Assembly (NCBI RefSeq): GCF_004138485.1
Contig: NZ_RYEV01000010.1
Span: 1-64,000 of the forward strand
Source: Peristeroidobacter soli
GTDB taxonomy: Bacteria > Pseudomonadota > Gammaproteobacteria > Steroidobacterales > Steroidobacteraceae
Direction of reading: 5' to 3'
DNA length: 64,000 bases
Each line of letters starts with the position of its first letter. Within the stretch, counting starts at the first letter, position 1. Positions 1 through 64,000 of this stretch are shown here, piece by piece. A program made the translations under genes and the position numbers. The notes below the pieces were generated by a model that searched no databases, was not told where the DNA came from, and saw only the letters and a program-made list of their open reading frames with translations.

Positions 1-212
1 CAGCGGCCGGAATTGTTTGATCGGCTTCACCGACGTGGCGCCCGTGAAATGCATCTTTGGCGCGAGCGATGCCGCCAAGACCGTGGTGCTGTTCGGGGAT
101 TCGCACGCCGATCAGTGGTCCACCCCAGGAGCTGATGCTCGAGCCGATGCTCGAGGGCGCATTGATGAGCCAGGACGTGCCGAGGTCCTCGGATGACGGG
201 TCAAAGCTTCCG
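1..212 (+). pseudogene. 3' remnant of an SGNH-domain (acyltransferase-3 type) gene, internally deleted
   Basis: The frame starting at base 2 reads through the beginning of an SGNH hydrolase domain: a Cys-containing lead-in, then VVLFGDSHADQW at about 83-118. GDSH is the block I nucleophile motif used by the SGNH domains fused to acyltransferase-3 membrane proteins that O-acetylate cell-surface polysaccharides. Just after W the frame loses similarity and stops at 194-196. From 125 to about 212 a different frame encodes ELMLEPMLEG and more, which matches the extreme C-terminus of the second remnant at 10,568-10,786. The simplest reading is an internal deletion that joined the domain start to its tail out of frame. 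The acyltransferase part would lie left of the window. The domain call is from motif recognition; loss of function is inferred. Confidence 0.6.
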
Positions 213-312
213 GTTGTTGCACCCGACCGCTCCCATCATCTTCGGCTCCGACTGGAGTAGTCGGTAGAACAGGTAGCGAGCGGCAGCGAACCATCGAATC
301 GCCCCTGTCACT

Positions 313-735
313 TCAATCGCCGCGGCACCGCTCCGGCCTCACCACGCCTCCGCTGATCACGCCGCCGACCACGACCACTCCCCAGGCTTTCCCACCATCG
401 GGCAAGTCGATGAAGGGAGACTGTGCTCGCATAAATGCCCGGATCGCACGCCGCAGTTTGAGCTTCACGGCTCGGCGCCTCGGTGCAAAGCCACCGCGCG
501 ATGCCATGGTGGTCCGGAACACGCTTGCGGCAAAGATGGCTTTGCGCAATGGCGTTTTGCGTGCATCGAGATCCGCGAGCCACAGCGCTGCCGTCCGCTC
601 TGCATCCTTGCGCAGCGTAGCGGCACTCTTTTTGACGAGCCAGGCAGGGATCTCCGATAACACCACGGCCAGCTCACTGGAAATCGCCTTGACCAGAAGT
701 GCCTTCAACAACGCCAGGAGCGCATCGATGATCAA
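313..735 (-). CDS. Small conserved hypothetical protein with hydrophobic N-terminus
   Basis: This 140-residue protein starts at a TTG (735-733). A strong Shine-Dalgarno GGAGG sits five bases upstream, which decides the start over any internal codon. Residues 1-35 form an amphipathic or membrane-associated helix. Residues about 45-80 (RTAALWLADLDARKTPL, then an aromatic/aliphatic helix) resemble a group of short bacterial hypothetical proteins built on an EEWLADLxxLPGxxxKL-type core. No function is known to me for that group. The last 40 residues are Gly/Val-rich and look less constrained. The start codon overlaps the stop of an upstream minus-strand frame (TTGA), the spacing expected for translational coupling, although that upstream frame is itself unconvincing. 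Confidence 0.5.
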   Translation of the reverse strand: MIIDALLALLKALLVKAISSELAVVLSEIPAWLVKKSAATLRKDAERTAALWLADLDARKTPLRKAIFAASVFRTTMASRGGFAPRRRAVKLKLRRAIRAFMRAQSPFIDLPDGGKAWGVVVVGGVISGGVVRPERCRGD

Positions 736-1204
736 TTGAGCCTCCGAACGTGTCCCTCATCCATGGACCGCCCGAGATTGGATGACGATCCCCGCCCGCT
801 CGTCGCCTCCTCGGCGAAGCGCAACGGCGGATCGCATCGCGGCCATGCCCGACGAGGATGACATGCAAACCGTCTCCTTGCACCATGGCCGCTTGGCGCA
901 GCAAGGACAGGCGTGACCCGCCCGTCATCGTCTCTGCGCCAATTGAGAATGGGCGCGGAGCGCAGCTGCGAAAGCGAAGCGCTAGTGAGATGTGAGAGCG
1001 CGGGCGGCGGAGCAAACTCCGCGGGAGCCTGCCCGTCGCGGCCGGTGAATCGCCCATCCATCCATGCGTCGCTTCCCTCACTTCTGCATAGAGGAGGATC
1101 TGCACGGGGCCGAGCTGCCGGGCGGGCTCCGCCGCGACTGACGCGGACCGACACCACAACAAGACGATCGAGAGCACCAGCAACGAACACATTCTGACTA
1201 CCAT
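674..1204 (-). CDS. Doubtful exported hypothetical protein, possibly decayed
   Basis: This 176-residue frame opens with a credible signal peptide: MVVRMC followed by a run of Leu/Val/Ile, then SVAAEPAR with a likely cleavage after SVAA. A reasonable segment follows (QILLYAEVREATHGW). The remainder is rich in Arg and Pro, as shadow frames in GC-rich DNA often are. It runs 62 bases into the next gene, whose start is well supported. A second frame on the same strand ends exactly at that gene's TTG start, so a frameshifted gene whose true 3' end lies in the other frame is possible. I recognise no family. Treat this as a weak call or a remnant. Confidence 0.22.
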   Translation of the reverse strand: MVVRMCSLLVLSIVLLWCRSASVAAEPARQLGPVQILLYAEVREATHGWMGDSPAATGRLPRSLLRRPRSHISLALRFRSCAPRPFSIGAETMTGGSRLSLLRQAAMVQGDGLHVILVGHGRDAIRRCASPRRRRAGGDRHPISGGPWMRDTFGGSIDHRCAPGVVEGTSGQGDFQ

Positions 1205-1937
1205 CCATTGACCCCTTCTCGCGGCAATTCTCTTGGGCTGTCACATAGGCAGTACCGCGCTTGGCAGCTGGACGCGCGCAAGCTGGGGATGAAATCTCTC
1301 CAATACGGCCATATCTGGCACGCCACATTTTCCGCGAAGGCTGACATCGCCTCTTCTGTGAGTCCGTCGCGACGAACCGTGCGCCTGTATCTACAGAGTA
1401 GCGAAGCACGCTGATCTTCCGATGAGGCTCACTGTCTTCCGTCAATTCAAAGCGTTCTACGTCCGCAGAGTTCATACACTGTATCTGGACGCCAAAGCGT
1501 ACGCGCTTTCTTATCCGATTCGTGCCCACGATCGCCTACATGCTCAACCGGATCGCTACTGCAAGATCCTCAACGTTGAAGTGCCCCTGGATCTTCAGCG
1601 ATGGATACGGCCTCGAGACCGAAGCAAACATAGACGAGAGAGCGTTTCATCGAGCGTGAGTGTGACCAATCGATATCCATACCGCCCGCCCCTTCCGTTC
1701 GTATGCGACACACATCTGGTTGTAGACCGGACTCAAAGCGAAGCTCATCCCCGTTGATCCATCGTTCAGTCACAATTATTTTTTCCGCACGGATTTGCGA
1801 CGCCGAGCTTACTCGATCCCCTTATACTCAACGCTCGCCAGAGAGAACATCTCTCAACTCGTGATATTCAATCGCAAAGCGCGGCATCGAGTGCATGCTT
1901 CACACTCACTCGAACCTGCTCACGTTCGGAGGCATCG
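1205..1937. other. 733-bp stretch with no recognisable gene
   Basis: Only short overlapping frames occur here, and none has a convincing ribosome site, family motif or domain. Base composition is visibly less GC-rich than in neighbouring genes, particularly around 1,770-1,870. The last 100 bases carry the leader of the sulfatase gene, including its GGAGG. The stretch could be eroded coding DNA. I see no RNA gene, hairpin terminator or repeat that I can support. Confidence 0.5.
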
Positions 1938-3410
1938 ATGAGGTTTCCACGGATTGGGCTGGGACTGTTTGCCTCGTTCCTGTTTCTTGGGATCACGTTA
2001 GCGCACGCGCAGACATCGGCCACGCCGCCAAACATCATCGTTGTGCTCATCGATGAACTGCGCTACGACGAGGTGGACCCGAGCGCACGCCATCCGTTCG
2101 TGAAGCTACCGAACATCGACCGACTGGCCAACGAGGGCATGTCATTCAGGCAGTTCTACTCGGTCTCAACGATCTGCTCACCAAACCGAGCCACCTTGCT
2201 CACCGGACAGCATCCGGCCATTCACGGCGTCATCGACAATACTGATCGAAGCGCCTTGGGCCGATCCCTGCTCACCTTTCCACTGCTCCTCCAACAAAGC
2301 GGCTACGAAACGGCCTACGTCGGCAAATGGCACATGGGCAACGACCCCTCGCCGCGGCCTGGGTTTGATTTCTGGGCGGCCCTCCCCGGCCAGGGCAAGC
2401 TGTGGAACCCTGAGATTTGGAAGCAAGGCCGATTGCAGCAGGTGGAAGGGTATGTGACGGACGTACTCACCGATGAAGCGCTCGACTTTGTGCGCAGGCC
2501 TCGGAAGCGCCCGTTCCTGCTTTACCTCGCTCACAAAGCCATTCATCCGGACGCACATCAGCTCCCCGATGGATCGGTGGATTTGAGTTACGGCATGCGC
2601 TATGAGCCTGCGGCCCGACACTCGGGACGCTACCGAGACGTGCCGATATCCCTGCCGCAGGCGGCCGCAACGCTATCCGAGGACCTCAAAGGCAAGCCCG
2701 TTCTCGCCCGAGCACTCGACGCTCGGAATCAACCTGAGATCCAGAAGACGTGGGGCGAACTCCTCGGACTGGATGCTCAGCCCGATACGGTCCGCCGACG
2801 CGCCGAAATGCTGCTCTCGATTGACGAGGGGCTCGGACGCGTACTCGATGAGTTGAAGCGGCAGAAGCGTCTCGACAATACGCTCATCATCTTTACCAGC
2901 GACAACGGCACGAACTGGGGCGAGCATGGCCTCACGCTGGAGCGCAGGCTCCCGTACGAGCCGGTGATTCATTTGCCCTTGATCGTTTACTACAAACCCT
3001 GGATGCGCGAAGGCCGCCGCGTTAACGACAACTTGACGTTGCAGATCGATATCGCGCCCACGGTGCTCGCGGCCGCCGGCCTCCCGCAACCACCGACGAT
3101 GCAGGGCCATTCCCTTGAGCCGCTACTGACCGCGAAGACGACGCCGTGGCGGGATTCCTTCCTCATCGAGCATGCGCCCGACGAGCGTCCCTTCTCCTGG
3201 CTACTCGATCTGTCCTACGTCGCTGTTCGTCAGCAACACCTGAAGCTCATCCATTGGTTGAAATATCCGGAGGAATCAGAACTCTATGATCTTTCAAAGG
3301 ACCCGGGCGAGCAGCACAACCTCATCAAGTCGCCCGACTACGCGCCTCGCCTACCTGCCTTGCAGGCCGAGCTCAAACGCTTGGTGCTTGAGGCACGCAG
3401 CTTGGAGTGA
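1938..3410 (+). CDS. Exported type I sulfatase (formylglycine-dependent)
   Basis: This 490-residue enzyme hydrolyses a sulfate ester, probably in the periplasm. The signal peptide spans about residues 1-25 (hydrophobic core, then AHAQ). The catalytic domain starts at PNIIVVLIDELRYD, with Asp39 as an expected calcium ligand. The sulfatase signature is at 80-84, Cys-Ser-Pro-Asn-Arg, followed by ATLLTGQHP; Cys80 is the residue converted to formylglycine. YVGKWHMGN and the later IIFTSDNGTNWGEHG supply further active-site residues. The C-terminal WRDSFLIEHAP and ELYDLSKDPGEQHNL blocks are standard for the family. Start: GGAGG six bases upstream of the ATG. No formylglycine-generating enzyme lies in the window. 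The substrate cannot be read from the sequence; the downstream sulfotransferase and NRPS genes run in the same direction. Confidence 0.9.
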   Translation: MRFPRIGLGLFASFLFLGITLAHAQTSATPPNIIVVLIDELRYDEVDPSARHPFVKLPNIDRLANEGMSFRQFYSVSTICSPNRATLLTGQHPAIHGVIDNTDRSALGRSLLTFPLLLQQSGYETAYVGKWHMGNDPSPRPGFDFWAALPGQGKLWNPEIWKQGRLQQVEGYVTDVLTDEALDFVRRPRKRPFLLYLAHKAIHPDAHQLPDGSVDLSYGMRYEPAARHSGRYRDVPISLPQAAATLSEDLKGKPVLARALDARNQPEIQKTWGELLGLDAQPDTVRRRAEMLLSIDEGLGRVLDELKRQKRLDNTLIIFTSDNGTNWGEHGLTLERRLPYEPVIHLPLIVYYKPWMREGRRVNDNLTLQIDIAPTVLAAAGLPQPPTMQGHSLEPLLTAKTTPWRDSFLIEHAPDERPFSWLLDLSYVAVRQQHLKLIHWLKYPEESELYDLSKDPGEQHNLIKSPDYAPRLPALQAELKRLVLEARSLE

Positions 3411-3678
3411 TTCGCCGCGCTCACCGGCCCTCCTGCCACAGCCAAGCATCGAGTCGCCTCGTCACGTCCAAATAGAACAACACTGCAACTCTGTGCGGCG
3501 CGCTGCCAACGGGCAAGATAGCGCCGCTGCGACCGACGTACGCTGCGCCTTCGGCAACGTGGGCATGGCCGCATCATGCACGTGCCCGGAAGCGGACCAT
3601 TGACCGTGCCGCACGTTCGACGTAGCAAGGCCAGACAAACGCGCATGCATCCCTTGTTGGGTTGCGTAAGGAGCCTTC

Positions 3679-4281
3679 ATGACGTTGTCCGTAATTGGCG
3701 CCGGATTCGGACGAACCGGCACACTGTCGCTCAAGTCCGCCCTCGAGCACCTCGGCTTTGGGCCGTGCTGTCATACATCCGATGAGCACCACTTCAAAGG
3801 CGGGCAGGCGTTCTGGGATCGGGTCTTCAATCACGAAACCATCGATTGGGACCAATATTTTGAGGGGTTTTCCTCGATGGTCGACTCGCCGAGCTGCCGC
3901 TTCTACCTCGAGCTTGCCGAAAAGTACCCCTCAGCCAAAGTCATTTTGACGTTACGCGAGCCGCAGGCCTGGTTCGAGTCCTATCGAACGACGATCCTGC
4001 AGCTGAGCGGCACGTCACAGGGCCGGAAATATTCCGCATTCCTTTTTGGTCGCGAGCTTCCCGATCGAGATTCGATGATCGCGGCCTACGAGCAGCACAA
4101 CGCCGAGGTCCGGCACCGAATTCCACCCGCGCGCTTGCTCGTGTACGAGGTCAAGCAGGGCTGGGCACCCCTATGTGACTTTCTTGGAGTTCCCGTGCCC
4201 GCCCTGCCATTTCCTCACACGAACCAGCGATCGGAGTTCCCAGCGCTGCTCGACAAGATGCTCGGGCGCCTACAGCACTAG
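3679..4281 (+). CDS. Sulfotransferase family protein
   Basis: This is a 200-residue cytoplasmic P-loop sulfotransferase. The PAPS 5'-phosphosulfate-binding loop is at residues 5-17 (IGAGFGRTGTLSL). The 3'-phosphate-binding segment is probably KVILTLREPQAWFESY, with Arg and Ser in the expected places. Similar short enzymes of the Sulfotransfer_4 type are common beside secondary-metabolite genes and in GC-rich bacteria; the acceptor is unknown. AAGGAG lies six bases before the ATG. It sits 268 bp after the sulfatase and 487 bp before the NRPS A-T gene, all on the plus strand, so sulfonation of an NRPS product is a fair hypothesis but is not shown by the sequence. Confidence 0.85.
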   Translation: MTLSVIGAGFGRTGTLSLKSALEHLGFGPCCHTSDEHHFKGGQAFWDRVFNHETIDWDQYFEGFSSMVDSPSCRFYLELAEKYPSAKVILTLREPQAWFESYRTTILQLSGTSQGRKYSAFLFGRELPDRDSMIAAYEQHNAEVRHRIPPARLLVYEVKQGWAPLCDFLGVPVPALPFPHTNQRSEFPALLDKMLGRLQH

Positions 4282-4768
4282 AGAAGACGCGGCGGGGACC
4301 GGATCGCCTACGTAGCCAGTCCTGACACATCGGCCCGCGCGCCTTGCACGCGCCGGTGTCCCAGCGCACGCCATCGCGGGCGGTAGTGTGCCGCGTGTTG
4401 GCCTCGCGCACCCGCCCCCTGCCGGGATGCGCAACGTCTTCGCAACGCGGGTCGCTACCGCCACGCTTGAACCCATGCCGGCGTGTGTCTTCCGATGGAG
4501 TGCTCAGATTGAGCAACCTGCGTCGTCATTGCCGCTCGTCCCTTGCTCATGGGTTCTTGAAATTCAAACTTTCCAACACTGAGTTCGCGCGCCGGCGAGA
4601 ACGCCTGGGACTTGCGGTCGCGCGCAATTCCCAGGCCTGAGCGTGAAGCAACACACGGGCTGTGCAGGTCACGCGTTCTAACCTGGCGCTAACCATGTTG
4701 TTATTGACCTCCGGATGCGCACGCGGCGGGGACGCCGCCGTCCGCTGAGCGCGCGAAAGGAGAGTCCA
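4282..4768. other. 487-bp gene-free leader upstream of the NRPS genes
   Basis: Short frames on both strands show no family features. The segment is GC-rich at its left end and more balanced around 4,500-4,700. It ends in GAAAGGAG just before the NRPS start. Its length would allow a promoter with a regulated leader, but I cannot point to a convincing -35/-10 pair or an attenuator. Confidence 0.4.
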
Positions 4769-6712
4769 ATGACCGAACCCCGCCATGCATCGCTCCCTCG
4801 GGACAAGGTACCTGCGGCCTCCCCGAGTACGGCGCAGCGCGCCGAACTCCACGAACACAACCATCGGACTGCCGCCGAGTATCCCGCGCAGGCGCTTATT
4901 CACGAGCTCTTCGAAGCGCAGGTGAGGCGTGCGCCCGGGGCGATTGCGACCCTCTATGGTGAGCAAGAACTCACGTACGAACAGCTGAACCGTCGAGCCA
5001 ATCGCCTCGCCCATCAGCTGCTAGAGCGCGGCGTTCAGCCCGATGATCGAGTGGGCCTCTACACCGAGCGCGGCATCGAGGAAATCATCGGGCTCCTTGC
5101 GATCTTGAAAGCAGGCGCCGCATACGTGCCGCTCGATCCGAGCTACCCGCCCGAAAGACTCCACTTCATGCTCGATGACACCTCCCCCGTTGCGATTCTC
5201 GCGCCGTCCTCTCTATCGCACCAGGTGACGAGTCTGGCGTCATCGACACCATTGCTGCTCGTGTCGACTGAAGAACCCCAAGCCGCATCCCACGATCCTC
5301 ACGTACCGAGACTCCATTCTCGACAGTTGGCCTACATCATCCATACCTCAGGGTCGACGGGACGGCCCAAAGGGGTGATGGTGGAGCACCGTAGTGTCGT
5401 GCGGCTGGTCATCAACTCCAATTGCGTGCCGGTCGGACCCACCGATTGCATCGCCCATTGCGCAAGCCCCTCCTTCGATGCGACGACTTGGGAGGTTTGG
5501 GCCCCGCTGTTAAACGGCGCCCGTTTGCTGATCGTGCCACAGGCCGTGGTGCTGGAGCCTGCGGCCTTGAACGCCGCGCTCGTACGGCATCGGGTGACGG
5601 CGCTGTTTCTCACGGTGGGCTTGTTCCACGAATACGTGGACGAACTTGAAGCCGCGTTCAGCGGCCTGCGCTACCTGCTCACGGGTGGGGATGTGACCAA
5701 TCCTGCGTGCGTGAGGCGCGCCCTGACCAAAGCCACTCCCCCTCAGTGCCTGATCAACGTCTATGGTCCGACGGAGACGACCACGTTCGCGACCGCGTTT
5801 GCCATTCCGCCCACGCACCCCGGCATCACGGCACTGCCCATCGGGCGACCTATTACCAATACCAGCGTCTACATCTTGGATCAGCATGGCAGACCTGTAC
5901 CGATGGGGGGCGTCGGTGAGATCTACATCGGCGGTCCGGGTGTTGCTCGCGGCTATTTGGATCACCCTACGCTCACGACGGAGCGCTTCGTGCTGGACCC
6001 TTTCGAGCCGAGCGAGGGCGCACGAATGTACCGCACCGGAGACCTCGGTCAATGGCGTGCCGACGGCAATATCGAGTTCCTGGGCCGCAATGATTTGCAG
6101 GTCAAGATCCGAGGCTATCGGATCGAGCCGGGGGAGATCGAGGCGGTCCTACGCAGTCAACACGGCGTGAAGGATGCCCTCGTCGTTGCACGAGAGGACA
6201 CGCCGGGCGAGAAGCGGCTGGTCGCGTACGTCGTCTCTGAGGATCGGTCCCGTAAAGTCGGCGCAGATACCTTGCGGGCACAGCTGAAGGCGGTGTTGCC
6301 CGACCATTTGGTGCCCAGTGCCATCGTGTCGATGCCAAGCCTGCCGTTGACGGTAAATGGAAAACCGGATCGGCGGGCGCTGCCCGCCCCGGTGCTCGCT
6401 GACTTTGTGAGCCAGCACTACGAGCCGCCACGCGGAGAGCTGGAGCGGGCGCTGGCAGAGCTCTGGCAGGCGCTGTTGCGGTTGGAGCGCATCGGGCGGC
6501 AGGACAACTTCTTCGAGCTCGGCGGAGACTCCCTCACCGTCTTCAAGTTGAGTGCTGCCATCGAACGTCGTTTTGGCATCAAGTTATATGCACACACGAT
6601 TTTTGGCAGTCCCGCCTTCATCGACATGGTTGCGGCCATTGCGACGGCACGCTCGGCGACGACTGAGGCCGCGGTCGAGCCTGCCGTCGACTTCGAGCAC
6701 GGTGTGCTGTGA
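4769..6712 (+). CDS. Nonribosomal peptide synthetase, adenylation-thiolation (A-T) protein
   Basis: This 647-residue stand-alone loading module activates an amino acid as its adenylate and transfers it to its own carrier domain. Motifs in order: A3 IHTSGSTGRPKGV (191-203), A4 region FDATTWEVW (236-244), A5 NVYGPTETT (330-338), A7 YRTGDLG (421-427), A8 ending GYRIEPGEIE, A10 NGKPDRRAL with Lys532, and carrier motif DNFFELGGDSLT with the phosphopantetheine Ser588. Read by eye against the GrsA positions, the pocket is roughly D-A-W-F-L-G-V-T-F-K, which suggests an aliphatic branched residue; this is tentative. The ATG at 4769 has AAGGAG upstream and is preferred to the earlier in-frame ATG at 4715. 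The C-terminus (EPAVDFEHGVL) is short and acidic, as a docking peptide would be. The stop overlaps the next start. Confidence 0.93.
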   Translation: MTEPRHASLPRDKVPAASPSTAQRAELHEHNHRTAAEYPAQALIHELFEAQVRRAPGAIATLYGEQELTYEQLNRRANRLAHQLLERGVQPDDRVGLYTERGIEEIIGLLAILKAGAAYVPLDPSYPPERLHFMLDDTSPVAILAPSSLSHQVTSLASSTPLLLVSTEEPQAASHDPHVPRLHSRQLAYIIHTSGSTGRPKGVMVEHRSVVRLVINSNCVPVGPTDCIAHCASPSFDATTWEVWAPLLNGARLLIVPQAVVLEPAALNAALVRHRVTALFLTVGLFHEYVDELEAAFSGLRYLLTGGDVTNPACVRRALTKATPPQCLINVYGPTETTTFATAFAIPPTHPGITALPIGRPITNTSVYILDQHGRPVPMGGVGEIYIGGPGVARGYLDHPTLTTERFVLDPFEPSEGARMYRTGDLGQWRADGNIEFLGRNDLQVKIRGYRIEPGEIEAVLRSQHGVKDALVVAREDTPGEKRLVAYVVSEDRSRKVGADTLRAQLKAVLPDHLVPSAIVSMPSLPLTVNGKPDRRALPAPVLADFVSQHYEPPRGELERALAELWQALLRLERIGRQDNFFELGGDSLTVFKLSAAIERRFGIKLYAHTIFGSPAFIDMVAAIATARSATTEAAVEPAVDFEHGVL

Positions 6713-8316
6713 TGGCGGCCGGCCCGCACGACGTTCGCGCTGAACTCGACGAACTGCTCGAGTCGTTACAACGAAAGAACGTGCGGCTGTGGGTCGACCA
6801 GGGCGACTTACACTATCTGGCCGCACCCGGTGCGCTGACGCACCAAGAGCGCGAGGCGCTGCGCGCGTTCAAGGCGCGCATCGTGACGGAAGTGCGTGAG
6901 GGTGGCCTCGCGCTGAGCCCGCCCCCGGGCACGCAGCGGGCGCCGCTCACGCAGCAGCAACGAATCTATCTCGATCGAATGCGGAACGGTCACCTGCAGA
7001 GCCGACGAGCTCCGATCCTTTTGCAGATCGAGGGCCGTTTGAACGTAGAGGCCATGCAGTGCTCGGTACGCGCACTGGTACGTCGTCACAGCGTGCTGCG
7101 GACCCGACTGATTCAAGTGCGCGAGGAGCCCGAGCAATGGATCGACGATCTCCGCGATCAGTACCTCGAGGTTTTGGATGTCACCGGCATCCCGCAAGAC
7201 GTCGTCCATCAGACACTGAAGGTGATCATCGATTCACTCTGCAACGAGCGCTGCGATGTGACGGTGGGTCCGTTGTTTGCAGCCAAGCTCATCAAGCTGA
7301 CACCGACGGTACATGTCCTATTCATCGCCATTCACCACATCATCTTCGATGGCTCGACTCTGGCACTGTTGTTTCGAGAACTATGGTCTTCGTATGGGGA
7401 CGTGGCGCTCGGGCGCGGTCTCTCGGTGAGCGCGCCCCCGATGCAGAACGCCGACTATGCGCGCTGGCAGCAGCTGCGGCATCACGCATGGATGAGGAAC
7501 CATCGGCCCTACTGGTTGAAGCATCTCGCCGGCGCTCAGGGGATTCGATGGCCGAGGGACCCGATCGGCGATACCCGTGCAAACGGCTTGGCCTGCGTGA
7601 GCCTCCCGTTGGGCCCGACGCTCACGAACCAGTTGCGGGACGCCGCTCAGCACGCCAGAACGCTGCCCGTGATGGCGTTGATCGCCGTCTTCGCGGCAGT
7701 CGTTTCGCGAACGTGCGACCAGAAGGATTTCGTGGTGACGACCACGGTGCATGGTCGGGATCTTCCAGAGCACGAAGGGCTCGCAGGCTACTGCTCCCAC
7801 AGCGTGTATCTGCTGATGCAGCTGCGCACAGATGAACGCTTTTACGACCTTCTGCGGTACGTCACCGACGAATTCCAACGAGCCATGGAGCACAAGGATT
7901 TCGGCGGGATCGTGGAGGAGCATCCGCAGTTACGGGCAGGCACGCTGTTTCAGTGGCTACCATGGCAGCGGCTTGAGGAGATCGATGCCTCGCAGGCTCA
8001 GGAGGGGCAAAGCGATCAACTTAAAGTGAAGCGCTTTGAGCGGCCTTTTCAGTTCAAGCACGATGCGTACTATCCCGACATCTACGACTTGGTCTGGACC
8101 GCCAGCAACACCAAGAACGGCATTCTGGTCCAAATCTTCTATCGATCGGAGATGTTTTCCGCAACCACAGTCGCGCAGTTTGCAAGCGACTTTCTTGCAA
8201 CCGCCGAGCGATTAGCGGGTGACCTTCATGAGCCGGCGGTGCGGGTCGCCCCGTTCGATGCGGAACGCGTAAGTCTCAGGGAAGCACGGCATTCGTTGCA
8301 GAGCGGCGGCTCGTAA
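6712..8316 (+). CDS. NRPS condensation-domain protein with N-terminal TubC-type docking domain
   Basis: This 534-residue protein would form an amide (or ester) bond between a carrier-bound donor and an acceptor. Residues about 8-62 (ELDELLESLQRKNVRLWVDQ, then GDLHYLAAPGALTHQE) match the TubC/beta-hairpin docking fold that receives the C-terminal tail of an upstream module. The condensation domain follows: C1 PLTQQQRIYL (78-87), C2 RHSVLRTRL (125-133), C3 HHIIFDG (208-214) with catalytic His209 intact, a C4-like NADYARWQQL, and C5 TTTVHGRDLPEHEGLAGY. No adenylation, carrier, thioesterase or reductase domain follows, so release must use a free acceptor or a partner encoded elsewhere. The ATG overlaps the previous stop; an in-frame GTG lies one codon earlier. 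The 3' end overlaps the convergent DUF6351 gene by 41 bp. Confidence 0.88.
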   Translation: MAAGPHDVRAELDELLESLQRKNVRLWVDQGDLHYLAAPGALTHQEREALRAFKARIVTEVREGGLALSPPPGTQRAPLTQQQRIYLDRMRNGHLQSRRAPILLQIEGRLNVEAMQCSVRALVRRHSVLRTRLIQVREEPEQWIDDLRDQYLEVLDVTGIPQDVVHQTLKVIIDSLCNERCDVTVGPLFAAKLIKLTPTVHVLFIAIHHIIFDGSTLALLFRELWSSYGDVALGRGLSVSAPPMQNADYARWQQLRHHAWMRNHRPYWLKHLAGAQGIRWPRDPIGDTRANGLACVSLPLGPTLTNQLRDAAQHARTLPVMALIAVFAAVVSRTCDQKDFVVTTTVHGRDLPEHEGLAGYCSHSVYLLMQLRTDERFYDLLRYVTDEFQRAMEHKDFGGIVEEHPQLRAGTLFQWLPWQRLEEIDASQAQEGQSDQLKVKRFERPFQFKHDAYYPDIYDLVWTASNTKNGILVQIFYRSEMFSATTVAQFASDFLATAERLAGDLHEPAVRVAPFDAERVSLREARHSLQSGGS

Positions 8317-10528
8317 CGGCGTGCCTCGGCATCGCGCTCGTCGGTGAGTATTTAGGTTGCTCTTGTCCCACGCCGGGACGATCGTAGTCACACACCCCGA
8401 CCGGAAAGACCGCCTGCAACCTCGCAAGTTGCGCTGAACTCAAGGGGCGCTCGTAGTCGCGCCGATCGATCGGCTTCAATGCGCACTTCAACACATCCCC
8501 CGTCACCGGCCCACCGGCGGCCAGTCGAGGGGTTCCATAGGGCGGGTACTGCCGATTGCACTCCCCCGGCTCGGAATAACTCGCCGCCTCAGCGATCCAC
8601 CGACCATCGGCGGCCCGACATCCCTCCGAAACGTCCTCCGGACGATTGCGCGAGATTCGCTCGGCGGTCGAGCTGAAGCGTTCATCTCGCTCAATGCGGC
8701 CGAGCCAATCATCCATGCTGCGTACGAATCGACTTTCTGTTTGAGCATTGTTTGCAAGCAGATTCTGCCTGCCCTGCGCCGTCCACAGAGGAATAAGTTC
8801 AGGTCGCGGCAGCACGAGCATGACGTGGTTGGTCGCGGTGCCGCTCGCAGCGAGCAACCGGGCTCGGATCATCATGGAGCCTGCGAGGACGTGGTTGTCC
8901 GCTAGGTCATCGGTGTACGTGCGCCAATCGATGATCGGAATATCCCTCAGGCCCCCTCCGCCGGTGAGCACCAGTCCATTGCGATAGGCATTGCGAATCG
9001 CAACCACATCTCCCTCCATGCGAGCGCCCGTGATGATGTTGCCGTCGGGGTCATAGCCGCCCATGCGCTCATTGAGCACGACGAAGTGCTCCGCATCGAT
9101 CTGCCCGCTATTGAAGGCGAGCAAGCCATACTGAACGCCGATGTTATCGAGCGGCCGACGGGCACTGCCCGTACTCGGGTCGCGACCCAGCGCGCTCCAT
9201 TCACGGGTGTAGTCACATTTGACTCCCGTTGGATTTCGCTGCTTGTCGTAGATCAGTGTTCGATCCATCGACGGATCGCAGTTGTCGGGTCGAACGATTT
9301 GCGGCATTCGAGCATAGGACAACCAGGTGTTCTTGCACGTTCGCCAAGTCGCAAATCCCGAGACGGCGCTCTTCTGTTCGTTGCTCCAGGCAAGCGTCGA
9401 GGTATTCATCGCATCATCCAGGAGCGCGCAATCCACCGGCATCACCAGCGTCGTCAGCATGTCTGGAAAGCTGCCCATGGTGACGATGCCATCGAGCAAG
9501 CCCGGATGGTTCTGGGCGATCAGCAACTGCTGAACGGCGCCGCCGGAGCCACCCTTACCGATCGTGTAGGCGGGCGCGCCATACTGTTTGGTGAAATGCT
9601 CCTTCACCATCGACAACGTTTCCGCGGACACCTCGTCATTGCAAAGGTTGATGAACTTATTCAAGGTCGACGTCGCGACCGCGTACCCCAGGGCGATCAG
9701 CGGATCCTCCGACATCGCCCCCAGCGTCCCTTGACGGTAGCCGGCGGCGCACCCGCCCCCAAAGACATAGATGAGTCGACCATTCCAGCTTCCCGCCTGA
9801 CGCGCCCAGGGCGTCGGCAACGGGCTTCCCGGCTGATGAAGAAACTGAATGTCGTAGACGGCGCGGTTGATCGTGCCCAACTCGCGCCGAACGATGTAAC
9901 TGACGCGTCGCCCATCGCTGGTCAGCGTTTGCGCCACGTCGGCGGGGACGGGTTTGGAGGGATCGTAGATCTTGAATCCTTCCGCCAGCGCGTCCGGCGC
10001 GGCGTCGGGCACGTTCGAGCGCTCACCGGAGACGGCCGAGGGGGCCGTCGACTTGTAGTAGTAGTAGATCCGGGTCTGCGCATTGCAATTACGGTCTAGC
10101 GCGGGGCCGAGCCCGTTCATCGAGGTTTGGCAAATGAACGGCATCTGGCGCGGCCCCGAGAAGATCGGGCCCTCTTTAGGGTGTCCCGTGAGTTCCAACG
10201 ACTCGGCGCTCGTGCCATCGATACGAAGCTCAAATCGGTTGCGTCCCGGCTTGATTCCGCTCACGAGTGCGATCAGGGACGCCGAATTCTCGCTGCGACG
10301 AAACGCTTGGCTCACATCGCGCCCGTTCAGCATCACACGCCACTGCGGGTCCGACGGCGGCTCCAACTGCACCAAGACATCATCGCCGCTCACTGCATCC
10401 GCCGCACTCGAGATAACGCGAAGTGCGCCGGCGTCCGCGCTGAGGCCCCACGCAAGGCAGCAACTCGCCATGGACGAAATCACCATCCTGCGTACCTGCC
10501 TGAGCAGCAACGGAGCGGAATGAGGCAT
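8276..10528 (-). CDS. Exported DUF6351-family (tannase/feruloyl-esterase-like) hydrolase
   Basis: This 750-residue protein has an N-terminal signal peptide (about residues 1-34, MVISSMASCCLAWGLSADAGA). A beta-rich N-terminal part with a Gly-Arg-Asp motif is followed by an alpha/beta-hydrolase domain: GRLIYVFGGGCAAGY supplies the oxyanion region, and IGKGGSGGAVQQ around residue 330 carries the presumed nucleophile Ser. The C-terminal cysteines (CKCALKPIDRRDY, FPVGVCDYDRPGV) resemble the end of tannase/feruloyl-esterase-like enzymes. The family assignment to DUF6351 is from memory of its layout, and the substrate is unknown. There is no clear ribosome site at the first ATG; Met15 is an alternative start. 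It converges on the NRPS C gene, so it is probably transcribed separately. Confidence 0.75.
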   Translation of the reverse strand: MPHSAPLLLRQVRRMVISSMASCCLAWGLSADAGALRVISSAADAVSGDDVLVQLEPPSDPQWRVMLNGRDVSQAFRRSENSASLIALVSGIKPGRNRFELRIDGTSAESLELTGHPKEGPIFSGPRQMPFICQTSMNGLGPALDRNCNAQTRIYYYYKSTAPSAVSGERSNVPDAAPDALAEGFKIYDPSKPVPADVAQTLTSDGRRVSYIVRRELGTINRAVYDIQFLHQPGSPLPTPWARQAGSWNGRLIYVFGGGCAAGYRQGTLGAMSEDPLIALGYAVATSTLNKFINLCNDEVSAETLSMVKEHFTKQYGAPAYTIGKGGSGGAVQQLLIAQNHPGLLDGIVTMGSFPDMLTTLVMPVDCALLDDAMNTSTLAWSNEQKSAVSGFATWRTCKNTWLSYARMPQIVRPDNCDPSMDRTLIYDKQRNPTGVKCDYTREWSALGRDPSTGSARRPLDNIGVQYGLLAFNSGQIDAEHFVVLNERMGGYDPDGNIITGARMEGDVVAIRNAYRNGLVLTGGGGLRDIPIIDWRTYTDDLADNHVLAGSMMIRARLLAASGTATNHVMLVLPRPELIPLWTAQGRQNLLANNAQTESRFVRSMDDWLGRIERDERFSSTAERISRNRPEDVSEGCRAADGRWIAEAASYSEPGECNRQYPPYGTPRLAAGGPVTGDVLKCALKPIDRRDYERPLSSAQLARLQAVFPVGVCDYDRPGVGQEQPKYSPTSAMPRHAVTSRRSATNAVLP

Positions 10529-10567
10529 GAGCGCGTGAGGGGTCCAGGTAGCAGTGATGCTGAGTAG

Positions 10568-10786
10568 ACCCCCTTACATTGCCGCTTACTCCCCCGGGGG
10601 CCCGGCGACACCGTCTGTCCAAGCGTGCGTTCGGGCATCCTGGTCTATCGGGATGCGAACCATATGACCACGGATTTCGCCGAACGCCAGGCAGGTATCC
10701 TGGAGCTAATGCTTGAGCCGATGCTCGAAGGCCATCTCACTAGCCAGGAAGCGCCGACATCATCGGATGCGGGCGCCTCGCTCTGA
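10568..10786 (+). pseudogene. C-terminal remnant of an SGNH-domain acyltransferase
   Basis: After a stop at 10,565-10,567 this frame reads SGILVYRDANHMTTDFAERQ, then ELMLEPMLEG, ending at TGA 10,784-10,786. YRDxxHMT is the block V Asp-x-x-His catalytic region that closes SGNH domains of acyltransferase-3 proteins, normally some 30 residues before the C-terminus, as here. The preceding codons (10,568-10,620) look unrelated, so only the last 50-odd codons of the original gene survive. The terminal segment 10,699-10,786 is closely similar in DNA and in reading frame to 125-212. No start codon or ribosome site is apparent. Confidence 0.55.
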
Positions 10787-10869
10787 TCCGGCTCCGAGCG
10801 GTTGGCCCTACGCTGCCGCCAATACCCGTGCCGCCTCGATGAGCGACGAGACCGTCGCTGACGCTCCGC

Positions 10870-12360
10870 TCACCACTGACGTGTAACCATCGCCCGCACA
10901 TCCTCCGAGAGCTTCTTCAGGCTCGCCTCGACGGTGTAGAACAGATGGCCGCCCTGATAGTACGACGAGCGCACGCGATCCATCGGCCAGCCAGCCTGTG
11001 ATATGAGGTAGTCCATGGCACCGATGGTCGTCTGCGTGTCGTAGTAGCCGTTGCCGACGAACACGCGGAACTTCGGGTTTGCTTTCATCACGTCGCGAAC
11101 CTGCGTGACATACGGCCAGTCACCGAACGGCGATTTGTTGGGGCCCCAGTTCCAGCCGTTCAGGCCGGCGCCGGCGGTGGGCATGCCGGTGAAGTAAGTG
11201 CCGATCTCGGGTACCTTGAGCTCCTTATGAAAGTGCTCGATGGCTGCGGGTGAATAGCGAGACGCGTAGCCCGGCAGCTCTTCATCGTGGTTGCCCTGCG
11301 CCGCCGGTCGTTTGTAACGCGCATCATTGGTGTCGAGGACATACCCAGGGAATAACATCTGCTGATATTGCACCTTGGTGATCTTCAGATCGCGCTCCAG
11401 ATACGACTGCGCTGACAGTCCAGTGAACTCCTGGAGCTTCCGGGCAACAGCTTCACGGCGCTCAGGCGCGGCCGTGTTGCCGAGGAACAGCACATTGAGA
11501 TATTCGCCAGCGCCGTAATCCTGCGCCTCCTTGATGAACTGATCGAACGTCCGGCCTTTGCGATCCGTGACGTTGTGACTCCAGCCTATCGCCGCCAGCG
11601 TGGGCAGCGAGACCACGTAGCTCAGAATGTTTGCTGGACGTTGCGCGTACTCGATGATGTTGACCGCCTGGCCGAGCAGCATGATGCCTTCGAGCGGCAT
11701 GCCGGCCTTCTGCAATTGATCGGCCGCCTCCACCGCCCGCATCGTGCCGTAGCTTTCGCCGACGAGATATTTCGGCGATGACACCCGGCGGTGAGTTCTC
11801 GCCCACTGCTGCACGAGATCGGTCAGCTGCCGGCCGTCGGCGACGACGGAGAACTGACTCTCCGGAGCCACGCCTGGTAATGTGCGGCTGAAGCCGGTGT
11901 TCGCAGGATCGAAGATCACGACGTCGGCCACATCGAGCGGCGCATAGACGTTGTCGATGACCTTGAAGCTCGCAGGATCGACGCTGATGTCATCCGGGAT
12001 CGCGACGCGCTTCGGTCCAAATGCGCCCATGTGCAGCGGTGTCGTGGCCACGATGGGACCGCCGTTGAACACGAACAGGACGGGACGCGCGGATGCATCG
12101 CTGTCCTTGGCAATGTAAGAGGTTGATACGAGGCGCGCGACGGGCTTGCCGGAGGCGTCCGTGACGTCGAACGGCTCGACGACGGCCTCATACCTGATCC
12201 GTTTGCCCCCAAACGTTCCTTTGTGATGGGTAACGATGGGGCCTGGAATATTCACGGCACCAAACGGCGAGGCAGGCGCATCGGCGGACGCATCGATCGA
12301 GTAGATGGCGATGGTGAGCGTAGCCATCGCGATGGCGGCAGAAAGGCGCATACGAATCAT
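10870..12360 (-). CDS. Exported S10-family serine carboxypeptidase-like protein (divergent copy)
   Basis: This 496-residue protein has a signal peptide (about residues 1-27, ending IDASADA). The S10 fold is recognisable by LVGESYGT (nucleophile Ser), GNGYYDTQTT (catalytic Asp) and GGHLFYT (catalytic His). The canonical NGGPGS oxyanion motif is altered to FNGGPIVATTPLHMG, so activity or specificity may differ from the sister enzyme encoded at 15,096-16,595. It is the last gene of a minus-strand operon, 14 bp after the amidohydrolase-like gene. S10 enzymes remove C-terminal residues from peptides; periplasmic location is inferred from the signal peptide. Confidence 0.82.
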   Translation of the reverse strand: MIRMRLSAAIAMATLTIAIYSIDASADAPASPFGAVNIPGPIVTHHKGTFGGKRIRYEAVVEPFDVTDASGKPVARLVSTSYIAKDSDASARPVLFVFNGGPIVATTPLHMGAFGPKRVAIPDDISVDPASFKVIDNVYAPLDVADVVIFDPANTGFSRTLPGVAPESQFSVVADGRQLTDLVQQWARTHRRVSSPKYLVGESYGTMRAVEAADQLQKAGMPLEGIMLLGQAVNIIEYAQRPANILSYVVSLPTLAAIGWSHNVTDRKGRTFDQFIKEAQDYGAGEYLNVLFLGNTAAPERREAVARKLQEFTGLSAQSYLERDLKITKVQYQQMLFPGYVLDTNDARYKRPAAQGNHDEELPGYASRYSPAAIEHFHKELKVPEIGTYFTGMPTAGAGLNGWNWGPNKSPFGDWPYVTQVRDVMKANPKFRVFVGNGYYDTQTTIGAMDYLISQAGWPMDRVRSSYYQGGHLFYTVEASLKKLSEDVRAMVTRQW

Positions 12361-12374
12361 GAAGAGTGGTCCAC

Positions 12375-13643
12375 CTAAGGAGTGAGCACGGATTTGATGT
12401 AGCGATCGCGTAGCTGGCGGTTACGCGCGGCCAGCGATTGCTCGACGCCGCGGATCATCACCATCCGGGCCACGCTCGTCGTTTCCAGCGGGTCGCCGCT
12501 CCACAGCACGAGATCCGCGTCCTTCCCCTTCTCGATAGAGCCGAAGCGATCGGCGAACCCGAAGATGCGGGCAGGGTTGAGGGTGATTGCCGCCAGCGCG
12601 TCGTGAGGTGAGAGCCCGAAGCGTGCCGTGCGGCCGGCGATGAACCTCGGCGTGCGAATCAGGAACACGATGCGTGCCACGCTGGGTTTGAATGCAATCA
12701 GCACGCCGGCATCGTGCAGGATTCTGGCGTTCTCGTAAGTGGCGTTCAGGCTTTTGAAAGTGAAGGCTTGGTTCTCTTCGGCATCGAGCACCACGGGCAC
12801 CTTGGCGGCCGCGATCTCATCCGCCAGCATCCAGGCCTCGGCGGCGCCGGAGAGAATGATTTTGACGTTCTGCTCGCGAGCCAGCGTGAGGATGTTGTGA
12901 ATGTCCGGCGCCCGATCGACTTCCACGAGCAATGGCTGGCGTCCTTCGACGACCGGGATCAGCGCCTCCAGATCGGCCCGCGAGAGCGATTGTTCCTCCA
13001 GGCGTGCCGCATCGAAACTGCCGCGATTCTTCGCATAGGCTCGGGCATCCGCGAACGCCTGGCGCAGTCGAACTTGCAGTGCGCCCTGCCCGCCGCCCGC
13101 GACCGCCTCGCCCTGCTCGCCCGTATCCAGAAACATGGCGGCGTGACGTTTGACCGTGAGGTCGGCGGCATCGCCCAAGTGAATGATCGCGACCTGGCCG
13201 CCGAAGATGCGCGTCACATTCGGGCCGCCCGGTGCGTTCGGCGCGACGACCGCCCGCGTGACGCCTTCGATACGCGCCTCGCCGATCTGCGGTGACGTGG
13301 GCACGACGTCGTAGGAAACATCGAAGGCGGCGCTCAGAGTGGGGTTGGTCGAGGCGCGGCCGGCATAGCCCGACCCGATCGTGTCGTTGATCGCAAGCGG
13401 CGTGACGGTCGCAACCATGCCGGGCGTCAGGATCTGACCCTTGGCGTCGATGACCCGCGCATCGCTGGGCACGGCGACGGACTTTCCGACCGCCACGATC
13501 GTTCCATCGCGAACGACGACGGTGCCACCATCAATGTCGCCGGCAGCGCCCATCGTCAGGATGCGAGCGTTGGTGATGGCGATGGTTTCGGCGTGCGCCG
13601 TCACCGCCACTACGGACAGCAGCAGTGCTCGAAGCAACATCAT
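12375..13643 (-). CDS. Exported amidohydrolase-like protein lacking the HxH metal motif
   Basis: This 422-residue protein has a signal peptide (about residues 1-18, TAHAE) and the beta-sandwich opening of imidazolonepropionase-type amidohydrolases (ITNARILTM, VVVRDGTIVAVG, LTPGM). Where active members read TPGxxDxHxH, this one reads TPGMVATVTPLAIND, so the first two metal-ligand histidines are absent. The C-terminal ITLNPARIFGFADR and GKDADLVLWSGDP blocks are conserved. Such metal-less members are often found beside a catalytically complete paralogue. Here the complete one is immediately upstream with a 4-bp start/stop overlap, which suggests a co-translated heteromeric partner (inference). 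Confidence 0.82.
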   Translation of the reverse strand: MMLLRALLLSVVAVTAHAETIAITNARILTMGAAGDIDGGTVVVRDGTIVAVGKSVAVPSDARVIDAKGQILTPGMVATVTPLAINDTIGSGYAGRASTNPTLSAAFDVSYDVVPTSPQIGEARIEGVTRAVVAPNAPGGPNVTRIFGGQVAIIHLGDAADLTVKRHAAMFLDTGEQGEAVAGGGQGALQVRLRQAFADARAYAKNRGSFDAARLEEQSLSRADLEALIPVVEGRQPLLVEVDRAPDIHNILTLAREQNVKIILSGAAEAWMLADEIAAAKVPVVLDAEENQAFTFKSLNATYENARILHDAGVLIAFKPSVARIVFLIRTPRFIAGRTARFGLSPHDALAAITLNPARIFGFADRFGSIEKGKDADLVLWSGDPLETTSVARMVMIRGVEQSLAARNRQLRDRYIKSVLTP

Positions 13644-15091
13644 GGCGTGCTCCCGAGTCCTTCAGGCGCTGGCCGTGCAGGTGACACCGGGCGTCGCACG
13701 TTACCCAGTTCGAAATCAGAGGCAGGCGTTGGCGAGGGCGCTGCGCGGTCGCTGACCAGCACGCCGTCGATGAACACCAGATCCGGCATCGAGTACACAC
13801 TGAACGGATCGGCGCTCCAGAGCACCACGTCCGCCATCTTGCCGGGCTCGAGCGAGCCGGTTCGATCCGCGACGCCGATGATCCGGGCCGGATTGATCGT
13901 GAGCCATCGGACAGCTTCCTCAGGCGTCGTGCCCAGGCCCGCCTCGCGGCCTGCGGTCATTGCGCGCGCCGCCTCGTGATTCAGGTGCTGCAACAACATC
14001 ACGTTGTCGGAATGCATGGCGGCCACGCCGCCGGCTTTGGCGACGAACGCGGCGTTCTCCATGATGGAGTCGTAGGCTTCCATCTTGTAGCCGGACCAGT
14101 CACCGGCCCAGGTCACGACGGCGATCTTCTCCCGCGCCAGCAGCGGTGCGATCTTGAAGGCCTCGGTGGCGTGATGAAACGCGGCGATCTGGAAACCGAA
14201 CTCGTGCGAGAGGTCGATCATCTGCACCATCTCATCGGCTCGATAACAATGAATGTGAACTTTGATATCGCCACGCAAGGCCGCGCCGACGGTTTCGAGC
14301 ATCAAGTCGCGCTTGGGTGGGTCTCCCGTCCCGCGTCGATGATAGTCAGCCCACTTCTGCGCGTACTCCGCCGCCGTGATGAACGTGGTGCGATAGCCGA
14401 GCATGTTCCCGGCACGCGTGGCGGGTCGTCCGGGACCGCCAGTTGGATTCTCGCCGCAGGCCATCTTCAATCCGGACGGCGCGCTGGGAAATTTCATTCC
14501 TTGCGTGCTCGTGGCGCTCACGTTCTTCAGCGTCACGGTGCGGCCGTTAAACAGGGTGCTGGAGCCCGGCAATATTTGTAACGTCGTGACACCAGCCGCA
14601 CGCGCTCGCTCGAACATCGGATCCTGCGGCCAGATTGCATGCTCGATCCAGATGCCGGCGGCAGTCGGGCCGGTCTCATTCCCGCCTTCGCCATTGGCGG
14701 CACCAGGGCTGGAGCCCGAGCCGATGTGGGCGTGTGGATCGATGACGCCCGGCGTGACCCAGCGGCCAGCGGCATCGATCACGCGTGTTCCCTCAGGGAT
14801 GGCTACGTCACGACCGACGGCCACGATTTTTCCATCACGGATCAGCACCGCGCCGCCGTCGATGCGCGGACCGACCGCCGTCAGCACCGTCGCGTTGATG
14901 ATCGCAACCGCAGGCGCAGGCGTCGGTTGGTACGTCGATGCGAACGGATCGGGCCGCTGCGCAGGATCCAATCCAGGCGGCACCACACGCGGCGCCATCG
15001 CCGCAGATTTCACCGGCGCCGTGGAGCACGCAGTGAGAAATGCGAGTCCGGCAATCGAGCCCGCGAGGGCAATGAACTTACGACTCGACAT
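13640..15091 (-). CDS. Exported lipoprotein-type amidohydrolase
   Basis: From the ATG at 15,091 this is 483 residues. I prefer that start because it places a lipoprotein signal at the N-terminus (MSSRKFIALAGS, then LAFLTACS, with Cys as the lipidation site); upstream in-frame codons overlap the preceding gene. The metal-dependent amidohydrolase motif is intact: VTPGVIDPHAHIG carries the HxH pair, later histidines occur in VHIHCYRADEM and AAFHHATEAF, and AAMHSDNV supplies the final Asp. The C-terminal TINPARIIGVADR and MADVVLWSADPF close the beta-sandwich. It lies 4 bp after the S10 peptidase gene and overlaps the metal-less paralogue, so all are one operon. The substrate is probably a cyclic amide, dipeptide or ureido compound; it cannot be fixed from sequence. 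Confidence 0.86.
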   Translation of the reverse strand: MSSRKFIALAGSIAGLAFLTACSTAPVKSAAMAPRVVPPGLDPAQRPDPFASTYQPTPAPAVAIINATVLTAVGPRIDGGAVLIRDGKIVAVGRDVAIPEGTRVIDAAGRWVTPGVIDPHAHIGSGSSPGAANGEGGNETGPTAAGIWIEHAIWPQDPMFERARAAGVTTLQILPGSSTLFNGRTVTLKNVSATSTQGMKFPSAPSGLKMACGENPTGGPGRPATRAGNMLGYRTTFITAAEYAQKWADYHRRGTGDPPKRDLMLETVGAALRGDIKVHIHCYRADEMVQMIDLSHEFGFQIAAFHHATEAFKIAPLLAREKIAVVTWAGDWSGYKMEAYDSIMENAAFVAKAGGVAAMHSDNVMLLQHLNHEAARAMTAGREAGLGTTPEEAVRWLTINPARIIGVADRTGSLEPGKMADVVLWSADPFSVYSMPDLVFIDGVLVSDRAAPSPTPASDFELGNVRRPVSPARPAPEGLGSTP

Positions 15092-15095
15092 CAAT

Positions 15096-16595
15096 CTATT
15101 TCTTCGCTCCGGCAATGAATGCGCGAACATCTTTAGCGAGGGCCTCGCGTGCCTCGGTGCCCAGGTACGGCATGTGTCCGGATGGATATAGATAGAGCTG
15201 CGTCGCGTCCAACGGGATGCCCGCATGTGCGACGGTGTAGTCCGCCGCGCCGAGTGTCGTCACGAGGTCATAGTAGCCGGTGCCCACCATGAGTCGCAGT
15301 TGTGGGTTACGCCGCATGGCGACGGCAAGGTCAGTAGCGAAGTTCTTATCCGCGCCACCGCCCGGGCCACGACCGTAGTCCCACGGGCCATTCACTGCGC
15401 GGAATGCGATGGGCTGATACTCGTCGGCGATGGAGACGCCAAGGTCCTTGCGTGCATAGAGGTTATAAGCTGCAACGAAGCCCGGCACGTACTGTCCCAT
15501 CGCGGGATCGTCGGCCACGGGGTCTTTGCCGCTTGCTGCCAGAGGCAGGGTGTAGCGACCGTCGTACATACCCAGCTCCTTGCCCTGATCGGCAAGCAGT
15601 GAGCGTGCAAACGCGCTGGCATTGAGGCGCAGATTGTTCTCGCGCACGACCGCAGGCGACAGTCCAATGAGCGCCGCGAGCCGGTTCACGACGGAGTCAC
15701 GCTGAGCGTCCGTCAATCGTGAGCCCGCATGCAACGCTTGCAGATATTCCTCATTGATGAATTTGTTGGCAGCATCGACCTGCCCTGCCGCCGAGCACCC
15801 CGTCACTTTGCCGTGATAGCAAGCCGTCGCTGCGAGCGTCGGCAGCGTGTTGATGTAGCGGCCATCGTCTCCAGCAGATCCGCCCATATCCATCGCCTGG
15901 CCGAGCAGAATGACACCGTTGAGGGTTGTGCCCTCCATCGACCCGGTTTCCATCGGCCCGCCGGCGAGCAGCCGTGCGACCACGGCGGCACGAATCGTTC
16001 CGTAGCTTTCGGAGAGCAGATACTTCGGCGCGTTCCAGCGATCGTTCTCACGCGTCCAGCGCTGAATCAGCTCCACAGTCACCTTTGCATCCTGCGCCGT
16101 GCCGTAGAACTGCTCCGGCTTGCCGTCCGGCAGGATGCGGCTGAAGCCCGTGCCGACCGGATCGATGAGCACGATGTCTGCGGCATCGAGCGGGCTGTCG
16201 GGGTTGTCGACGGTGTTGAACGGCGGCACCGTCTCCGGCTTCACCACATCCTTGAAGTCGATACGGCGCGGGCCGACGTAGCCCATGTGCAGCCAGATCG
16301 AGGCCGAGCCCGGGCCGCCGTTGAAAACAAACATCACGGGTCGCTGCGCGCCTTTCGGAACATCGCTACGGATGTAACTCGTCGTGAAGATGCTGGCTGT
16401 GCGCTTACCGGCAGCATCGGTGATGAAGCGCTCCTCGACGATGGCCGAGTAGCGCAGCTTCTGCCCGCCGAACACACCCTGGTGATTCGAAGCGAAGCGA
16501 CGGCCGTCCGCGTCGGCACCGTGACTTGCGAGTGGTGCGCTGGCCACGAAAGCCAACAACACCGCAACCTTGCGAGCAAGGGTCAATGGTTTCAT
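15096..16595 (-). CDS. Exported S10-family serine carboxypeptidase
   Basis: This is 499 residues from the ATG at 16,595, chosen because the signal peptide MKPLTLARKVAVLLAF, ending SHGAD, starts there. The S10 elements are intact: FNGGPGSASIWLHMG (oxyanion hole), LSESYGTIR (nucleophile Ser, with Ser replacing the usual Gly before Glu), GTGYYDLVTT (Asp) and PSGHMPYLG (His). It probably trims C-terminal residues from peptides in the periplasm. It is the first intact gene of the four-gene operon, and a TonB-receptor fragment lies immediately upstream on the same strand. Confidence 0.87.
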   Translation of the reverse strand: MKPLTLARKVAVLLAFVASAPLASHGADADGRRFASNHQGVFGGQKLRYSAIVEERFITDAAGKRTASIFTTSYIRSDVPKGAQRPVMFVFNGGPGSASIWLHMGYVGPRRIDFKDVVKPETVPPFNTVDNPDSPLDAADIVLIDPVGTGFSRILPDGKPEQFYGTAQDAKVTVELIQRWTRENDRWNAPKYLLSESYGTIRAAVVARLLAGGPMETGSMEGTTLNGVILLGQAMDMGGSAGDDGRYINTLPTLAATACYHGKVTGCSAAGQVDAANKFINEEYLQALHAGSRLTDAQRDSVVNRLAALIGLSPAVVRENNLRLNASAFARSLLADQGKELGMYDGRYTLPLAASGKDPVADDPAMGQYVPGFVAAYNLYARKDLGVSIADEYQPIAFRAVNGPWDYGRGPGGGADKNFATDLAVAMRRNPQLRLMVGTGYYDLVTTLGAADYTVAHAGIPLDATQLYLYPSGHMPYLGTEAREALAKDVRAFIAGAKK

Positions 16596-16596
16596 T

Positions 16597-16764
16597 CTAA
16601 AAATTTCGCGTGAACGCCCATGTAGTACCGTCGCCGCCGCTCGAAAATGGAATCGACGCGTCGAACCCCAGGCCTTCGAAGTCATCCTTGAAGAGGTAAT
16701 TGATCACACCGCCCATCGCGTCCGAGCCGTACACGGCCGCACCGCCGCCCGAGCTGTCGCCGTT
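16597..16764 (-). pseudogene. Fragment of a TonB-dependent receptor plug domain
   Basis: Within a 118-codon frame, the part at about 16,764-16,650 reads SSGGGAAVYGSDAMGGVINY followed by LFKDDFEGLGFDAS. This is the well-conserved end of the plug domain of large TonB-dependent receptors (GGxSAVYGSDAxxGVxNxxxKDDFEG). The frame then ends at GDGTTWAFTRNF and a stop at 16,597, immediately before the S10 peptidase start. A full receptor would need about 700-900 residues, so this is a relic whose barrel has been lost. It suggests the operon once included an uptake receptor for its substrate. Confidence 0.65.
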
Positions 16765-17034
16765 GAGCGGTGACAGTGGACGCGCCGGTGAAATGAGCCT
16801 CGTCCCAGCGGATTCGCCATGGTCGTTGTACGCCTGCGCCAGATTCAGGTTTTTAATGCGGGCTTGACGCCTCTGGCACAAAATTTTGCCACCGGGGTCG
16901 CGCATACTCGTTTCCTTTTGGCCGACGCTCCGGGGCGGCGAAGAATCGTTCATGCACGAACCCTCCGGCGGACTCGCGACGCATGCGCGAGGCGCTTGGG
17001 GGGGCCGTAGAAGAGGGATATTTCTAAATCGATC

Positions 17035-17301
17035 TCAGCGCAGCTGGCTGTCCTTGCTGCCGCGGCGGTTGTAGCCGCTGAACGCGCCGTTTTCCTTGTC
17101 GTCGGCTTCCTGGCACGGAATACACAGCCGCACGCCGGGGACGGCCTTGCGGCGGGCTTCGGGAATCTCGGCTCCGCAATCGGCGCAATGGGTCAGGCTC
17201 GGACCGTTGGGCAACAGGCGCTTGGCGCGCTCCACGGCGTCCTTCACCGTCGCGTCGATCTGATCCTGAACTGCGCCGTCGCCGGCCCACCCTGTCGCCA
17301 T
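17035..17301 (-). CDS. DksA/TraR-type C4 zinc-finger protein (YbiI-like)
   Basis: This 88-residue protein starts at the ATG at 17,301, preceded by GAGGTGACC; the YbiI family begins with the same MAxGWA. Four cysteines form the zinc site: CADCGAEIPEARR and, later, PGVRLCIPCQ. The C-terminus GYNRRGSKDSQLR is nearly invariant in YbiI-type proteins. Full DksA binds RNA polymerase through a long coiled coil; this short family lacks that length, and its role is poorly known. It is divergently arranged with the gene at 17,677. Confidence 0.88.
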   Translation of the reverse strand: MATGWAGDGAVQDQIDATVKDAVERAKRLLPNGPSLTHCADCGAEIPEARRKAVPGVRLCIPCQEADDKENGAFSGYNRRGSKDSQLR

Positions 17302-17676
17302 GGTCACCTCGAAACCGCCTGCCTTCGGCAAGCTCAAGTATGTGGACGAGTGTCATTCATGCAAGTGCCGGGGCAGCAGGTGCATAGGCATCATATTGAG
17401 GCGGCTACGCTTCTACGCTGACCTGTAGGAGAGCATTACCTAAGCAAACGGACCACATTCCGTAACAAACCTCATCGCGCTGCCAAAAAACTCTCGCAGG
17501 GCCGTTGCCTTTCGAAGTCGCTGGAGTATATTCCGGCCATAGACGCTTGAGCGGACACAGAAATGCCGCCGGGCGGACTGAGTCACTTCTCAGCTATCGC
17601 TCGCCGTTGTTGTTGCTGGAACGATCGATTTGATCCTTGGCGCCATCAGCGGCTAACCCATCCGGGAGTCAGTTGA
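17302..17676. other. 375-bp divergent intergenic region
   Basis: This region separates the YbiI-like gene from the hypothetical gene at 17,677 and is somewhat richer in A and T than the flanks. It holds a plausible promoter for the rightward gene at 17,505-17,532. I see no convincing coding frame, RNA gene or terminator in it. Confidence 0.5.
17505..17532 (+). promoter_or_regulatory. Candidate sigma-70 promoter for the gene at 17,677
   Basis: TTGCCT (17,505-17,510) and TATATT (17,527-17,532) are separated by 16 bases and match four or five of six consensus bases in each box. This predicts a leader of about 135 nt before the ATG at 17,677. Confidence 0.4.
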
Positions 17677-18015
17677 ATGAGCAGCGCCTGGGAGAATTTT
17701 TTCGCCGCTACGGTTGTGCTTGCCTCCGCCGGGCCGATCAAGCATCGCCTTGCCGAAGCTTTTCGCGAGCACCTTGCCGATCTGGAAGAAGAAGAGCTGC
17801 CGCGGGAGATCCGCGACGAATACACCTCTTTGTCCTCCGCCATGTGCTGTGTCCGCCCGATGAAGGGCGAGACGGCCATTCAGGCGACCGTCCGCAAGAT
17901 GTCCGACACCGAGGCCGGTGGCTGCGCCGTCCGCATCGTCGGCATGCTGGGTGTGCTGGCCCGCCTACAGTCGGCACAGCGTGCACCGAAATTGCGCGCG
18001 GTCGGCGAAGACTAG
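17677..18015 (+). CDS. Conserved hypothetical protein
   Basis: This 112-residue, probably soluble, largely helical protein has GGGAG eight bases before the ATG. It starts MSSAWENFFAATVVLASAG, carries an acidic helix (HLADLEEEELPREIRDEY) and a central CC pair (SSAMCCVRPMKGE), and ends in a short hydrophobic helix (IVGMLGVLARLQSA). I do not recognise a family. It ends 6 bp before the convergent TIR-like gene. Confidence 0.6.
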   Translation: MSSAWENFFAATVVLASAGPIKHRLAEAFREHLADLEEEELPREIRDEYTSLSSAMCCVRPMKGETAIQATVRKMSDTEAGGCAVRIVGMLGVLARLQSAQRAPKLRAVGED

Positions 18016-18021
18016 GACCGA

Positions 18022-18480
18022 TCAGTCCAGCTTGAACTCGATGGTGTCCCAGCGGGCCGTGTCCTCGTGACGGGCCTGCCGGCGGATGGCGTCCGCGATG
18101 GAGCGCTCGTTCCACTCGATGATCTCGTCGCCGAGCGCTTCCAGCTGCACCGGTACTTTCTCCTTGACCCCGAATTTCTCCAGCACGATCACCGGTTTTT
18201 CGAAGCCCTTGGCGCAATTCAACTGAAAGTCGAGCAATTCCCGGTGGCGCTGGTACAAGCCGGCGGGAACGATCACCACCTCTGCGAGATTGATCTGTTT
18301 GCGCAGCTCCTCCTTCATCGCCTCGCGCGAGCTGGTGGCGAGCTCCGGATTGCTACAGTTGCGGTAGTAGAAGTTGTGTGAACTCTCCAGATACTCGAAC
18401 ACACGGTGATAATCGTCCGAGGGCTCGAACGCATGACTGACGAACAGTCGCACCGGATTGTGTTGAGAAATGCTGCCCAC
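18022..18480 (-). CDS. TIR-like domain protein (MTH538/ThsB-type)
   Basis: This 152-residue single-domain protein starts at GTG 18,480, with GGGAG eight bases upstream. It opens with VRLFVSHAFEPSDDYHRVFEYL, continues with FYYRNCSNPE and INLAEVVIVPAGLYQRHREL, and ends FEKPVIVLEKFG. This strand-helix order (F-V/I-S-H/Y at strand A, I..A..VIV at strand D) is that of the TIR-like MTH538 family, which includes the nucleotide-signalling ThsB proteins of Thoeris antiphage systems. No ThsA-like NAD-consuming effector is adjacent; the divergent neighbour is an EEP-family hydrolase. TIR-like fold is moderately certain; a defence role is only a possibility. Confidence 0.6.
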   Translation of the reverse strand: MGSISQHNPVRLFVSHAFEPSDDYHRVFEYLESSHNFYYRNCSNPELATSSREAMKEELRKQINLAEVVIVPAGLYQRHRELLDFQLNCAKGFEKPVIVLEKFGVKEKVPVQLEALGDEIIEWNERSIADAIRRQARHEDTARWDTIEFKLD

Positions 18481-18589
18481 TTGGCTGGCTCCCGCCGCGA
18501 TGATGGGCCCATTCTAATCCATAATGCTGCTGTAGAATGCGCTCGGTCCGCTTGCTCCTAAGCCGATGGTTTGAGCTCACGCCAACACG

Positions 18590-19333
18590 ATGCGCTTCGT
18601 TCTGTACAACATCCGGTATGCCACCGGTTTCGGCCCGGCCTTCCACCTGCCGGTGCCCGGTGCAGGCTACCTTCGCAGCAACACGCGCGTCCTGAACGGC
18701 ATCACCGACTGGCTCAAGTCGCTCGATCCGGACCTGGTGGGGCTGATCGAGATCGATACCGGCTCGATCCGCTCCGGGCTGGTCAACCAGGCCAAGCAGA
18801 TCGCCGATTCGCTCGGCCACTATTCGACCTACCAGTGCAAATACGGCACGGCCTCGATCAACCAGCTGATGCCCATCGTGCGCAAGCAGGGCAACGCGTT
18901 CCTCGCGGCGCCCCGGGTCGAGGGCGAGCGCTTCCATTATTTCGAGACCGGCATCAAGCGCCTGATCATCGAGCTGGAGCTCGAGGAATGCGCCATCTTC
19001 CTGGTGCATCTGTCGCTGAAGTTCCGCCATCGCCACGACCAGCTGCGCCACCTGCACGAGCTGGTGAAGCGCGCCAGCAAGCCGGTGATCGTGGCCGGCG
19101 ACTTCAACACCTTCTGGGGCGACCACGAGATCTACCTGTTCATGGAGGCCTCGGGCCTGAAGAGCGCGAACCGCCTGGGGCTGCCCTCCTACCCCAGCCA
19201 CAAGCCGCGCAAGGAGCTGGACTTCGTGCTGTATTCCAACGGCATCGAAGTGACCCATTTCGAGGTGCCGGACGTGCGTTTTTCCGATCACCGGCCGCTG
19301 ATCTGCGACTTCAACATCCGACCGCGAACTTGA
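18590..19333 (+). CDS. Endonuclease/exonuclease/phosphatase (EEP) family protein
   Basis: This 247-residue protein has the EEP (DNase I-like) fold: MRFVLYNIRYATG, VGLIEIDTGS (metal-binding Glu), FLVHLSLKFRHRHDQL, VIVAGDFNTFWG (catalytic Asp and Asn), ELDFVLYSNGIE and FSDHRPLICDF (catalytic Asp-His). All catalytic positions are retained. The substrate could be nucleic acid, a phosphodiester or a lipid head group; the sequence does not decide. It is divergent from the TIR-like gene with 109 bp between starts. Confidence 0.85.
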   Translation: MRFVLYNIRYATGFGPAFHLPVPGAGYLRSNTRVLNGITDWLKSLDPDLVGLIEIDTGSIRSGLVNQAKQIADSLGHYSTYQCKYGTASINQLMPIVRKQGNAFLAAPRVEGERFHYFETGIKRLIIELELEECAIFLVHLSLKFRHRHDQLRHLHELVKRASKPVIVAGDFNTFWGDHEIYLFMEASGLKSANRLGLPSYPSHKPRKELDFVLYSNGIEVTHFEVPDVRFSDHRPLICDFNIRPRT

Positions 19334-19469
19334 GGAAGCTCGGATTTTTCGACTTCCCCAACCTCAACGACATGCCACGGGAAGGGATGCTTCGTGGGCC
19401 AAGGCCACCATTAAGGAAAAACAGTAATTGGGTGGGGGATTGCATGAACAACAACTGCGGGAGTCGACC

Positions 19470-21509
19470 ATGACCGAAGCCTCGGCCGCTGCCAGCGGCG
19501 CCGTCCACTGGCGTTTGGAGACCGAAGCAAACGGCATCGCCTGGCTGATCATCGACAAGGCCAACGCCGCGGTGAACAGCCTGTCGCGCGAGGTGATGGA
19601 GGAGCTCGACGCCATCCTCACCGCCCTGTCCCGCACGCCGCCGAAGGCGCTGGTCGTCAGCTCCGCCAAGAACGGCTTCATCGCCGGCGCCGACATCAAA
19701 GGCTTCGTCGGCATCAATTCGCCCGAGGCGGCCTATCGGATGATCCGGCAGGGGCAGCAGGTGGTCGACAAGCTCGCCGCGCTCCGCTGCGTCACCGTCG
19801 CCGCAATCAATGGATTTGCCCTCGGCGGCGGTCTGGAAGTCGCCCTGGCCTGCCGCTATCGCGTGGCGGCCGATGACCCGTCGGTGACTCTGGGCTTTCC
19901 CGAAGTGCAGCTCGGCGTGCATCCAGGCCTGGGCGGCACCGTGCGGGCGGTTCAGCTGGCCGGCCCGATCGCCGCCATGGACCTCATGCTCACCGGCCGG
20001 CACATCCGCCCGAAGCAGGCGCTGCAGATGGGGCTGGTCGACAAGCTCGCGCCCGCGGCCCAGCTGCGCGAGGTCGCCCGGCAGGTCGCGCTCAGCCCGC
20101 CGCCGGTGAAGACGATGTCGTTCAAGCATCGGCTGCTGAACCTGGGGTTCGTGCGCCCCATCCTGGCCGGGCAGATGCGAGCGCAGGTGGCGAAGCGTGC
20201 CCGTCCGGATCACTACCCTGCTCCCTACAAATTGATCGAGCTGTGGCAGGACTACGGCGCCTCGGGCGAACGCGCCTACGAGGCCGAAGCGCGCTCGATG
20301 GGCAATCTGCTGTGCACGCCGACCTCACGCAATCTGGTGCGCGTGTTCTTCTTGCAGGAGCGGCTCAAGTCCGCGGGCAAGAGCGGCGGCGAGCCGATCA
20401 AACACGTGCACGTCGTCGGCGCGGGCGTGATGGGCGGCGATATCGCTGCGTGGTGCGCGGCTCGCGGACTCACGGTGACGCTGCAGGATCGCGAGGAAAA
20501 ATACGTCGCGCCCGCCATGGAACGGGCGAGGAAGTTTTTCGAGAAGCGTTATCCGGATCAGACCAAGCGTAATGAAGTGATGAGCCGCTTGACCGCGGAC
20601 GTCCCGGGCGCGGGCGTACCGCAGGCCGATCTCGTGATCGAGGCCATCTACGAAAATCTCGATGCGAAGCGCGAGCTGTACGCGCGCGTCGAACCGCAGC
20701 TGAAACCCACTGCGATCCTCGCGACCAACACGTCGAGCATCGTGCTCGAACAGCTGGCCGAGAAACTCGCGCAACCTCAGCGACTCATCGGTCTGCACTT
20801 CTTCAATCCGGTCTCGCGCATGCCGCTGGTCGAAGTCATTCAAGCCGAAAATACCGATCCGAAGCAGGTGCAGGCCGGGCTCGGCTTCGCCCGCCAGATC
20901 GACAAGCTGGCCATCGCCTGTCACAGCGCGCCGGGATTTCTGGTGAACCGGGTATTGATGCCTTATTTGAGCGAGGCGGTGCGCGCGGCGCAGGAAGGCA
21001 TTCCGCTGGCCCTCATCGATCGCGCCGCCGAAGAGTTCGGCATGCCGATGGGCCCGATCGAGCTCGCCGACGTGGTGGGTCTCGATGTGGTCATGAGCGT
21101 CGGCAAAGTCTTTTTCGAGACGGGCGCGGACGTGCCGCCGGTGCTCGCGACGCCGTTTGCGCAAAAGAAGTTCGGCAAGAAAACCGGCGAAGGCTTCTAT
21201 GTGTGGCAGAACGACAAGCCGGTGAAGCCGCCCGCCACGGGCCAGCATGCGCCGGATGATTTGCAGGACCGCTTGCTGCTGCCGCTGCTCAACGAGGCGG
21301 TGGCCGTACTGCGGCAGGGGATTGTCGAGGATGCCGATCTGATCGACGCCGGTGTGATCTTCGGCGCGGGCTTCGCGCCCTTCCGGGGCGGTCCCTTGCA
21401 ATACGCCCGTGCACGCGGTGTCGACGCCGTCATCGCCCGCTTACAAGAGTTACAAAGAGTTCATGGGGACCGATTCGCGCCGGATGAAGGGTGGGATTTA
21501 GTGCGCTGA
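19470..21509 (+). CDS. FadJ-type enoyl-CoA hydratase / 3-hydroxyacyl-CoA dehydrogenase
   Basis: This 679-residue bifunctional beta-oxidation enzyme hydrates enoyl-CoA in its N-terminal half and oxidises the hydroxyacyl-CoA in its C-terminal half. Crotonase motifs: NGFIAGADIKGF (oxyanion loop) and NGFALGGGLEVALACRYRVA with the catalytic Glu. The dehydrogenase starts with the NAD fold VHVVGAGVMGGDIAAW and includes ATNTSSIVL, HFFNPVSRMPLVEVI with the catalytic His, and the C-terminal GEGFYVW. The ATG at 19,470 has GGGAG six to nine bases upstream and is preferred to the in-frame ATG at 19,428. No thiolase gene is adjacent. The overall layout is that of FadB/FadJ alpha subunits. Confidence 0.9.
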   Translation: MTEASAAASGAVHWRLETEANGIAWLIIDKANAAVNSLSREVMEELDAILTALSRTPPKALVVSSAKNGFIAGADIKGFVGINSPEAAYRMIRQGQQVVDKLAALRCVTVAAINGFALGGGLEVALACRYRVAADDPSVTLGFPEVQLGVHPGLGGTVRAVQLAGPIAAMDLMLTGRHIRPKQALQMGLVDKLAPAAQLREVARQVALSPPPVKTMSFKHRLLNLGFVRPILAGQMRAQVAKRARPDHYPAPYKLIELWQDYGASGERAYEAEARSMGNLLCTPTSRNLVRVFFLQERLKSAGKSGGEPIKHVHVVGAGVMGGDIAAWCAARGLTVTLQDREEKYVAPAMERARKFFEKRYPDQTKRNEVMSRLTADVPGAGVPQADLVIEAIYENLDAKRELYARVEPQLKPTAILATNTSSIVLEQLAEKLAQPQRLIGLHFFNPVSRMPLVEVIQAENTDPKQVQAGLGFARQIDKLAIACHSAPGFLVNRVLMPYLSEAVRAAQEGIPLALIDRAAEEFGMPMGPIELADVVGLDVVMSVGKVFFETGADVPPVLATPFAQKKFGKKTGEGFYVWQNDKPVKPPATGQHAPDDLQDRLLLPLLNEAVAVLRQGIVEDADLIDAGVIFGAGFAPFRGGPLQYARARGVDAVIARLQELQRVHGDRFAPDEGWDLVR

Positions 21510-21624
21510 TCGCGGCTGGTAGCGCGGCCTTACCGCCAAATCGGCTGTGCTACCATTTCCGGCAGATCTTTCAGGCCCGACGCCGCGTTGCTCGGGCAAC
21601 CGCCCCCTGCGACATTGGAGACAC

Positions 21625-22686
21625 ATGGAGAGCAAGCCGCTCGATCTTGGCCTGCTTCGGTCATTTTCCCCGCTCGACGGATTAAAACCCGAGAATCTGC
21701 AGACCTTGGCGCGCAAGACCGTGCTCCGCGAGCTGTCCGTGGGGCGTTTGCTGTTCAAGGAGGGCGACAGCGACAAGCGGACGTTTTACCTGGTTAGCGG
21801 CGTCCTCGAGCTGCTGAAGGACGATCGCAGCGTGCAGATATTGCGCGCCGGCTCTCCCGAAGCCCGCAATCCCATCGCCCCTTTCACGCCCCGACGCTAC
21901 AGCGCGCGTGCCGTGTCCGAGCGCGTCGAATTCATCGTCATCGACAGCGACATGCTCGACATGATGCTGACCTGGGACCAGACCGGCTCCTACGAGGTCG
22001 GTGAGCTGAGCAGCGCCAACGAGCAGGCGCCGGCGAGCGACGACTGGATGACGACGCTGCTGCAGACCAAGGCGTTTCATCGCATTCCACCCGCCAACAT
22101 CCAGGCCATCTTCATGCGCATGCAGCGCCTCGAGGCCAAGGCGGGCGATGTCATCATCAAGCAGGGCGATGATGGCGATTACTTCTATGTGATCGTCAAA
22201 GGCAAATGCCTGGTGACGCGCGAGACGCCGCTGAACAAGGCCGGCATCAAGCTCGCCGAGCTCGGCATGGGCGACACCTTCGGCGAAGAGGCGCTGATCG
22301 CCGATGCGAAGCGCAACGCGAACATCACCATGCTCACCGATGGCGCGCTGATGCGGCTGGCGAAAGATGATTTCCGCAAGCTGCTCAACGAGCCGATGCT
22401 GCATTGGGTCACCTACGATCAGGCCAGGCAGATCGTGGCCCAGGGCGGCAAATGGCTGGACGTGCGTCTGCCGAGCGAGTTCGAGACCTTCCACATGGAA
22501 GGCGCGCTCAACCTGCCGCTGTATTTCATTCGTCTGAAGTTGAAGTCGCTGGACCCGAATGTGCACTACGTGGTGGTGTGCGATACGGGCCGGCGCAGCT
22601 CGGCGGCGGCATACATCCTCGCGGAGCGCGATTTGAATGCGTCGGTGTTGAAAGGCGGCTTGGGCGCCGCGGATGTGAAGCCCTGA
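21625..22686 (+). CDS. Tandem cyclic-nucleotide-binding domains fused to a rhodanese domain
   Basis: This is a 353-residue cytoplasmic protein; the ATG at 21,625 is chosen for its upstream TTGGAG. Residues about 10-120 form a first cNMP-fold that keeps LFKEGDSDKRTFYLVSGVLEL but lacks the GExAL phosphate-binding cassette. Residues about 145-260 form a second cNMP-fold that retains one (DTFGEEALIADAKRNANITM). Residues about 270-350 form a rhodanese domain with ARGGKWLDVRLPSEF-type entry and VVCDTGRRSS, whose Cys is the expected catalytic thiol. This suggests a sulfur-transfer or redox output gated by a nucleotide. No DNA-binding domain is present. It is unrelated to its neighbours by function. 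Confidence 0.85.
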   Translation: MESKPLDLGLLRSFSPLDGLKPENLQTLARKTVLRELSVGRLLFKEGDSDKRTFYLVSGVLELLKDDRSVQILRAGSPEARNPIAPFTPRRYSARAVSERVEFIVIDSDMLDMMLTWDQTGSYEVGELSSANEQAPASDDWMTTLLQTKAFHRIPPANIQAIFMRMQRLEAKAGDVIIKQGDDGDYFYVIVKGKCLVTRETPLNKAGIKLAELGMGDTFGEEALIADAKRNANITMLTDGALMRLAKDDFRKLLNEPMLHWVTYDQARQIVAQGGKWLDVRLPSEFETFHMEGALNLPLYFIRLKLKSLDPNVHYVVVCDTGRRSSAAAYILAERDLNASVLKGGLGAADVKP

Positions 22687-22788
22687 GCATTTGTTGCGAA
22701 GTTGCTCGCTTGCTGTAACCGCAGGCGAGGCGCCCGCGTCGATAGCGTTGCGTGATTCGCTCATCCATGTCGGAGGTTGTCCCACCGC

Positions 22789-23931
22789 ATGCGATTTCTG
22801 CCTCTCATCTGGTCCGGCATCTGGCGCAAGCCCGCCCGCAGCCTGCTGATCTTTCTTCAGGTCGGCGTCGCGTTCGCGCTGTTCGGCGTGCTTCAGGGCA
22901 TGAAAACGGGCGTCGAACAGTTGATCGGCGAGGCCCGCGCCGATCTGTTGCTGGTCCATAGCAGCCTGGGGTTCGTCGACTCGCTGCCCATCGGCGCGCT
23001 CGGGACCATCGAGTCGGCGCCGGGTGTCAGGGCCGTCGTGCCGGTGGGCCTGTTCGGTGGGATGTATCAGAAGCCCACTCAGCAGATGGGCATCGTCGCG
23101 ATCCGACCCGACCAGGACTGGCTCTCCGCCTTCACCTACACGGTCGCCCCGCAGGACGTCGCGGCGTTCGAGAAAACCCGCACCGGCACGCTGGTGAGAA
23201 AAGCGCTGCTGGAAAAGTATGGCTGGAAGATCGGCGATCGCATTCCGATCGTGACCAACGTTGCGAAGATGGACGGCTCGACCGACTGGACCTTCGACAT
23301 CGTGGGCACGTACACCGACAGCGACATGGCCGGTGGCACCGACGTGATCCTGATTCAGTACGACTTCTTCGATGAGTCCCGGGCCATCGGCAAGGGCATC
23401 ATCCATCACTTCAACGTTTCCATCGTCGATCCGAGACAGGCCGCGACGGTGGCCGATGCCATCGACCGGCGCTTCGCCAATTCCTCGCACGCCACGAAAA
23501 CCGAGTCGTTGCGGGAGCTGGCGCAGGTGCAGATGCAATCGATCGGCGATCTGGGATTTCTGATTCGCGCCATCGTCGGCGCGGTGCTGGTCGCGCTGCT
23601 GTTTGCGACCAGCACGATGATGATGCAAACGACCCGCGAGCGGATGCCGGAGCTCGCGGTACTGAAAACCCTCGGCTTCGCGGACCGTGCCTTGTTCGTT
23701 TTCATCCTGGCCGAGGCCGCGGTGGTCTGCGTCGCAGCCGCTGCATTCGGACTGGCGCTCGCCCTACTCGCCTTTCCGTTCGCCGCCCGCTTCGTGCCCG
23801 GCGTCTCGATGCCGATTGAAGTGGTCGCGATCGGGTTGGGCTGTGCTGCGCTCGTGGCGCTGCTCAGCGCTTCGGTGCCCGCGGCGCGGGCGGCCCGATT
23901 GAACATCGTGGCTGCATTGGCCAGCCGGTAG
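22789..23931 (+). CDS. MacB/FtsX-type ABC transporter permease
   Basis: This 380-residue inner-membrane protein has one N-terminal transmembrane helix (about residues 15-35, LLIFLQVGVAFALFGVL), a large periplasmic domain (about 40-250) and three C-terminal helices (FLIRAIVGAVLVALLFA, ALFVFILAEAAVVCVAAAAF, AIGLGCAALVALLSASVP). That is the FtsX/MacB topology. The ATG at 22,789 has CGGAGG 12 bases upstream; an in-frame TTG at 22,777 is less likely. It is followed after 6 bp by a second permease. No ATP-binding protein or membrane-fusion protein lies next to the pair. Confidence 0.85.
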   Translation: MRFLPLIWSGIWRKPARSLLIFLQVGVAFALFGVLQGMKTGVEQLIGEARADLLLVHSSLGFVDSLPIGALGTIESAPGVRAVVPVGLFGGMYQKPTQQMGIVAIRPDQDWLSAFTYTVAPQDVAAFEKTRTGTLVRKALLEKYGWKIGDRIPIVTNVAKMDGSTDWTFDIVGTYTDSDMAGGTDVILIQYDFFDESRAIGKGIIHHFNVSIVDPRQAATVADAIDRRFANSSHATKTESLRELAQVQMQSIGDLGFLIRAIVGAVLVALLFATSTMMMQTTRERMPELAVLKTLGFADRALFVFILAEAAVVCVAAAAFGLALALLAFPFAARFVPGVSMPIEVVAIGLGCAALVALLSASVPAARAARLNIVAALASR

Positions 23932-23937
23932 GGGCGT

Positions 23938-25101
23938 ATGAAATTCTTCCGAGAGCTCTTCGCCGTCCTGCGTGTGAACCTGTCGAGCATTCCTCAGCGC
24001 GTCGGCTCGGCGCTCACGATCCTCGTCGGTGTGACCTGTGCTGTCGGCGCACTGGTCTCCATGCTTGCGATGGGCACCGGCGCTCGCGAACAGCAGGTGG
24101 CCAACATTCGTCCCGACCGCGTCATTCTGACGACCAAGGGCACCCGGTTCGGTCAGGGCAGCATCACCAAGGAAGAAGCCGCCATCATTCTCGGTTTGCC
24201 CGGCGTGCGCAGAAACGCTGCGGGCGCGCCGATCGTCATGTTCCAGTCGATGGTGCCCATCGAAGGCCGTCGACGCGCGACGGACAAGCGCATCTACTTT
24301 CCGCTCGTGGGTGTCACCGCGACATTGCCTGATCTGGTGCCGGAGATGCACTTCACCGCGGGGCGGCCTTTCAAGTCGGGGCTCTCCGAGCTGGTCGCGA
24401 CCAATGCGTGCACTCGCCAGTTCGTCGGCTTCGAGCTCGGCGACAAACGGTTGCTTCGCGGTGGCGATTGGACGGTCGTGGGCCTCTTCGATCAAGGTCA
24501 CGGCCAGGACTGCGTCGTCTATGCCGATGCGAGCACGCTGATGAGCGCCTTCGGCCGCACCACGTATTCATCGGCCGCATTGATGCTGCGTTCACCAGGC
24601 GACTTCGATGCACTTCGCGCGGCGGTCTCGAGCGATCCACGGCTGCGACTCGATGCGCGTCGTGAGAAAGAAGCCATCGAAGAGAACTTCAAGCCGCTGA
24701 ACGCGATTCTGAACTTCGTGAGTTATTTCGTCGGCACGATCATGGCCATCGGCGCGACGCTCGGCGCGGTCAATTCGCTCTACGCCATGGTCGACTCTCG
24801 CCAGCGAGAGATCGCGACGTTGCGCGCGATCGGGTTCAAGAGTGGCCCGGTGATTCTGGCTGTGCTGATCGAATCGATGCTGCTCGCCTTGCCGGGCGCG
24901 GTGCTGGGCAGCGTGCTCGCGTGGCTGCTGTTCAATGGACTCGCCGCGAGTCCGCTCGGTTACAGCTTTGAGCTTTCGGTGACGGTATCGCTCGCCGTGC
25001 TCGGTATCGAGTGGGCGTTGGCGATGGGATTGTTGGGCGGGCTACTGCCCGCGCTACGCGCGGCCCGTCTGCCAGTCGTGACGGCGCTGCGGGCGATTTG
25101 A
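23938..25101 (+). CDS. MacB/FtsX-type ABC transporter permease (second of pair)
   Basis: This 387-residue protein has the same topology as its neighbour: an N-terminal helix (LTILVGVTCAVGALVSMLAM), a periplasmic MacB_PCD-like domain, and three C-terminal helices ending GIEWALAMGLLGGLLPALRAARL. The conserved DSRQREIATLRAIGFKSGPV cytoplasmic loop is the coupling segment that normally contacts the ATPase. The two permeases probably form a heterodimer. Translation is probably coupled (6-bp gap). It ends 1 bp before the convergent pilZ. Confidence 0.86.
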   Translation: MKFFRELFAVLRVNLSSIPQRVGSALTILVGVTCAVGALVSMLAMGTGAREQQVANIRPDRVILTTKGTRFGQGSITKEEAAIILGLPGVRRNAAGAPIVMFQSMVPIEGRRRATDKRIYFPLVGVTATLPDLVPEMHFTAGRPFKSGLSELVATNACTRQFVGFELGDKRLLRGGDWTVVGLFDQGHGQDCVVYADASTLMSAFGRTTYSSAALMLRSPGDFDALRAAVSSDPRLRLDARREKEAIEENFKPLNAILNFVSYFVGTIMAIGATLGAVNSLYAMVDSRQREIATLRAIGFKSGPVILAVLIESMLLALPGAVLGSVLAWLLFNGLAASPLGYSFELSVTVSLAVLGIEWALAMGLLGGLLPALRAARLPVVTALRAI

Positions 25102-25102
25102 G

Positions 25103-25459
25103 TTACATCGTATGGGTCGGCTTGTCGCCGCCCAGGGCGCCGGCCAGATAGCTTTCGATCTTGCGCTGGGTGTTGCCGCGGTCCTGCTCGCTGAACTGTA
25201 CGCCGATGCCGGCGGTGCGCTTGCCCTGCGCGCCCTTGGGCGTCATCCAGATCACGCGGCCGGCGACCGGCAGCTTCTCGTCCTCGCCCATCAGGTTCAG
25301 CAGCATGAATACTTCGTCGCCGAGGCGATAGTTGCTGTTGGTCGGAATGAACAGGCCGCCGTTTTTCACGAACGGCATATAGGCCAGGTACAAGGCGCTC
25401 TTGTCCTTGATTGTCAGCGTCAGCAAACCGGGTTTGCTGCTGGGTTGACGCATCACCAT
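25103..25459 (-). CDS. pilZ: Type IV pilus PilZ protein
   Basis: This 118-residue single PilZ domain has the length typical of the pilus protein. It reads LTLTIKDKSALYLAYMPFVK, NGGLFIPTNSNYRLGDEVFM and AGRVIWMTPKGAQG. The c-di-GMP-binding RxxxR and D/NxSxxG motifs are not intact, as is known for PilZ of type IV pili, which acts through protein partners (the PilB ATPase and an EAL-domain protein) rather than by binding c-di-GMP. It is last in the fab-pab-mltG-tmk-holB run, its usual position in gammaproteobacteria, 44 bp after holB. Confidence 0.9.
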   Translation of the reverse strand: MVMRQPSSKPGLLTLTIKDKSALYLAYMPFVKNGGLFIPTNSNYRLGDEVFMLLNLMGEDEKLPVAGRVIWMTPKGAQGKRTAGIGVQFSEQDRGNTQRKIESYLAGALGGDKPTHTM

Positions 25460-25503
25460 GCGATCTTTCCGACGAGGCCTTTGGCGTTGACGTTAAGAGG
25501 AAC

Positions 25504-26559
25504 TCAGCTCGCGCGTGCCACCGGTGCCTTGGAGGGCGCCAGTGCTTCCAGCAGAGCGATCAGCCAGGATTCCACGGCCAGCTCGCGCTGGAGCGCGGTG
25601 CGGGCCAGTTGCGCTTTCAAAGCCCGCGTGCGGTCCACCATGCTGTACAGCGCGCTTATGTTCAACGGCCGCGACGGGCTTGGCAAGTGCGCAGGTCCCC
25701 CTGGGAACGTGACCCGATCGTCAGTTCCAGCAATCCCTGTCCGGGCGAGCGCGGACAGCCACAGGTCGAGCCAGATCAGCCGGTCGATGAGTGCGTCATT
25801 GCCCCACTCCGCCGCGACCTGGGTCACATCCGTGTCGCCGGCGAACAGATCGCGCAGGGATTTCTGAATGTGCTGGCTGAGCTCATCGAAGCGGCCGTCG
25901 GCGTATTCCAGCGCCTTGAGCGGCGCGCCGCCGGCAAATTCCAGCAAGGCCGGCGCGACCGTTTTCCCGGCTTCTTTCTGCAGCCAGGCCATGGCCTCGG
26001 CCGTCGAGGGTCGCGCGATGGTGAGCTTCTGACAGCGGCTGCGCACGGTCGGCAGCAGGCCCGAGGGCCGTGAGGTCAGCAGGACCAGCAAGCTCCCCTT
26101 CGAGGGCTCCTCCAGCGTCTTGAGCACGCTGTTGGCCGCGCCCGGCGTCATCTGATGGGCCGGCTCGATGATCGCGACCTTGTAGCCCTGGCGGAAGCTG
26201 GTCTTGGCGAGCTTCTCGCAGCCGGCGCGCACCAGATCGACCGACAGCTGAGTCTTGTCTTCCTCGGGCGCGATCCAGTGCAGATCGGGATGAGTGCCCG
26301 CTTTGATGAGCGCGCAGCTCACGCACGCGCCACACACGTCGAGCACGCCATCGACCGACTTCTCACACAGCACCGCGGCCGACAGCCATGCCGCGAACGA
26401 CCCGGTGCCGAGGCCTTCGGCGCCCTGCACGAGAATGGCGTGCGGCAGCCGATTGGCCGTCCACGCGTGTTTGAGCTGTGCGATCGCCTCCGAATGCCAC
26501 GGCAACAGGCGTGGGCTCGGCAACGTTCGCGGCTCGGCTTGTTCCTCTTTCTTTGCCAT
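25504..26559 (-). CDS. holB: DNA polymerase III delta' subunit
   Basis: This 351-residue clamp-loader subunit opens and closes the beta clamp with delta and gamma/tau. Its AAA+ features: a degenerate P-loop GAEGLGTGSFA without the Walker Lys (delta' does not bind ATP), a zinc finger with CGACVSC and an earlier Cys, KTLEEPSKGSLLVLLTSRP, and the SRC motif (TVRSRCQKL) that supplies the arginine finger. The C-terminal third is the helical collar domain. It sits between tmk and pilZ in the conserved order. Confidence 0.93.
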   Translation of the reverse strand: MAKKEEQAEPRTLPSPRLLPWHSEAIAQLKHAWTANRLPHAILVQGAEGLGTGSFAAWLSAAVLCEKSVDGVLDVCGACVSCALIKAGTHPDLHWIAPEEDKTQLSVDLVRAGCEKLAKTSFRQGYKVAIIEPAHQMTPGAANSVLKTLEEPSKGSLLVLLTSRPSGLLPTVRSRCQKLTIARPSTAEAMAWLQKEAGKTVAPALLEFAGGAPLKALEYADGRFDELSQHIQKSLRDLFAGDTDVTQVAAEWGNDALIDRLIWLDLWLSALARTGIAGTDDRVTFPGGPAHLPSPSRPLNISALYSMVDRTRALKAQLARTALQRELAVESWLIALLEALAPSKAPVARAS

Positions 26560-26580
26560 GACTCGAACTGTAACTGAGAG

Positions 26581-27240
26581 TTATGAGCGCGGCGCTGGAG
26601 ATAACTTCAGCAGACGCTCGGCAATGGCCTGTTGAATCGCGACCGTCACCGCTTCCAGGCTCTGCGTGGCGTCGATCACGGCAAAGCGCGTCGACTCCTG
26701 ACGCGCGCGATCGAGGTATGCCGCTCGCACGCGCTCGAAGAACTCGCGGCGCTCCTGTTCGAAACGATCGCTGCTCCCCGCGGCCGCATTCCGGGCGCTC
26801 GCACGCGCGGCGCTGATATCGAGTGGCGCATCGAGCAGCAGCGTCAGATCGGGACGCAACGTTCCCTGCACCATCTGCTCCAGCGTCGCGATGTTCTCGA
26901 CCGGCAGGTTGCGACCGCCGCCTTGGTAGGCGTACGTCGCATCCGTGAAGCGATCGCAGATGACCCAGGCGCCGCGTGCCAGTGCAGGCCGGATCACGTT
27001 CTCGATATGCGTCGAGCGTGCCGCGAACATGAGCAACAGCTCGCACGTGCTCGGCATCGGCTCATCGCTGGTTTCCAGCAGCAGCTCACGAATGCGCTCG
27101 GCGCGATGGGTGCCGCCGGGCTCGCGAGTGATCACCACCTCGACGCCCTGCCCGGCGATGAAGTCTTTCAGACGTCCGATCTGCGTGGATTTGCCCACGC
27201 CCTCGCCGCCCTCAATGGTGATGAACTGACCTTGCATCAT
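26581..27240 (-). CDS. tmk: Thymidylate kinase
   Basis: This 219-residue enzyme phosphorylates dTMP to dTDP. It carries P-loop [11 protein letters not shown] (about 10-20), [18 protein letters not shown], the DR-x motif [18 protein letters not shown] and the lid region [14 protein letters not shown]. The start ATG overlaps the mltG stop by 4 bp; a second Met follows at once, so the start may be one codon later. Length and neighbours are typical. Confidence 0.95.
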
Positions 27241-28259
27241 CGATTACTGCGCAGCTTCTGCAGATAACGTTTCACGGCGGCGTTGTGCTCCGCCAGCGTG
27301 CGCGAGAAATAATGGCTGCCATCGCCATTGCCGGTCGCGACGAAGAACAATGCCCCGGTGGCCTGCGGCTGCACGGCTGCTCGAATGGAGTCGAGCCCGG
27401 GCAAGGCAATGGGCGTCGGCGGCAAGCCCGCGCGGGTGTACGTGTTGTACGGCGTATCCCGCAGCAGATCGGCACGGCGAATGTTGCCGTCGTACGCGTT
27501 CATCATGCCATAGATGACCGTGGGATCCGTCTGCAAACGCATGCCCCGTCGCAGTCGCTCGACGAACACGCCGGCGATCTGTGCCCGCTCGGTATCGAGG
27601 GCGGTTTCCTTCTCGATGATGGAGGCGAGAATCAGTGCCTCGTAAGGCCCTGCGAGCGGCAGATCCTTGGCGCGCGATTCCCAGGCGGTCTTCACTTCCT
27701 GCTGCATGCGTCGAAACGCCATGCCGAGCAGCTCGATGTCGGTGGTGTTGCGCGGGAAGCGATATGTGTCGGGGAAGAACTGCCCTTCTGGATGCAGATC
27801 GGGCTGACCGAGCGCGCGCATGATGTCCTCCGGCGAGCGCGCGGCGTACTCGCCGCGGACATCGGGTGACTGCGCGAGCAGCTTGCGAATGTCGGCAAAG
27901 GTCGAGCCCTCGATGAACGTGATGCCATGGAGCAGCACGTTGCCGGAGTTGAGCAGATCGAGCAGCCCGATCGGCGTCAGCCCGGGCGTCAGCTGATATT
28001 CGCCGGCCTTCAAGGAATGATCGCGCTTGGTGATGCGTGCCCATGCGGTGAAGATCAGCGGCTGATCGAGCAGGTTCTGATCGTTCAGCGTGCTCGCGAC
28101 CGTGCGCAGCGAGGCGCCCTTGGGCACTTCGAACACCGTGGGTTCGGTCAGCGTGGCGATCGGCGTCTGCAGCCACTGATGCCCCCACCAGGCGAGCGCA
28201 CCGGTCGCGATCACGCCCAGCAGAATCAACCCAATCAACAGACGGAACAGAATTCGCAT
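27237..28259 (-). CDS. mltG: Endolytic murein transglycosylase MltG
   Basis: This 340-residue inner-membrane enzyme has one N-terminal helix ([20 protein letters not shown]). It cuts nascent glycan strands and so ends peptidoglycan polymerisation. After a LysM-like segment ([19 protein letters not shown]) comes the YceG catalytic domain with [20 protein letters not shown], where Glu is catalytic, then [20 protein letters not shown] and [16 protein letters not shown]. It is placed between pabC and tmk, as in E. coli and pseudomonads. Confidence 0.94.
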
Positions 28260-28274
28260 TACAACTTGATTCCT

Positions 28275-29081
28275 TCAGTCGCCTGGCGCTAACGCAGCCG
28301 CCAGCCGCGTCGCCATGCTGGTCTCGCTCCACTGCAATGAATCGAGCGACGCCACCGATCGGATGCCGCGCACCGCGTTGGTGATGAACACTTCGCTCGC
28401 CGTCTCCAGATCGTGCGGCCACAATGGCTCTTCGCTGACCGCGAGATCGAGCTTCGCGGCGGCCTCGATCACTCGAGCGCGCATCACGCCCCGCACGCCG
28501 CTGAAGCGCAGATCCGGCGTGAGCAAGGCGCCCTCGCGCACGATGAACACGTTGGCCGACGTGGCACAGACGACCTCGCCCTCGGTGTCGAGCATCAGAC
28601 CTTCATCGGCCTCGCCTTCGCGCCACTCACTTTGCGCCAGCACCTGCTCCAGTCGATTCAGATGTTTGATACCGGCCAGCCGGGCGTTGCGTCCGAGACG
28701 AATGTCACACCAGCGCAAGCGAAGCGCTCCAGGCGGCGCCGGATTGAAGGGATGCAGCGCCACGACGCGATTGCTCGACATTGCACTGCCGGGGCGATAG
28801 CCGCGTCCGCCCGCGCCCCGGGTTACGATGATCTTGAGCACGCCTCGATCGGCACCGGCGGTGACCTGCGCGATCTCACGCAGCAGTGCCGGCCGATCGG
28901 GCGGCGCAATTCCCAAACGTGCGCACCCGGTGAACAAACGCTGGCAATGATCGTCGATGAAACGCACGCGACCGTCGACGAGCAACGCGGTTTCGAACAA
29001 TCCGTCGCCGTATTGAAAGCCGCGATCGTCGGCGGAAATCTGCTGCGAGGGTTGGCCGTTGATGAGCATGGCGAGGCTCAT
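28275..29081 (-). CDS. pabC: Aminodeoxychorismate lyase
   Basis: This 268-residue PLP enzyme of fold type IV releases pyruvate from 4-amino-4-deoxychorismate to give p-aminobenzoate for folate. It reads RGFQYGDGLFETALLVDGRV, VTRGAGGRGYRPG and LAGIKHLNRLEQVLAQ, in which Lys carries PLP, then SANVFIVREGALLTPDLRFS, GVRGVMRARVIE and EVFITNAVRGIRSV. The start overlaps the pabB stop by 4 bp. Confidence 0.92.
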   Translation of the reverse strand: MSLAMLINGQPSQQISADDRGFQYGDGLFETALLVDGRVRFIDDHCQRLFTGCARLGIAPPDRPALLREIAQVTAGADRGVLKIIVTRGAGGRGYRPGSAMSSNRVVALHPFNPAPPGALRLRWCDIRLGRNARLAGIKHLNRLEQVLAQSEWREGEADEGLMLDTEGEVVCATSANVFIVREGALLTPDLRFSGVRGVMRARVIEAAAKLDLAVSEEPLWPHDLETASEVFITNAVRGIRSVASLDSLQWSETSMATRLAAALAPGD

Positions 29082-30529
29082 CGGCCGCCACCTTCTGCAT
29101 CCGATCCCAACGCGCGCAGTACGCCGCGAGCCTTGGCGCGCGTCTCCGCCAGTTCGCGCTCAGGAATCGAATCGGCCACGATGCCGGCACCGGCGCGCAG
29201 CGTGAGCCGGTCGCCCGCCACTTCGAGCGTGCGAATCAGGATGTTCGTATCCATGCTGCCGTCGCGGTTCAGATAACCGAACGAGCCGGTGTACGCGCCG
29301 CGCGCGACGCCCTCGAGCTCGGCGATGATCTCCATGCAGCGAACCTTGGGGCAGCCGGTGATCGTGCCGCCTGGAAACACCGCGCGCAGCACATCGCCGG
29401 GCGTCGCATCGGCGCGCAGCGTGCCGCTCACATTGGAGACGATGTGATGGACGTGCGCATACGACTCGATGGTCATGAACTCGTCGACCTTCACGGTGCC
29501 CGCTTCGCAGATTCGCCCCAGGTCATTGCGCTCAAGGTCGATCAACATCACGTGCTCGGCCCGCTCCTTCGGATGAGCGTGCAGCTCGCGTGCGAGATCG
29601 ACGTCGTCGTCGGCAGTCTGGCCTCGCGGTCGCGTGCCCGCAATGGGGCGCGTGGACACGTGGTTATCGCGCACCGAGACCAGCCGCTCGGGCGATGAGC
29701 TGACGATGGTGATGTCCTCGAGCCGCACAATGCCGCTGAACGGCGCCGGATTGGTCTGCCGCAAGCGCTGATACAGATGCTGAGGCGTGATGCCAGAAGT
29801 GAGTGTCGCCTGCCAGCTGCGCGAGAGATTCGCCTGATAGATGTCGCCGGCCGCGATGTAGTCGAGCGCGCGCTCGACACTTCGCAGGAATGTATCGGGC
29901 GCATCTTCGGTCACCCCGCCCGTTACCAGCGGCACGCTCGGCGGGAGCAGCGCAGGAGCGTGGGCGAGATCGTGCGCCATGCGCGTGAGCAGCGATTCGA
30001 ACGCGGCCTCGGCAATCAACCACGACTTGCCGCTGTTGCGCTCGTGAATGATCGCGGCCGGCACACGAATCGCCGAAGCAATCGGGCCTGCGGCCGGTGC
30101 TGAAAGATGCAGTCGCGGTTCGATCTCTCCGGCGAGCTCATAGCCGAGATAGAGCAGCCAGCCGCCGGTGAACGGCAGCTCGCTGTCGATGCGGGCTTGG
30201 CGGCGCTCGCGTTGCCACCAGCGATCGAGCGCCGGAAGAAACTTGTCATCGGTAATGGCGCCCCCCGCTCGCGCCCGAGCATCCTGCTCGGCGCCGGTGC
30301 AAGCGCTCAGGGTGCCGTCACGAAGCAATGACAACCGCCCCTGCGGAAACGCAAAGAGAATGTCGAACCGGGTGGACGCGTTGCCCGCGGCGGCGCTCTC
30401 GAAGAGCGCCGGATAGCGATCGGGGAACGCGGCGTGCAACGCCAGCAGCGCCGAGGAATCGGCGCTGACGGGTTGGATGAGCGGCGCGCTATCGAACGAT
30501 ATGGACGTGGGCGACTCCGGGCCGCGCAC
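29078..30529 (-). CDS. pabB: Aminodeoxychorismate synthase component I (PabB-type)
   Basis: This 483-residue chorismate-utilising enzyme would aminate chorismate at C4, using ammonia from a PabA/TrpG glutaminase not seen here. Conserved blocks: GDIYQANLSRSW, NPAPFSGIVRLEDITIVSSS, SPERLV, HVMLIDLERNDLGRICEAG, VFPGGTITGCPKVRCMEII and GAYTGSFGYLNRDGSMD. At residues 295-299 it reads PIAGT; many PabB enzymes have PIKGT, whose Lys attacks the ring, whereas anthranilate synthases have PIAGT. The coupling to pabC still argues for the PabB role. The start lies 3 bp after the fabF stop. Confidence 0.85.
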   Translation of the reverse strand: MRGPESPTSISFDSAPLIQPVSADSSALLALHAAFPDRYPALFESAAAGNASTRFDILFAFPQGRLSLLRDGTLSACTGAEQDARARAGGAITDDKFLPALDRWWQRERRQARIDSELPFTGGWLLYLGYELAGEIEPRLHLSAPAAGPIASAIRVPAAIIHERNSGKSWLIAEAAFESLLTRMAHDLAHAPALLPPSVPLVTGGVTEDAPDTFLRSVERALDYIAAGDIYQANLSRSWQATLTSGITPQHLYQRLRQTNPAPFSGIVRLEDITIVSSSPERLVSVRDNHVSTRPIAGTRPRGQTADDDVDLARELHAHPKERAEHVMLIDLERNDLGRICEAGTVKVDEFMTIESYAHVHHIVSNVSGTLRADATPGDVLRAVFPGGTITGCPKVRCMEIIAELEGVARGAYTGSFGYLNRDGSMDTNILIRTLEVAGDRLTLRAGAGIVADSIPERELAETRAKARGVLRALGSDAEGGGR

Positions 30530-30532
30530 TGA

Positions 30533-31777
30533 TCAGTCGAGCTTCTTGAAGATCAGGCTGCCGTTGGTGCCGCCGAAGCCGAATGAATTCGACAGCGCCA
30601 CCTTGATCGGCATCTGACGCGCGGTCTTGGGCACGTAGTCGAGATCGCAACCCTCGCCCGGGTTGTCCAGATTGATGGTCGGCGGCGCGACCTGATCGCG
30701 AATGGCCAGAATCGAGAAGATCGCTTCCACCACACCGGCGGCACCCAGCAGGTGACCGGTCATGGACTTGGTGGAGCTGACCGCAAGCTTCATCGCGTGA
30801 TCGCCAAAGGCGCGCTTCATCGCGATGGTCTCGGCACGGTCGCCGAGCTCGGTCGAGGTCGCGTGCGCGTTCAGGTACTGCACTTCGCCCGGGTTGAGCT
30901 GCGCATCCTTCAGCGCATTGGTCATCGCCAGGCGTGCGCCCTCGCCGTCTTCCGGCGGCGCGGTCATGTGATGCGCATCGCCGCTCATGCCGAAGCCGAC
31001 CAGCTCTGCGTAAATGCGAGCACCGCGCTTCTTCGCGTGCTCGTATTCCTCGAGCACGACGGAGCCGGCACCATCGGACAGCACGAAGCCGTCGCGATCT
31101 TTGTCCCACGGGCGGCTCGCCGCCTGCGGGTTGTCATTGCGGGTCGACAACGCTCGCGCCTGGCAGAAGCTGCCGAGGCCCAGCGGCGTGGTCGCCATCT
31201 CACCGCCGCCGGCGATCATCACATCGGCGTCGCCGTACTGAATCAGGCGCATGGCCAGACCGATCGAATGGGTCGAGGTCGTGCAGGCGGTCACCGTGGC
31301 GATGTTCGGCCCGGTGAGCTTGAAATCGATGGACAGGTGACCGGAGATCATATTGATGATGCTGCCGGGCACGAAGAATGGAGAGATGCGCTTCGGGCTC
31401 TTGGTCTCCATCCACTTGGTGTGATTCTCCTCGATGGTGTCGAGGCCGCCGATGCCGGCGCCCATCGCCACACCGATGCGTTGCGCGTTCTCGGGCGTCA
31501 CGACGATGCCCGAATCCTTGATGGCATCGGCCGCGGCCGCATAGCCATAGTGCATGAACGGATCCATGTTTCGCAGCCGTTTCGCCGGCAGATACTTCTC
31601 CGCATCGAAGTCCGCCACCGCGCCGTGGAAGCGCACCGGAAATGCGCTCACATCGAAACGGGTGATCGGCACGATGCCGCTCTTGCCTTCGAGCACGTTG
31701 CGCCACGCCGTATCGAGCTGCGAGCCGACGGGAGAAACGATGCCCAGACCAGTGATGACGACGCGTCGCTTGGACAA
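30533..31777 (-). CDS. fabF: Beta-ketoacyl-ACP synthase II
   Basis: This 414-residue condensing enzyme elongates fatty acyl-ACP with malonyl-ACP. The catalytic triad is visible: Cys in [13 protein letters not shown], His in [11 protein letters not shown] and His in [10 protein letters not shown], with [12 protein letters not shown] at the end. It starts at TTG (31,777-31,775) with GAGGT eight bases upstream. It lies 154 bp after acpP, the conserved order. Confidence 0.95.
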
Positions 31778-31931
31778 ACAGTTACCTCACAAGCGTGACT
31801 TCGAAAAACATGGAGGGGACAGAGAGGGGCGATTGGCGGAAGACCGTGGATGGTGCGGCCTTCCTTGATGCTTCAGCGTGGCGCTGCCGAGATGTCGACG
31901 GGGGCGCCGACAGCTCGTGTGCGAGGCCCGA

Positions 31932-32174
31932 TCAGGCCTGGTTGCGGCGCTCGGTGATGTAATCGATCGCCTGCTGCACGGTCGTGATCTTCTCCGCGTC
32001 CTCGTCCGGGATCTCGGTCTCGAACTCCTCTTCCAGCGCCATCACCAGCTCAACCGTGTCGAGCGAGTCGGCGCCCAGGTCGTCAACGAAGGAAGCGTCG
32101 TTGGTGACTTCTTCCTCTTTCACCCCCAACTGTTCGGCGACGATGGCTTTGACCTGCTGTTCAATACTGCTCAT
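31932..32174 (-). CDS. acpP: Acyl carrier protein
   Basis: This 80-residue acidic carrier protein holds the growing fatty acid on the phosphopantetheine of Ser in [18 protein letters not shown]. It starts [18 protein letters not shown], very close to E. coli AcpP. AGAGGA lies about ten bases upstream of the ATG. The separate promoter candidate at 32,261-32,289 would fit the high expression AcpP needs. Confidence 0.97.
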
Positions 32175-32260
32175 TTGTGTACGAGTCCTCTATGAGGTGC
32201 TTAAACCCTTCGCTCGAGACCGACCCTTTTTGTTCATGGGTGGGGTCGCACGGGGGGCGT

Positions 32261-32289
32261 ATTCTAAGTTAGAAGCCCGAAAGGGCCAA
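32261..32289 (-). promoter_or_regulatory. Candidate sigma-70 promoter for acpP
   Basis: On the minus strand, TTGGCC (32,289-32,284) and TAGAAT (32,266-32,261) are separated by exactly 17 bases. TAGAAT matches TATAAT at five of six positions. The predicted leader to the acpP ATG is about 80 nt. Confidence 0.5.
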
Positions 32290-32331
32290 CATTTGCGAAA
32301 CTTATCGAATTCCGGGGTGACCTGGCCGCTA

Positions 32332-33084
32332 TCAGACCATGTACATGCCACCGTTGACGTGCAGTGTCTCGCCGGTGATATAGCCGGCCTGTGGCGACGC
32401 AAGAAACGCCACAGCATGGGCAATATCCTCGACAGAACCCAGTCGCCCCAGCGCAACTTGAGCACTCAGCTGCTGTTGTTGCTCGGCGGGCAGCTTGGCG
32501 GTCATATCGGTGGCGATGAAGCCCGGCGCCACCACGTTCACCGTGATGCCGCGCGAACCCACTTCGCGTGCCAGAGATTTGGAAAAGCCGATGATGCCGG
32601 CCTTGGCCGCGGCGTAATTGGTCTGCCCGGCGTTGCCCATCACTCCGACCACCGAGGCGATGTTGATGATGCGGCCCCGGCGGGCCTTCATCATGCCGCG
32701 CAGGACCGCTTTCGACAGCCGGAACACCGACGCGAGGTTGGTGTTCATGATGTCGTCCCACTCCTCCTGCTTCATGCGCAGGAGCAGGTTGTCACGGGTA
32801 ATTCCTGCATTGTTCACCAGAATGGTGAGCGCGCCTTCCTTGCCTTCGATGTCTTTGAGCGCGGTTTCGCTGGAAGCGGCGTCGGCGACGTTCAGCACGA
32901 TGCCGCGACCTTTGTAATTGCCGGCGGCGAGCCACTCGGTGATGCCTTGAGCGCCGGCCTCGGTCGTTGCTGTGCCGATGACGGTCGCACCATTGCGCGC
33001 CAGTTGCTCGGCGATCGCGCGACCGATACCGCGCGAAGCGCCGGTCACCAGCGCGATATCCTGCGTCAAACCTTGCTCGCTCAT
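32332..33084 (-). CDS. fabG: 3-oxoacyl-ACP reductase
   Basis: This 250-residue short-chain dehydrogenase reduces ketoacyl-ACP with NADPH. It reads ALVTGASRGIGRAIAEQL (cofactor loop), NNAGITRDNLLLRM, INIASVVGVMGNAGQTNY then AAAKAG (Ser, Tyr, Lys catalytic residues), and ends HVNGGMYMV. The ATG at 33,084 overlaps the fabD stop (ATGA) and matches the family length; upstream in-frame codons lie inside fabD. Confidence 0.95.
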   Translation of the reverse strand: MSEQGLTQDIALVTGASRGIGRAIAEQLARNGATVIGTATTEAGAQGITEWLAAGNYKGRGIVLNVADAASSETALKDIEGKEGALTILVNNAGITRDNLLLRMKQEEWDDIMNTNLASVFRLSKAVLRGMMKARRGRIINIASVVGVMGNAGQTNYAAAKAGIIGFSKSLAREVGSRGITVNVVAPGFIATDMTAKLPAEQQQQLSAQVALGRLGSVEDIAHAVAFLASPQAGYITGETLHVNGGMYMV

Positions 33085-34040
33085 GACTGACTCCGGCAGG
33101 CCGTGAGCGCCTGCTGCAAGCTCTCGGGATCTTCGATCGAGAGCATCGCGATGTCCTTGTTCTTCTCGATGCGGCGATTCAGGCCGGTCAGCACGCCCTT
33201 CGGGCCGCACTCGACCACCACTCTGGCGCCGCCGGCAAGGATGGCGCGAACCGTTTCGGTCCAGCGCACCGGCTTGACCAACTGCTGCACCAAGGCCTGA
33301 CGAATGCTGTCCGGTCCCTGATGGGTCTTCACATCGACGGTGTAAATGTCGCGCACTTCGGGCTGCGCGATATTGATGCTGCTCAATTTCTCCGCGAGCC
33401 GGTCGGCGGCGGGCTGCATGAGCGCGGTATGCGACGGCACGCTGACCGGCAGCTTCATGGCGCGCTTCGCGCCCTTGCCTTTCAGCACTTCGATCGCGCG
33501 ATCGACCGCAACCGCGGCGCCGGCGATCACGACCTGTCCGGGAGAATTGAAGTTGGCGGCCTGAACGATTTCGCCCGCCGCGCCACTCTGAGTGGCTTCA
33601 GCGCAGGCGGCTTCGACATCGGCATCGTCGACGCCGAGGATGGCGGCCATCGCGCCCTGGCCCGCCGGCACCGCCTGTTGCATGGCCTGGCCACGAAACT
33701 GCACCAGGGCCACGGCCGTCTTGAAATCGAGCGCGCCGGAGCAGACCAACGCCGTGTATTCGCCGAGGCTGTGACCGGCCATCGCCGCCGGCAGCGGACC
33801 GCCATGCTTGCGCCAGACCCGCCAGGTCGCGACCCCGGCGGTGAGCATCGCCGGCTGTGTCCGCTCGGTGGCACCGAGCTGATCCTCCGGGCCCTGCTGG
33901 CACAGCTGCCAGAGGTCATAGCCAAGCACGGACGACGCTTCGGCGAAGGTCTCCAGTACCTGCGGCTCGGCACTCGCCAGCCCGGCCAGCATGCCGACCG
34001 ACTGCGACCCCTGCCCGGGGAATACAAAGGCAAAACTCAT
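33081..34040 (-). CDS. fabD: Malonyl-CoA:ACP transacylase
   Basis: This 319-residue enzyme loads malonate onto AcpP. It reads FVFPGQGSQSVGMLAG at the N-terminus, AMAGHSLGEYTALVCSG (nucleophile Ser), FRGQAMQQAVPAGQGAM and VSVPSHTALMQPAADRL (catalytic His). It is first in the minus-strand run. fabH and plsX, which often precede it, are absent; a rhombosortase gene lies upstream instead. Confidence 0.95.
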   Translation of the reverse strand: MSFAFVFPGQGSQSVGMLAGLASAEPQVLETFAEASSVLGYDLWQLCQQGPEDQLGATERTQPAMLTAGVATWRVWRKHGGPLPAAMAGHSLGEYTALVCSGALDFKTAVALVQFRGQAMQQAVPAGQGAMAAILGVDDADVEAACAEATQSGAAGEIVQAANFNSPGQVVIAGAAVAVDRAIEVLKGKGAKRAMKLPVSVPSHTALMQPAADRLAEKLSSINIAQPEVRDIYTVDVKTHQGPDSIRQALVQQLVKPVRWTETVRAILAGGARVVVECGPKGVLTGLNRRIEKNKDIAMLSIEDPESLQQALTACRSQS

Positions 34041-34134
34041 TGAGCTCCTGTGGGTCTTCTGGCCACTTTCGCGGCGGGACCGTCTGAGACCTGTCTCATG
34101 CGGCGCGCGATTATATCCATCCGCCCCCAGGTGG

Positions 34135-34791
34135 CTAGATCCTTGACTTTACGGCCACTTGCCTGTGGGCCTGCACCCACAGGATGAACCCGGCCAGCGC
34201 GCCCCCCAGGGCGCCGTACAGATGCGCGTCCACAACGACCGGCAGATCGCCCGACAGCGGCAAGGCGCCCTGCCACTGCTCCCAGGCCAATTTGCCCAGC
34301 AAAATCGCACTTAACGGCAGCGCGAGGCGCTTCGATTCATGGCGCCACCAGCCCACTGCGCCGGCCGCCAGCACCCCATGCAGAACCCCGGACAGGCCCA
34401 CATACCAGCTCAGTTGTGGCTCCCAAAAGACAAACCCGAGATCGATGGCCGCCATGCTGAACAGCGCAATCAGCAGCCAGGCGCGCCAGGAATAGTGGTC
34501 GTCGTGCCGGAACAGCGCCGCGATCAGTGCCAGTCCCGCACTGTTCAGGAGCAGATGCTGGGTGCCGCCATGGACCAGATGTCCTGTAATCAGCCGCCAG
34601 TATTCTCCCTGCAGTACTGCCTCGCGCTCATACCGCAGCAGCCGTCGTCCGTCTTCGCCAAGTAGCGACAACAGAACCAGCCCGAGGAATACGAGTCCAA
34701 GCAGCCACTGTCCCCGGTTGTGGTCATCGGGCATCCATTGTCGGAGCCGACGCGAAAACGACAGGGCGGGCCGGGACAAGCCGTCACTCAT
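34135..34791 (-). CDS. Rhombosortase (rhomboid-family intramembrane protease)
   Basis: This 218-residue protein has about six transmembrane helices. The catalytic Ser lies in YVGLSGVLHGVLAAGAVGWW and the catalytic His in VDAHLYGALGGALAGFILW; the helix 2 HGGTQHLLLNSAGL carries the conserved His/Asn of rhomboids. The compact form matches rhombosortases, which process GlyGly-CTERM proteins that leave through type II secretion. The start is uncertain: ATG 34,791 lacks a clear ribosome site, and Met20 (34,734) is an alternative. It is divergent from gspH with only 19 bp between proposed starts. No GlyGly-CTERM substrate was seen in this window. Confidence 0.83.
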   Translation of the reverse strand: MSDGLSRPALSFSRRLRQWMPDDHNRGQWLLGLVFLGLVLLSLLGEDGRRLLRYEREAVLQGEYWRLITGHLVHGGTQHLLLNSAGLALIAALFRHDDHYSWRAWLLIALFSMAAIDLGFVFWEPQLSWYVGLSGVLHGVLAAGAVGWWRHESKRLALPLSAILLGKLAWEQWQGALPLSGDLPVVVDAHLYGALGGALAGFILWVQAHRQVAVKSRI

Positions 34792-34810
34792 TGGTACGAT
34801 CTGCTTTGTT

Positions 34811-35491
34811 ATGATCCGGCGCCTTACGCATAGCGGTAGAGCTCTCATTATCCACACTCGCCCCTCGCTTGGCCTGAAGCAGCGACACGGCGGCTTCACG
34901 CTGCTGGAGCTGCTGGTCGTGCTGGTGATCATCGGCGTGATGGTGGCGATGGCGGCGCTGTCCTTCGGCGTGCTCGGCCGCGACCGTCAGACCGAGGAGG
35001 AATCGCGACGCTTCTGGACGGTACTGAAGCAGGCGCGTGAAGAGGCCGAGCTGCAGGTCGAGGACATCGGCATCTTCATGTCCACCGGCGCCTACGAATA
35101 TATGCGCTTCGATTCCCGCAAGAACGAATGGCAGCCGATCGAGGGCGATGAGTTGTTCATGCAGCGGGAGTTGCCCGCAGGCCTGCGCTTCCGGCTGCGG
35201 CTGGAAGCGCGCGAAGTGGTGCTCAAGCCGTCGCTGCCCAATCGCGGCGACAAAGATGAGAACAAGCGCAATCCGCCGCACGTGATGGTGCTCTCGAGCG
35301 GCGATGTCAGCCCGTTCGAATTGGAGATCGAGCGCGAAAACCAGCCGGCGCAGTGGCGCGTGACCGCGCTCGCCGACAACGATCTGCGCGTCGAAGTGCG
35401 CGATGAGCGCGATCAATGGGGGCCGCTGTTGCAGACCCGGCCGCCTAAAGATGACAAGAAACAGCCCACACGGGTGTCCAGTGCGCGCTGA
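34811..35491 (+). CDS. gspH: Type II secretion minor pseudopilin GspH
   Basis: This 226-residue protein has a prepilin leader KQRHGG followed by FTLLELLVVLVIIGVMVAMAA, with cleavage after the second Gly by the prepilin peptidase. A RQTEEESRRFWTVLKQAREE helix and a beta-rich C-terminal domain follow, as in GspH. The ATG at 34,811 gives a 30-residue leader, which is long; no closer ATG, GTG or TTG is in frame. It forms part of the pseudopilus tip complex with I, J and K. It overlaps gspI by 41 bp. Confidence 0.88.
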   Translation: MIRRLTHSGRALIIHTRPSLGLKQRHGGFTLLELLVVLVIIGVMVAMAALSFGVLGRDRQTEEESRRFWTVLKQAREEAELQVEDIGIFMSTGAYEYMRFDSRKNEWQPIEGDELFMQRELPAGLRFRLRLEAREVVLKPSLPNRGDKDENKRNPPHVMVLSSGDVSPFELEIERENQPAQWRVTALADNDLRVEVRDERDQWGPLLQTRPPKDDKKQPTRVSSAR

Positions 35492-36047
35492 CATCCGCAG
35501 ACTCACCGCCGGCTTCACGCTGATCGAAGTGCTGGTGGCGCTGATCGTGGTCGGCCTCGGCATGCTCGCAGTCATTCAGACCGTGAGTCAGACCGCGAAC
35601 AACACCGCCTACATTCGGGACAAGACCATCGCGCACTGGATCGCGATGAATCAGCTCACGCAGGTGCGCCTGCAGCCCAACGCGCCCGCCATCGATAAAA
35701 CGTCCGATGAAGTGAAGATGGCCGGCCGCGAATGGCGCTGGACCATGGAAGTGAAACAGACGCCGGTCGAGTCGATCCGCCGCATCGAAGTGAACGTGCG
35801 TCCCTCCGATGCGCCGGAGAAGAGCTCGATGGCTTACATCACCGGGTTTTATGGCACGGCCGTGGCGCCCGCCGGCATGACCCAGGTGTCCTGGCGTGGA
35901 AACAAACAGCCCGGGGGCGGTGGCCGTCAGGGCGAGCGCCGCCGGGATTCGGAGACCGAGCCGCCACCTCAGCAGACGCCGCTCGAGCCCGGTGAGCCGG
36001 TGCCCTCGGATCCGGAGCCGCCGCAGACGGAGGATCCGTCCTCATGA
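35451..36047 (+). CDS. gspI: Type II secretion minor pseudopilin GspI
   Basis: This 198-residue protein has prepilin motif LTAG followed by FTLIEVLVALIVVGLGMLAV. The conserved IRDKTIAHWIAMNQLTQVRL block and REWRWTMEVKQTPVESIRRI are typical of GspI. The C-terminal 45 residues are Pro/Glu-rich (TEPPPQQTPLEPGEPVPSDP), an extension beyond the usual length of about 125. The start is inside gspH and the end overlaps gspJ by 4 bp. Confidence 0.9.
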   Translation: MTRNSPHGCPVRADIRRLTAGFTLIEVLVALIVVGLGMLAVIQTVSQTANNTAYIRDKTIAHWIAMNQLTQVRLQPNAPAIDKTSDEVKMAGREWRWTMEVKQTPVESIRRIEVNVRPSDAPEKSSMAYITGFYGTAVAPAGMTQVSWRGNKQPGGGGRQGERRRDSETEPPPQQTPLEPGEPVPSDPEPPQTEDPSS

Positions 36048-36715
36048 ACAAAGTGAGCGCGCCCCCGCGCGGTTTCATGACCGGTGGCCGCATGGCACGA
36101 GGAAGCGGTCGAGAGTCCGGCTTTACGCTCGTCGAAATCATGGTGGCGATCTTCATCTTCGCCATCGTCAGCGCCATCGCCATGGGCGGCTACAACGAGC
36201 TGGTCAAGCAAAGCGACATCGTCGATGCGGGCGCCGCGCGCACGCGAGCCATTCAATCGACCATGCAACGCCTGAACCTGGATTTCACGTCGCTCGAGCC
36301 GCGCCCGGTGCGCCAGCCCCTGGGCGACGGTCTCGTGCCCGCGCTGCGTGCCGATGAGAAGAGCGCCGATGCGATCGTCGAGTTCACCCATTCGGGCTGG
36401 AGCAATCCGGCCGGCGTGCCCCGCTCCACTCTGCAACGCGTGGCGTATCGGATCGAGGAGAAAAAACTCATCCGCGAGTATTGGCTGGCTCTGGATCGCA
36501 CCATGACCAGCGAGCCGGAGAGCGCGGTGATGCTCGATGGCGTCAAGACGGTGAAGTTCCGCTTCATGGACGCCAATCGCAGCTGGCACGATCAGTGGCC
36601 GCCCCTGGGCTACTCGCCGCAGGATGCACCGTGGCTGCGCCCGATCGCGGTCGAGGTCACGCTCGACCTCGAAGACTGGGGTGAGCTGAAGCGCCTGATG
36701 GAGGTGTCCGGATGA
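36044..36715 (+). CDS. gspJ: Type II secretion minor pseudopilin GspJ
   Basis: This 223-residue protein has prepilin motif GRESG followed by FTLVEIMVAIFIFAIVSAIA. Then come RTRAIQSTMQRLNLDFTSLE and the WSNPAGVPRSTLQRVAYRIE block typical of GspJ, with later FRFMDANRSWHDQWPP. It is translationally coupled on both sides by 4-bp overlaps. Confidence 0.92.
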   Translation: MNKVSAPPRGFMTGGRMARGSGRESGFTLVEIMVAIFIFAIVSAIAMGGYNELVKQSDIVDAGAARTRAIQSTMQRLNLDFTSLEPRPVRQPLGDGLVPALRADEKSADAIVEFTHSGWSNPAGVPRSTLQRVAYRIEEKKLIREYWLALDRTMTSEPESAVMLDGVKTVKFRFMDANRSWHDQWPPLGYSPQDAPWLRPIAVEVTLDLEDWGELKRLMEVSG

Positions 36716-37671
36716 AACGCCGGCAACGCGGTGTCGCGCTCATCATGGCGGTGCTCATCGTGGCACTCGCCACCATGCTGGCCGCGGAAGTCGGCTTCCG
36801 TGGCTATCTGGACCAGCGCCGCACGGTCAACACGTTCTCGCTCGATCAGGCATTCGAGATCGCGATGGGCGGCGAAGCCTGGGCCTCGGACGCGCTGCGC
36901 CGGGACAAGATGCAAGGGGGCAACAAGACCGACGACTTCACCGAAGAGTGGGCCACGCCGATTCCGCCGATTCCTCTGGAAGACGTGGGCGGTGAGTTCG
37001 AAGGCCAGCTCGAGGACCTGCAGGGCCGCTTCAACTTGAACGATCTGGTGACATTCGATGAGTCGGGCCAGAGCACCATCAATCAGCAGGCGGTCGAGCG
37101 CTTCCAGCGCTTGCTGACGCTGCTCGAGATCGAGCCGAAGTGGGCCGGCTACATCGCCGACTGGATCGACTCGGACAACAATCCCGGTTTTCCCGATGGC
37201 GCCGAGGATCCGGTGTACACGAATCTTTCGCCGCCCTACCGCACCGCCAATATGGCGATCACCCGCGCCAGCGAGCTGCTGGCCTTGCCGGAATTCGGCG
37301 CCGAGCGCTATCGCAAGCTCGCACCGTTCGTCACGGCTTTGCCGCCGGGCACACACGTCAATCTGTGTACCGCCGCGCCGGAGTTGCTCGATGCAATGAT
37401 TGGCGACAACCGGGAGTTCACGCTCGGGCGCGAGACCGGCAAGCAGACGCGCGCGCAACGGTGTTTCCCGAGCCAGAGCGAGTTCGAAGCGAGCCTCACG
37501 CCGGATCGCAAGCAGGAACTGGAAAACATGCTCGGTGAATCCAGCGACTACTTTCTGGCCACGATCTGGGTCACCCTTGGCACTCAAAGGTTCACCCTGT
37601 ACAGTTTGTTGTATCGAAGCGGCGGCGCCAACCAGGTCCGTCCCATCCTAAGAAGCTACGGAACGCTCTGA
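36712..37671 (+). CDS. gspK: Type II secretion pseudopilin GspK
   Basis: This 319-residue protein is the large tip pseudopilin, which caps the pseudopilus. Its leader is KRRQRG followed by VALIMAVLIVALATMLAAEV. Conserved blocks are DLQGRFNLNDLV, IADWIDSDNNP and FVTALPPGTHVNLCTAAPEL. Family members bind calcium through the acidic central region. It overlaps gspL by one base (TGATG). Confidence 0.93.
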   Translation: MKRRQRGVALIMAVLIVALATMLAAEVGFRGYLDQRRTVNTFSLDQAFEIAMGGEAWASDALRRDKMQGGNKTDDFTEEWATPIPPIPLEDVGGEFEGQLEDLQGRFNLNDLVTFDESGQSTINQQAVERFQRLLTLLEIEPKWAGYIADWIDSDNNPGFPDGAEDPVYTNLSPPYRTANMAITRASELLALPEFGAERYRKLAPFVTALPPGTHVNLCTAAPELLDAMIGDNREFTLGRETGKQTRAQRCFPSQSEFEASLTPDRKQELENMLGESSDYFLATIWVTLGTQRFTLYSLLYRSGGANQVRPILRSYGTL

Positions 37672-38942
37672 TGCCGGAAAACCTAGTTGTCCGCTTGCAT
37701 CCCGTCGCGGCCGCCTCCCAGGGCGAGTCGCAGACGGCACCCCCACAGGCCGAATGGTTGCTCATCGACGGCACCGGCGCCCGCCGAGGCAATGTCTCGT
37801 GGGGCTCGCTCAACGATGCCGCCGAACAGTCACGCACCCACAAGACCATCGTGCTGGTGCCGGGCACCGATGTGCTGCTCGCCGAGCCGGTTCTGCCGGT
37901 GAAGAGTAGCGGCGCGAAGCTCGCCCAGGTCGTGCCCTTCGCTCTCGAAGAACACCTCGCGGTTGACGTCGAAGACATGCACTTCGCGGTCGGCAAGCGC
38001 GGTTCCGCCCCTGGCACACCAGTCGCCGCCGTCGCGCGTGCTCGCATGGATGAGTGGGTCGATCTGCTCAAAGCGGTGGGCCTGTCCACCGACACGATCT
38101 ACGCCGAGACCAGCGTGCTGCCGACGGTGACGGGCGCGGTCGCCGTGCTCATCGATGGCAAGCGCTTGTATGTGCGTCGTGAGAATCAGCCCGGCACGGT
38201 CATCGAGGTCGAGCCGCTGATCGAAGCGTTGCAGATGGCGCTCGCAAGCGGCGAGGAATCCCGCGAGCACGTGACCATCTTCGTCTCCGAAGAAGATTAC
38301 GAGCGCGAGCGCGAATTGCTCGAAGGCCTGCGCGAGTTCACCGCGAGCCTGCAGTTGAAGCTGCTGCCGGATGGTCCGTTGCCGCTGCTCGCGAGCAACA
38401 TCTTGAAGAGCGGTGCCGTGAACCTGCTGCAGGGGCCCTACGCCGCCAAGACCAAGCTGAATGTTTCTTTTGCGCCGTGGCGCTATGCCGCGATTCTCGC
38501 CGCCGTGTTCGTCGCTGCGCACGTCGGCGTGAAGAGCTGGCAGTACTTCCATTACAAGAAGGTCGAAAGCACGCTCGATGCGCAGATCGCGGAAGTCTTC
38601 CAGCAATCGTTACCGGGTGCCCCGGTGCCCGATCCGCTGGAAGCACGTCGTCAGGTCGAGCAGATTCTGGGGCAATTGCGCGGCACCGGCCCGACCAGCG
38701 GCATGCTCACGACGCTCGCAATGTTGAGCGAGGCCATGGCGCAGGCCCCCAATACGAATATCGAAGCGCTCTCCTATCGAAACAATGTCACGGATCTGCG
38801 CGTGCTCACGCCGTCGGTCGACACGCTCGACAAAATCCGGCAAGTGGCCGGTGAGCGCGGCGTGACCGCCGAGATCCAATCCACCAATCCGCGCGACCAG
38901 AAAGTCGAGGGTCGGCTGCAGTTCAAGAAGGCAGGCGCGTGA
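37671..38942 (+). CDS. gspL: Type II secretion inner-membrane platform protein GspL
   Basis: This 423-residue protein has an actin-like cytoplasmic domain (about residues 1-250), one transmembrane helix at about 268-285 (WRYAAILAAVFVAAHVG) and a ferredoxin-like periplasmic domain. KSSGAKLAQVVPFALEEHLA is the conserved segment of the cytoplasmic domain. GspL docks the GspE ATPase to the platform and pairs with GspM, encoded next with an overlapping start. Confidence 0.92.
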   Translation: MPENLVVRLHPVAAASQGESQTAPPQAEWLLIDGTGARRGNVSWGSLNDAAEQSRTHKTIVLVPGTDVLLAEPVLPVKSSGAKLAQVVPFALEEHLAVDVEDMHFAVGKRGSAPGTPVAAVARARMDEWVDLLKAVGLSTDTIYAETSVLPTVTGAVAVLIDGKRLYVRRENQPGTVIEVEPLIEALQMALASGEESREHVTIFVSEEDYERERELLEGLREFTASLQLKLLPDGPLPLLASNILKSGAVNLLQGPYAAKTKLNVSFAPWRYAAILAAVFVAAHVGVKSWQYFHYKKVESTLDAQIAEVFQQSLPGAPVPDPLEARRQVEQILGQLRGTGPTSGMLTTLAMLSEAMAQAPNTNIEALSYRNNVTDLRVLTPSVDTLDKIRQVAGERGVTAEIQSTNPRDQKVEGRLQFKKAGA

Positions 38943-39439
38943 TGCAACCGCTCAAAGATAAATTCAATGCGCTGCAGCCTCGTGAGCGCATCATCGTCAT
39001 CGGCGGCGCCATTCTGGTGCTCGTCGTCGCGGTATACGTGCTCGCGCTCTCGCCGCTCTATGCCGCGGTGGACAAGCAGGCCAAGCGCGTCGCGCAGAAG
39101 GAAGGCGATCTCGCCTGGATGCGCAGCGTGGCCGGCGAAGTCGCCGTGCTGAGTGCAAACGCGCCGAGCCATCCGGGCCCGAGCAACGAATCCATGGTCG
39201 TGCTGATCGATCGCGCCGCGCGCGAGTGCGGCCTGGGCTCCTCTCTCACCGGCCAGACGCCGAATGGCGAACGCGGCATCCGCGTGCGTTTGGAAGCGGC
39301 CGAGTTCGACAAGCTGATGGTGTGTCTGGGCACGCTTCAGCAGGTGCATTCCGTGGACGTGGAATCCGCCACCATCGATCGCACTGGCAAGCCTGGTCTC
39401 GTGAATGCCAACTTGGTCCTGACCCGCGTCGGCGCATAA
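38942..39439 (+). CDS. gspM: Type II secretion protein GspM
   Basis: This 165-residue inner-membrane protein has a short cytoplasmic N-terminus (KFNALQPRERIIV), one helix (IGGAILVLVVAVYVLALSPL) and a coiled-coil plus ferredoxin-like periplasmic domain. The start is ATG 38,942, or the in-frame GTG one codon earlier that overlaps the gspL stop. GspM stabilises GspL. Confidence 0.9.
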   Translation: MQPLKDKFNALQPRERIIVIGGAILVLVVAVYVLALSPLYAAVDKQAKRVAQKEGDLAWMRSVAGEVAVLSANAPSHPGPSNESMVVLIDRAARECGLGSSLTGQTPNGERGIRVRLEAAEFDKLMVCLGTLQQVHSVDVESATIDRTGKPGLVNANLVLTRVGA

Positions 39440-39446
39440 CAACTCT

Positions 39447-40196
39447 ATGAAGCGACTCTGGCCGTTGGTTGTGCTCGGCGTGGGCGCATTCATCCTGTTC
39501 GCCGTGGTCACGTTTCCCGCCAGCATCGTGATGGGCTGGCTGGGCTCCTCGGGCGTTCAAGCCGGCGGCGTGTCCGGCACGATCTGGAACGGTCGCGCGC
39601 AGGTGTTACAGGTCCAGGGCGCCAACATCGGCAGTGTCGAATGGAAGCTGCATGCCCTGCCCTTGCTCACGCTGCACGCGAATGCGGACGTGAAGGTGAC
39701 ACGCATCGATGGCTTCGCGCAGACCCAGCTCAGCGTGGGACCGACCGGCACCCTCAGTTTGAAATCGCTCGCGGCCTCGCTGCCCTTGAGCGCCTTGCCA
39801 CCGAGCGCGCTTCCCGGCGGCTGGGCCGGCACCCTCAATGCGCGCTTCGCTCAACTCACCTTGGACAACGGCTGGCCGACCCAGGTGGATGGCACTCTGG
39901 AAGTGCTCGATTTGAACGGCCCCGCTCGCAAGCCCGCGAAGGCCGGCAGCTACCGAATCCTGTTCGATCCCGCCGCGTCCAGCGCCGAGGCGTTGAAGGG
40001 TGCGATCTCAGATGCCGGCGATGGTCCGCTGCAAGTCAACGGTACGATTCAACTGAAGCCCGATCGCAGCTACGCCGTCTCCGCACGCATCGCCGCCCGC
40101 CCCGATGCACCTCGCAATCTGGTGCAGGCGCTGGAGTTCTTGGGGCCTCCGGATGCGGAAGGGCGCCGCGAGTTCAATACTGAAGGCACGCTCTGA
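39447..40196 (+). CDS. gspN: Type II secretion protein GspN
   Basis: This 249-residue protein has an N-terminal membrane anchor (LWPLVVLGVGAFILFAVVTF), then a beta-rich periplasmic domain with GVSGTIWNGRAQVLQVQG and VEWKLHALPLL, typical of GspN. It is last in gspHIJKLMN. The core genes for the secretin, ATPase, GspF and major pseudopilin are not in the window, so the system is split. The IS element follows 100 bp downstream. Confidence 0.88.
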   Translation: MKRLWPLVVLGVGAFILFAVVTFPASIVMGWLGSSGVQAGGVSGTIWNGRAQVLQVQGANIGSVEWKLHALPLLTLHANADVKVTRIDGFAQTQLSVGPTGTLSLKSLAASLPLSALPPSALPGGWAGTLNARFAQLTLDNGWPTQVDGTLEVLDLNGPARKPAKAGSYRILFDPAASSAEALKGAISDAGDGPLQVNGTIQLKPDRSYAVSARIAARPDAPRNLVQALEFLGPPDAEGRREFNTEGTL

Positions 40197-40290
40197 GCTT
40201 GGCTCAAGCGGCTAGCTCCATTTGCCGCCGGCAACCTTCGCAGGCTCGAGCTTCGACGCGCTCGGCTCCAGGGTTTCGTCCGGGTAGTCG

Positions 40291-40295
40291 ACGAT
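40291..40295. repeat. Left target-site duplication of the IS (ACGAT)
   Basis: ACGAT directly precedes the left inverted repeat and is repeated exactly at 41,608-41,612 after the right one. Five bases is a normal duplication length for IS2-group elements. Confidence 0.9.
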
Positions 40296-40322
40296 TGGAG
40301 CAGCCCCCATTTCGACCGGACA
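40296..40322. repeat. Left terminal inverted repeat of the IS
   Basis: This 27-bp repeat reads TGGAGCAGCCCCC at its outer end and GACCGGACA at its inner end. It matches the right repeat at 41,582-41,607 except at a few positions and one extra base. Confidence 0.88.
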
Positions 40323-40341
40323 TAGTTGCGTAACTTAGGAG

Positions 40342-40357
40342 CTAGGCTTAAGCCTAG
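40342..40357. repeat. 16-bp perfect palindrome upstream of orfA
   Basis: CTAGGCTTAAGCCTAG is fully self-complementary and lies 10 bp before the orfA ATG, inside the IS. It could limit orfA translation in read-through transcripts or bind OrfA, the repressor-like HTH protein of IS2-group elements. Either role is inference. Confidence 0.45.
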
Positions 40358-40367
40358 TCATACGCCT

Positions 40368-40757
40368 ATGTCTTACGGTAGTGATCGTGTTGAAGTGTTG
40401 AGCGGCGTTCAACGCCGCCGTCGGTATTCGGTCGATCAGAAGATGGCCGTGTTGCAGGAAGCAGCGCAGCCGGGCATGTCGATTTCCTATGTGGCCCGCC
40501 GTCATGGTATTGCTCCCAGTCTGATCTTCAACTGGAGGCGGCGGATGAGCGAGGGTGGCAAGGAGGCGGTGCGCGCCGACGATGAAGTCGTCGCCAAGGC
40601 CGAGGTGTTGGCCCTACAGAAGCAGATCCGCGAGCTGCAGCGAGTACTGGGCAAGAAGACCTTGGAGAACGAGATTTTGCGTGAGGCGGTGAAGATCGCC
40701 CACGAAAAAAAACTCATCTCGCGGCTGCCGTCGTTACCCGAGGACGATACGCCGTGA
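40368..40757 (+). CDS. IS3-family transposase OrfA
   Basis: This 129-residue protein has a helix-turn-helix (KMAVLQEAAQPGMSISYVAR then RHGIAPSLIFNWRRR) and a leucine-zipper-like coiled coil (AEVLALQKQIRELQRVLGKK). These are the DNA-binding and dimerisation parts of IS3 OrfA. The ATG at 40,368 is preferred to an in-frame TTG at 40,326. An A8 run at 40,705-40,712 near the 3' end is a slippery site for -1 frameshifting into orfB. Confidence 0.92.
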   Translation: MSYGSDRVEVLSGVQRRRRYSVDQKMAVLQEAAQPGMSISYVARRHGIAPSLIFNWRRRMSEGGKEAVRADDEVVAKAEVLALQKQIRELQRVLGKKTLENEILREAVKIAHEKKLISRLPSLPEDDTP

Positions 40758-41593
40758 GGCGCGTTGCTCAGGTCTTGGGCGTGTCTCGATCGCAGCTTAG
40801 CCAGCGCCTGAAGGAGCCTGGCAAGTCACGCTCGAGCTACCGCAAGCCCGAGGATGAGGACCTGCTGGTTGAGGTGCGAGCCTTGGTCGACGAGCGACCG
40901 ACTTACGGCTATCGGCGCATCACGGCATTGCTGAATCGGGCACGTAGAAAAGCCGGAGTCGGCAAGGTCAATCACAAGCGGGTCTATCGGCTGATGTCAC
41001 GGCACGGACTGCTACTTCAGCGATATACGGGGCGGCCACCAGATCGTGCTCATGAAGGCATCATTCGCACGATCCATCCGAATGCCCGGTGGACCTCCGA
41101 TGGCTTCCAGATCCCTTGTTCGGATCAGGCCGTGCACGTGGCGTTCTGCCTGGACACCTGCGATCGCGAGGTGATCAGCTGGTGCGCCGGCACTAGCGCC
41201 ATCAGTGGCCAGATGATCCGAGATCTGATGCTCCAAAGCGTGGAGCGGCGCTTCAAGGCGACAGCGACGCCTCATCCGGTCCAATGGCTATCGGACAATG
41301 GCAGCTGCTACCGAGCGCACGAAACCATCGAGTTCGCCACACTGTTGGGCCTGGTGCCGTGCTTCACGCCGCCACGTAGCCCGCAGTCGAATGGAATGGC
41401 CGAGGCGTTCGTGAAAACGTTCAAGCGTGACTACGTTCGCGTGAGCGAGACTACGACCGCGAAGTCAGTGCTATCGCAAATCGCGGGATGGTTCGAAGAT
41501 TACAACGAGAACCATCCCCATCGGGGACTGCGGATGAAGTCACCTCGTGAGTTCATCCGCGGTTATCATCAATCCGCAGCCTGTCCGGTCTGA
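40754..41593 (+). CDS. IS3-family transposase OrfB (DDE integrase domain)
   Basis: This 279-residue frame lies in the -1 frame relative to orfA and is open back to the A8 slippery tract, so the real transposase is probably an OrfAB fusion; the GTG at 40,754 is only the first start-like codon. It has HTH_21-type ERPTYGYRRITALLNRARRK and a retroviral integrase (rve) core: first Asp in ARWTSDGFQIPC, second in WLSDNGSCYRAHE, and Glu in SPQSNGMAEAFVKTFKRDYV. It ends inside the right inverted repeat, as is usual. Confidence 0.93.
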   Translation: MRRVAQVLGVSRSQLSQRLKEPGKSRSSYRKPEDEDLLVEVRALVDERPTYGYRRITALLNRARRKAGVGKVNHKRVYRLMSRHGLLLQRYTGRPPDRAHEGIIRTIHPNARWTSDGFQIPCSDQAVHVAFCLDTCDREVISWCAGTSAISGQMIRDLMLQSVERRFKATATPHPVQWLSDNGSCYRAHETIEFATLLGLVPCFTPPRSPQSNGMAEAFVKTFKRDYVRVSETTTAKSVLSQIAGWFEDYNENHPHRGLRMKSPREFIRGYHQSAACPV

Positions 41594-41607
41594 CGGGGGC
41601 AACTCCA
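41582..41607. repeat. Right terminal inverted repeat of the IS
   Basis: This 26-bp repeat is the complement of TGGAGTTGCCCCC at the outer end and GACCGGACA at the inner end. It contains the orfB stop codon (41,591-41,593). Confidence 0.88.
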
Positions 41608-41612
41608 ACGAT
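41608..41612. repeat. Right target-site duplication of the IS (ACGAT)
   Basis: This is an exact copy of 40,291-40,295 and confirms the outer boundary of the element. Confidence 0.9.
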
Positions 41613-41693
41613 ATCTCGTGCCGGATCAGATGTGAGCTCGCCATCGACTTTCGCGATGCCAGGGAGCGGCACCGTCGCCACGTCCATCGGCGG

Positions 41694-42170
41694 CTACGGC
41701 GAACTATATTTCACACGGTATGCCTTGACCAACCGATGCACCGCCGGAAACGCCTTCGGCGAGCCATCGAGCTGACGTAGCGCAGCGAGTTCATCTGCCG
41801 TCACGGGCGCGACGTAAATCGGACTGAGATACGCCGCCGCTACTGCGACATAGCAGCCAGTCGCAGCCGAGGCAAATACCTCCCGCTCCAAATTTCTCAG
41901 TGCTTCGCTATCTTCACTCGGAAGCAGCACGCAAGCCGATGGAAACCCGGCAGCATACTCGGGCAGCGCGCGAACTTTCGACAACCACTCGTGCCCCAAC
42001 GTCTCCAACAGGAACGCACGATTGAGCCTCGAACGCGAGTCTCCCAGCGACACAAATCTGACCGCGCGCCCGGATTCCGTCATCGCCAGGCCGCTCTCCG
42101 GCCCGTCGTAAAAATCGAATGCCAGGACTCGCACGTAAGCGCTGACTTGGTCCTGAAGCAGTTGACTCAT
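41694..42170 (-). CDS. Candidate immunity protein for the Rhs toxin
   Basis: This 158-residue protein has no signal peptide or membrane segment and is probably cytoplasmic. The ATG at 42,170 has GAGAGTGG upstream and lies 13 bp after the toxin stop. It reads SAYVRVLAFDFYDGPESGLA, LGHEWLSKVRALPEYAAGFP and later VTADELAALRQLDGSPKAFP. I recognise no family. In polymorphic toxin loci the gene immediately after a toxin C-terminus normally encodes its specific inhibitor; the immunity role rests on position, size and solubility alone. Confidence 0.55.
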   Translation of the reverse strand: MSQLLQDQVSAYVRVLAFDFYDGPESGLAMTESGRAVRFVSLGDSRSRLNRAFLLETLGHEWLSKVRALPEYAAGFPSACVLLPSEDSEALRNLEREVFASAATGCYVAVAAAYLSPIYVAPVTADELAALRQLDGSPKAFPAVHRLVKAYRVKYSSP

Positions 42171-42183
42171 GACCACTCTCGAA

Positions 42184-43176
42184 TCACTTGAAGAGATCAT
42201 TCCACATTCTGGCAACGTCCTCCGTCACGGGCTCCGGAAGCTCCACGGTATAGTGATCCGGATCTTTGCCCGTCTTCGTCACGCTGAAGCCGGCGTTCTC
42301 CACGTCGCTACATTTTGCACAGCGTACCACCTGGTCCGGGCGCTTGCCTTTCGGGTTGGTGCTGACAGAAACGCCATGAATGTTGACATCAGCGTTCGCT
42401 TTGGCATCTTGCGCCTGCTTTTCCAACGTCCTGCGGCTGTCATGCGGACCACGCCGATAAAGTAGCTTGTCGCCCGCCACACGGGTGATCTGCGCGCCGT
42501 TCTCCGCTTCTTGCACAACATGAGAGACTTGACTCAGGGCCCTTGCAGCATCGACCGTCTTGTCTGCAGCCCGCGCCGCTTTAATTACCTGTCCCGTACC
42601 TGGGATCGGACTCGCCACACCAATAACACTCGCCCCCACATCGATGAGGGCCCCTTGCACACCGACGCCGGTGTAGAGCGCCACACCGAGTTTGCCCACG
42701 TCGTACACCAGGAACGCGACATCCAGCGGACTATGCCCATCCGGGTCAACGAACTTGTAGGGATTGTTGTTGGCGTACGCGTACCGGTTCAGGCTGTGCA
42801 GGTTGTCGGGGTCGAGCTGTGCCGGGTCGATTCCCAGGAAACGCCCCAGCGTCGGATCGTAGTAGCGCGCCCCCATGTAGCTGAGACCCGTGCTCGCGTC
42901 ATAGGACTTGCCTGCAAACCACAGCGAGTTGTTGGCAGAGGCCGACGACTGAACGATGCGATCGCCGTAGGGGCGATATGTTTCCTTCCACACCGGATTG
43001 CCGTTTACGTCGGTCGCGAGCGCCGGGCTTCCGGCCGCGTCGTTGTGAAAGAACGTGGTCGTCTCACCGGCATATGACGGAGTGAGAGCGCAGAGCGCGA
43101 TCAGCGCTACGACTGCCGCGCCGAATCTTCTCAGTAACCGCATAAGGGGATTTTTTTCCTTGATCATATGCTTCAT
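42184..43176 (-). CDS. Exported Rhs core plus C-terminal toxin protein
   Basis: This protein has 330 residues from the ATG at 43,176; Met codons at 43,167 and 43,149 are alternatives. It has its own signal peptide (RLLRRFGAAVVALIALCALT, ending PSYAGE). It then contains what is normally the end of an Rhs shell: TTTFFHNDAAGSPALATDVN, YRPYGDRIV, and the Rhs core YMGARYYDPTLGRFLGIDPA followed by NRYAYANNNPYKFVDPDG. After that the toxin part begins with a Gly/Val-rich hydrophobic linker (VGVQGALIDVGASVIGVASP). It ends in a domain of about 85 residues (RRGPHDSRRTLEKQ, VNIHGVSVSTNPK, RCAKCSDV, HYTVELPEPVTEDVARMWND) that I cannot name. The preceding Rhs gene ends only 8 bp upstream. Confidence 0.85.
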   Translation of the reverse strand: MKHMIKEKNPLMRLLRRFGAAVVALIALCALTPSYAGETTTFFHNDAAGSPALATDVNGNPVWKETYRPYGDRIVQSSASANNSLWFAGKSYDASTGLSYMGARYYDPTLGRFLGIDPAQLDPDNLHSLNRYAYANNNPYKFVDPDGHSPLDVAFLVYDVGKLGVALYTGVGVQGALIDVGASVIGVASPIPGTGQVIKAARAADKTVDAARALSQVSHVVQEAENGAQITRVAGDKLLYRRGPHDSRRTLEKQAQDAKANADVNIHGVSVSTNPKGKRPDQVVRCAKCSDVENAGFSVTKTGKDPDHYTVELPEPVTEDVARMWNDLFK

Positions 43177-43184
43177 TCCCACGG

Positions 43185-46100
43185 TTAGTTGGACAACAGC
43201 AGATCCAACACGGCGGGCAACCAGGCGAGATTGACAACCTTGATCTGGAACACCACGGTATTGCCCGAGTTGCCGGCGTCCCCCGAATAGGTCGCGGTAA
43301 TGGTATGAGTGCCCAACGCCAGGCCCTGCACATCGATGCTTGCCTGGCCGTTGACCACATAGACCGTGCCGAGCAAATTGCCACCCTCGCTAAAAGTCAC
43401 CGTACCCGCTGGCGATGTGCCACCCACGTTGACGGTCAGAGTGACCATTTGATTGGCCTGGATCGCAACTGACGACCTCGTCGGCGTAATCGCGGTGGCC
43501 GGCAGCTGATCGGACACGCGCTGTGCGATTCGTTTGCCTCCCAGATAGATGTACTCGACCAGTTTGTTGGATTGCGTCGGTGTGTACTCGATCAGCAAAT
43601 CGCCGTTGGCCGCATAGAACTCATAGGTCGTGGTACCTGATTTGGCCCGCTTCACCCGCTTGGCCAATCCGTCGTAGCCATATTCGATCTTATTGGCTGT
43701 CGCGCAGTTGATACAGCGCAAGTTGGGCGCGCCATCGTAGGTGTAGGTCGTACCGGCACTGGCCGCAATGTTGCCGTACGCATCATACGAATACGAAGAT
43801 ACACGACTACCTGAGACGCCACTGAGCCGGTTCTGAGCGTTGTAAGCGTAGGAAAGATCGAAAGACCCGAGGCTTTGACTAGTGATATTGCCCGCGCCGT
43901 CGTAGCCCAATGTTCCAGTACCCCACGGGCCCGTTGCGCTGGTCAGGCGATTCAGATTGTCATAGCCGAGAACGCGGTCCATCGTCGCATCGACAGCGTC
44001 GCTGACACCGGTCAGGTTGCCGACGCCGTCATAGGCGTACGTGCTGCTGATGTAGTACGTGCCGGCTCGACGCGAATGAAAGCCGCCCGTCCACAGCCTG
44101 GAGTTCTGATCATAGTTGGTGACGATGCCATTGGCGTAGTCGACCTGCTTGATCATGCCGGACGGCCAGTAACTGACCGTATTGACGTACCCTGAGACCT
44201 GAGTCGGACGACCCAGCACATCGGGAGCATAGCTGACCGTTCGAGTGGAGACCGGATACGTGATCGCAGACAGCTGGTCTCTAGCGTTGTATGCATACAC
44301 CACTCCGAGCACATTGCCGTCGACCGTCAACGATTCGCTGGTCAGATTGTCGTTCGCGTCGTAGCCCATAACGCGGGTCGCGACAGATGAAGTTACAGTA
44401 TTGAGCCGACCGGTCTTGTAATAGGTCTGCGACACTGCCGGCGTGCCATCGGAATAGGTGACGCTGTTGAGTCGATTCTGGCCATCGTAACCAAAGTCAG
44501 TGCGCACTCCACCGACGATTCTGGCCGTCATGTTCCCGGCCGCGTCACGTTCATAGGTCGTCGCCGCTTCAGGGTGAGTCTCCGAGGTCATGTAGTAGCG
44601 GCTGTCATACCCAAACGAGCGAGCAACGCCTGCCTGAGATGCCGCCGTCACGAGATCGACGCTATTGCGCGTTAGCGTGACGTTCGCGGCAGCGTCCGCG
44701 GCGACCACACTCATGAGCACTTTACGATCCGGATCCCCATATGCCCGAAAATGATAAGTGGTTACCTTGCTGCGCTCATCCGTTACGGTTGCACTGCCCG
44801 CGCCATATGAAAACACCTTGTAACTGTTATCCGCGTTAGTAATCTTCGTCAGCCGATCAACAATGTCGTATTCGTACCGCGTGCCGATTGTAGCCCCGGG
44901 ATTCGACTCGAATGTCTTGCGACCGAGGGCGTCGTACTCGGAGAGTGTAGCGACGCCTCCGAGCTCAACCCGCGTGGGCCTGCCGTATGCATCATACGTC
45001 GTAGTCTCAACCAAGCTGCCGCGGGTGGAAGTCTTCGAATTCTGGGTGTAGACAATCGTCGTGGCATTGCCAATGGGTCGGGTAATCGAGGTCACCCGGC
45101 CTAATCCGTCAAAAGCGTAGGAGGTCACTCTACCCTCGCCGTCTGTCAATGACGTGATCTGGCCTGCGTCGCTGACCACTCGCGCGAGGTTTACTCCCTC
45201 CGGCTGGATCTCGGTGCGGGGGATTCCACGCTTATAGCTGGAGAATGTATGCACCAACCCGCGCGGAAAAGTAGTGGTGCTGATGTTTCCTTCGGTGTCG
45301 TAGGTATAGCTCGTCGAAACGCCGTCCGAGGTGCGCGAAGTGAGGCGCCCGTTGGCGTCGAATGAACGCGTAGTACTGGTGCTCGTGCGTGTTTCATCCT
45401 TGAGTCGACTGACGATCCACTTGGTCGTGTCAATGTAGTAGGTCAGGGCCGTGGTACGAGCACCGCCGTTCGGTCCGGATTCCGCCACCGTGCCCGGATT
45501 TCCGTAGCCATCGTAGTTCGAGAACTCCGTCGTGTGGGCTGCGCCGTTCACTGTGACCACCTTGCGCGCCAGCACGGGAATCTGCACGGAATAGTCGAAG
45601 GTGCTGCCCGAGCGTGCCGCCACCAGCGGCACCCTGGCGAATGTGTACTGCCACTTCAACGTCGTGGCGACCGACGTCCATTCGTTCGTTTCAGTGTAGT
45701 TGGTACCGATCTTTCGCTCGATCAGCAGCCCCAACCGCCATGCGCCGCCTCTCGTATACGTGATCGTTGGCGGCCCGCACAGCGCATCTCCCAAGGACGA
45801 AGAAAGCGGAACGTCTCTGAATTCGACAGGAACGAAGTACCCCAGGCCGATATGGCGATACTCCTCAACGCCTGCCGGAGTGGTGATCGTGGTGACATCA
45901 TACTCACCTTCCGCGAGTCCCAGCACATAGGCAAATTGCCAAATTCCATCTGCCGTCGTACGCGTCAGCAGCCGGGGCTCGGTGGTGCTGGGCATGGGCG
46001 TGACGTGGCAACTCTCCGGCGGAGACCATAAGCCCACCTCCGGACTTGCCTCATAGTTGTAGACCACTTCGCCGCCGGAGGGCAGACGTACGGCCCTCAG

Positions 46101-47036
46101 TCGCTTCCAGCCATCGCCCTGCACTGTGAAGTAAGTGGTGAAATACTGGTAGCTCCAGTAAGTGGCGTCGGGGCGAATGGCTTTGTTCAGCGGCCACATG
46201 TCACCTGCCGCGTCATACTCGTACTGGTAGATGATGCCGGCGCTCTCGATTTGAGTCAGTCTCGCGACGGTGTCGCTACCGAACGCCTTCGGCGTGTAAG
46301 TAAGCACGACCGAGCGCCCATCGCTGGCATCGATCCGTGTTGGAACATAGGGTGGTGGTGACGCTGCCGAGGAACCCTGCGTATCCGAATATTGAATGGT
46401 GAGAGTGTTGCCGTTGAGATCGACCACGCGGGTGGCCTGCCACTCGGCGACCTTGTTGCCGAGTGGCCCGACAACCTTTCTGGATCCCATTTCAAACTTC
46501 AAGCCCGCCGGCGACACCAGGGTCGGCAGACCGCCTGGACAGGTCATGCGCCAGTTCGATGAGCTGCGCACCTCTCCGGCGGCACCGTGCCACAAGGGTT
46601 CCTTCGTGCCATTGATATGGAACAATTGATACTTGCGCGAGGTTGCCACCCAGGCTGTACCGGCACACAATGAATCCGTACTGGGTTGCTCCGTAGCGAT
46701 CACCACCGGAGCAACATACAGGGTCCACCCCGCTCCCATGGAGCTCTGCGTGCCGCGCACGCGCCCATAGACGCGATTGATCTCGATGCTCAGTCCACCA
46801 TTGCCCGACAGTTGCAGCTCACGATGCACAAAGGCCAGGTTGCCATTGTGGTAATCGATCTGCTCGGTGGCACCAAGTAACTCGTTGGACCGCTCGACTT
46901 GATTCCTCGCTTGATCGAGCGGGATCGGACTTTGCGCCAGCGCGGATTGGGCAAGGCTCAGTGCCAGAAGCAACGCAGCCACCCAACACATTCTGCTGGC
47001 GACCATGTCAGCGACTTTAAAGAGATATTGGCTCAT
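43185..47036 (-). CDS. Exported Rhs/YD-repeat shell protein with C-terminal Ig-like domain
   Basis: This protein has 1,283 residues from the ATG at 47,036, chosen because a signal peptide follows (MCWVAALLLALSLAQSALAQ). An in-frame ATG at 47,117 would add 27 residues. The N-terminal region reads NELLGATEQIDYHNGNLAFV. Many YD repeats follow (YDALGRKTFESNPG, YERDAAGNMTARIVGG, YDGAGNITSQSLG), ending IEYGYDGLAKRVKRAKSGTT and EYIYLGGKRIAQRV. At that point most Rhs proteins continue directly into the core. Here a bacterial Ig-like domain of about 90 residues follows (TVTFSEGGNLLGTVYVVNGQ ... HTITATYSGDAGNSGN), then a stop. The core and toxin are on the next gene. The shell would form the beta-cage that encloses the toxin. 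Confidence 0.88.
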   Translation of the reverse strand: MSQYLFKVADMVASRMCWVAALLLALSLAQSALAQSPIPLDQARNQVERSNELLGATEQIDYHNGNLAFVHRELQLSGNGGLSIEINRVYGRVRGTQSSMGAGWTLYVAPVVIATEQPSTDSLCAGTAWVATSRKYQLFHINGTKEPLWHGAAGEVRSSSNWRMTCPGGLPTLVSPAGLKFEMGSRKVVGPLGNKVAEWQATRVVDLNGNTLTIQYSDTQGSSAASPPPYVPTRIDASDGRSVVLTYTPKAFGSDTVARLTQIESAGIIYQYEYDAAGDMWPLNKAIRPDATYWSYQYFTTYFTVQGDGWKRLRAVRLPSGGEVVYNYEASPEVGLWSPPESCHVTPMPSTTEPRLLTRTTADGIWQFAYVLGLAEGEYDVTTITTPAGVEEYRHIGLGYFVPVEFRDVPLSSSLGDALCGPPTITYTRGGAWRLGLLIERKIGTNYTETNEWTSVATTLKWQYTFARVPLVAARSGSTFDYSVQIPVLARKVVTVNGAAHTTEFSNYDGYGNPGTVAESGPNGGARTTALTYYIDTTKWIVSRLKDETRTSTSTTRSFDANGRLTSRTSDGVSTSYTYDTEGNISTTTFPRGLVHTFSSYKRGIPRTEIQPEGVNLARVVSDAGQITSLTDGEGRVTSYAFDGLGRVTSITRPIGNATTIVYTQNSKTSTRGSLVETTTYDAYGRPTRVELGGVATLSEYDALGRKTFESNPGATIGTRYEYDIVDRLTKITNADNSYKVFSYGAGSATVTDERSKVTTYHFRAYGDPDRKVLMSVVAADAAANVTLTRNSVDLVTAASQAGVARSFGYDSRYYMTSETHPEAATTYERDAAGNMTARIVGGVRTDFGYDGQNRLNSVTYSDGTPAVSQTYYKTGRLNTVTSSVATRVMGYDANDNLTSESLTVDGNVLGVVYAYNARDQLSAITYPVSTRTVSYAPDVLGRPTQVSGYVNTVSYWPSGMIKQVDYANGIVTNYDQNSRLWTGGFHSRRAGTYYISSTYAYDGVGNLTGVSDAVDATMDRVLGYDNLNRLTSATGPWGTGTLGYDGAGNITSQSLGSFDLSYAYNAQNRLSGVSGSRVSSYSYDAYGNIAASAGTTYTYDGAPNLRCINCATANKIEYGYDGLAKRVKRAKSGTTTYEFYAANGDLLIEYTPTQSNKLVEYIYLGGKRIAQRVSDQLPATAITPTRSSVAIQANQMVTLTVNVGGTSPAGTVTFSEGGNLLGTVYVVNGQASIDVQGLALGTHTITATYSGDAGNSGNTVVFQIKVVNLAWLPAVLDLLLSN

Positions 47037-47192
47037 TATTTTCTCAACGGCTGATGTCCACCGTGACTCGCGTACGAGCGTCCGCCAGACAGCCCTATTG
47101 GCATGGTTGAATTTCAATACAGTACGCGGAGGTGTCGATGTGCCCGTCGCTGTGAGTGCGGGATGATTCGCATTAGTCGCTGCAGCTATTGC

Positions 47193-47531
47193 TCAGCTGG
47201 GCGCGTAGATGCAGGAAACGTTGCAGCCCACTGACTGGTCGATGATCCGTATGCCAACTGTGCGATCTGACATCTGACGGGCGAGCAGAATGGCGTACAT
47301 TTCTTCGTAGTTAAGCGACGAGCGCCTCAGCGTAATGTATGTATTCGACGCCAAAGTGCAGCCAAGCAACGCCATGTTGCCATGAGCTTCGACACACGTG
47401 TCGCCGTCACTGGTGCCGTACGAAGCCTTTATTTTTACGTCGCGGCAAGCCCAGGTGCTGCAATCGGCAGCCGCAGTCGCCATGGCCGACATTGCCAGCA
47501 GAACCAGTACTAGCGAACACATTCCCTTCAT
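47193..47531 (-). CDS. Small exported cysteine-containing protein
   Basis: This 112-residue protein has a signal peptide (MKGMCSLVLVLLAMSAMATA, cleavage near AAADC) and six cysteines in the mature part. GGAGAG lies about six bases before the ATG at 47,531. The pattern of a late hydrophobic helix (YEEMYAILLARQM) followed by a beta strand and Cys near the end resembles the exported protein encoded divergently at 48,117, suggesting the same small beta-rich fold. Its stop is 157 bp before the proposed Rhs start on the same strand, and its start overlaps the preceding frame by 4 bp. Confidence 0.65.
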   Translation of the reverse strand: MKGMCSLVLVLLAMSAMATAAADCSTWACRDVKIKASYGTSDGDTCVEAHGNMALLGCTLASNTYITLRRSSLNYEEMYAILLARQMSDRTVGIRIIDQSVGCNVSCIYAPS

Positions 47532-47827
47532 GTCCAGCTCTCCGAACAGTTGATCAATTTCCAGAGCGGGAACATCAACCAGACCCGGCCCGTCTTCATT
47601 GACACTCCAACCGCTCGCGTTGGCGTGCTCAGCCGAGCGGAACTCCTGAGCTCACCGTCCTTAGCTTCGAAGTCACACTGATCTCGTCCCGGAAGATCAT
47701 CACGGCGCTTCTCATTCGGGTTTCGTTTGGAGAAGTAGGCCATCCAGTGATCATGGACCGCGGGAGTGAGCGACCTGAGAATCTGTTCGGCCGATGCCGC
47801 GCCGGTGAGCCACCTCCATGTCTTCAT
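47528..47827 (-). CDS. Hypothetical small protein
   Basis: This is a 99-residue frame with GGGAAG seven bases before the ATG and a 4-bp ATGA overlap with the next gene; those two features are the main support. It is basic, with MKTWRWLTGAASAEQILRSL at the start and WMAYFSKRNPNEKRRDDLPG in the middle. No signal peptide and no known family. It could be a regulator or a chance frame. Confidence 0.4.
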   Translation of the reverse strand: MKTWRWLTGAASAEQILRSLTPAVHDHWMAYFSKRNPNEKRRDDLPGRDQCDFEAKDGELRSSARLSTPTRAVGVSMKTGRVWLMFPLWKLINCSESWT

Positions 47828-48116
47828 CGCTGATCTTCCCTATCGACAGGCGGGTTGCCTGCGTTCGTCATTGTTGTTGAACATACAATCGCAGCGCCAA
47901 AGGATATCTGTCAACGGCGATCATGTTGAACGTGTGCGAAATCAGGGATTCGATGAAACGACGAAACGGCAGCTTCATCGGGACCGTTCTCAGCGAAGCA
48001 GTGCTCGGTGAATCCCTGAATTTGTTCCTACGGCGATTGACATGACCACGAACTCGCCGCAAAACTAAGCCGGCTCAACATTAGTTATAACGTTGGCAAC
48101 CAGGGAAGAAGAACAC

Positions 48117-48485
48117 ATGAAATTGTTTCGTTCGTTAGCCGTTTCAATCTTGTTATTGGTCGGCCACGCGGCGCCCGCTCATAGCGAGGCCTCCGCCGTG
48201 AATGCGATCATTCAACGCATGCAGATCAACAAGAATCTGGGAAACATGGTGTTCATCCAGCTTGCCACTCCGCCCGTCGACCGAGGCAGCTGCACGGGAT
48301 CGCCTCCGAACCCGAGCTGGCACTTCCTGTTGCTCCTCGATGATGAGACGGGCGCGGGCAAGAGCATGTACGCACAGCTGTTGGTTGCTTTTGCAGCGGG
48401 ACAGCCCGTCGACCTTGGAGGCACCGGTCTGTGTCCGTGGGGGACGGTCGAGGAACTGAAGGGAGTCGCTCTTAGAGCGAATTAG
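48117..48485 (+). CDS. Small exported hypothetical protein
   Basis: This 122-residue protein has a signal peptide (MKLFRSLAVSILLLVGHAAP, then AHSEA). The ATG at 48,117 has GGGAAGAAG upstream. The mature part reads NKNLGNMVFIQLATPP, a Cys, WHFLLLLDDETGAGKSMYAQ, LLVAFAAGQPVDLGGTGLCP and VEELKGVAL. This strand-helix-strand order (LL.A...G..V...G.G.C) is common to many small exported proteobacterial proteins whose role is unknown to me. It is divergent from the Rhs operon and its end overlaps the convergent helicase gene by 4 bp. Confidence 0.7.
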   Translation: MKLFRSLAVSILLLVGHAAPAHSEASAVNAIIQRMQINKNLGNMVFIQLATPPVDRGSCTGSPPNPSWHFLLLLDDETGAGKSMYAQLLVAFAAGQPVDLGGTGLCPWGTVEELKGVALRAN

Positions 48486-51400
48486 CTCAGCTGCACTTCC
48501 CGCCACTGCTTCATCAGCGGGAAGTACAGCGCGGCGCGCACCTGCTGACCGGGACGAAACAGTCCCATCAGCCGTGCATAGCGCTGCAGCTGTTCGCGAT
48601 ATCGCCGCACTTCATCGGCGAGAAACTGCTCCAGGCCGCCGCCCTCGTGCGTGCCGGTCTTGAAGTCGACGATCCAGCGCACGCCGTGTTCGTCGACGAA
48701 CGTACGGTCGATCACACCGGAGACGAGTTCGCCTTGAAATACACCGGTCAAGGCCAGCTCGGACTCCGCGTCGATCAACTGAGATGACAAGCCAAGCAGC
48801 CAGCGACCGCGATCGTCGGCGAGCGTCTGAGCCATCGCGGCGACGACGCGTTCGGCGGCCGCCTCGCATCGATCGGGGGGCACGCCGAGCTCGGCCAGCT
48901 CGGCACACAACCGAGCGCGGTTCGGCGAGGGAATCGTATGGTCGACACCGGCGCGGACCAGCCGGTCCAGCTCACGGTGTACGAGCGTGCCGATGTGACG
49001 AGCGGTTTGCGAGGCCCAATCGAATTCGAGTCGCGGTTCCACATCGCTGACATTCACGGCCTTGGCAGTCACCGGCGCATCCGGCGCAGGCGGTTGCCAT
49101 TGCGGCGGCAGGCGGCGCACGCGTAGAGCAGGACCGGAAGCGGCTGCGAACAAATCCTGTTGAGGCTTGGTTTGCACCGTCGATTCGAAGTGTGACTTCA
49201 CCTCGGGCCAGAGCAGACGAAGCATCGAGCCATTCAAGGGCTCGCGGATGGACGCGCCCTCCTCTGTTTCTTTCACGCGGACCCGGCCGAGCAGGTGCAA
49301 GACTCGTTTGGCGCGAGTCGCCGCCACATACAGCAATCGGCCGCGCTCTCGGGCGCTACGCTCACGTTCCAGCATCTCGATCCAGCGGTACATGGGATCG
49401 GAGTCGGTGCCGGCGGCTTTGATCGGTGCGAAGACGATGCCGCCGTCGTTTCCTGGAATTCGCGTCCAGCGCATCAGCTCGCGGCTCTCACCGCGCAACA
49501 GTCGATCCAGCGCCGGCAGGATGACCACGTCGTATTCCAAACCCTTCGACTTGTGGATGGTCATCACTTCCACGCGCGCGCGGTTCTCGGGTCTCGGCCG
49601 GGCGAACAAGCGATCCAGCTGTTCTTCCAGGCGCGCGACGTCATCGAGATCGCCGGCGATTTCGATCTGATCGAGTCGCGACAGATACGCGTCGGCATCA
49701 TCGAGATCCTGCGGCCGATGCAGCGTCGCCGGGCCGCCCAGCGCATTCCACGTTCGCTCGACCCAGTCACGCAGTGACAAGCGGCCACGCTGAGCTTCGG
49801 CAGTCTGCAGAATCGAGTGCACGCGAGCCACGCGCTCTCGGCCATCCGCGCTGAGCGCCTCGCTCGACTCCAGCGCCCGAGTCAGCAGCTCGCTAACCGT
49901 CGAGTTGCGATTGTTGTTCACGATCGCGTGCAAGTCGTTCAGCGTGAGCCCACTCCATGGCGCGCGCAGCACCGCGAGCCAGGAGGTGCGATCCGCAAGA
50001 TGCAACAGCGCGCGCGTGAGCGCAGTCAAATCCTGCACGACGGGTCGATCCAACAGCGCCTCGATTTCGATGGCCTGGAAATCGATCGACGCCGCATGCA
50101 GCTGACTTGCAATCATGCCGACGTGCGTACGCGCCGTGACCAGCACAGCGACGGTCGTCTCCGGATCTTCGGCGAGACTCTTGCGCACCAGCTTCACGAC
50201 CTGGCGCGCCTCAGCCAACTCATCCTTCTCGAACGACGGATGCACCTTCACGCCGCCGCGCGTGCTCGACAGCGCCGCGACGCTCGGGCTGTAACGAACT
50301 GCGCCCTGCTCCGCATTGTCGGTGGGCGACAGCACGCCCGGGAACACGCGATTCACCCATTCGATGATGGGGCGCGTGGAGCGGAAGTTCGAGGTGAGCT
50401 GCAACGGTTCGAGCGGCACATTGCGCAGGCCGTGCCGCTGCAACTGCAGGAACAAACCGACCTCGGCCTGGCGGAAGCGATAGATCGATTGCATCGGGTC
50501 GCCCACGCAGAACAGCGTGCGCCCATCGCCTTGCGTCCAGCCCGCCGTCAACCGTTCGAGCAGATCGAGCTGTCCGAACGAGGTGTCCTGAAACTCATCG
50601 ACCAGCAGATGTTGCAGGCGATAGTCGAACGCGAGCGCAAGATCGGTAGGCTCCTCGCTCGATCCCAACGCCTGCAGCGCTCGCAAGGCGGCTTCGATGT
50701 AGTCCGCCTGTCCTTGCGACTGAAACACGATCTGCAACTCGGCGACCGCGACTGGCAGCACCGCGAGCAACGCTTCGAGAATCGCCCACTGATCCATCGA
50801 GTACGTCGGCCGCGGCAGACCGCGAAGCGCGTCGAGGTGCGCAATCAGCGTCTCATCGTCGGCAAGCTCGGCCAGCACCGAGAGCATCCGCTCCTTCTCG
50901 CGGGGATGCGTGGTCGGAAAGCCGCTCTTCTTCGTGACGGTCTGATACGGCGAGCCATCGCGCTTCAGGAACACACTCGCCAGCGCGAGCCAGGCATCGA
51001 TGGTGTCGCTCTGCGCGTTCGGACACGCCTGAGCATTCGAGCATGCGTTCAGCAGCAGTCGTTTCTCTTCGTTGACGCCGGCGGCATCGCGCAGATTGGA
51101 CGCGGCAAATACCGCCAGATCCCAATACTCGCGACGGCGAACGTCGTTGAGCAGTGCGCACAGCGTCGTGAGATGGCGCTGGATCACGTTCTGCAACGTT
51201 TGTTCGAGCACCGTGCGCAAGTTGTCGTGAGCGCCTGCGCTGACGATCTGATGCAACCACTGATCGCGCTTGGCGAGCAGCTCGCACAGCAGATCCGCGA
51301 GCAGATCGGTGCGATTGCCCAGATGCACGATGAGCGATTCCAAGTGCTCGGCGACCGTTGAGCCCTCGCCCAGTCGCTCGATCAGGCGGCGCGCGGCGGT

Positions 51401-51844
51401 TTCATACAAGGGCCACGGGTCGCTGGCCGGCTCCAGCGCGGAGCCCGTGCCGGCGAGAATCGGCAAGCGACGCGCGAGCGTCGAGTTGAGCGCGTCGATC
51501 GTTTGAATACGCAGGCGCGAGGGATGCTCGGCGAGTTTCCAATTGCGCTCGACGTCGGCGGCACGCACCGCGCGAGCCAGCTCCCACGTCGTGAGCTTGT
51601 GCGGCGATTCCGGGGCCGGGGCGCCAGCCGCTTCGATGGACAGCAAGATGCGATTGCGCATTTCCGCCGCGGCTTTGCGCGTGAACGTGATCGCGAGGAT
51701 TTGTTCCGGATGCTCGACCGTCGCGAGCAATCGCAGATAGCGCTGAGTGAGCAGCTCGGTTTTACCGGAGCCGGCCGGCGCCTGGACGATGAATGAGCGC
51801 GTCGGATCGAGCGCGCGCTTGCGGGCGGCAGCGTCGCTACTCAT
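48482..51844 (-). CDS. UvrD/Rep-family helicase-nuclease (AddA/RecB-like)
   Basis: This 1,120-residue protein is a superfamily 1A helicase fused to a nuclease, for double-strand break resection. Walker A is VQAPAGSGKTELLTQRYLRL, motif Ia AITFTRKAAAEMR, Walker B VDEFQDTSFGQ, motif III CVGDPMQSIYRFRQAEV, motif V VMTIHKSKGLEYDVVILPAL and motif VI VAATRAKRVLHLLG. The C-terminal PD-(D/E)xK nuclease shows GVIDRTFVDEHGVRWIVDFK. It overlaps the upstream PD-(D/E)xK gene by 8 bp. The two together resemble AddAB rather than RecBCD, as no RecC or RecD is present. Confidence 0.9.
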   Translation of the reverse strand: MSSDAAARKRALDPTRSFIVQAPAGSGKTELLTQRYLRLLATVEHPEQILAITFTRKAAAEMRNRILLSIEAAGAPAPESPHKLTTWELARAVRAADVERNWKLAEHPSRLRIQTIDALNSTLARRLPILAGTGSALEPASDPWPLYETAARRLIERLGEGSTVAEHLESLIVHLGNRTDLLADLLCELLAKRDQWLHQIVSAGAHDNLRTVLEQTLQNVIQRHLTTLCALLNDVRRREYWDLAVFAASNLRDAAGVNEEKRLLLNACSNAQACPNAQSDTIDAWLALASVFLKRDGSPYQTVTKKSGFPTTHPREKERMLSVLAELADDETLIAHLDALRGLPRPTYSMDQWAILEALLAVLPVAVAELQIVFQSQGQADYIEAALRALQALGSSEEPTDLALAFDYRLQHLLVDEFQDTSFGQLDLLERLTAGWTQGDGRTLFCVGDPMQSIYRFRQAEVGLFLQLQRHGLRNVPLEPLQLTSNFRSTRPIIEWVNRVFPGVLSPTDNAEQGAVRYSPSVAALSSTRGGVKVHPSFEKDELAEARQVVKLVRKSLAEDPETTVAVLVTARTHVGMIASQLHAASIDFQAIEIEALLDRPVVQDLTALTRALLHLADRTSWLAVLRAPWSGLTLNDLHAIVNNNRNSTVSELLTRALESSEALSADGRERVARVHSILQTAEAQRGRLSLRDWVERTWNALGGPATLHRPQDLDDADAYLSRLDQIEIAGDLDDVARLEEQLDRLFARPRPENRARVEVMTIHKSKGLEYDVVILPALDRLLRGESRELMRWTRIPGNDGGIVFAPIKAAGTDSDPMYRWIEMLERERSARERGRLLYVAATRAKRVLHLLGRVRVKETEEGASIREPLNGSMLRLLWPEVKSHFESTVQTKPQQDLFAAASGPALRVRRLPPQWQPPAPDAPVTAKAVNVSDVEPRLEFDWASQTARHIGTLVHRELDRLVRAGVDHTIPSPNRARLCAELAELGVPPDRCEAAAERVVAAMAQTLADDRGRWLLGLSSQLIDAESELALTGVFQGELVSGVIDRTFVDEHGVRWIVDFKTGTHEGGGLEQFLADEVRRYREQLQRYARLMGLFRPGQQVRAALYFPLMKQWREVQLS

Positions 51845-54506
51845 CGTGAAGCTCCGTCTCGTCTTCCTGTGACTGCTCGCTGACGCGGCAGAATGCGCTC
51901 AAGTGACAGTACGTGCACTCCTGTGGCGTCAATGGATCGACCACCGCCTGCCCCTCGACGAAGCTCTCCGCCAGGTGCGTGAGTGTCTTGCGCCAGTGAT
52001 CCACCAGCGATGGCCAATCGGGCGGATGATCGGGCCGCAAGCGCACGTGCCCTGGATAGGCCGAAACACCCTCGCCGATGAACGCACCGTCACTCCATCC
52101 GCGATACTCCACCGCGCCCGCCGCTAGCACGACGTATGCGAGGCCACGCAGCGACTCGGCGTGCGCCAATCCATATAACGGCAATTGCGGCCGCAGCGGA
52201 CGGCCCGGCTTCGTGTCCAGCCATTGCCGGGGTGAATGCGAGTCGCCGAGTTTGTAATCGATCAACAGATAGCCGCCGTTGCCGAGCTCATCGATGCGGT
52301 CCGGCTGCAGCGTGATCGACAGGCCGCCAATTGCGTAGGGCTCCGACTTCTCGGTGAGTTGCAGCGCGAACGATGGCCGCTGCTTCTCCACGTCGAGCAA
52401 CTGCAGAACCTGCTTCGCGACGTTGCTCGCTTCCAGAGCGGCGAGACGCTGGCGATAGCGAATGGTCGGCTGCAACGCCTGCATCGTGTGTCGCTCGGCG
52501 CTCGCGCGCACGCGCTCCGCCAATGTTTCCTCAGCGATGGCCATGAGGCCCGCGTGACTTCGCAGCGAGCCCCAGATCTCTTCGAGCACCCGATGCAGGA
52601 TGATGCCGCGATCGATGGGCTCGACGCCGATGCTTACCGTCGGCAGCTGCTCGGCGCCCAGGCGAATCTGCGCCTGGGCCCGGAACGGACAGCGCGATTG
52701 CAGCTCGAGCGTCATCGCGCCGCCTCGCGCCGATTTCACAGTGAGTCGAGGGGCGACTTCATCACGCATCTGTTCGAGCAGTGGACGTTGATCGAATAAC
52801 GTTCGTCGTAACGGACGCACTGAGGCGATGGCGATATCGCTGCCTTTGACCGTCGGCCACGCCGAGAGCATCGGACTCGGCTGCAACTCAGCTTCGCCCT
52901 CCTGTCGCGGCCAGCTCAGCACCACGTGAGCCGCGCTGCTCGTCCACCGCGCGAGCCTCGCTTGCGACAGCTGCATGACGCCTTCTGCCGTCGCTTCAGG
53001 AATCTTCGCCGCGCGCTGTAACGCGACCGGCAACAAAGGATCGGGATTGACCGGCTCGGGCAGGCGCGCGGCATCGAGGCCCATGACCCAGGTCGCATCG
53101 AACGTCATGCCCGCAACCGTCGCAGGATCGATGACGGTGATCGAGGTGGCCTGCGTCTCCGGCTCGAACGGCGTATCTCTCAATAGTTCCTGCAGTCGAG
53201 ACAAAGCCGCGGCCGCTGAGAGTGGTGGTGTCACGGCATCGAGCGTGCCGAACTCGGCGAGCGCCGTGTGAAACTTGAGAACGGTTTGATGTTCGACGCT
53301 GCTGAGCGAGCGCTCGCCCGGCCAGCTCACCGCACGCAGCCAGGCATGGAAACGTTCGGCCCAGACGCTCGCGCCGGCCGATGACGTATTGCCGCGAATC
53401 AGCTCACCGATCGTGCGCGCCGCGAGCGCCAGTTGATCGCACTGGGTCGCTGCGGCCCATCGCTCGAGCTCAAACCAATCCCATCGATCGCGCTGATCCT
53501 CGCGCAGACGAAAGTCCGCCATGGCACGACGATCTCTCTCTGCTTCGTTGCCAGCGATGAAGGGAGAACGTAACAAGCGGCCTGCATGCGTCGCCGGGCG
53601 ATCGTGCAAGGCGAACTGCAACACCAGCATCGCTGCATCGACGACCGGATAGGACGCGAGCGGCGTGGGCGCCGCGATCACGACCGGAATCTTCGCCGAC
53701 TCCGCCTGAATGTTTCGCTGCCCCGGTGCGAATACATCTTCGAAGACACGCTGCACTTCCGCGCGACGCGACTGCAGGTCGGCAACGACGACGCCCACCG
53801 TGCTCTTGCCCGTGGCGATCTGCGCCCGAGCCCATCGCGCGGCCAGTTCCAATTCATCATCAGCATCGCGAGCGGTAACGACCACGACCGAGCGCATGGG
53901 CTGCTCTTCGGCTTCGACCTCCGCGATCTTGCCCAACCCGCGCCAACGATCGATGAGTCGTGCAACCGAGGGGGGCAGACTATCGAAGCCCGCGAGCGCC
54001 AATGTTTCCTCGGGGACAAAGTTCGCGTCATGCGCCCAGTGCGCCAGACGTGTTTCATCGATCGCCTGCAGCCTCTCGCAGCGGCGAAGGAAGTCGGTGC
54101 ACCACGCGTGCAAGGCGCGACCCTCGGCGCTGTCGCTATTGTTCAGCGCTGCGAGCGGGATCAGATATTCCTGCATGCGTCGCCAGCTGCGCGCGGCGAG
54201 TCGGGCGGCGTTGGAGGGATTGAGCAGGCCCTCGCCCCACTCGCTGTCATTGACCAGCGTGTCCCAGAGGATTCGCGCCTGAGCATTCGTCAGCAAACGC
54301 GCGTGATGGGCGTGCGCACCGCTGGCTCGGGCTTCGAGCCATTGCTGAGCGAGCCAGGTCGACCACGGCAGGATGCGCGGCGTGCGCCAGACGGATTGGC
54401 CCAGGCTCTGTGCATGCTGGGCATAGCCCAGACGCAAGGCGTGCGCGAGCCTACGGCTCGCGGTGAGGACCGTGACGTTCTGGTCGAGAAGAGAATGGAG
54501 CCGCAA
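51837..54506 (-). CDS. PD-(D/E)xK nuclease family DNA-repair protein (AddB-like)
   Basis: This 889-residue protein has an inactivated helicase-like N-terminal part (LTASRRLAHALRLGYAQHAQ) and a C-terminal nuclease domain with RIDELGNGGYLLIDYKLGD. Cysteines in LQSRCPFRAQAQIRLG and ECTYCHLSAFCRV probably hold an iron-sulfur cluster, as in AddB and related nucleases. It belongs to the 'probable DNA repair protein' group found beside AddA-like helicases in gammaproteobacteria. The first codon is TTG at 54,506 with AAGGGG close upstream, 11 bp after the aminotransferase stop. Confidence 0.87.
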   Translation of the reverse strand: MRLHSLLDQNVTVLTASRRLAHALRLGYAQHAQSLGQSVWRTPRILPWSTWLAQQWLEARASGAHAHHARLLTNAQARILWDTLVNDSEWGEGLLNPSNAARLAARSWRRMQEYLIPLAALNNSDSAEGRALHAWCTDFLRRCERLQAIDETRLAHWAHDANFVPEETLALAGFDSLPPSVARLIDRWRGLGKIAEVEAEEQPMRSVVVVTARDADDELELAARWARAQIATGKSTVGVVVADLQSRRAEVQRVFEDVFAPGQRNIQAESAKIPVVIAAPTPLASYPVVDAAMLVLQFALHDRPATHAGRLLRSPFIAGNEAERDRRAMADFRLREDQRDRWDWFELERWAAATQCDQLALAARTIGELIRGNTSSAGASVWAERFHAWLRAVSWPGERSLSSVEHQTVLKFHTALAEFGTLDAVTPPLSAAAALSRLQELLRDTPFEPETQATSITVIDPATVAGMTFDATWVMGLDAARLPEPVNPDPLLPVALQRAAKIPEATAEGVMQLSQARLARWTSSAAHVVLSWPRQEGEAELQPSPMLSAWPTVKGSDIAIASVRPLRRTLFDQRPLLEQMRDEVAPRLTVKSARGGAMTLELQSRCPFRAQAQIRLGAEQLPTVSIGVEPIDRGIILHRVLEEIWGSLRSHAGLMAIAEETLAERVRASAERHTMQALQPTIRYRQRLAALEASNVAKQVLQLLDVEKQRPSFALQLTEKSEPYAIGGLSITLQPDRIDELGNGGYLLIDYKLGDSHSPRQWLDTKPGRPLRPQLPLYGLAHAESLRGLAYVVLAAGAVEYRGWSDGAFIGEGVSAYPGHVRLRPDHPPDWPSLVDHWRKTLTHLAESFVEGQAVVDPLTPQECTYCHLSAFCRVSEQSQEDETELHDE

Positions 54507-54517
54507 TGCCCCTTAAC

Positions 54518-55789
54518 TCATGAAGACGTGCGGACGACCTTCAGATCCGGCGCCGCGCGTGACACAGGCTCGGCCCCATCGGCGTAACTGTCCAACAGTT
54601 CCTCCATACGGCGGAACACGTCGGCCAGGACCTCGGGCCGCGGCAGATTGGTGATGCGGAAGTGCGTCTTGTAGGGGGTGTTGAAGCTGGTGCCTGGCGC
54701 GAGCAGCACGTGTTTGTGCTCGAGCAGGTCCATGGCGAAACGCTGATCGTCGAAGGCCGGCAGCACGCCGTCCTTGATGCCGATGAAGGCATAGATGGCG
54801 CCGCGTGGCGCATGCACCTGCAGATATTTGCTCTTCGCGACGCCATCGAGAATGGCCTGACGCGATTCATACAAACGGCCGCCCGGGCGGGTCAGCTCCT
54901 GAATGCTCTGATAGCCGCCGAGCGCGGTCTGCACGGCCCACTGGCCGGGCACGTTGCTGCACAAACGCAGCGACGACAGCTTGTCCAGCGCGCTCATATA
55001 TTCGCGGGCCGATTCGACATCGCCGGAGAACGATACCCAGCCGACGCGATAGCCGCACGCACGATACACCTTGGACAGGCCCGACATGGTCGCGCACAGC
55101 GTGTTCTGCACGAGCGTCGCCATCGGCACGAACTTCGCGTCGTCATAGACGATCTGGTCATAGATCTCATCGGAGAACACAACCAGATGATGGCGCTCGG
55201 CGATGCGCGCGATCGCTTCCAGCGTCTCGCGTGAGTACACCGCGCCGGTCGGATTGTTTGGATTGATCACGACGATCGCCCGGGTGCGACTGGTAATCAG
55301 CGCCTCGATCTCCTCGGGCTTGGGCTCGAAGCCATTCGCCGCGTGACACGGATAGTGCACGGCGCGGCCGCGATTCAGATTCACTGCCGCCGTCCACAGC
55401 GGATAATTCGGCATCGGCACCAGCACTTCGTCGTCGGTCGACAACAATGCTCGCAGTACCAGATCGATCAGTTCGCTGACGCCGTTGCCCATGAACACTT
55501 CATCGGCGCTCACGCCACGCACGCCGCGGCTCTGCTGCTGCATGACCACGGCTTCGCGGGCCGGAAAGATGCCCTTCTGATGGCTGTAGGCTTCGCTGGC
55601 CTTCAGATTCTCGATCATCGCCAGGCGCATGGTTTCGGGCGTGCGGAACCCGAACACGCCGGGATTGCCGATGTTCAGCGGAATGATGTCGTAGCCCCGC
55701 CGCTCCATTTCATGGGCGCGACGTGCCAGGTCGCCGCGAATTTCGTATTTCACGTTGGCGAGGCCGGCACTGGGGCGGATGGTACGCAT
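54518..55789 (-). CDS. alaA: Alanine (glutamate-pyruvate) aminotransferase, AlaA-type
   Basis: This 423-residue class I PLP aminotransferase is expected to make alanine from pyruvate and glutamate. It reads LNIGNPGVFGFRTPE, MGNGVSELIDLVLRALL, VPMPNYPLWTAAVNLN, VVINPNNPTGAVYSRETLE, VVFSDEIYDQIVYDD and TMSGLSKVYRACGYRVGW, where Lys binds PLP, with the substrate-binding Arg in HFRITNLPRPE. The ATG at 55,789 matches the family start. It is upstream of the AddB-like gene by 11 bp, so they are probably co-transcribed without an obvious functional link. Confidence 0.88.
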   Translation of the reverse strand: MRTIRPSAGLANVKYEIRGDLARRAHEMERRGYDIIPLNIGNPGVFGFRTPETMRLAMIENLKASEAYSHQKGIFPAREAVVMQQQSRGVRGVSADEVFMGNGVSELIDLVLRALLSTDDEVLVPMPNYPLWTAAVNLNRGRAVHYPCHAANGFEPKPEEIEALITSRTRAIVVINPNNPTGAVYSRETLEAIARIAERHHLVVFSDEIYDQIVYDDAKFVPMATLVQNTLCATMSGLSKVYRACGYRVGWVSFSGDVESAREYMSALDKLSSLRLCSNVPGQWAVQTALGGYQSIQELTRPGGRLYESRQAILDGVAKSKYLQVHAPRGAIYAFIGIKDGVLPAFDDQRFAMDLLEHKHVLLAPGTSFNTPYKTHFRITNLPRPEVLADVFRRMEELLDSYADGAEPVSRAAPDLKVVRTSS

Positions 55790-55890
55790 GGCTGGAGTCA
55801 ATGGACTGTGGAACAGGCCTGCGAAGATAACAGAATCCATGCGCCCGAAGTGCGCACAGGTTCAAGGCCCGGCGGCCAGGACAGCTGCGC

Positions 55891-56637
55891 TCAATGCTCG
55901 GTCAGCAACGAGCCGAAGCCCTCGATCTTGTCCTCGATCCCCGTGCTTCTGAGCGCATGCCAGTAGGTGCAGGTGTTCACCGCCAGCACCGGCTTGCCGA
56001 GCCAGCGCTCGGCTTCGGCCGCGATGGCCGCGAACGCCAGGTTCGTCCCCACCTGCAGGATCAGCTCGACGCTGCTGTCATCGACCTCGCGAACGGCCCG
56101 GCGCAGACGCTCGGGCGACTCGTGGGCCATCAGCAGCGGGCTGTTGCTCTTCAGGCCGAGCAGGTTCACGACCTCGAAGCCACTGTCAGTAAATGAACGG
56201 CGCACCTGGGCATCGCCCGAGGGCATGTATGGCGTGATCACGCTGATCCGTCGGATCCCACCATAGCGCTGGATCGCAGCCTGACAGGCCTGCACGCCCA
56301 GGATCACCTTCACCCCGGCCCGCGCCTCCAGATGAGCCTGGACGGCATTGGCATCCATCACGCCCTCCCAGAAGGTCTCGGCGTTCAGCCCGGAAATGAC
56401 GGCCGAAGGCGAACACGCCATGACGGCGTCCATGGCGCCTTCGATGTTGCTTCGGACCTGCCCCATCATGGCCGCGAATTCGCTTTCGGTCCCGACCGGC
56501 GAGTCGGGAATGACAACGCGGGCCATCTGGTTGGTCACACCGCGCGGTCGCATGGCGTCGAACTCCGGCTGTACGATGGTGTTCGTGGCCGGGGCGATCA
56601 CGCCGAATTTCAGACGGGGAGCAAGGGCATCGGGCAT
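55891..56637 (-). CDS. Asp/Glu racemase superfamily protein (maleate isomerase / arylmalonate decarboxylase-like)
   Basis: This 248-residue protein starts at ATG 56,637; the upstream in-frame codons look non-coding. It has the two-domain fold of the superfamily: FGVIAPATNTIVQPEFDAMR (phosphate/carboxylate loop), GVKVILGVQACQAAIQRYGG, ISVITPYMPSGDAQVRRSFT and LAVNTCTYWHALRSTGI. The second catalytic Cys is present (NTCT). Where isomerases have a first catalytic Cys, this reads AVISGLNAETF, with none. A single C-terminal Cys is the arrangement described for arylmalonate decarboxylase, so decarboxylation is possible. No pathway partner is adjacent. Confidence 0.78.
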   Translation of the reverse strand: MPDALAPRLKFGVIAPATNTIVQPEFDAMRPRGVTNQMARVVIPDSPVGTESEFAAMMGQVRSNIEGAMDAVMACSPSAVISGLNAETFWEGVMDANAVQAHLEARAGVKVILGVQACQAAIQRYGGIRRISVITPYMPSGDAQVRRSFTDSGFEVVNLLGLKSNSPLLMAHESPERLRRAVREVDDSSVELILQVGTNLAFAAIAAEAERWLGKPVLAVNTCTYWHALRSTGIEDKIEGFGSLLTEH

Positions 56638-56872
56638 GGCGGGAGCAGTCGTTCTCGTTGATGGCCGGCAGTTTAGCCGGTTGGCGGCCGGGGCCGGCGG
56701 TGAGCGCATTCCAGTTCTGGCAACGCGCGGCCGATTTGGCCGCTTTTCCCCTGCGGAACATGGCAGTACGCGACACGTTGTCGATTGACTCACGCGCTAC
56801 GTTACAGTAGCTTGCCCGCCCGCTGCGGCGGCCTGCAGCCCTTACGTTTTGCGGTAGTTATCGGAGCCTAAG

Positions 56873-57622
56873 TTGAGCAAGATTCTGGTGGGCCTGAAGC
56901 GCGTGGTGGACTACAACGTCCGCGTCCGCGTCAAACCCGACGGCACGGGTGTCGTGACCGACGGCGTCAAAATGAGCATCAATCCTTTCGATGAGATCGC
57001 GCTCGAAGAAGCGCTTCGAATCAAAGAGAAAGGTGGCGCGACCGAAGTGGTCGTCGTCAGCATCGGCCCCGCCGATACCCAGCAGCAGCTGCGCACCGGC
57101 CTCGCCATGGGCGCCGATCGTGCCATTCTCGTGCAGACCGATACCGCCATCGAACCCCTCGCCGCCGCCAAGGTGTTCCTGAAGCTCATCGAGAAAGAGA
57201 ATCCGCAGATCGTGTTGCTCGGCAAGCAGGGCATCGACGACGACAACAATCAGACCGGCCAGATGCTGGCCGCGCTGTGGGATCGTCCGCAGGCGACCTT
57301 CGCCTCCAAAGTCGAGCTCGACGGCGGCAAGGCCAAGGTCACGCGTGAAGTGGACGCGGGTCTGGAGACCATCGAAGTCGATCTGCCGGCGGTGTTCACC
57401 ACCGACCTGCGCTTGAACGAGCCGCGTTACGTGAAGCTGCCGGACATCATGAAGGCGAAGAAGAAGCCGCTCGACACGGTCGCGATTGCTTCGCTCGGTG
57501 TCGACACGGCGCCGCAGTTCAAGACCACCAAGTACGAGCCGCCCGCGGCGCGTTCCAAAGGCATCATGGTGAAAGATGTGGCCGAGCTCGTCGCGGCCCT
57601 GAAGCAGAAGGGGCTCGTCTGA
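56873..57622 (+). CDS. etfB: Electron transfer flavoprotein beta subunit
   Basis: This 249-residue subunit binds AMP and, with EtfA, passes electrons from acyl-CoA dehydrogenases to the quinone pool. It starts at TTG 56,873 with CGGAG upstream. It reads [60 protein letters not shown] and [20 protein letters not shown], the EtfB signature. The stop overlaps the etfA start (TGATG). Confidence 0.96.
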
Positions 57623-58563
57623 TGGCCAAGATTCTCATCGTCGCCGAACATGCCGGCGGCAAGCTCAATCCCTCCACCGCCAAGTGCGTCGCGTGCGCCA
57701 GCAAGATCGATGGCGCGCAGATCGATATCGCGGTGTTCGCAACCGACGGCGCTGCTGTCGCCGCTGAAGCTGCGAAGATCCAGGGCGTGAAGACCGTGCT
57801 GACGGTGAACAACGCAGCGAACGCCGAGCCGCTCGCCGCCGTGCTCGCCCCGCAGGTCGCCGCGGTCGCTGCGAACTACACGCACGTGTTCGGTCCGTCG
57901 ACCACGTTCGGCAAGGACCTGATGCCTCGCGTGGCTGCGCTGCTCGGCGTCGGTCAGTTGAGCGACATCGCGGCGGTCGAAGGCGCCTACAAATTCCGTC
58001 GTCCAGTGTACGCCGGCAACGCGATCATCAGCGTCGAGGCGCCGCAGGATAAGAAGCTCGTCGCCACCGTTCGTACGGCATCGTTCCAGGCGGCCCCGCA
58101 AGGCGGCAGCGCTGGTGTCGAAGCTGCGAATGTTTCTGCATCCCTGCCCTCCCACACTCGCTTCGTGTCCCGCTCGGCGGCCGCAACCGGTCGTCCGGAT
58201 CTGCAGACGGCGTCGCGCGTCGTGTCGGGTGGTCGTGCGCTCGGCAGCGCGGACAACTTCAAGATCATCTTCGGCCTGGCCGACAAGATGGGCGCGGGTG
58301 TCGGTGCCTCTCGTGCGGCCGTGGACGCGGGCTACGCTGCCAACGATCTGCAGGTCGGCCAGACCGGCAAGATCATCGCGCCGGAGCTGTACGTCGCGAT
58401 CGGCATCTCAGGTGCGATTCAGCACCTGACCGGCATCAAGGATGCGCGCACCATCGTCGCGATCAACAAGGACGCTGAAGCACCGATCTTCGAAGTGGCT
58501 GACATTGGCCTGGTGGGCGATCTGTTCACGATCGTGCCGGAATTGGAAAAGGCGCTCGGCTAA
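57622..58563 (+). CDS. etfA: Electron transfer flavoprotein alpha subunit
   Basis: This 313-residue subunit binds FAD in its C-terminal domain, which reads GRALGSADNFKIIFGLADKM, GVGASRAAVDAGYAANDLQV, GQTGKIIAPELYVAIGISGA, IQHLTGIKDARTIVAINKDA and ADIGLVGDLF. It is coupled to etfB and followed by a strong terminator at 58,585. It fits functionally with the FadJ-type enzyme and HMG-CoA lyase in the window. Confidence 0.97.
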   Translation: MAKILIVAEHAGGKLNPSTAKCVACASKIDGAQIDIAVFATDGAAVAAEAAKIQGVKTVLTVNNAANAEPLAAVLAPQVAAVAANYTHVFGPSTTFGKDLMPRVAALLGVGQLSDIAAVEGAYKFRRPVYAGNAIISVEAPQDKKLVATVRTASFQAAPQGGSAGVEAANVSASLPSHTRFVSRSAAATGRPDLQTASRVVSGGRALGSADNFKIIFGLADKMGAGVGASRAAVDAGYAANDLQVGQTGKIIAPELYVAIGISGAIQHLTGIKDARTIVAINKDAEAPIFEVADIGLVGDLFTIVPELEKALG

Positions 58564-58584
58564 AACCCTACCGCCCTTCAAGAC

Positions 58585-58628
58585 AAAGGCCGCCGCGTCA
58601 TCTCATAACGCGGCGGCCTTTTCTTTTG
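58585..58628 (+). terminator. Rho-independent terminator of etfBA
   Basis: A perfect stem AAAGGCCGCCGCGT / ACGCGGCGGCCTTT encloses a loop of about nine bases and is followed by TTCTTTT. It lies 22 bp after the etfA stop. Confidence 0.92.
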
Positions 58629-58644
58629 TGAGCCACGCGTGCGT

Positions 58645-58676
58645 CCAGAAAAGAAATGGCCGCGCGTAGCGCGGCC
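58645..58676 (-). terminator. Rho-independent terminator of the peroxiredoxin gene
   Basis: On the minus strand, GGCCGCGC / GCGCGGCC pairs around a 3-base loop and is followed by ATTTCTTTTC. It is 52 bp downstream of the peroxiredoxin stop and faces the etfA terminator. Confidence 0.7.
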
Positions 58677-58727
58677 AAAAACAAGCAAATTTCTTTAGCC
58701 CGCGCCCGCCGGGGCGAGGGCCTTCCG

Positions 58728-59207
58728 TCAGAGCTGCGTCAACACGTGATCCGCGCTCGACACCTTGAACTCACCCTTCTGCTCGACGTTCACCTGCTTC
58801 ACCACGCCGTCGTCCACGACCAGCGAGAAACGCTGACCGCGGATTCCCATGCCGAAGCCGGTTGCGTCCATGTCGAGGCCCAGCGCCTTGGTGTAGTCGG
58901 CGTTGCCGTCGGCCAGCATCTCAACCTTGCCGTCGGTGTTCTGGGACTTGCCCCAGGCCTTCATCACGAACGCATCGTTCACCGCCATGCAGGCGATGAC
59001 GTCGATGCCCTTGCCCTTGATGTCGCCGGCCTTCTCGACGAAGCCCGGCAGATGCTTGGCATCGCAGGTAGGCGTGAACGCACCCGGTACCGAGAACAGC
59101 ACGACCTTGCGACCCTTGAAGAAGTCTTCGGCGCTGACCTTCTGCGGTCCGTCCTTGGTGATCTGCGTGAATGTGCCCGCGGGCATCTTGTCGCCGACTT
59201 TGATCAT
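58728..59207 (-). CDS. Peroxiredoxin (Prx5-type, thioredoxin fold)
   Basis: This 159-residue peroxidase has the catalytic motif VPGAFTPTCDAKHLPGF, with peroxidatic Cys in TPTC. It reads VNDAFVMKAWGKSQNTDGKV and GIRGQRFSLVVDDGVVKQVN, with the second conserved Arg, as in Prx5/AhpE-group enzymes. GAAGGGG seven bases before the ATG at 59,207 favours that start over the ATG at 59,213. It reduces hydroperoxides with glutathione, glutaredoxin or thioredoxin. Confidence 0.93.
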   Translation of the reverse strand: MIKVGDKMPAGTFTQITKDGPQKVSAEDFFKGRKVVLFSVPGAFTPTCDAKHLPGFVEKAGDIKGKGIDVIACMAVNDAFVMKAWGKSQNTDGKVEMLADGNADYTKALGLDMDATGFGMGIRGQRFSLVVDDGVVKQVNVEQKGEFKVSSADHVLTQL

Positions 59208-59267
59208 GACCATCCCCTTCGTTGCTGACGTGAATCTGGAATCCGGCATTGTAGTGCCGAATCCCCC

Positions 59268-59900
59268 TCACACAACCAAGGTTCCGCGCGCGCCGAGAAT
59301 ATGCGAACGCATCAGCGCCGAGCTCCAGTCGCCGTCGCGGGCTTCGAGGGCGCGCACGATTTCCAGATGATGCGAGGCACTGCGGATCAGGTCTTCGTCC
59401 TGATAGGTCGTAAATGATTTCAGCATCAACGGCGCTTCGATCAACGAGTGCAGTGCCGAGACCAGTCGCGGGCTGCCGGCGAACTCGTGGATGCGTCGAT
59501 GGAAGTGGCTGTTGAGATGACCGACCCGCTCGAGATAACCCTCGGGCTTCGCGAGTGTTTCGTGATACTGATCTTCCGCGAGCTGACGCAATTCAGCGAT
59601 GCCCTCGCCGGTGATGCGACGGGCAGCGCGAGCCGCGCCGTAGGCTTCGAGCATGGCGCGCAATTCATACACGTCGTCGCGATCCTCGAGGGTCCATTCC
59701 GTCACGATCGCGCCCTGATGCGGGACGAATTCCAACAATCCTTCCGCGTGGAGTTTTCGCAACGCCTCGCGCACGGGCGTGCGACTCACCCCGGCAACTG
59801 CCGCCACTTCCTGTTCAGTGATTCGGGAGGATGCTGGATACACACCGCGCACGATGCGTTCACGTACAGTGTGATACGCCTTGTCCACTGCCTTGGCCAT
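59268..59900 (-). CDS. GntR-family regulator with FCD domain
   Basis: This 210-residue repressor or activator has a winged helix at about residues 5-70 (ERIVRGVYPASSRITEQEVA, AVAGVSRTPVREALRKL). The FCD ligand-binding domain starts at YELRAMLEAYGAARAARRIT and has metal-ligand residues in HLNSHFHRRIHEFAGS and SASHHLEIVRALEARD. Members sense organic acids or acyl compounds. AAGGAG lies four bases before the ATG. Two candidate operators lie upstream at 59,959-59,991. Possible targets are itself and the adjacent HMG-CoA lyase or ilvD. Confidence 0.9.
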   Translation of the reverse strand: MAKAVDKAYHTVRERIVRGVYPASSRITEQEVAAVAGVSRTPVREALRKLHAEGLLEFVPHQGAIVTEWTLEDRDDVYELRAMLEAYGAARAARRITGEGIAELRQLAEDQYHETLAKPEGYLERVGHLNSHFHRRIHEFAGSPRLVSALHSLIEAPLMLKSFTTYQDEDLIRSASHHLEIVRALEARDGDWSSALMRSHILGARGTLVV

Positions 59901-59958
59901 GGTGCTCCTTCAGACATTCGGTGATGGAGGCCCGCAATTGCCAGTGCATATTGATTGA

Positions 59959-59991
59959 ATACGACGGGCCTCGTATGACGCGAGTGTATAC
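59959..59991. promoter_or_regulatory. Candidate operators upstream of the GntR/FCD gene
   Basis: ATACGA (59,959-59,964) and TCGTAT (59,971-59,976) form a perfect inverted repeat with a six-base spacer. Ten bases further on is GTATAC (59,986-59,991), the core of many FadR/FCD-type sites. Both are 58-91 bp upstream of the regulator's start. This fits autoregulation; it is inference from symmetry and position. Confidence 0.4.
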
Positions 59992-60032
59992 GCGCCCCCA
60001 AATGCCAAACAGCAATATACGCCCTGGATTCA

Positions 60033-60046
60033 CTAACTTAAGTTAG
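60033..60046. repeat. 14-bp perfect palindrome between the GntR and HMG-CoA lyase genes
   Basis: CTAACTTAAGTTAG is fully self-complementary and AT-rich in GC-rich surroundings. It lies 87 bp after the HMG-CoA lyase stop and 132 bp upstream of the GntR start. It has no T-tract, so it looks more like a protein-binding site than a terminator. Confidence 0.4.
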
Positions 60047-60133
60047 GGGCGCGAACCCAGCCGAAGTGAGCCTGCTGCGGCGGGGCGGTAGCCGCGGCGG
60101 GAAAACCAGCCTGGAAGGCTGATGATCCGATAG

Positions 60134-61042
60134 TTATCTGGGGGTTACAGCAGGGAAGCCGCCGGCTTTGGAGACCATGCTCGGCACCGGTTTGCCGCGC
60201 TGTTCACCGAGCCACTTCGCGGTCTCGATCAGTTTGGTGAGATCGATGCCGGTGTCGTATCCCGAGCGGTTCAACATGTACACCAGATCTTCCGTGCCGA
60301 CGTTGCCGGTCGCATTTGGTGCGAACGGACAACCGCCGACGCCACCGACGCTGGCATCGAGTATGTTCACACCGGCGAGCACAGCGGCGTATGCATTCGC
60401 GACCGCTGTATTCCGTGTGTTGTGAAAGTGACAGCGAATGGCGACATCGCCGACCACGCCTTTCACCTGTTCCACGAGCGCCGAAACTTGACTTGGAACC
60501 GCAACACCGATGGTGTCGGCGAGCGCGATTTCGAGCGGGTTGGACTTCGCCAGACGCTCACAGATTTCGACGACGCGAGCTGCCGGCACTTCCCCTTCAA
60601 AGGGACAGCCGAACGCGGTCGACAAGGTCACCTGCATGCGCACGCCGGCTTCACGCGCGAGCGGCGCGATTTCTTCGATCGTGTGAATGAGCTCTTCGGT
60701 GGTCGCGCCCTGATTGCGCTCGCTGAAGCTGTTGGTTGCGGCGGCAACCAGGCCCATTTCTGTACAACCGGCGGCGAGCGCACGATCGAAGCCTTTGCGA
60801 TTCAGCACCAGGCCGACGTATTGCACGCCCGGCACCTTCGGCAAGCCAGCGAGCACCGCTTCGGCGTCGGCCATCTGAGGTACGCGCTTGGGATTGACGA
60901 AGCTCGCGACTTCGATGCGCTTCAGGCCGGCGGCCACCAGACGCCCGATCAATTCCAGCTTGGTCGCCGTCGACAGAATCTCAGGCTCGCTCTGCAAGCC
61001 ATCGCGCGGCCCCACATCAACGATTTCAATCTTTCGCGCCAT
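60134..61042 (-). CDS. Hydroxymethylglutaryl-CoA lyase
   Basis: This 302-residue TIM-barrel enzyme cleaves HMG-CoA to acetoacetate and acetyl-CoA, the last step of leucine degradation. It reads VDVGPRDGLQSEPEILST, EVASFVNPKRVPQMADAEAV, TLSTAFGCPFEGEVPAARVV and DTIGVAVPSQV. The loop signature SVGGVGGCPFAPNATGN carries the essential Cys, and RCHFHNTRNTAVANAYAA supplies metal-binding His residues. The other leucine-pathway genes are not adjacent. Confidence 0.93.
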   Translation of the reverse strand: MARKIEIVDVGPRDGLQSEPEILSTATKLELIGRLVAAGLKRIEVASFVNPKRVPQMADAEAVLAGLPKVPGVQYVGLVLNRKGFDRALAAGCTEMGLVAAATNSFSERNQGATTEELIHTIEEIAPLAREAGVRMQVTLSTAFGCPFEGEVPAARVVEICERLAKSNPLEIALADTIGVAVPSQVSALVEQVKGVVGDVAIRCHFHNTRNTAVANAYAAVLAGVNILDASVGGVGGCPFAPNATGNVGTEDLVYMLNRSGYDTGIDLTKLIETAKWLGEQRGKPVPSMVSKAGGFPAVTPR

Positions 61043-61076
61043 CGCTAAATCTCAACGTCTGAATCTGATCTGCCCT

Positions 61077-61282
61077 CGCCGCCTGCGGCGGCTGGGCCCA
61101 ACTGAATATACGTTGCCGCCTGCGGCGGCGACCACTCACTGAATGCTCCCGCCGCCTATGGCGACGGAGCGCCGCTCACTGGATGCTCCCGCCGCCTATG
61201 CGACGGAGCGCCACTTACTCGAACGCTCTCGCGCCTATGGCGATGGGCGCCCGCCTACTGGAGCGCTCTCGCCACCTGCGGA
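61077..61282. repeat. Degenerate 36-40 bp tandem repeat, about six units
   Basis: Units start at about 61,077, 61,114, 61,150, 61,190, 61,230 and 61,270 (the last partial). Each opens with a version of CGCCGCCTATGGCGACGG or CGCCGCCTGCGGCGGC, which can fold into a short hairpin, and ends with ACTGGATGCTCC or a close variant. The third, fourth and fifth units are 40 bp each. The array fills the gap between HMG-CoA lyase and ilvD and runs up to the ilvD stop codon. Confidence 0.8.
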
Positions 61283-62998
61283 TCAATGACTCTCGCAGGC
61301 GTCGCCGTCAGTGATCGCGCCGAGTGAGGCGCTGCTGACTTCGCGAGCATACTTGGCGAGCACGCCGCGACGTGCGTACGGTGCGGGCGCTTTCCAGTCG
61401 GCACGACGCTTCGTCATTTCCTGATCGCTCACTGCGACCTGAATCTCACGCGCGACCGCATCGATGGTGATCTGATCGCCATCGCGGATCAGACCGATCG
61501 GTCCGCCGACCGCGGCTTCCGGCGCGATGTGGCCGACGACGAAACCGCGGCTGCCACCAGAGAACCGACCATCGGTGATCAACGCGACTTTGTCAGCGAG
61601 ACCGGCGCCTGCGATGGCGCTGGTCGGGCTCAGCATCTCACGCATGCCCGGGCCACCCTTCGGGCCTTCGTAGCGAATGACGACCACATCTCCCGCTCCG
61701 ACCTTGCCATCGAGGATGGCCTGCACCGACGCCTCCTCGCCATCGAACACGCGCGCGCGGCCAGTGAACGACAAGCCTTCCTTGCCGGTAATTTTCGCCA
61801 CCGAGCCTTCCGGTGCGAGGTTGCCATACAACACCACGAGATGACTGTCGGGCTTGATCGGATCGTTGAACGCCGAAACGATGTCCTGATTCTTCGGATA
61901 CGGCTTCACGCTCTTCAAGTTCTGCGCGAGCGTCTTGCCAGTGACGGTCAAGCAGTCCCCGTGCAGCAGCCCCTCCTTCAGCAGGATCTTCATCAGCGGC
62001 TGAATGCCACCGATGCGCACCAGCTCCGACATCATGTATTTGCCGCTCGGGCGCAGATCGGCGAGCACCGGCACCTTCTTGCCGATGCGGGTGAAGTCAT
62101 CGAGCTCGAGCTTCACGTTGGCCGCGTGCGCGATGGCGAGCAGATGGAGCACTGCGTTGGTCGAGCCGCCGAGCGCGATGACGGTAGTGATCGCGTTCTC
62201 GAACGCTTCGCGCGTCATGATCATCGACGGCACGATGCCCTGCTTGGCAAGCTTCACGACCGCCTTGCCGGCGTTCTTGCAGTCTTCGATCTTCTGTTTC
62301 GACACCGCATCCTGCGCGGAGCTGCCAGGCAGGCTCATGCCCATGGCTTCGATCGCCGAGGCCATCGTGTTCGCGGTGTACATGCCGGCGCAGCTGCCGG
62401 GGCCGGGGATGGCCTTGCGCTCGATCTCATCCATCTGCTTCTGGGTGATCTTGCCGCTGGTGAGCGCACCGCGTGCCTCGAACACCGAGATGATATCGAG
62501 ATGGCCCGCGCCCGGACGAATGGTGCCGCCGTACACGAACACTGCCGGGCGATCCAGGCGCGCCAGCGCCATCATGCAGCCGGGCATGTTCTTGTCGCAG
62601 CCGCCGATCGCGACCACGCCGTCGAAGCCTTGCGCACCGGAGACGGTCTCGATCGAGTCCGCGATCACTTCGCGTGAGACGAGCGAATAGCGCATGCCGG
62701 GCGCGCCATTGGAGATGCCGTCCGATACGGTGATGGTGCCGAACGTCGTGCTCTTGCCGCCGGAGGAGTCCACCGCGGCCGCGGCGGCCTTGGCGAGCTT
62801 GTCGATGTGCATGTTGCACGGCGTGAGATTGCTCCAGGTGGAGGCAATGCCGATCGCCGGCTTCTTGAAGTCCGCATCCTTGTAGCCGACGGCACGCAGC
62901 ATGGCGCGGCTGGGCGCCTGCTTCAGACCATCGACGACCTCACTGGAATAGCGGCGAAAATTGACGGCGGGCTTGGGTGCTTGCTTTTTCGTGGCCAT
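61283..62998 (-). CDS. ilvD: Dihydroxy-acid dehydratase
   Basis: This 571-residue iron-sulfur enzyme makes the 2-keto acids of valine and isoleucine synthesis. Cluster and active-site motifs: [50 protein letters not shown] and [19 protein letters not shown]. The C-terminal swivelling domain reads [20 protein letters not shown] and [20 protein letters not shown]. The length fits the IlvD/Edd family. Confidence 0.94.
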
Positions 62999-63070
62999 GA
63001 CAAAGGACGCAACAGGAAGATCGGGCGACGGCCGCCATTGTAGAGGCCGTCGCCGAGGACCGGACAGTTT

Positions 63071-64000
63071 TTAAATATTTATGACGGCGCTCTTCTGCGC
63101 GCCTTTTTTCGAGTGCAAACCGGCGATACGCATGGCCAGCTCCAGCGCCTGCTCATGATTCAGACGTGGATCGACCTGCGATTTATAGGCGCGCGCGAGG
63201 TCTGCATCCGTCAGACCTCGAGCGCCACCCGTGCATTCGGTGACGTCCTCACCCGTGAGCTCAAAATGCACACCCCCGAGCCAAGAACCCAGTTCGCGGT
63301 GGATTCGGAACGCCGACTCCAGCTCGCTCAAAATGTTTTCGAAGCGCCGTGTCTTCAGGCCTGACGTGGCCGTCTCGGTATTGCCGTGCATGGGATCGCA
63401 GATCCACAGCACCGGACTGCCGGTGGCACGCACCGCCTGAATCAAGGGCGGCAGACGCTTGTCGATGTCCTTCGCGCCCATGCGATGGATCAGCACGATC
63501 CGGCCGGGCTCGTTGTTCGGGTTCAAGGTGGCGATCAGCCCCTGCACCCACTCCGCGCTCATCGACGGGCCGACCTTGACGCCCAACGGATTGGCGATGC
63601 CACGGAAGAATTCGACGTGTGCGCCATCGAGCGCGGCGGTACGCATACCGATCCAGGGCAGGTGCGTGGAGAGGTTGTACCAGCGCTTGGAGCGCGGGAT
63701 GAAACGCGTCTGTGCCTGCTCCAGCAACAAGTGCAGAGCTTCATGACTCGTGTAGAAACGGGTCGTGGTGCTCTCGTGGATCGGCTGGCCCGAGGCCGCT
63801 TCGAAAAAGTCGAGCGATTCGGAAATCGATTGCACGACCTTCTCGTACGCATCCTTCGACGGCGAATGACGCACGAAATCCAGATCCCAGTATTCGGGGT
63901 GATGCAGGTCGGCGAAGCCGCCATCGATCAGCGAGCGCACGAAGTTCAGCGTCAGTGCCGAGCGTTCATAGCCACGCAGCAGTAACGACGGGTCGGGGGT
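63071..64000 (-). CDS. Class II (plant-type) DAHP synthase, 5' end outside the window
   Basis: The frame is open to the right edge (TPDPSLLLRGYERSALTLNF before the first internal Met at 63,940), so about 310 C-terminal residues are visible of an enzyme usually about 450 long. It condenses phosphoenolpyruvate and erythrose 4-phosphate in the first step of aromatic amino acid synthesis. Class II signatures: RFYTSHEALHLLLEQA, NPLGVKVGPSMSAEWV, GRIVLIHRMGAKDID, PVLWICDPMHGNTETA, GVHFELTGEDVTECTGG and SQVDPRLN. Confidence 0.93.
   Translation of the reverse strand, partial: TPDPSLLLRGYERSALTLNFVRSLIDGGFADLHHPEYWDLDFVRHSPSKDAYEKVVQSISESLDFFEAASGQPIHESTTTRFYTSHEALHLLLEQAQTRFIPRSKRWYNLSTHLPWIGMRTAALDGAHVEFFRGIANPLGVKVGPSMSAEWVQGLIATLNPNNEPGRIVLIHRMGAKDIDKRLPPLIQAVRATGSPVLWICDPMHGNTETATSGLKTRRFENILSELESAFRIHRELGSWLGGVHFELTGEDVTECTGGARGLTDADLARAYKSQVDPRLNHEQALELAMRIAGLHSKKGAQKSAVINI

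What the first reader, a model, noticed from the sequence alone, without database searches (positions are those of the whole stretch)
42184..47036. Rhs protein encoded as two separately exported halves
The shell gene stops after an Ig-like domain placed exactly where Rhs proteins usually continue from IYLGGKRIAQRV into the core. Eight bases later a new gene starts with its own signal peptide and carries precisely the missing core (FFHNDAAGSPALATD to NNNPYKFVDPDG) plus the toxin. The new signal peptide shows this is not a simple frameshift. The halves may assemble outside the cytoplasm into one cage, with the Ig-like domain aiding attachment. That would be a two-component variant of Rhs toxin delivery.
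Basis: partly seen in the sequence, partly recalled or inferred. Interest (0 to 1): 0.72.

Follow-up and report, generated by a model that had tools for sequence, protein, structure and literature searches.

The report
Two-piece exported Rhs toxin cage
A bacterial toxin container that is normally one long protein is made here, and in many related bacteria, as two separately exported proteins (a shell, and a base plug carrying the toxin) that probably fit together outside the cytoplasm, so that one shell could be loaded with different toxins.

Summary
The shell gene (47036-43185, minus strand) ends where one-gene Rhs proteins have a short linker, followed here by an Ig-like domain. The next gene (to 42184) has its own signal peptide, and the mature protein starts at the first core strand and carries the core with its protease residues plus a toxin tail. 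In 73 of 76 Beta/Gammaproteobacterial loci found by similarity to mostly split cores, core and shell are in different ORFs. A crude rule finds a signal peptide on 67 of those 73 (background 22%). All 54 shells found upstream reach the same break point; 42 abut the core gene, 13 with a 4-nt overlap. In 12 arrays, cores are 83-100% identical but toxin tails are not alike. The Ig domain is optional: 23 of 54 shells have no tail. One-gene relatives also exist. Best reading: a Sec-exported shell plus cargo-core Rhs system, analogous to TcB/TcC but cut elsewhere and without Tc domains. Assembly is inferred: shell modelling failed and no complex was predicted. New variant of a known kind.

The parts
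43185..47036 (-). Rhs shell protein gene (ATG 47036; the ORF also has an upstream TTG at 47117): signal peptide, YD/RHS shell, ends ...EYIYLGGKRIAQRV plus a C-terminal Ig-like domain and a hydrophobic end NLAWLPAVLDLLLSN
   Evidence: shell HMM covers positions 4-1075
43188..43508 (-). shell C-terminal tail: Big_3_5 Ig-like domain and hydrophobic C-terminus
   Evidence: PF16640 E 3.3e-15; tail analysis
42184..43182 (-). core-toxin protein gene (GTG 43182, ATG 43176, 43167 or 43143): signal peptide, Rhs core with aspartyl-protease motif PYKFVDPDG, predicted helices, toxin tail of unassigned family
   Evidence: TIGR03696 E 1.8e-24
43069..43143 (-). second signal peptide, counted from the last ATG (MRLLRRFGAAVVALIALCALTPSYA), directly before the first core strand; end of the cleavage site set by eye
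   Evidence: sequence; crude rule; same layout in related loci
42736..43068 (-). mature Rhs core, GETTTFFHND...NNNPYKFVDPDG; both aspartates expected for the autoprotease dyad present
41694..42169 (-). candidate immunity gene (158 aa from ATG 42169), no signal peptide by the crude rule, no family match
   Evidence: position right after the toxin gene; no match in Pfam, NCBIfam or PHROGs (scanned from TTG 42215); role inferred

Best explanation
This is a two-component, Sec-exported Rhs polymorphic toxin. The first gene makes an Rhs/YD shell that stops at the last shell strand. The second makes a cargo protein: signal peptide, Rhs core (base plug and aspartyl autoprotease), then toxin. Both are sent through Sec. 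In the periplasm the core most likely docks on the open end of the shell, closes the cage with the toxin inside, and cleaves the toxin free at PxxxxDPxG, as TcC does with TcB. Shell tails (Ig, TSP3, PKD, fn3) probably hold or space the cage at the cell surface. The next gene gives cytoplasmic immunity. In relatives, extra core-toxin genes behind one shell may let the shell be loaded with alternative toxins. Shown by sequence: separate genes, two signal peptides, exact cut, retained protease residues, frequent linkage, conserved cores with dissimilar toxin tails. Inferred: docking, encapsulation, cleavage, route across the outer membrane, entry into targets, immunity.
For: 73 of 76 loci have the core in an ORF without shell; crude signal-peptide rule met by 67 of 73 cores (any start), against 587 of 2688 ORFs with any start in the first 60 codons and 376 of 2688 with the first start only; cleavage called within 8 aa of the core start in 53; 54 of 54 upstream shells reach the break; 42 adjacent, 13 with 4-nt overlap. 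38 of 46 shells whose N-terminus is held meet the same rule. One-gene homologues join the two ends with 5-25 residues in 24 of 26 rows; L119 has 137 other residues between shell and core in one ORF. On bacterial teneurin-like protein 9ifo the shell profile is matched to residue 2008 with 28 positions left and the core profile, from its position 5, starts at 2040, so the halves would tile the chain. D81, P103, D108 in 54 of 54 cores, PxxxxDPxG in 50 of 54; shell Cys90 and Cys132 in 37 of 37, fitting oxidative folding after export. Core and shell identities co-vary, r 0.697, 0 of 5000 permutations, n 27. Among neighbours of 52 shells the core is the one widely shared partner, in 51 loci. Arrays: 39 cores in 12 arrays, 38 with a signal peptide; core identity 0.83-1.00, array medians of toxin-tail identity 0.15-0.32. 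Pfam toxin matches among 54 cores include colicin D, colicin E5, HNH, ribonuclease and Ntox families.
Against: No complex model: the core alone folds poorly (mean pLDDT 61.7, pTM 0.31), the shell job failed twice and a shorter shell piece was not taken. In 19 of 73 loci no shell lies upstream in the stretch held (in L090 and L115 it lies downstream), so some cores may act alone or with a distant shell; contig ends explain only part. The 76 loci were found with a query made of split cores, so 73 of 76 is not a census; of four non-own matches below 1e-35 in a phylum sample two are one-gene. The permutation test ignores species relatedness. 8 of 46 shells and 6 of 73 cores fail the signal-peptide rule. 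No gene for crossing the outer membrane is linked. 4 of 54 cores lack the proline of DPxG, including the nearest relative.
Confidence: 0.74

Rival explanations
1. The core-toxin protein is a stand-alone secreted toxin: signal peptide, a short conserved domain (the core) and a polymorphic toxin, as in MafB toxins of Neisseria. The shell next door is a separate adhesin.
For: 19 of 73 loci show no shell upstream in the stretch held; array cassettes each have their own signal peptide (38 of 39); MafB toxins have signal peptide + conserved N domain + variable C-terminus (passages of PMC3482391).
Against: Sequence matches place this core at the C-terminal end of the Rhs/TcC/teneurin shell chains in solved relatives; the autoprotease residues are kept; it abuts the shell in 42 loci, 13 with 4-nt overlap, and 54 of 54 shells stop short of exactly this piece; one-gene relatives exist.
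Confidence: 0.15
2. A translational device: ribosomes pass from shell to core by coupling or frameshift and the functional product is one chain; the inner signal peptide is idle.
For: 13 of 42 adjacent pairs overlap by 4 nt, a coupling layout.
Against: Gaps run from -4 to +111 nt among the 42 adjacent pairs; tails of 0 to 2696 aa and Ig domains on either side of the stop would interrupt the chain; the signal peptide is kept with its cleavage site near the first core strand; arrays place cores kilobases away.
Confidence: 0.05
3. Local disruption of an ordinary one-gene Rhs protein (frameshift or insertion).
For: The two ORFs are in different frames; an IS3-type element lies 3' of the locus.
Against: The same cut with a signal peptide in 67 of 73 separate-ORF loci; nearest relative alike in layout.
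Confidence: 0.02

Closest known systems
TcB/TcC (BC component of ABC/Tc toxins; YenB/YenC2, TcdB2/TccC3)
   Same: Two polypeptides form one Rhs cage; the C partner carries core, aspartyl protease and toxin; several C proteins can use one B (Yersinia entomophaga, PMC11067744: abstract and section 2.2). The core profile matches TcC chains at E 3.5e-16 to 9e-14.
   Different: TcC has about 580 residues before the core (5kis_B core at 581-688), here none after the signal peptide. Pfam lists no SpvB or Tc domain on the shell; the genome was not searched for TcA. Both halves here have Sec-type signal peptides. Pfam toxin matches among relatives are mostly nuclease-type.
T6SS Rhs effectors (RhsA, RhsP, Tse15, Tse5)
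   Same: Sequence matches of shell and core to these chains; PxxxxDPxG autoprotease (PMC8765631 passages).
   Different: One gene, loaded in the cytoplasm (recalled); here Sec-type signal peptides and no PAAR or VgrG domain in Pfam.
Bacterial teneurin-like proteins (TLPs, PMC13018210)
   Same: Signal peptides on many, adhesion domains, polymorphic toxin, immunity gene downstream (outline, passages and one section); the shell and core profiles tile 9ifo.
   Different: TLPs are one chain with FN-plug and NHL domains; Pfam listed no NHL on the shell.
Orphan rhs-CT and other polymorphic toxin cassettes (Zhang 2012, PMC3482391, passages)
   Same: Alternative toxin tips stored behind the main gene; displaced cassettes in L066 and L099 carry shell 3' fragments.
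   Different: Here 38 of 39 array cassettes examined are genes with their own signal peptide and a core, so they could be used without recombination.
MafB toxins (Neisseria)
   Same: Signal peptide, conserved domain, variable toxin tail (passages); arrays (recalled).
   Different: MafB-N is a different domain and no shell partner is known (recalled, not tested).

Membership tests
Rhs/YD-repeat polymorphic toxins | RHS/YD repeat shell | tested here: met
   RHS_repeat E 5.8e-38, YD_repeat_2x E 6.3e-27
Rhs/YD-repeat polymorphic toxins | Rhs-associated core with PxxxxDPxG and catalytic aspartates | tested here: met
   TIGR03696 E 1.8e-24; PYKFVDPDG, D81 and D108
Rhs/YD-repeat polymorphic toxins | shell and core in one polypeptide (usual form) | tested here: not met
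   two ORFs in different frames; 73 of 76 loci alike
Rhs/YD-repeat polymorphic toxins | variable toxin tail with immunity gene | tested here: inconclusive
   dissimilar tails behind near-identical cores in relatives' arrays and Pfam toxin families in other members; the window tail itself is unassigned and its immunity gene is inferred from position
Tc toxin BC component | TcB with SpvB and Tc-specific N-terminal domains | tested here: not met
   Pfam scan of the shell lists RHS_repeat, Big_3_5, and weak Big_13, Glycoprot_B_PH2 and DUF6531 only
Tc toxin BC component | two polypeptides jointly forming the cage | tested here: inconclusive
   two genes that tile the chain of a solved relative; no complex shown
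Tc toxin BC component | TcA pore partner | not tested
   the genome was not searched for TcA
T6SS Rhs effector | PAAR/VgrG or T6SS loading domain, no Sec signal | tested here: not met
   Sec-type signal peptides on both proteins by the crude rule; no PAAR or VgrG hit in Pfam
Bacterial teneurin-like protein | FN-plug + NHL + YD-shell in one chain | tested here: inconclusive
   no NHL in Pfam at E up to 0.1; no specific TLP models run; core is a separate chain

The most novel reading that the evidence does not exclude
A modular toxin launcher: one exported shell on the cell surface is loaded in trans with any of several exported core-toxin cartridges, so a cell displays a mixed set of cages without gene rearrangement. 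The domains at the cut site (Ig, TSP3, PKD, fn3, with a shared hydrophobic end in some) tether each cage to the cell.
Probability: 0.45. Interest if true: 0.82.

Novelty: new variant of a known kind. Interest (0 to 1): 0.66.

Why it matters
If the halves assemble after export, Rhs cages can be built in the periplasm from two chains without T6SS loading. That would explain how Sec-exported Rhs toxins are packed, and it would give Rhs systems a cartridge mode. It also gives a direct experimental handle on encapsulation, since shell and cargo can be made and mixed separately. It would help annotation: these core genes can be taken for truncated Rhs fragments but look like complete exported toxin genes in many Proteobacteria. 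My eight full-text searches (ranked listings, cut at 10-20 rows) listed no paper that I recognised as describing this split; the library lacks most subscription journals.

Tried and rejected
Frameshift or pseudogene: rejected by the survey. T2SS next door as a dedicated exporter: gspL lies near the window locus, but I recognised no T2SS gene beside the loci of G001 and G011 when reading ORF starts (no family search of those neighbours), and no widely shared neighbour other than the core was found (clusters of 4 or more loci listed). This does not exclude T2SS as the route. Ig domain as a required part: rejected. Toxin family of the window protein: no Pfam, NCBIfam or PHROG match beyond the core, no PDB match beyond the core, no plasmid match for the last 108 residues. 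Tree of cores: 14 label changes between split and fused on 117 rows (shuffled mean 25), but 59 of 114 inner branches are open and some loci held only in part (e.g. L137, L139) are probably mislabelled as split, so I draw no conclusion on direction; L101 (one gene) has split rows as nearest neighbours. In G058 no shell was found before the array (only an ORF that reads as a PKD/Ig-like tail), and G005 and G058 share array DNA, so one of these bins may be contaminated.

Full report
Check of the observation. On the minus strand the window holds a 1310-aa ORF (47117 to 43185; likely ATG 47036) and, two bases after its stop, a 332-aa ORF in another frame (43182 to 42184). The first has RHS repeats and a Big_3_5 Ig-like domain near its end; the second has the Rhs-associated core. 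The junction reads ...EYIYLGGKRIAQRV, 109 more residues with the Ig-like domain, TAA, then a signal peptide ending PSYA and GETTTFFHND. Both proteins meet a crude signal-peptide rule, the core from each of four possible starts.

Is it a local accident? A scan of the genome collection (84,980 species by the tool's description) with an alignment of ten mature cores (A1) found 479 relatives; the best 80 were kept, giving 76 loci. By class 40 are Gammaproteobacteria, 32 Betaproteobacteria and 4 unranked; by phylum 75 Pseudomonadota and one MAG labelled Chloroflexota; 45 loci fall in 30 named genera and 31 have no genus. The query was made of split cores, so the fraction below is not a census. In 73 of 76 the core lies in an ORF with no shell sequence; the exceptions are L101 (complete one-gene form), L118 and L119 (shell part in the same ORF). 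The signal-peptide rule was met by 67 of 73; the misses are L054, L078, L086 (contig end), L108, L116 and L124, of which L078, L108 and L116 look like signal peptides by eye. Background: 376 of 2688 ORFs with the first start only, 587 of 2688 with any start in the first 60 codons, the latter being the fairer control. In 53 loci the called cleavage falls within 8 residues of the core. Of 46 shells whose N-terminus is held, 38 meet the rule.

The cut. 54 of 73 loci have a shell upstream on the same strand; all 54 reach HMM position 1070 or more, the YIYLGGKRIAQ segment. 42 abut the core gene (start -4 to +111 nt from the shell stop), 13 with a 4-nt overlap. In one-gene homologues the two ends are 5-25 residues apart in 24 of 26 rows (L119 137, L064 120; 12 rows with a shorter shell match set aside). 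So the cut falls in one short linker again and again. 19 of 73 show no shell upstream; in L090 and L115 the shell lies downstream instead, and several others sit on short contigs.

What is attached at the cut. Of 54 shells, 23 end within 5 residues of the segment, 7 have tails of 6-130 residues and 24 longer ones. Ten tails scanned gave Big_3_5 (up to six stretches), TSP3, PKD, fn3, others or, in one, nothing. In nine loci with a long second ORF, all nine scanned show Ig-like domains between signal peptide and core (N_BRCA1_IG, Big_3_5, Big_7). The Ig domain is therefore an optional part of the cut site, not its cause. The own genome has a second locus (L038) whose shell carries a 2158-residue tail before a core with its own signal peptide.

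Does the second protein carry a working core? Both catalytic aspartates and the motif proline are invariant in 54 of 54 aligned cores and PxxxxDPxG is exact in 50 of 54; the nearest relative has DEDG. The AlphaFold2 model of the core half is weak (mean pLDDT 61.7, pTM 0.31). Its first 38 Foldseek rows are Rhs effectors, Tc chains, teneurins and related proteins, 17 of them at E up to 0.001, over 73-138 alignment columns (the matched range in the model is not printed). Sequence matches put the core at the C-terminal end of these chains. The role of this motif in toxin release is established for RhsA and Tc toxins (PMC8765631, passages).

Do the halves belong together? Profiles of the shell (A4, 37 rows) and of the core (A1) match the same solved chains. 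On 9ifo the shell match ends at residue 2008 with 28 profile positions unmatched and the core match begins, at its position 5, at 2040. Shell and core identities co-vary over the 27 loci present in both A3 (54 rows) and A4 (37 rows): r 0.697, 0 of 5000 permutations as high; species relatedness was not removed. Among ORFs within 4 kb upstream and 7 kb downstream of 52 shells, the core cluster covers 51 loci; the other listed clusters are the shell's own start, other-frame or antisense ORFs, or groups of 7 or fewer loci. Shell Cys90 and Cys132 are present in 37 of 37, as expected of a protein folded after export.

Cartridges. 15 of the 76 loci hold more than one core match. I examined ten of these plus G058 and G069 (12 arrays; L064, L080, L100, L102 and L115 were left out, and matches under 60 bits or 80 positions dropped, such as a third partial core in L079). 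They hold 39 distinct cores, 38 with a signal peptide; the miss (second core of L051) lacks its start. Within an array cores are 83-100% identical, while the array medians of toxin-tail identity are 15-32% by global alignment, which I take as the level of unrelated sequences without a computed control. G069 has one shell and 7 cores in the stretches read; L062 has one shell and five cores. Pfam toxin families among 54 cores include Ntox10 (5), HNH (3), ribonuclease (2), HNH_5 (2), Ntox47, colicin D, colicin E5, URI2, Ntox8 and NucA/NucB (1 each). Several of these are nucleases known to act inside bacteria (recalled).

Mechanism. The most likely cycle is: Sec export of both chains, docking of the core on the open end of the shell in the periplasm with the toxin inside, cleavage of the toxin by the core, display or release, delivery to a neighbour, with immunity from the next gene. 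Only the gene-level statements are shown. Crossing of the outer membrane is unexplained.

Comparison. It works like TcB/TcC, where two chains form the cage and several C proteins can share one B (PMC11067744: abstract and section 2.2 read; PMC11435725: one passage). It is not a Tc toxin by its Pfam domains, and the cut is elsewhere: TcC has about 580 residues before the core. It differs from T6SS Rhs effectors by signal peptides and absent PAAR, and from bacterial teneurin-like proteins, which are single chains (PMC13018210: outline, passages and one section read). It differs from orphan toxin cassettes (PMC3482391: passages) in that nearly every cartridge examined is an exported protein with a core. 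Searches of the paper library (listings only, apart from the papers named) listed nothing that I recognised as this split.

Frequency. In 200 genomes drawn from the phylum, 17, the own genome included, have a core match at E up to 1e-20. Outside the own genome four matches lie below 1e-35: G187 and G191 have short open frames (367 and 353 aa) and look split; G104 and G251 have shell and core in one ORF. Most weaker matches lie in long open frames. So the split form is one of two common forms among close cores, and 73 of 76 reflects the choice of query.

Noticed in passing
window 43188-43232 and shell ends of L056, L060, L062, L084, L094, L097, L098, L106, L108, L121, L123: Shells with unrelated tail domains share a short hydrophobic C-terminus (NLAWLPAVLDLLLSN, NVAVMVAINYLILN and similar): 14 of 37 tails (two of them, L079 and L110, not alike by eye; L101, L118, L119 are one-ORF forms) have a KD mean of 2.0 or more near the end versus 37 of 624 background ORFs. 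In L080 a similar stretch follows the signal peptide of the core protein. Function unknown.
   Followed up: partly
L066 11939-15582; L099 1768-2455: Extra core genes are preceded by fragments of the shell 3' end, as if earlier shell-end/core cassettes had been displaced by recombination.
   Followed up: partly
L090 (core 10003, shell 12064-15889); L115 (core 9991, shell 13329-16626): Gene order inverted: a long signal peptide-Ig array-core gene precedes the shell.
   Followed up: no
L118 9338-10828; L048 10097-11470 (G056): A different cut: signal peptide, a few YD repeats and core in one ORF.
   Followed up: no
window 47193-47531 (-): Small ORF (112 aa, several Cys, signal-peptide-like start by eye) upstream of the shell, no family match.
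   Followed up: no
window 40326-41593 (+): IS3-type (IS2-like) transposase pair between the Rhs locus and T2SS genes (gspL at 37671-38942).
   Followed up: no
L041/L042 (G058) and L043 (G005): Apparently the same array appears in two genome bins of different genera; probably a binning or transfer effect.
   Followed up: no
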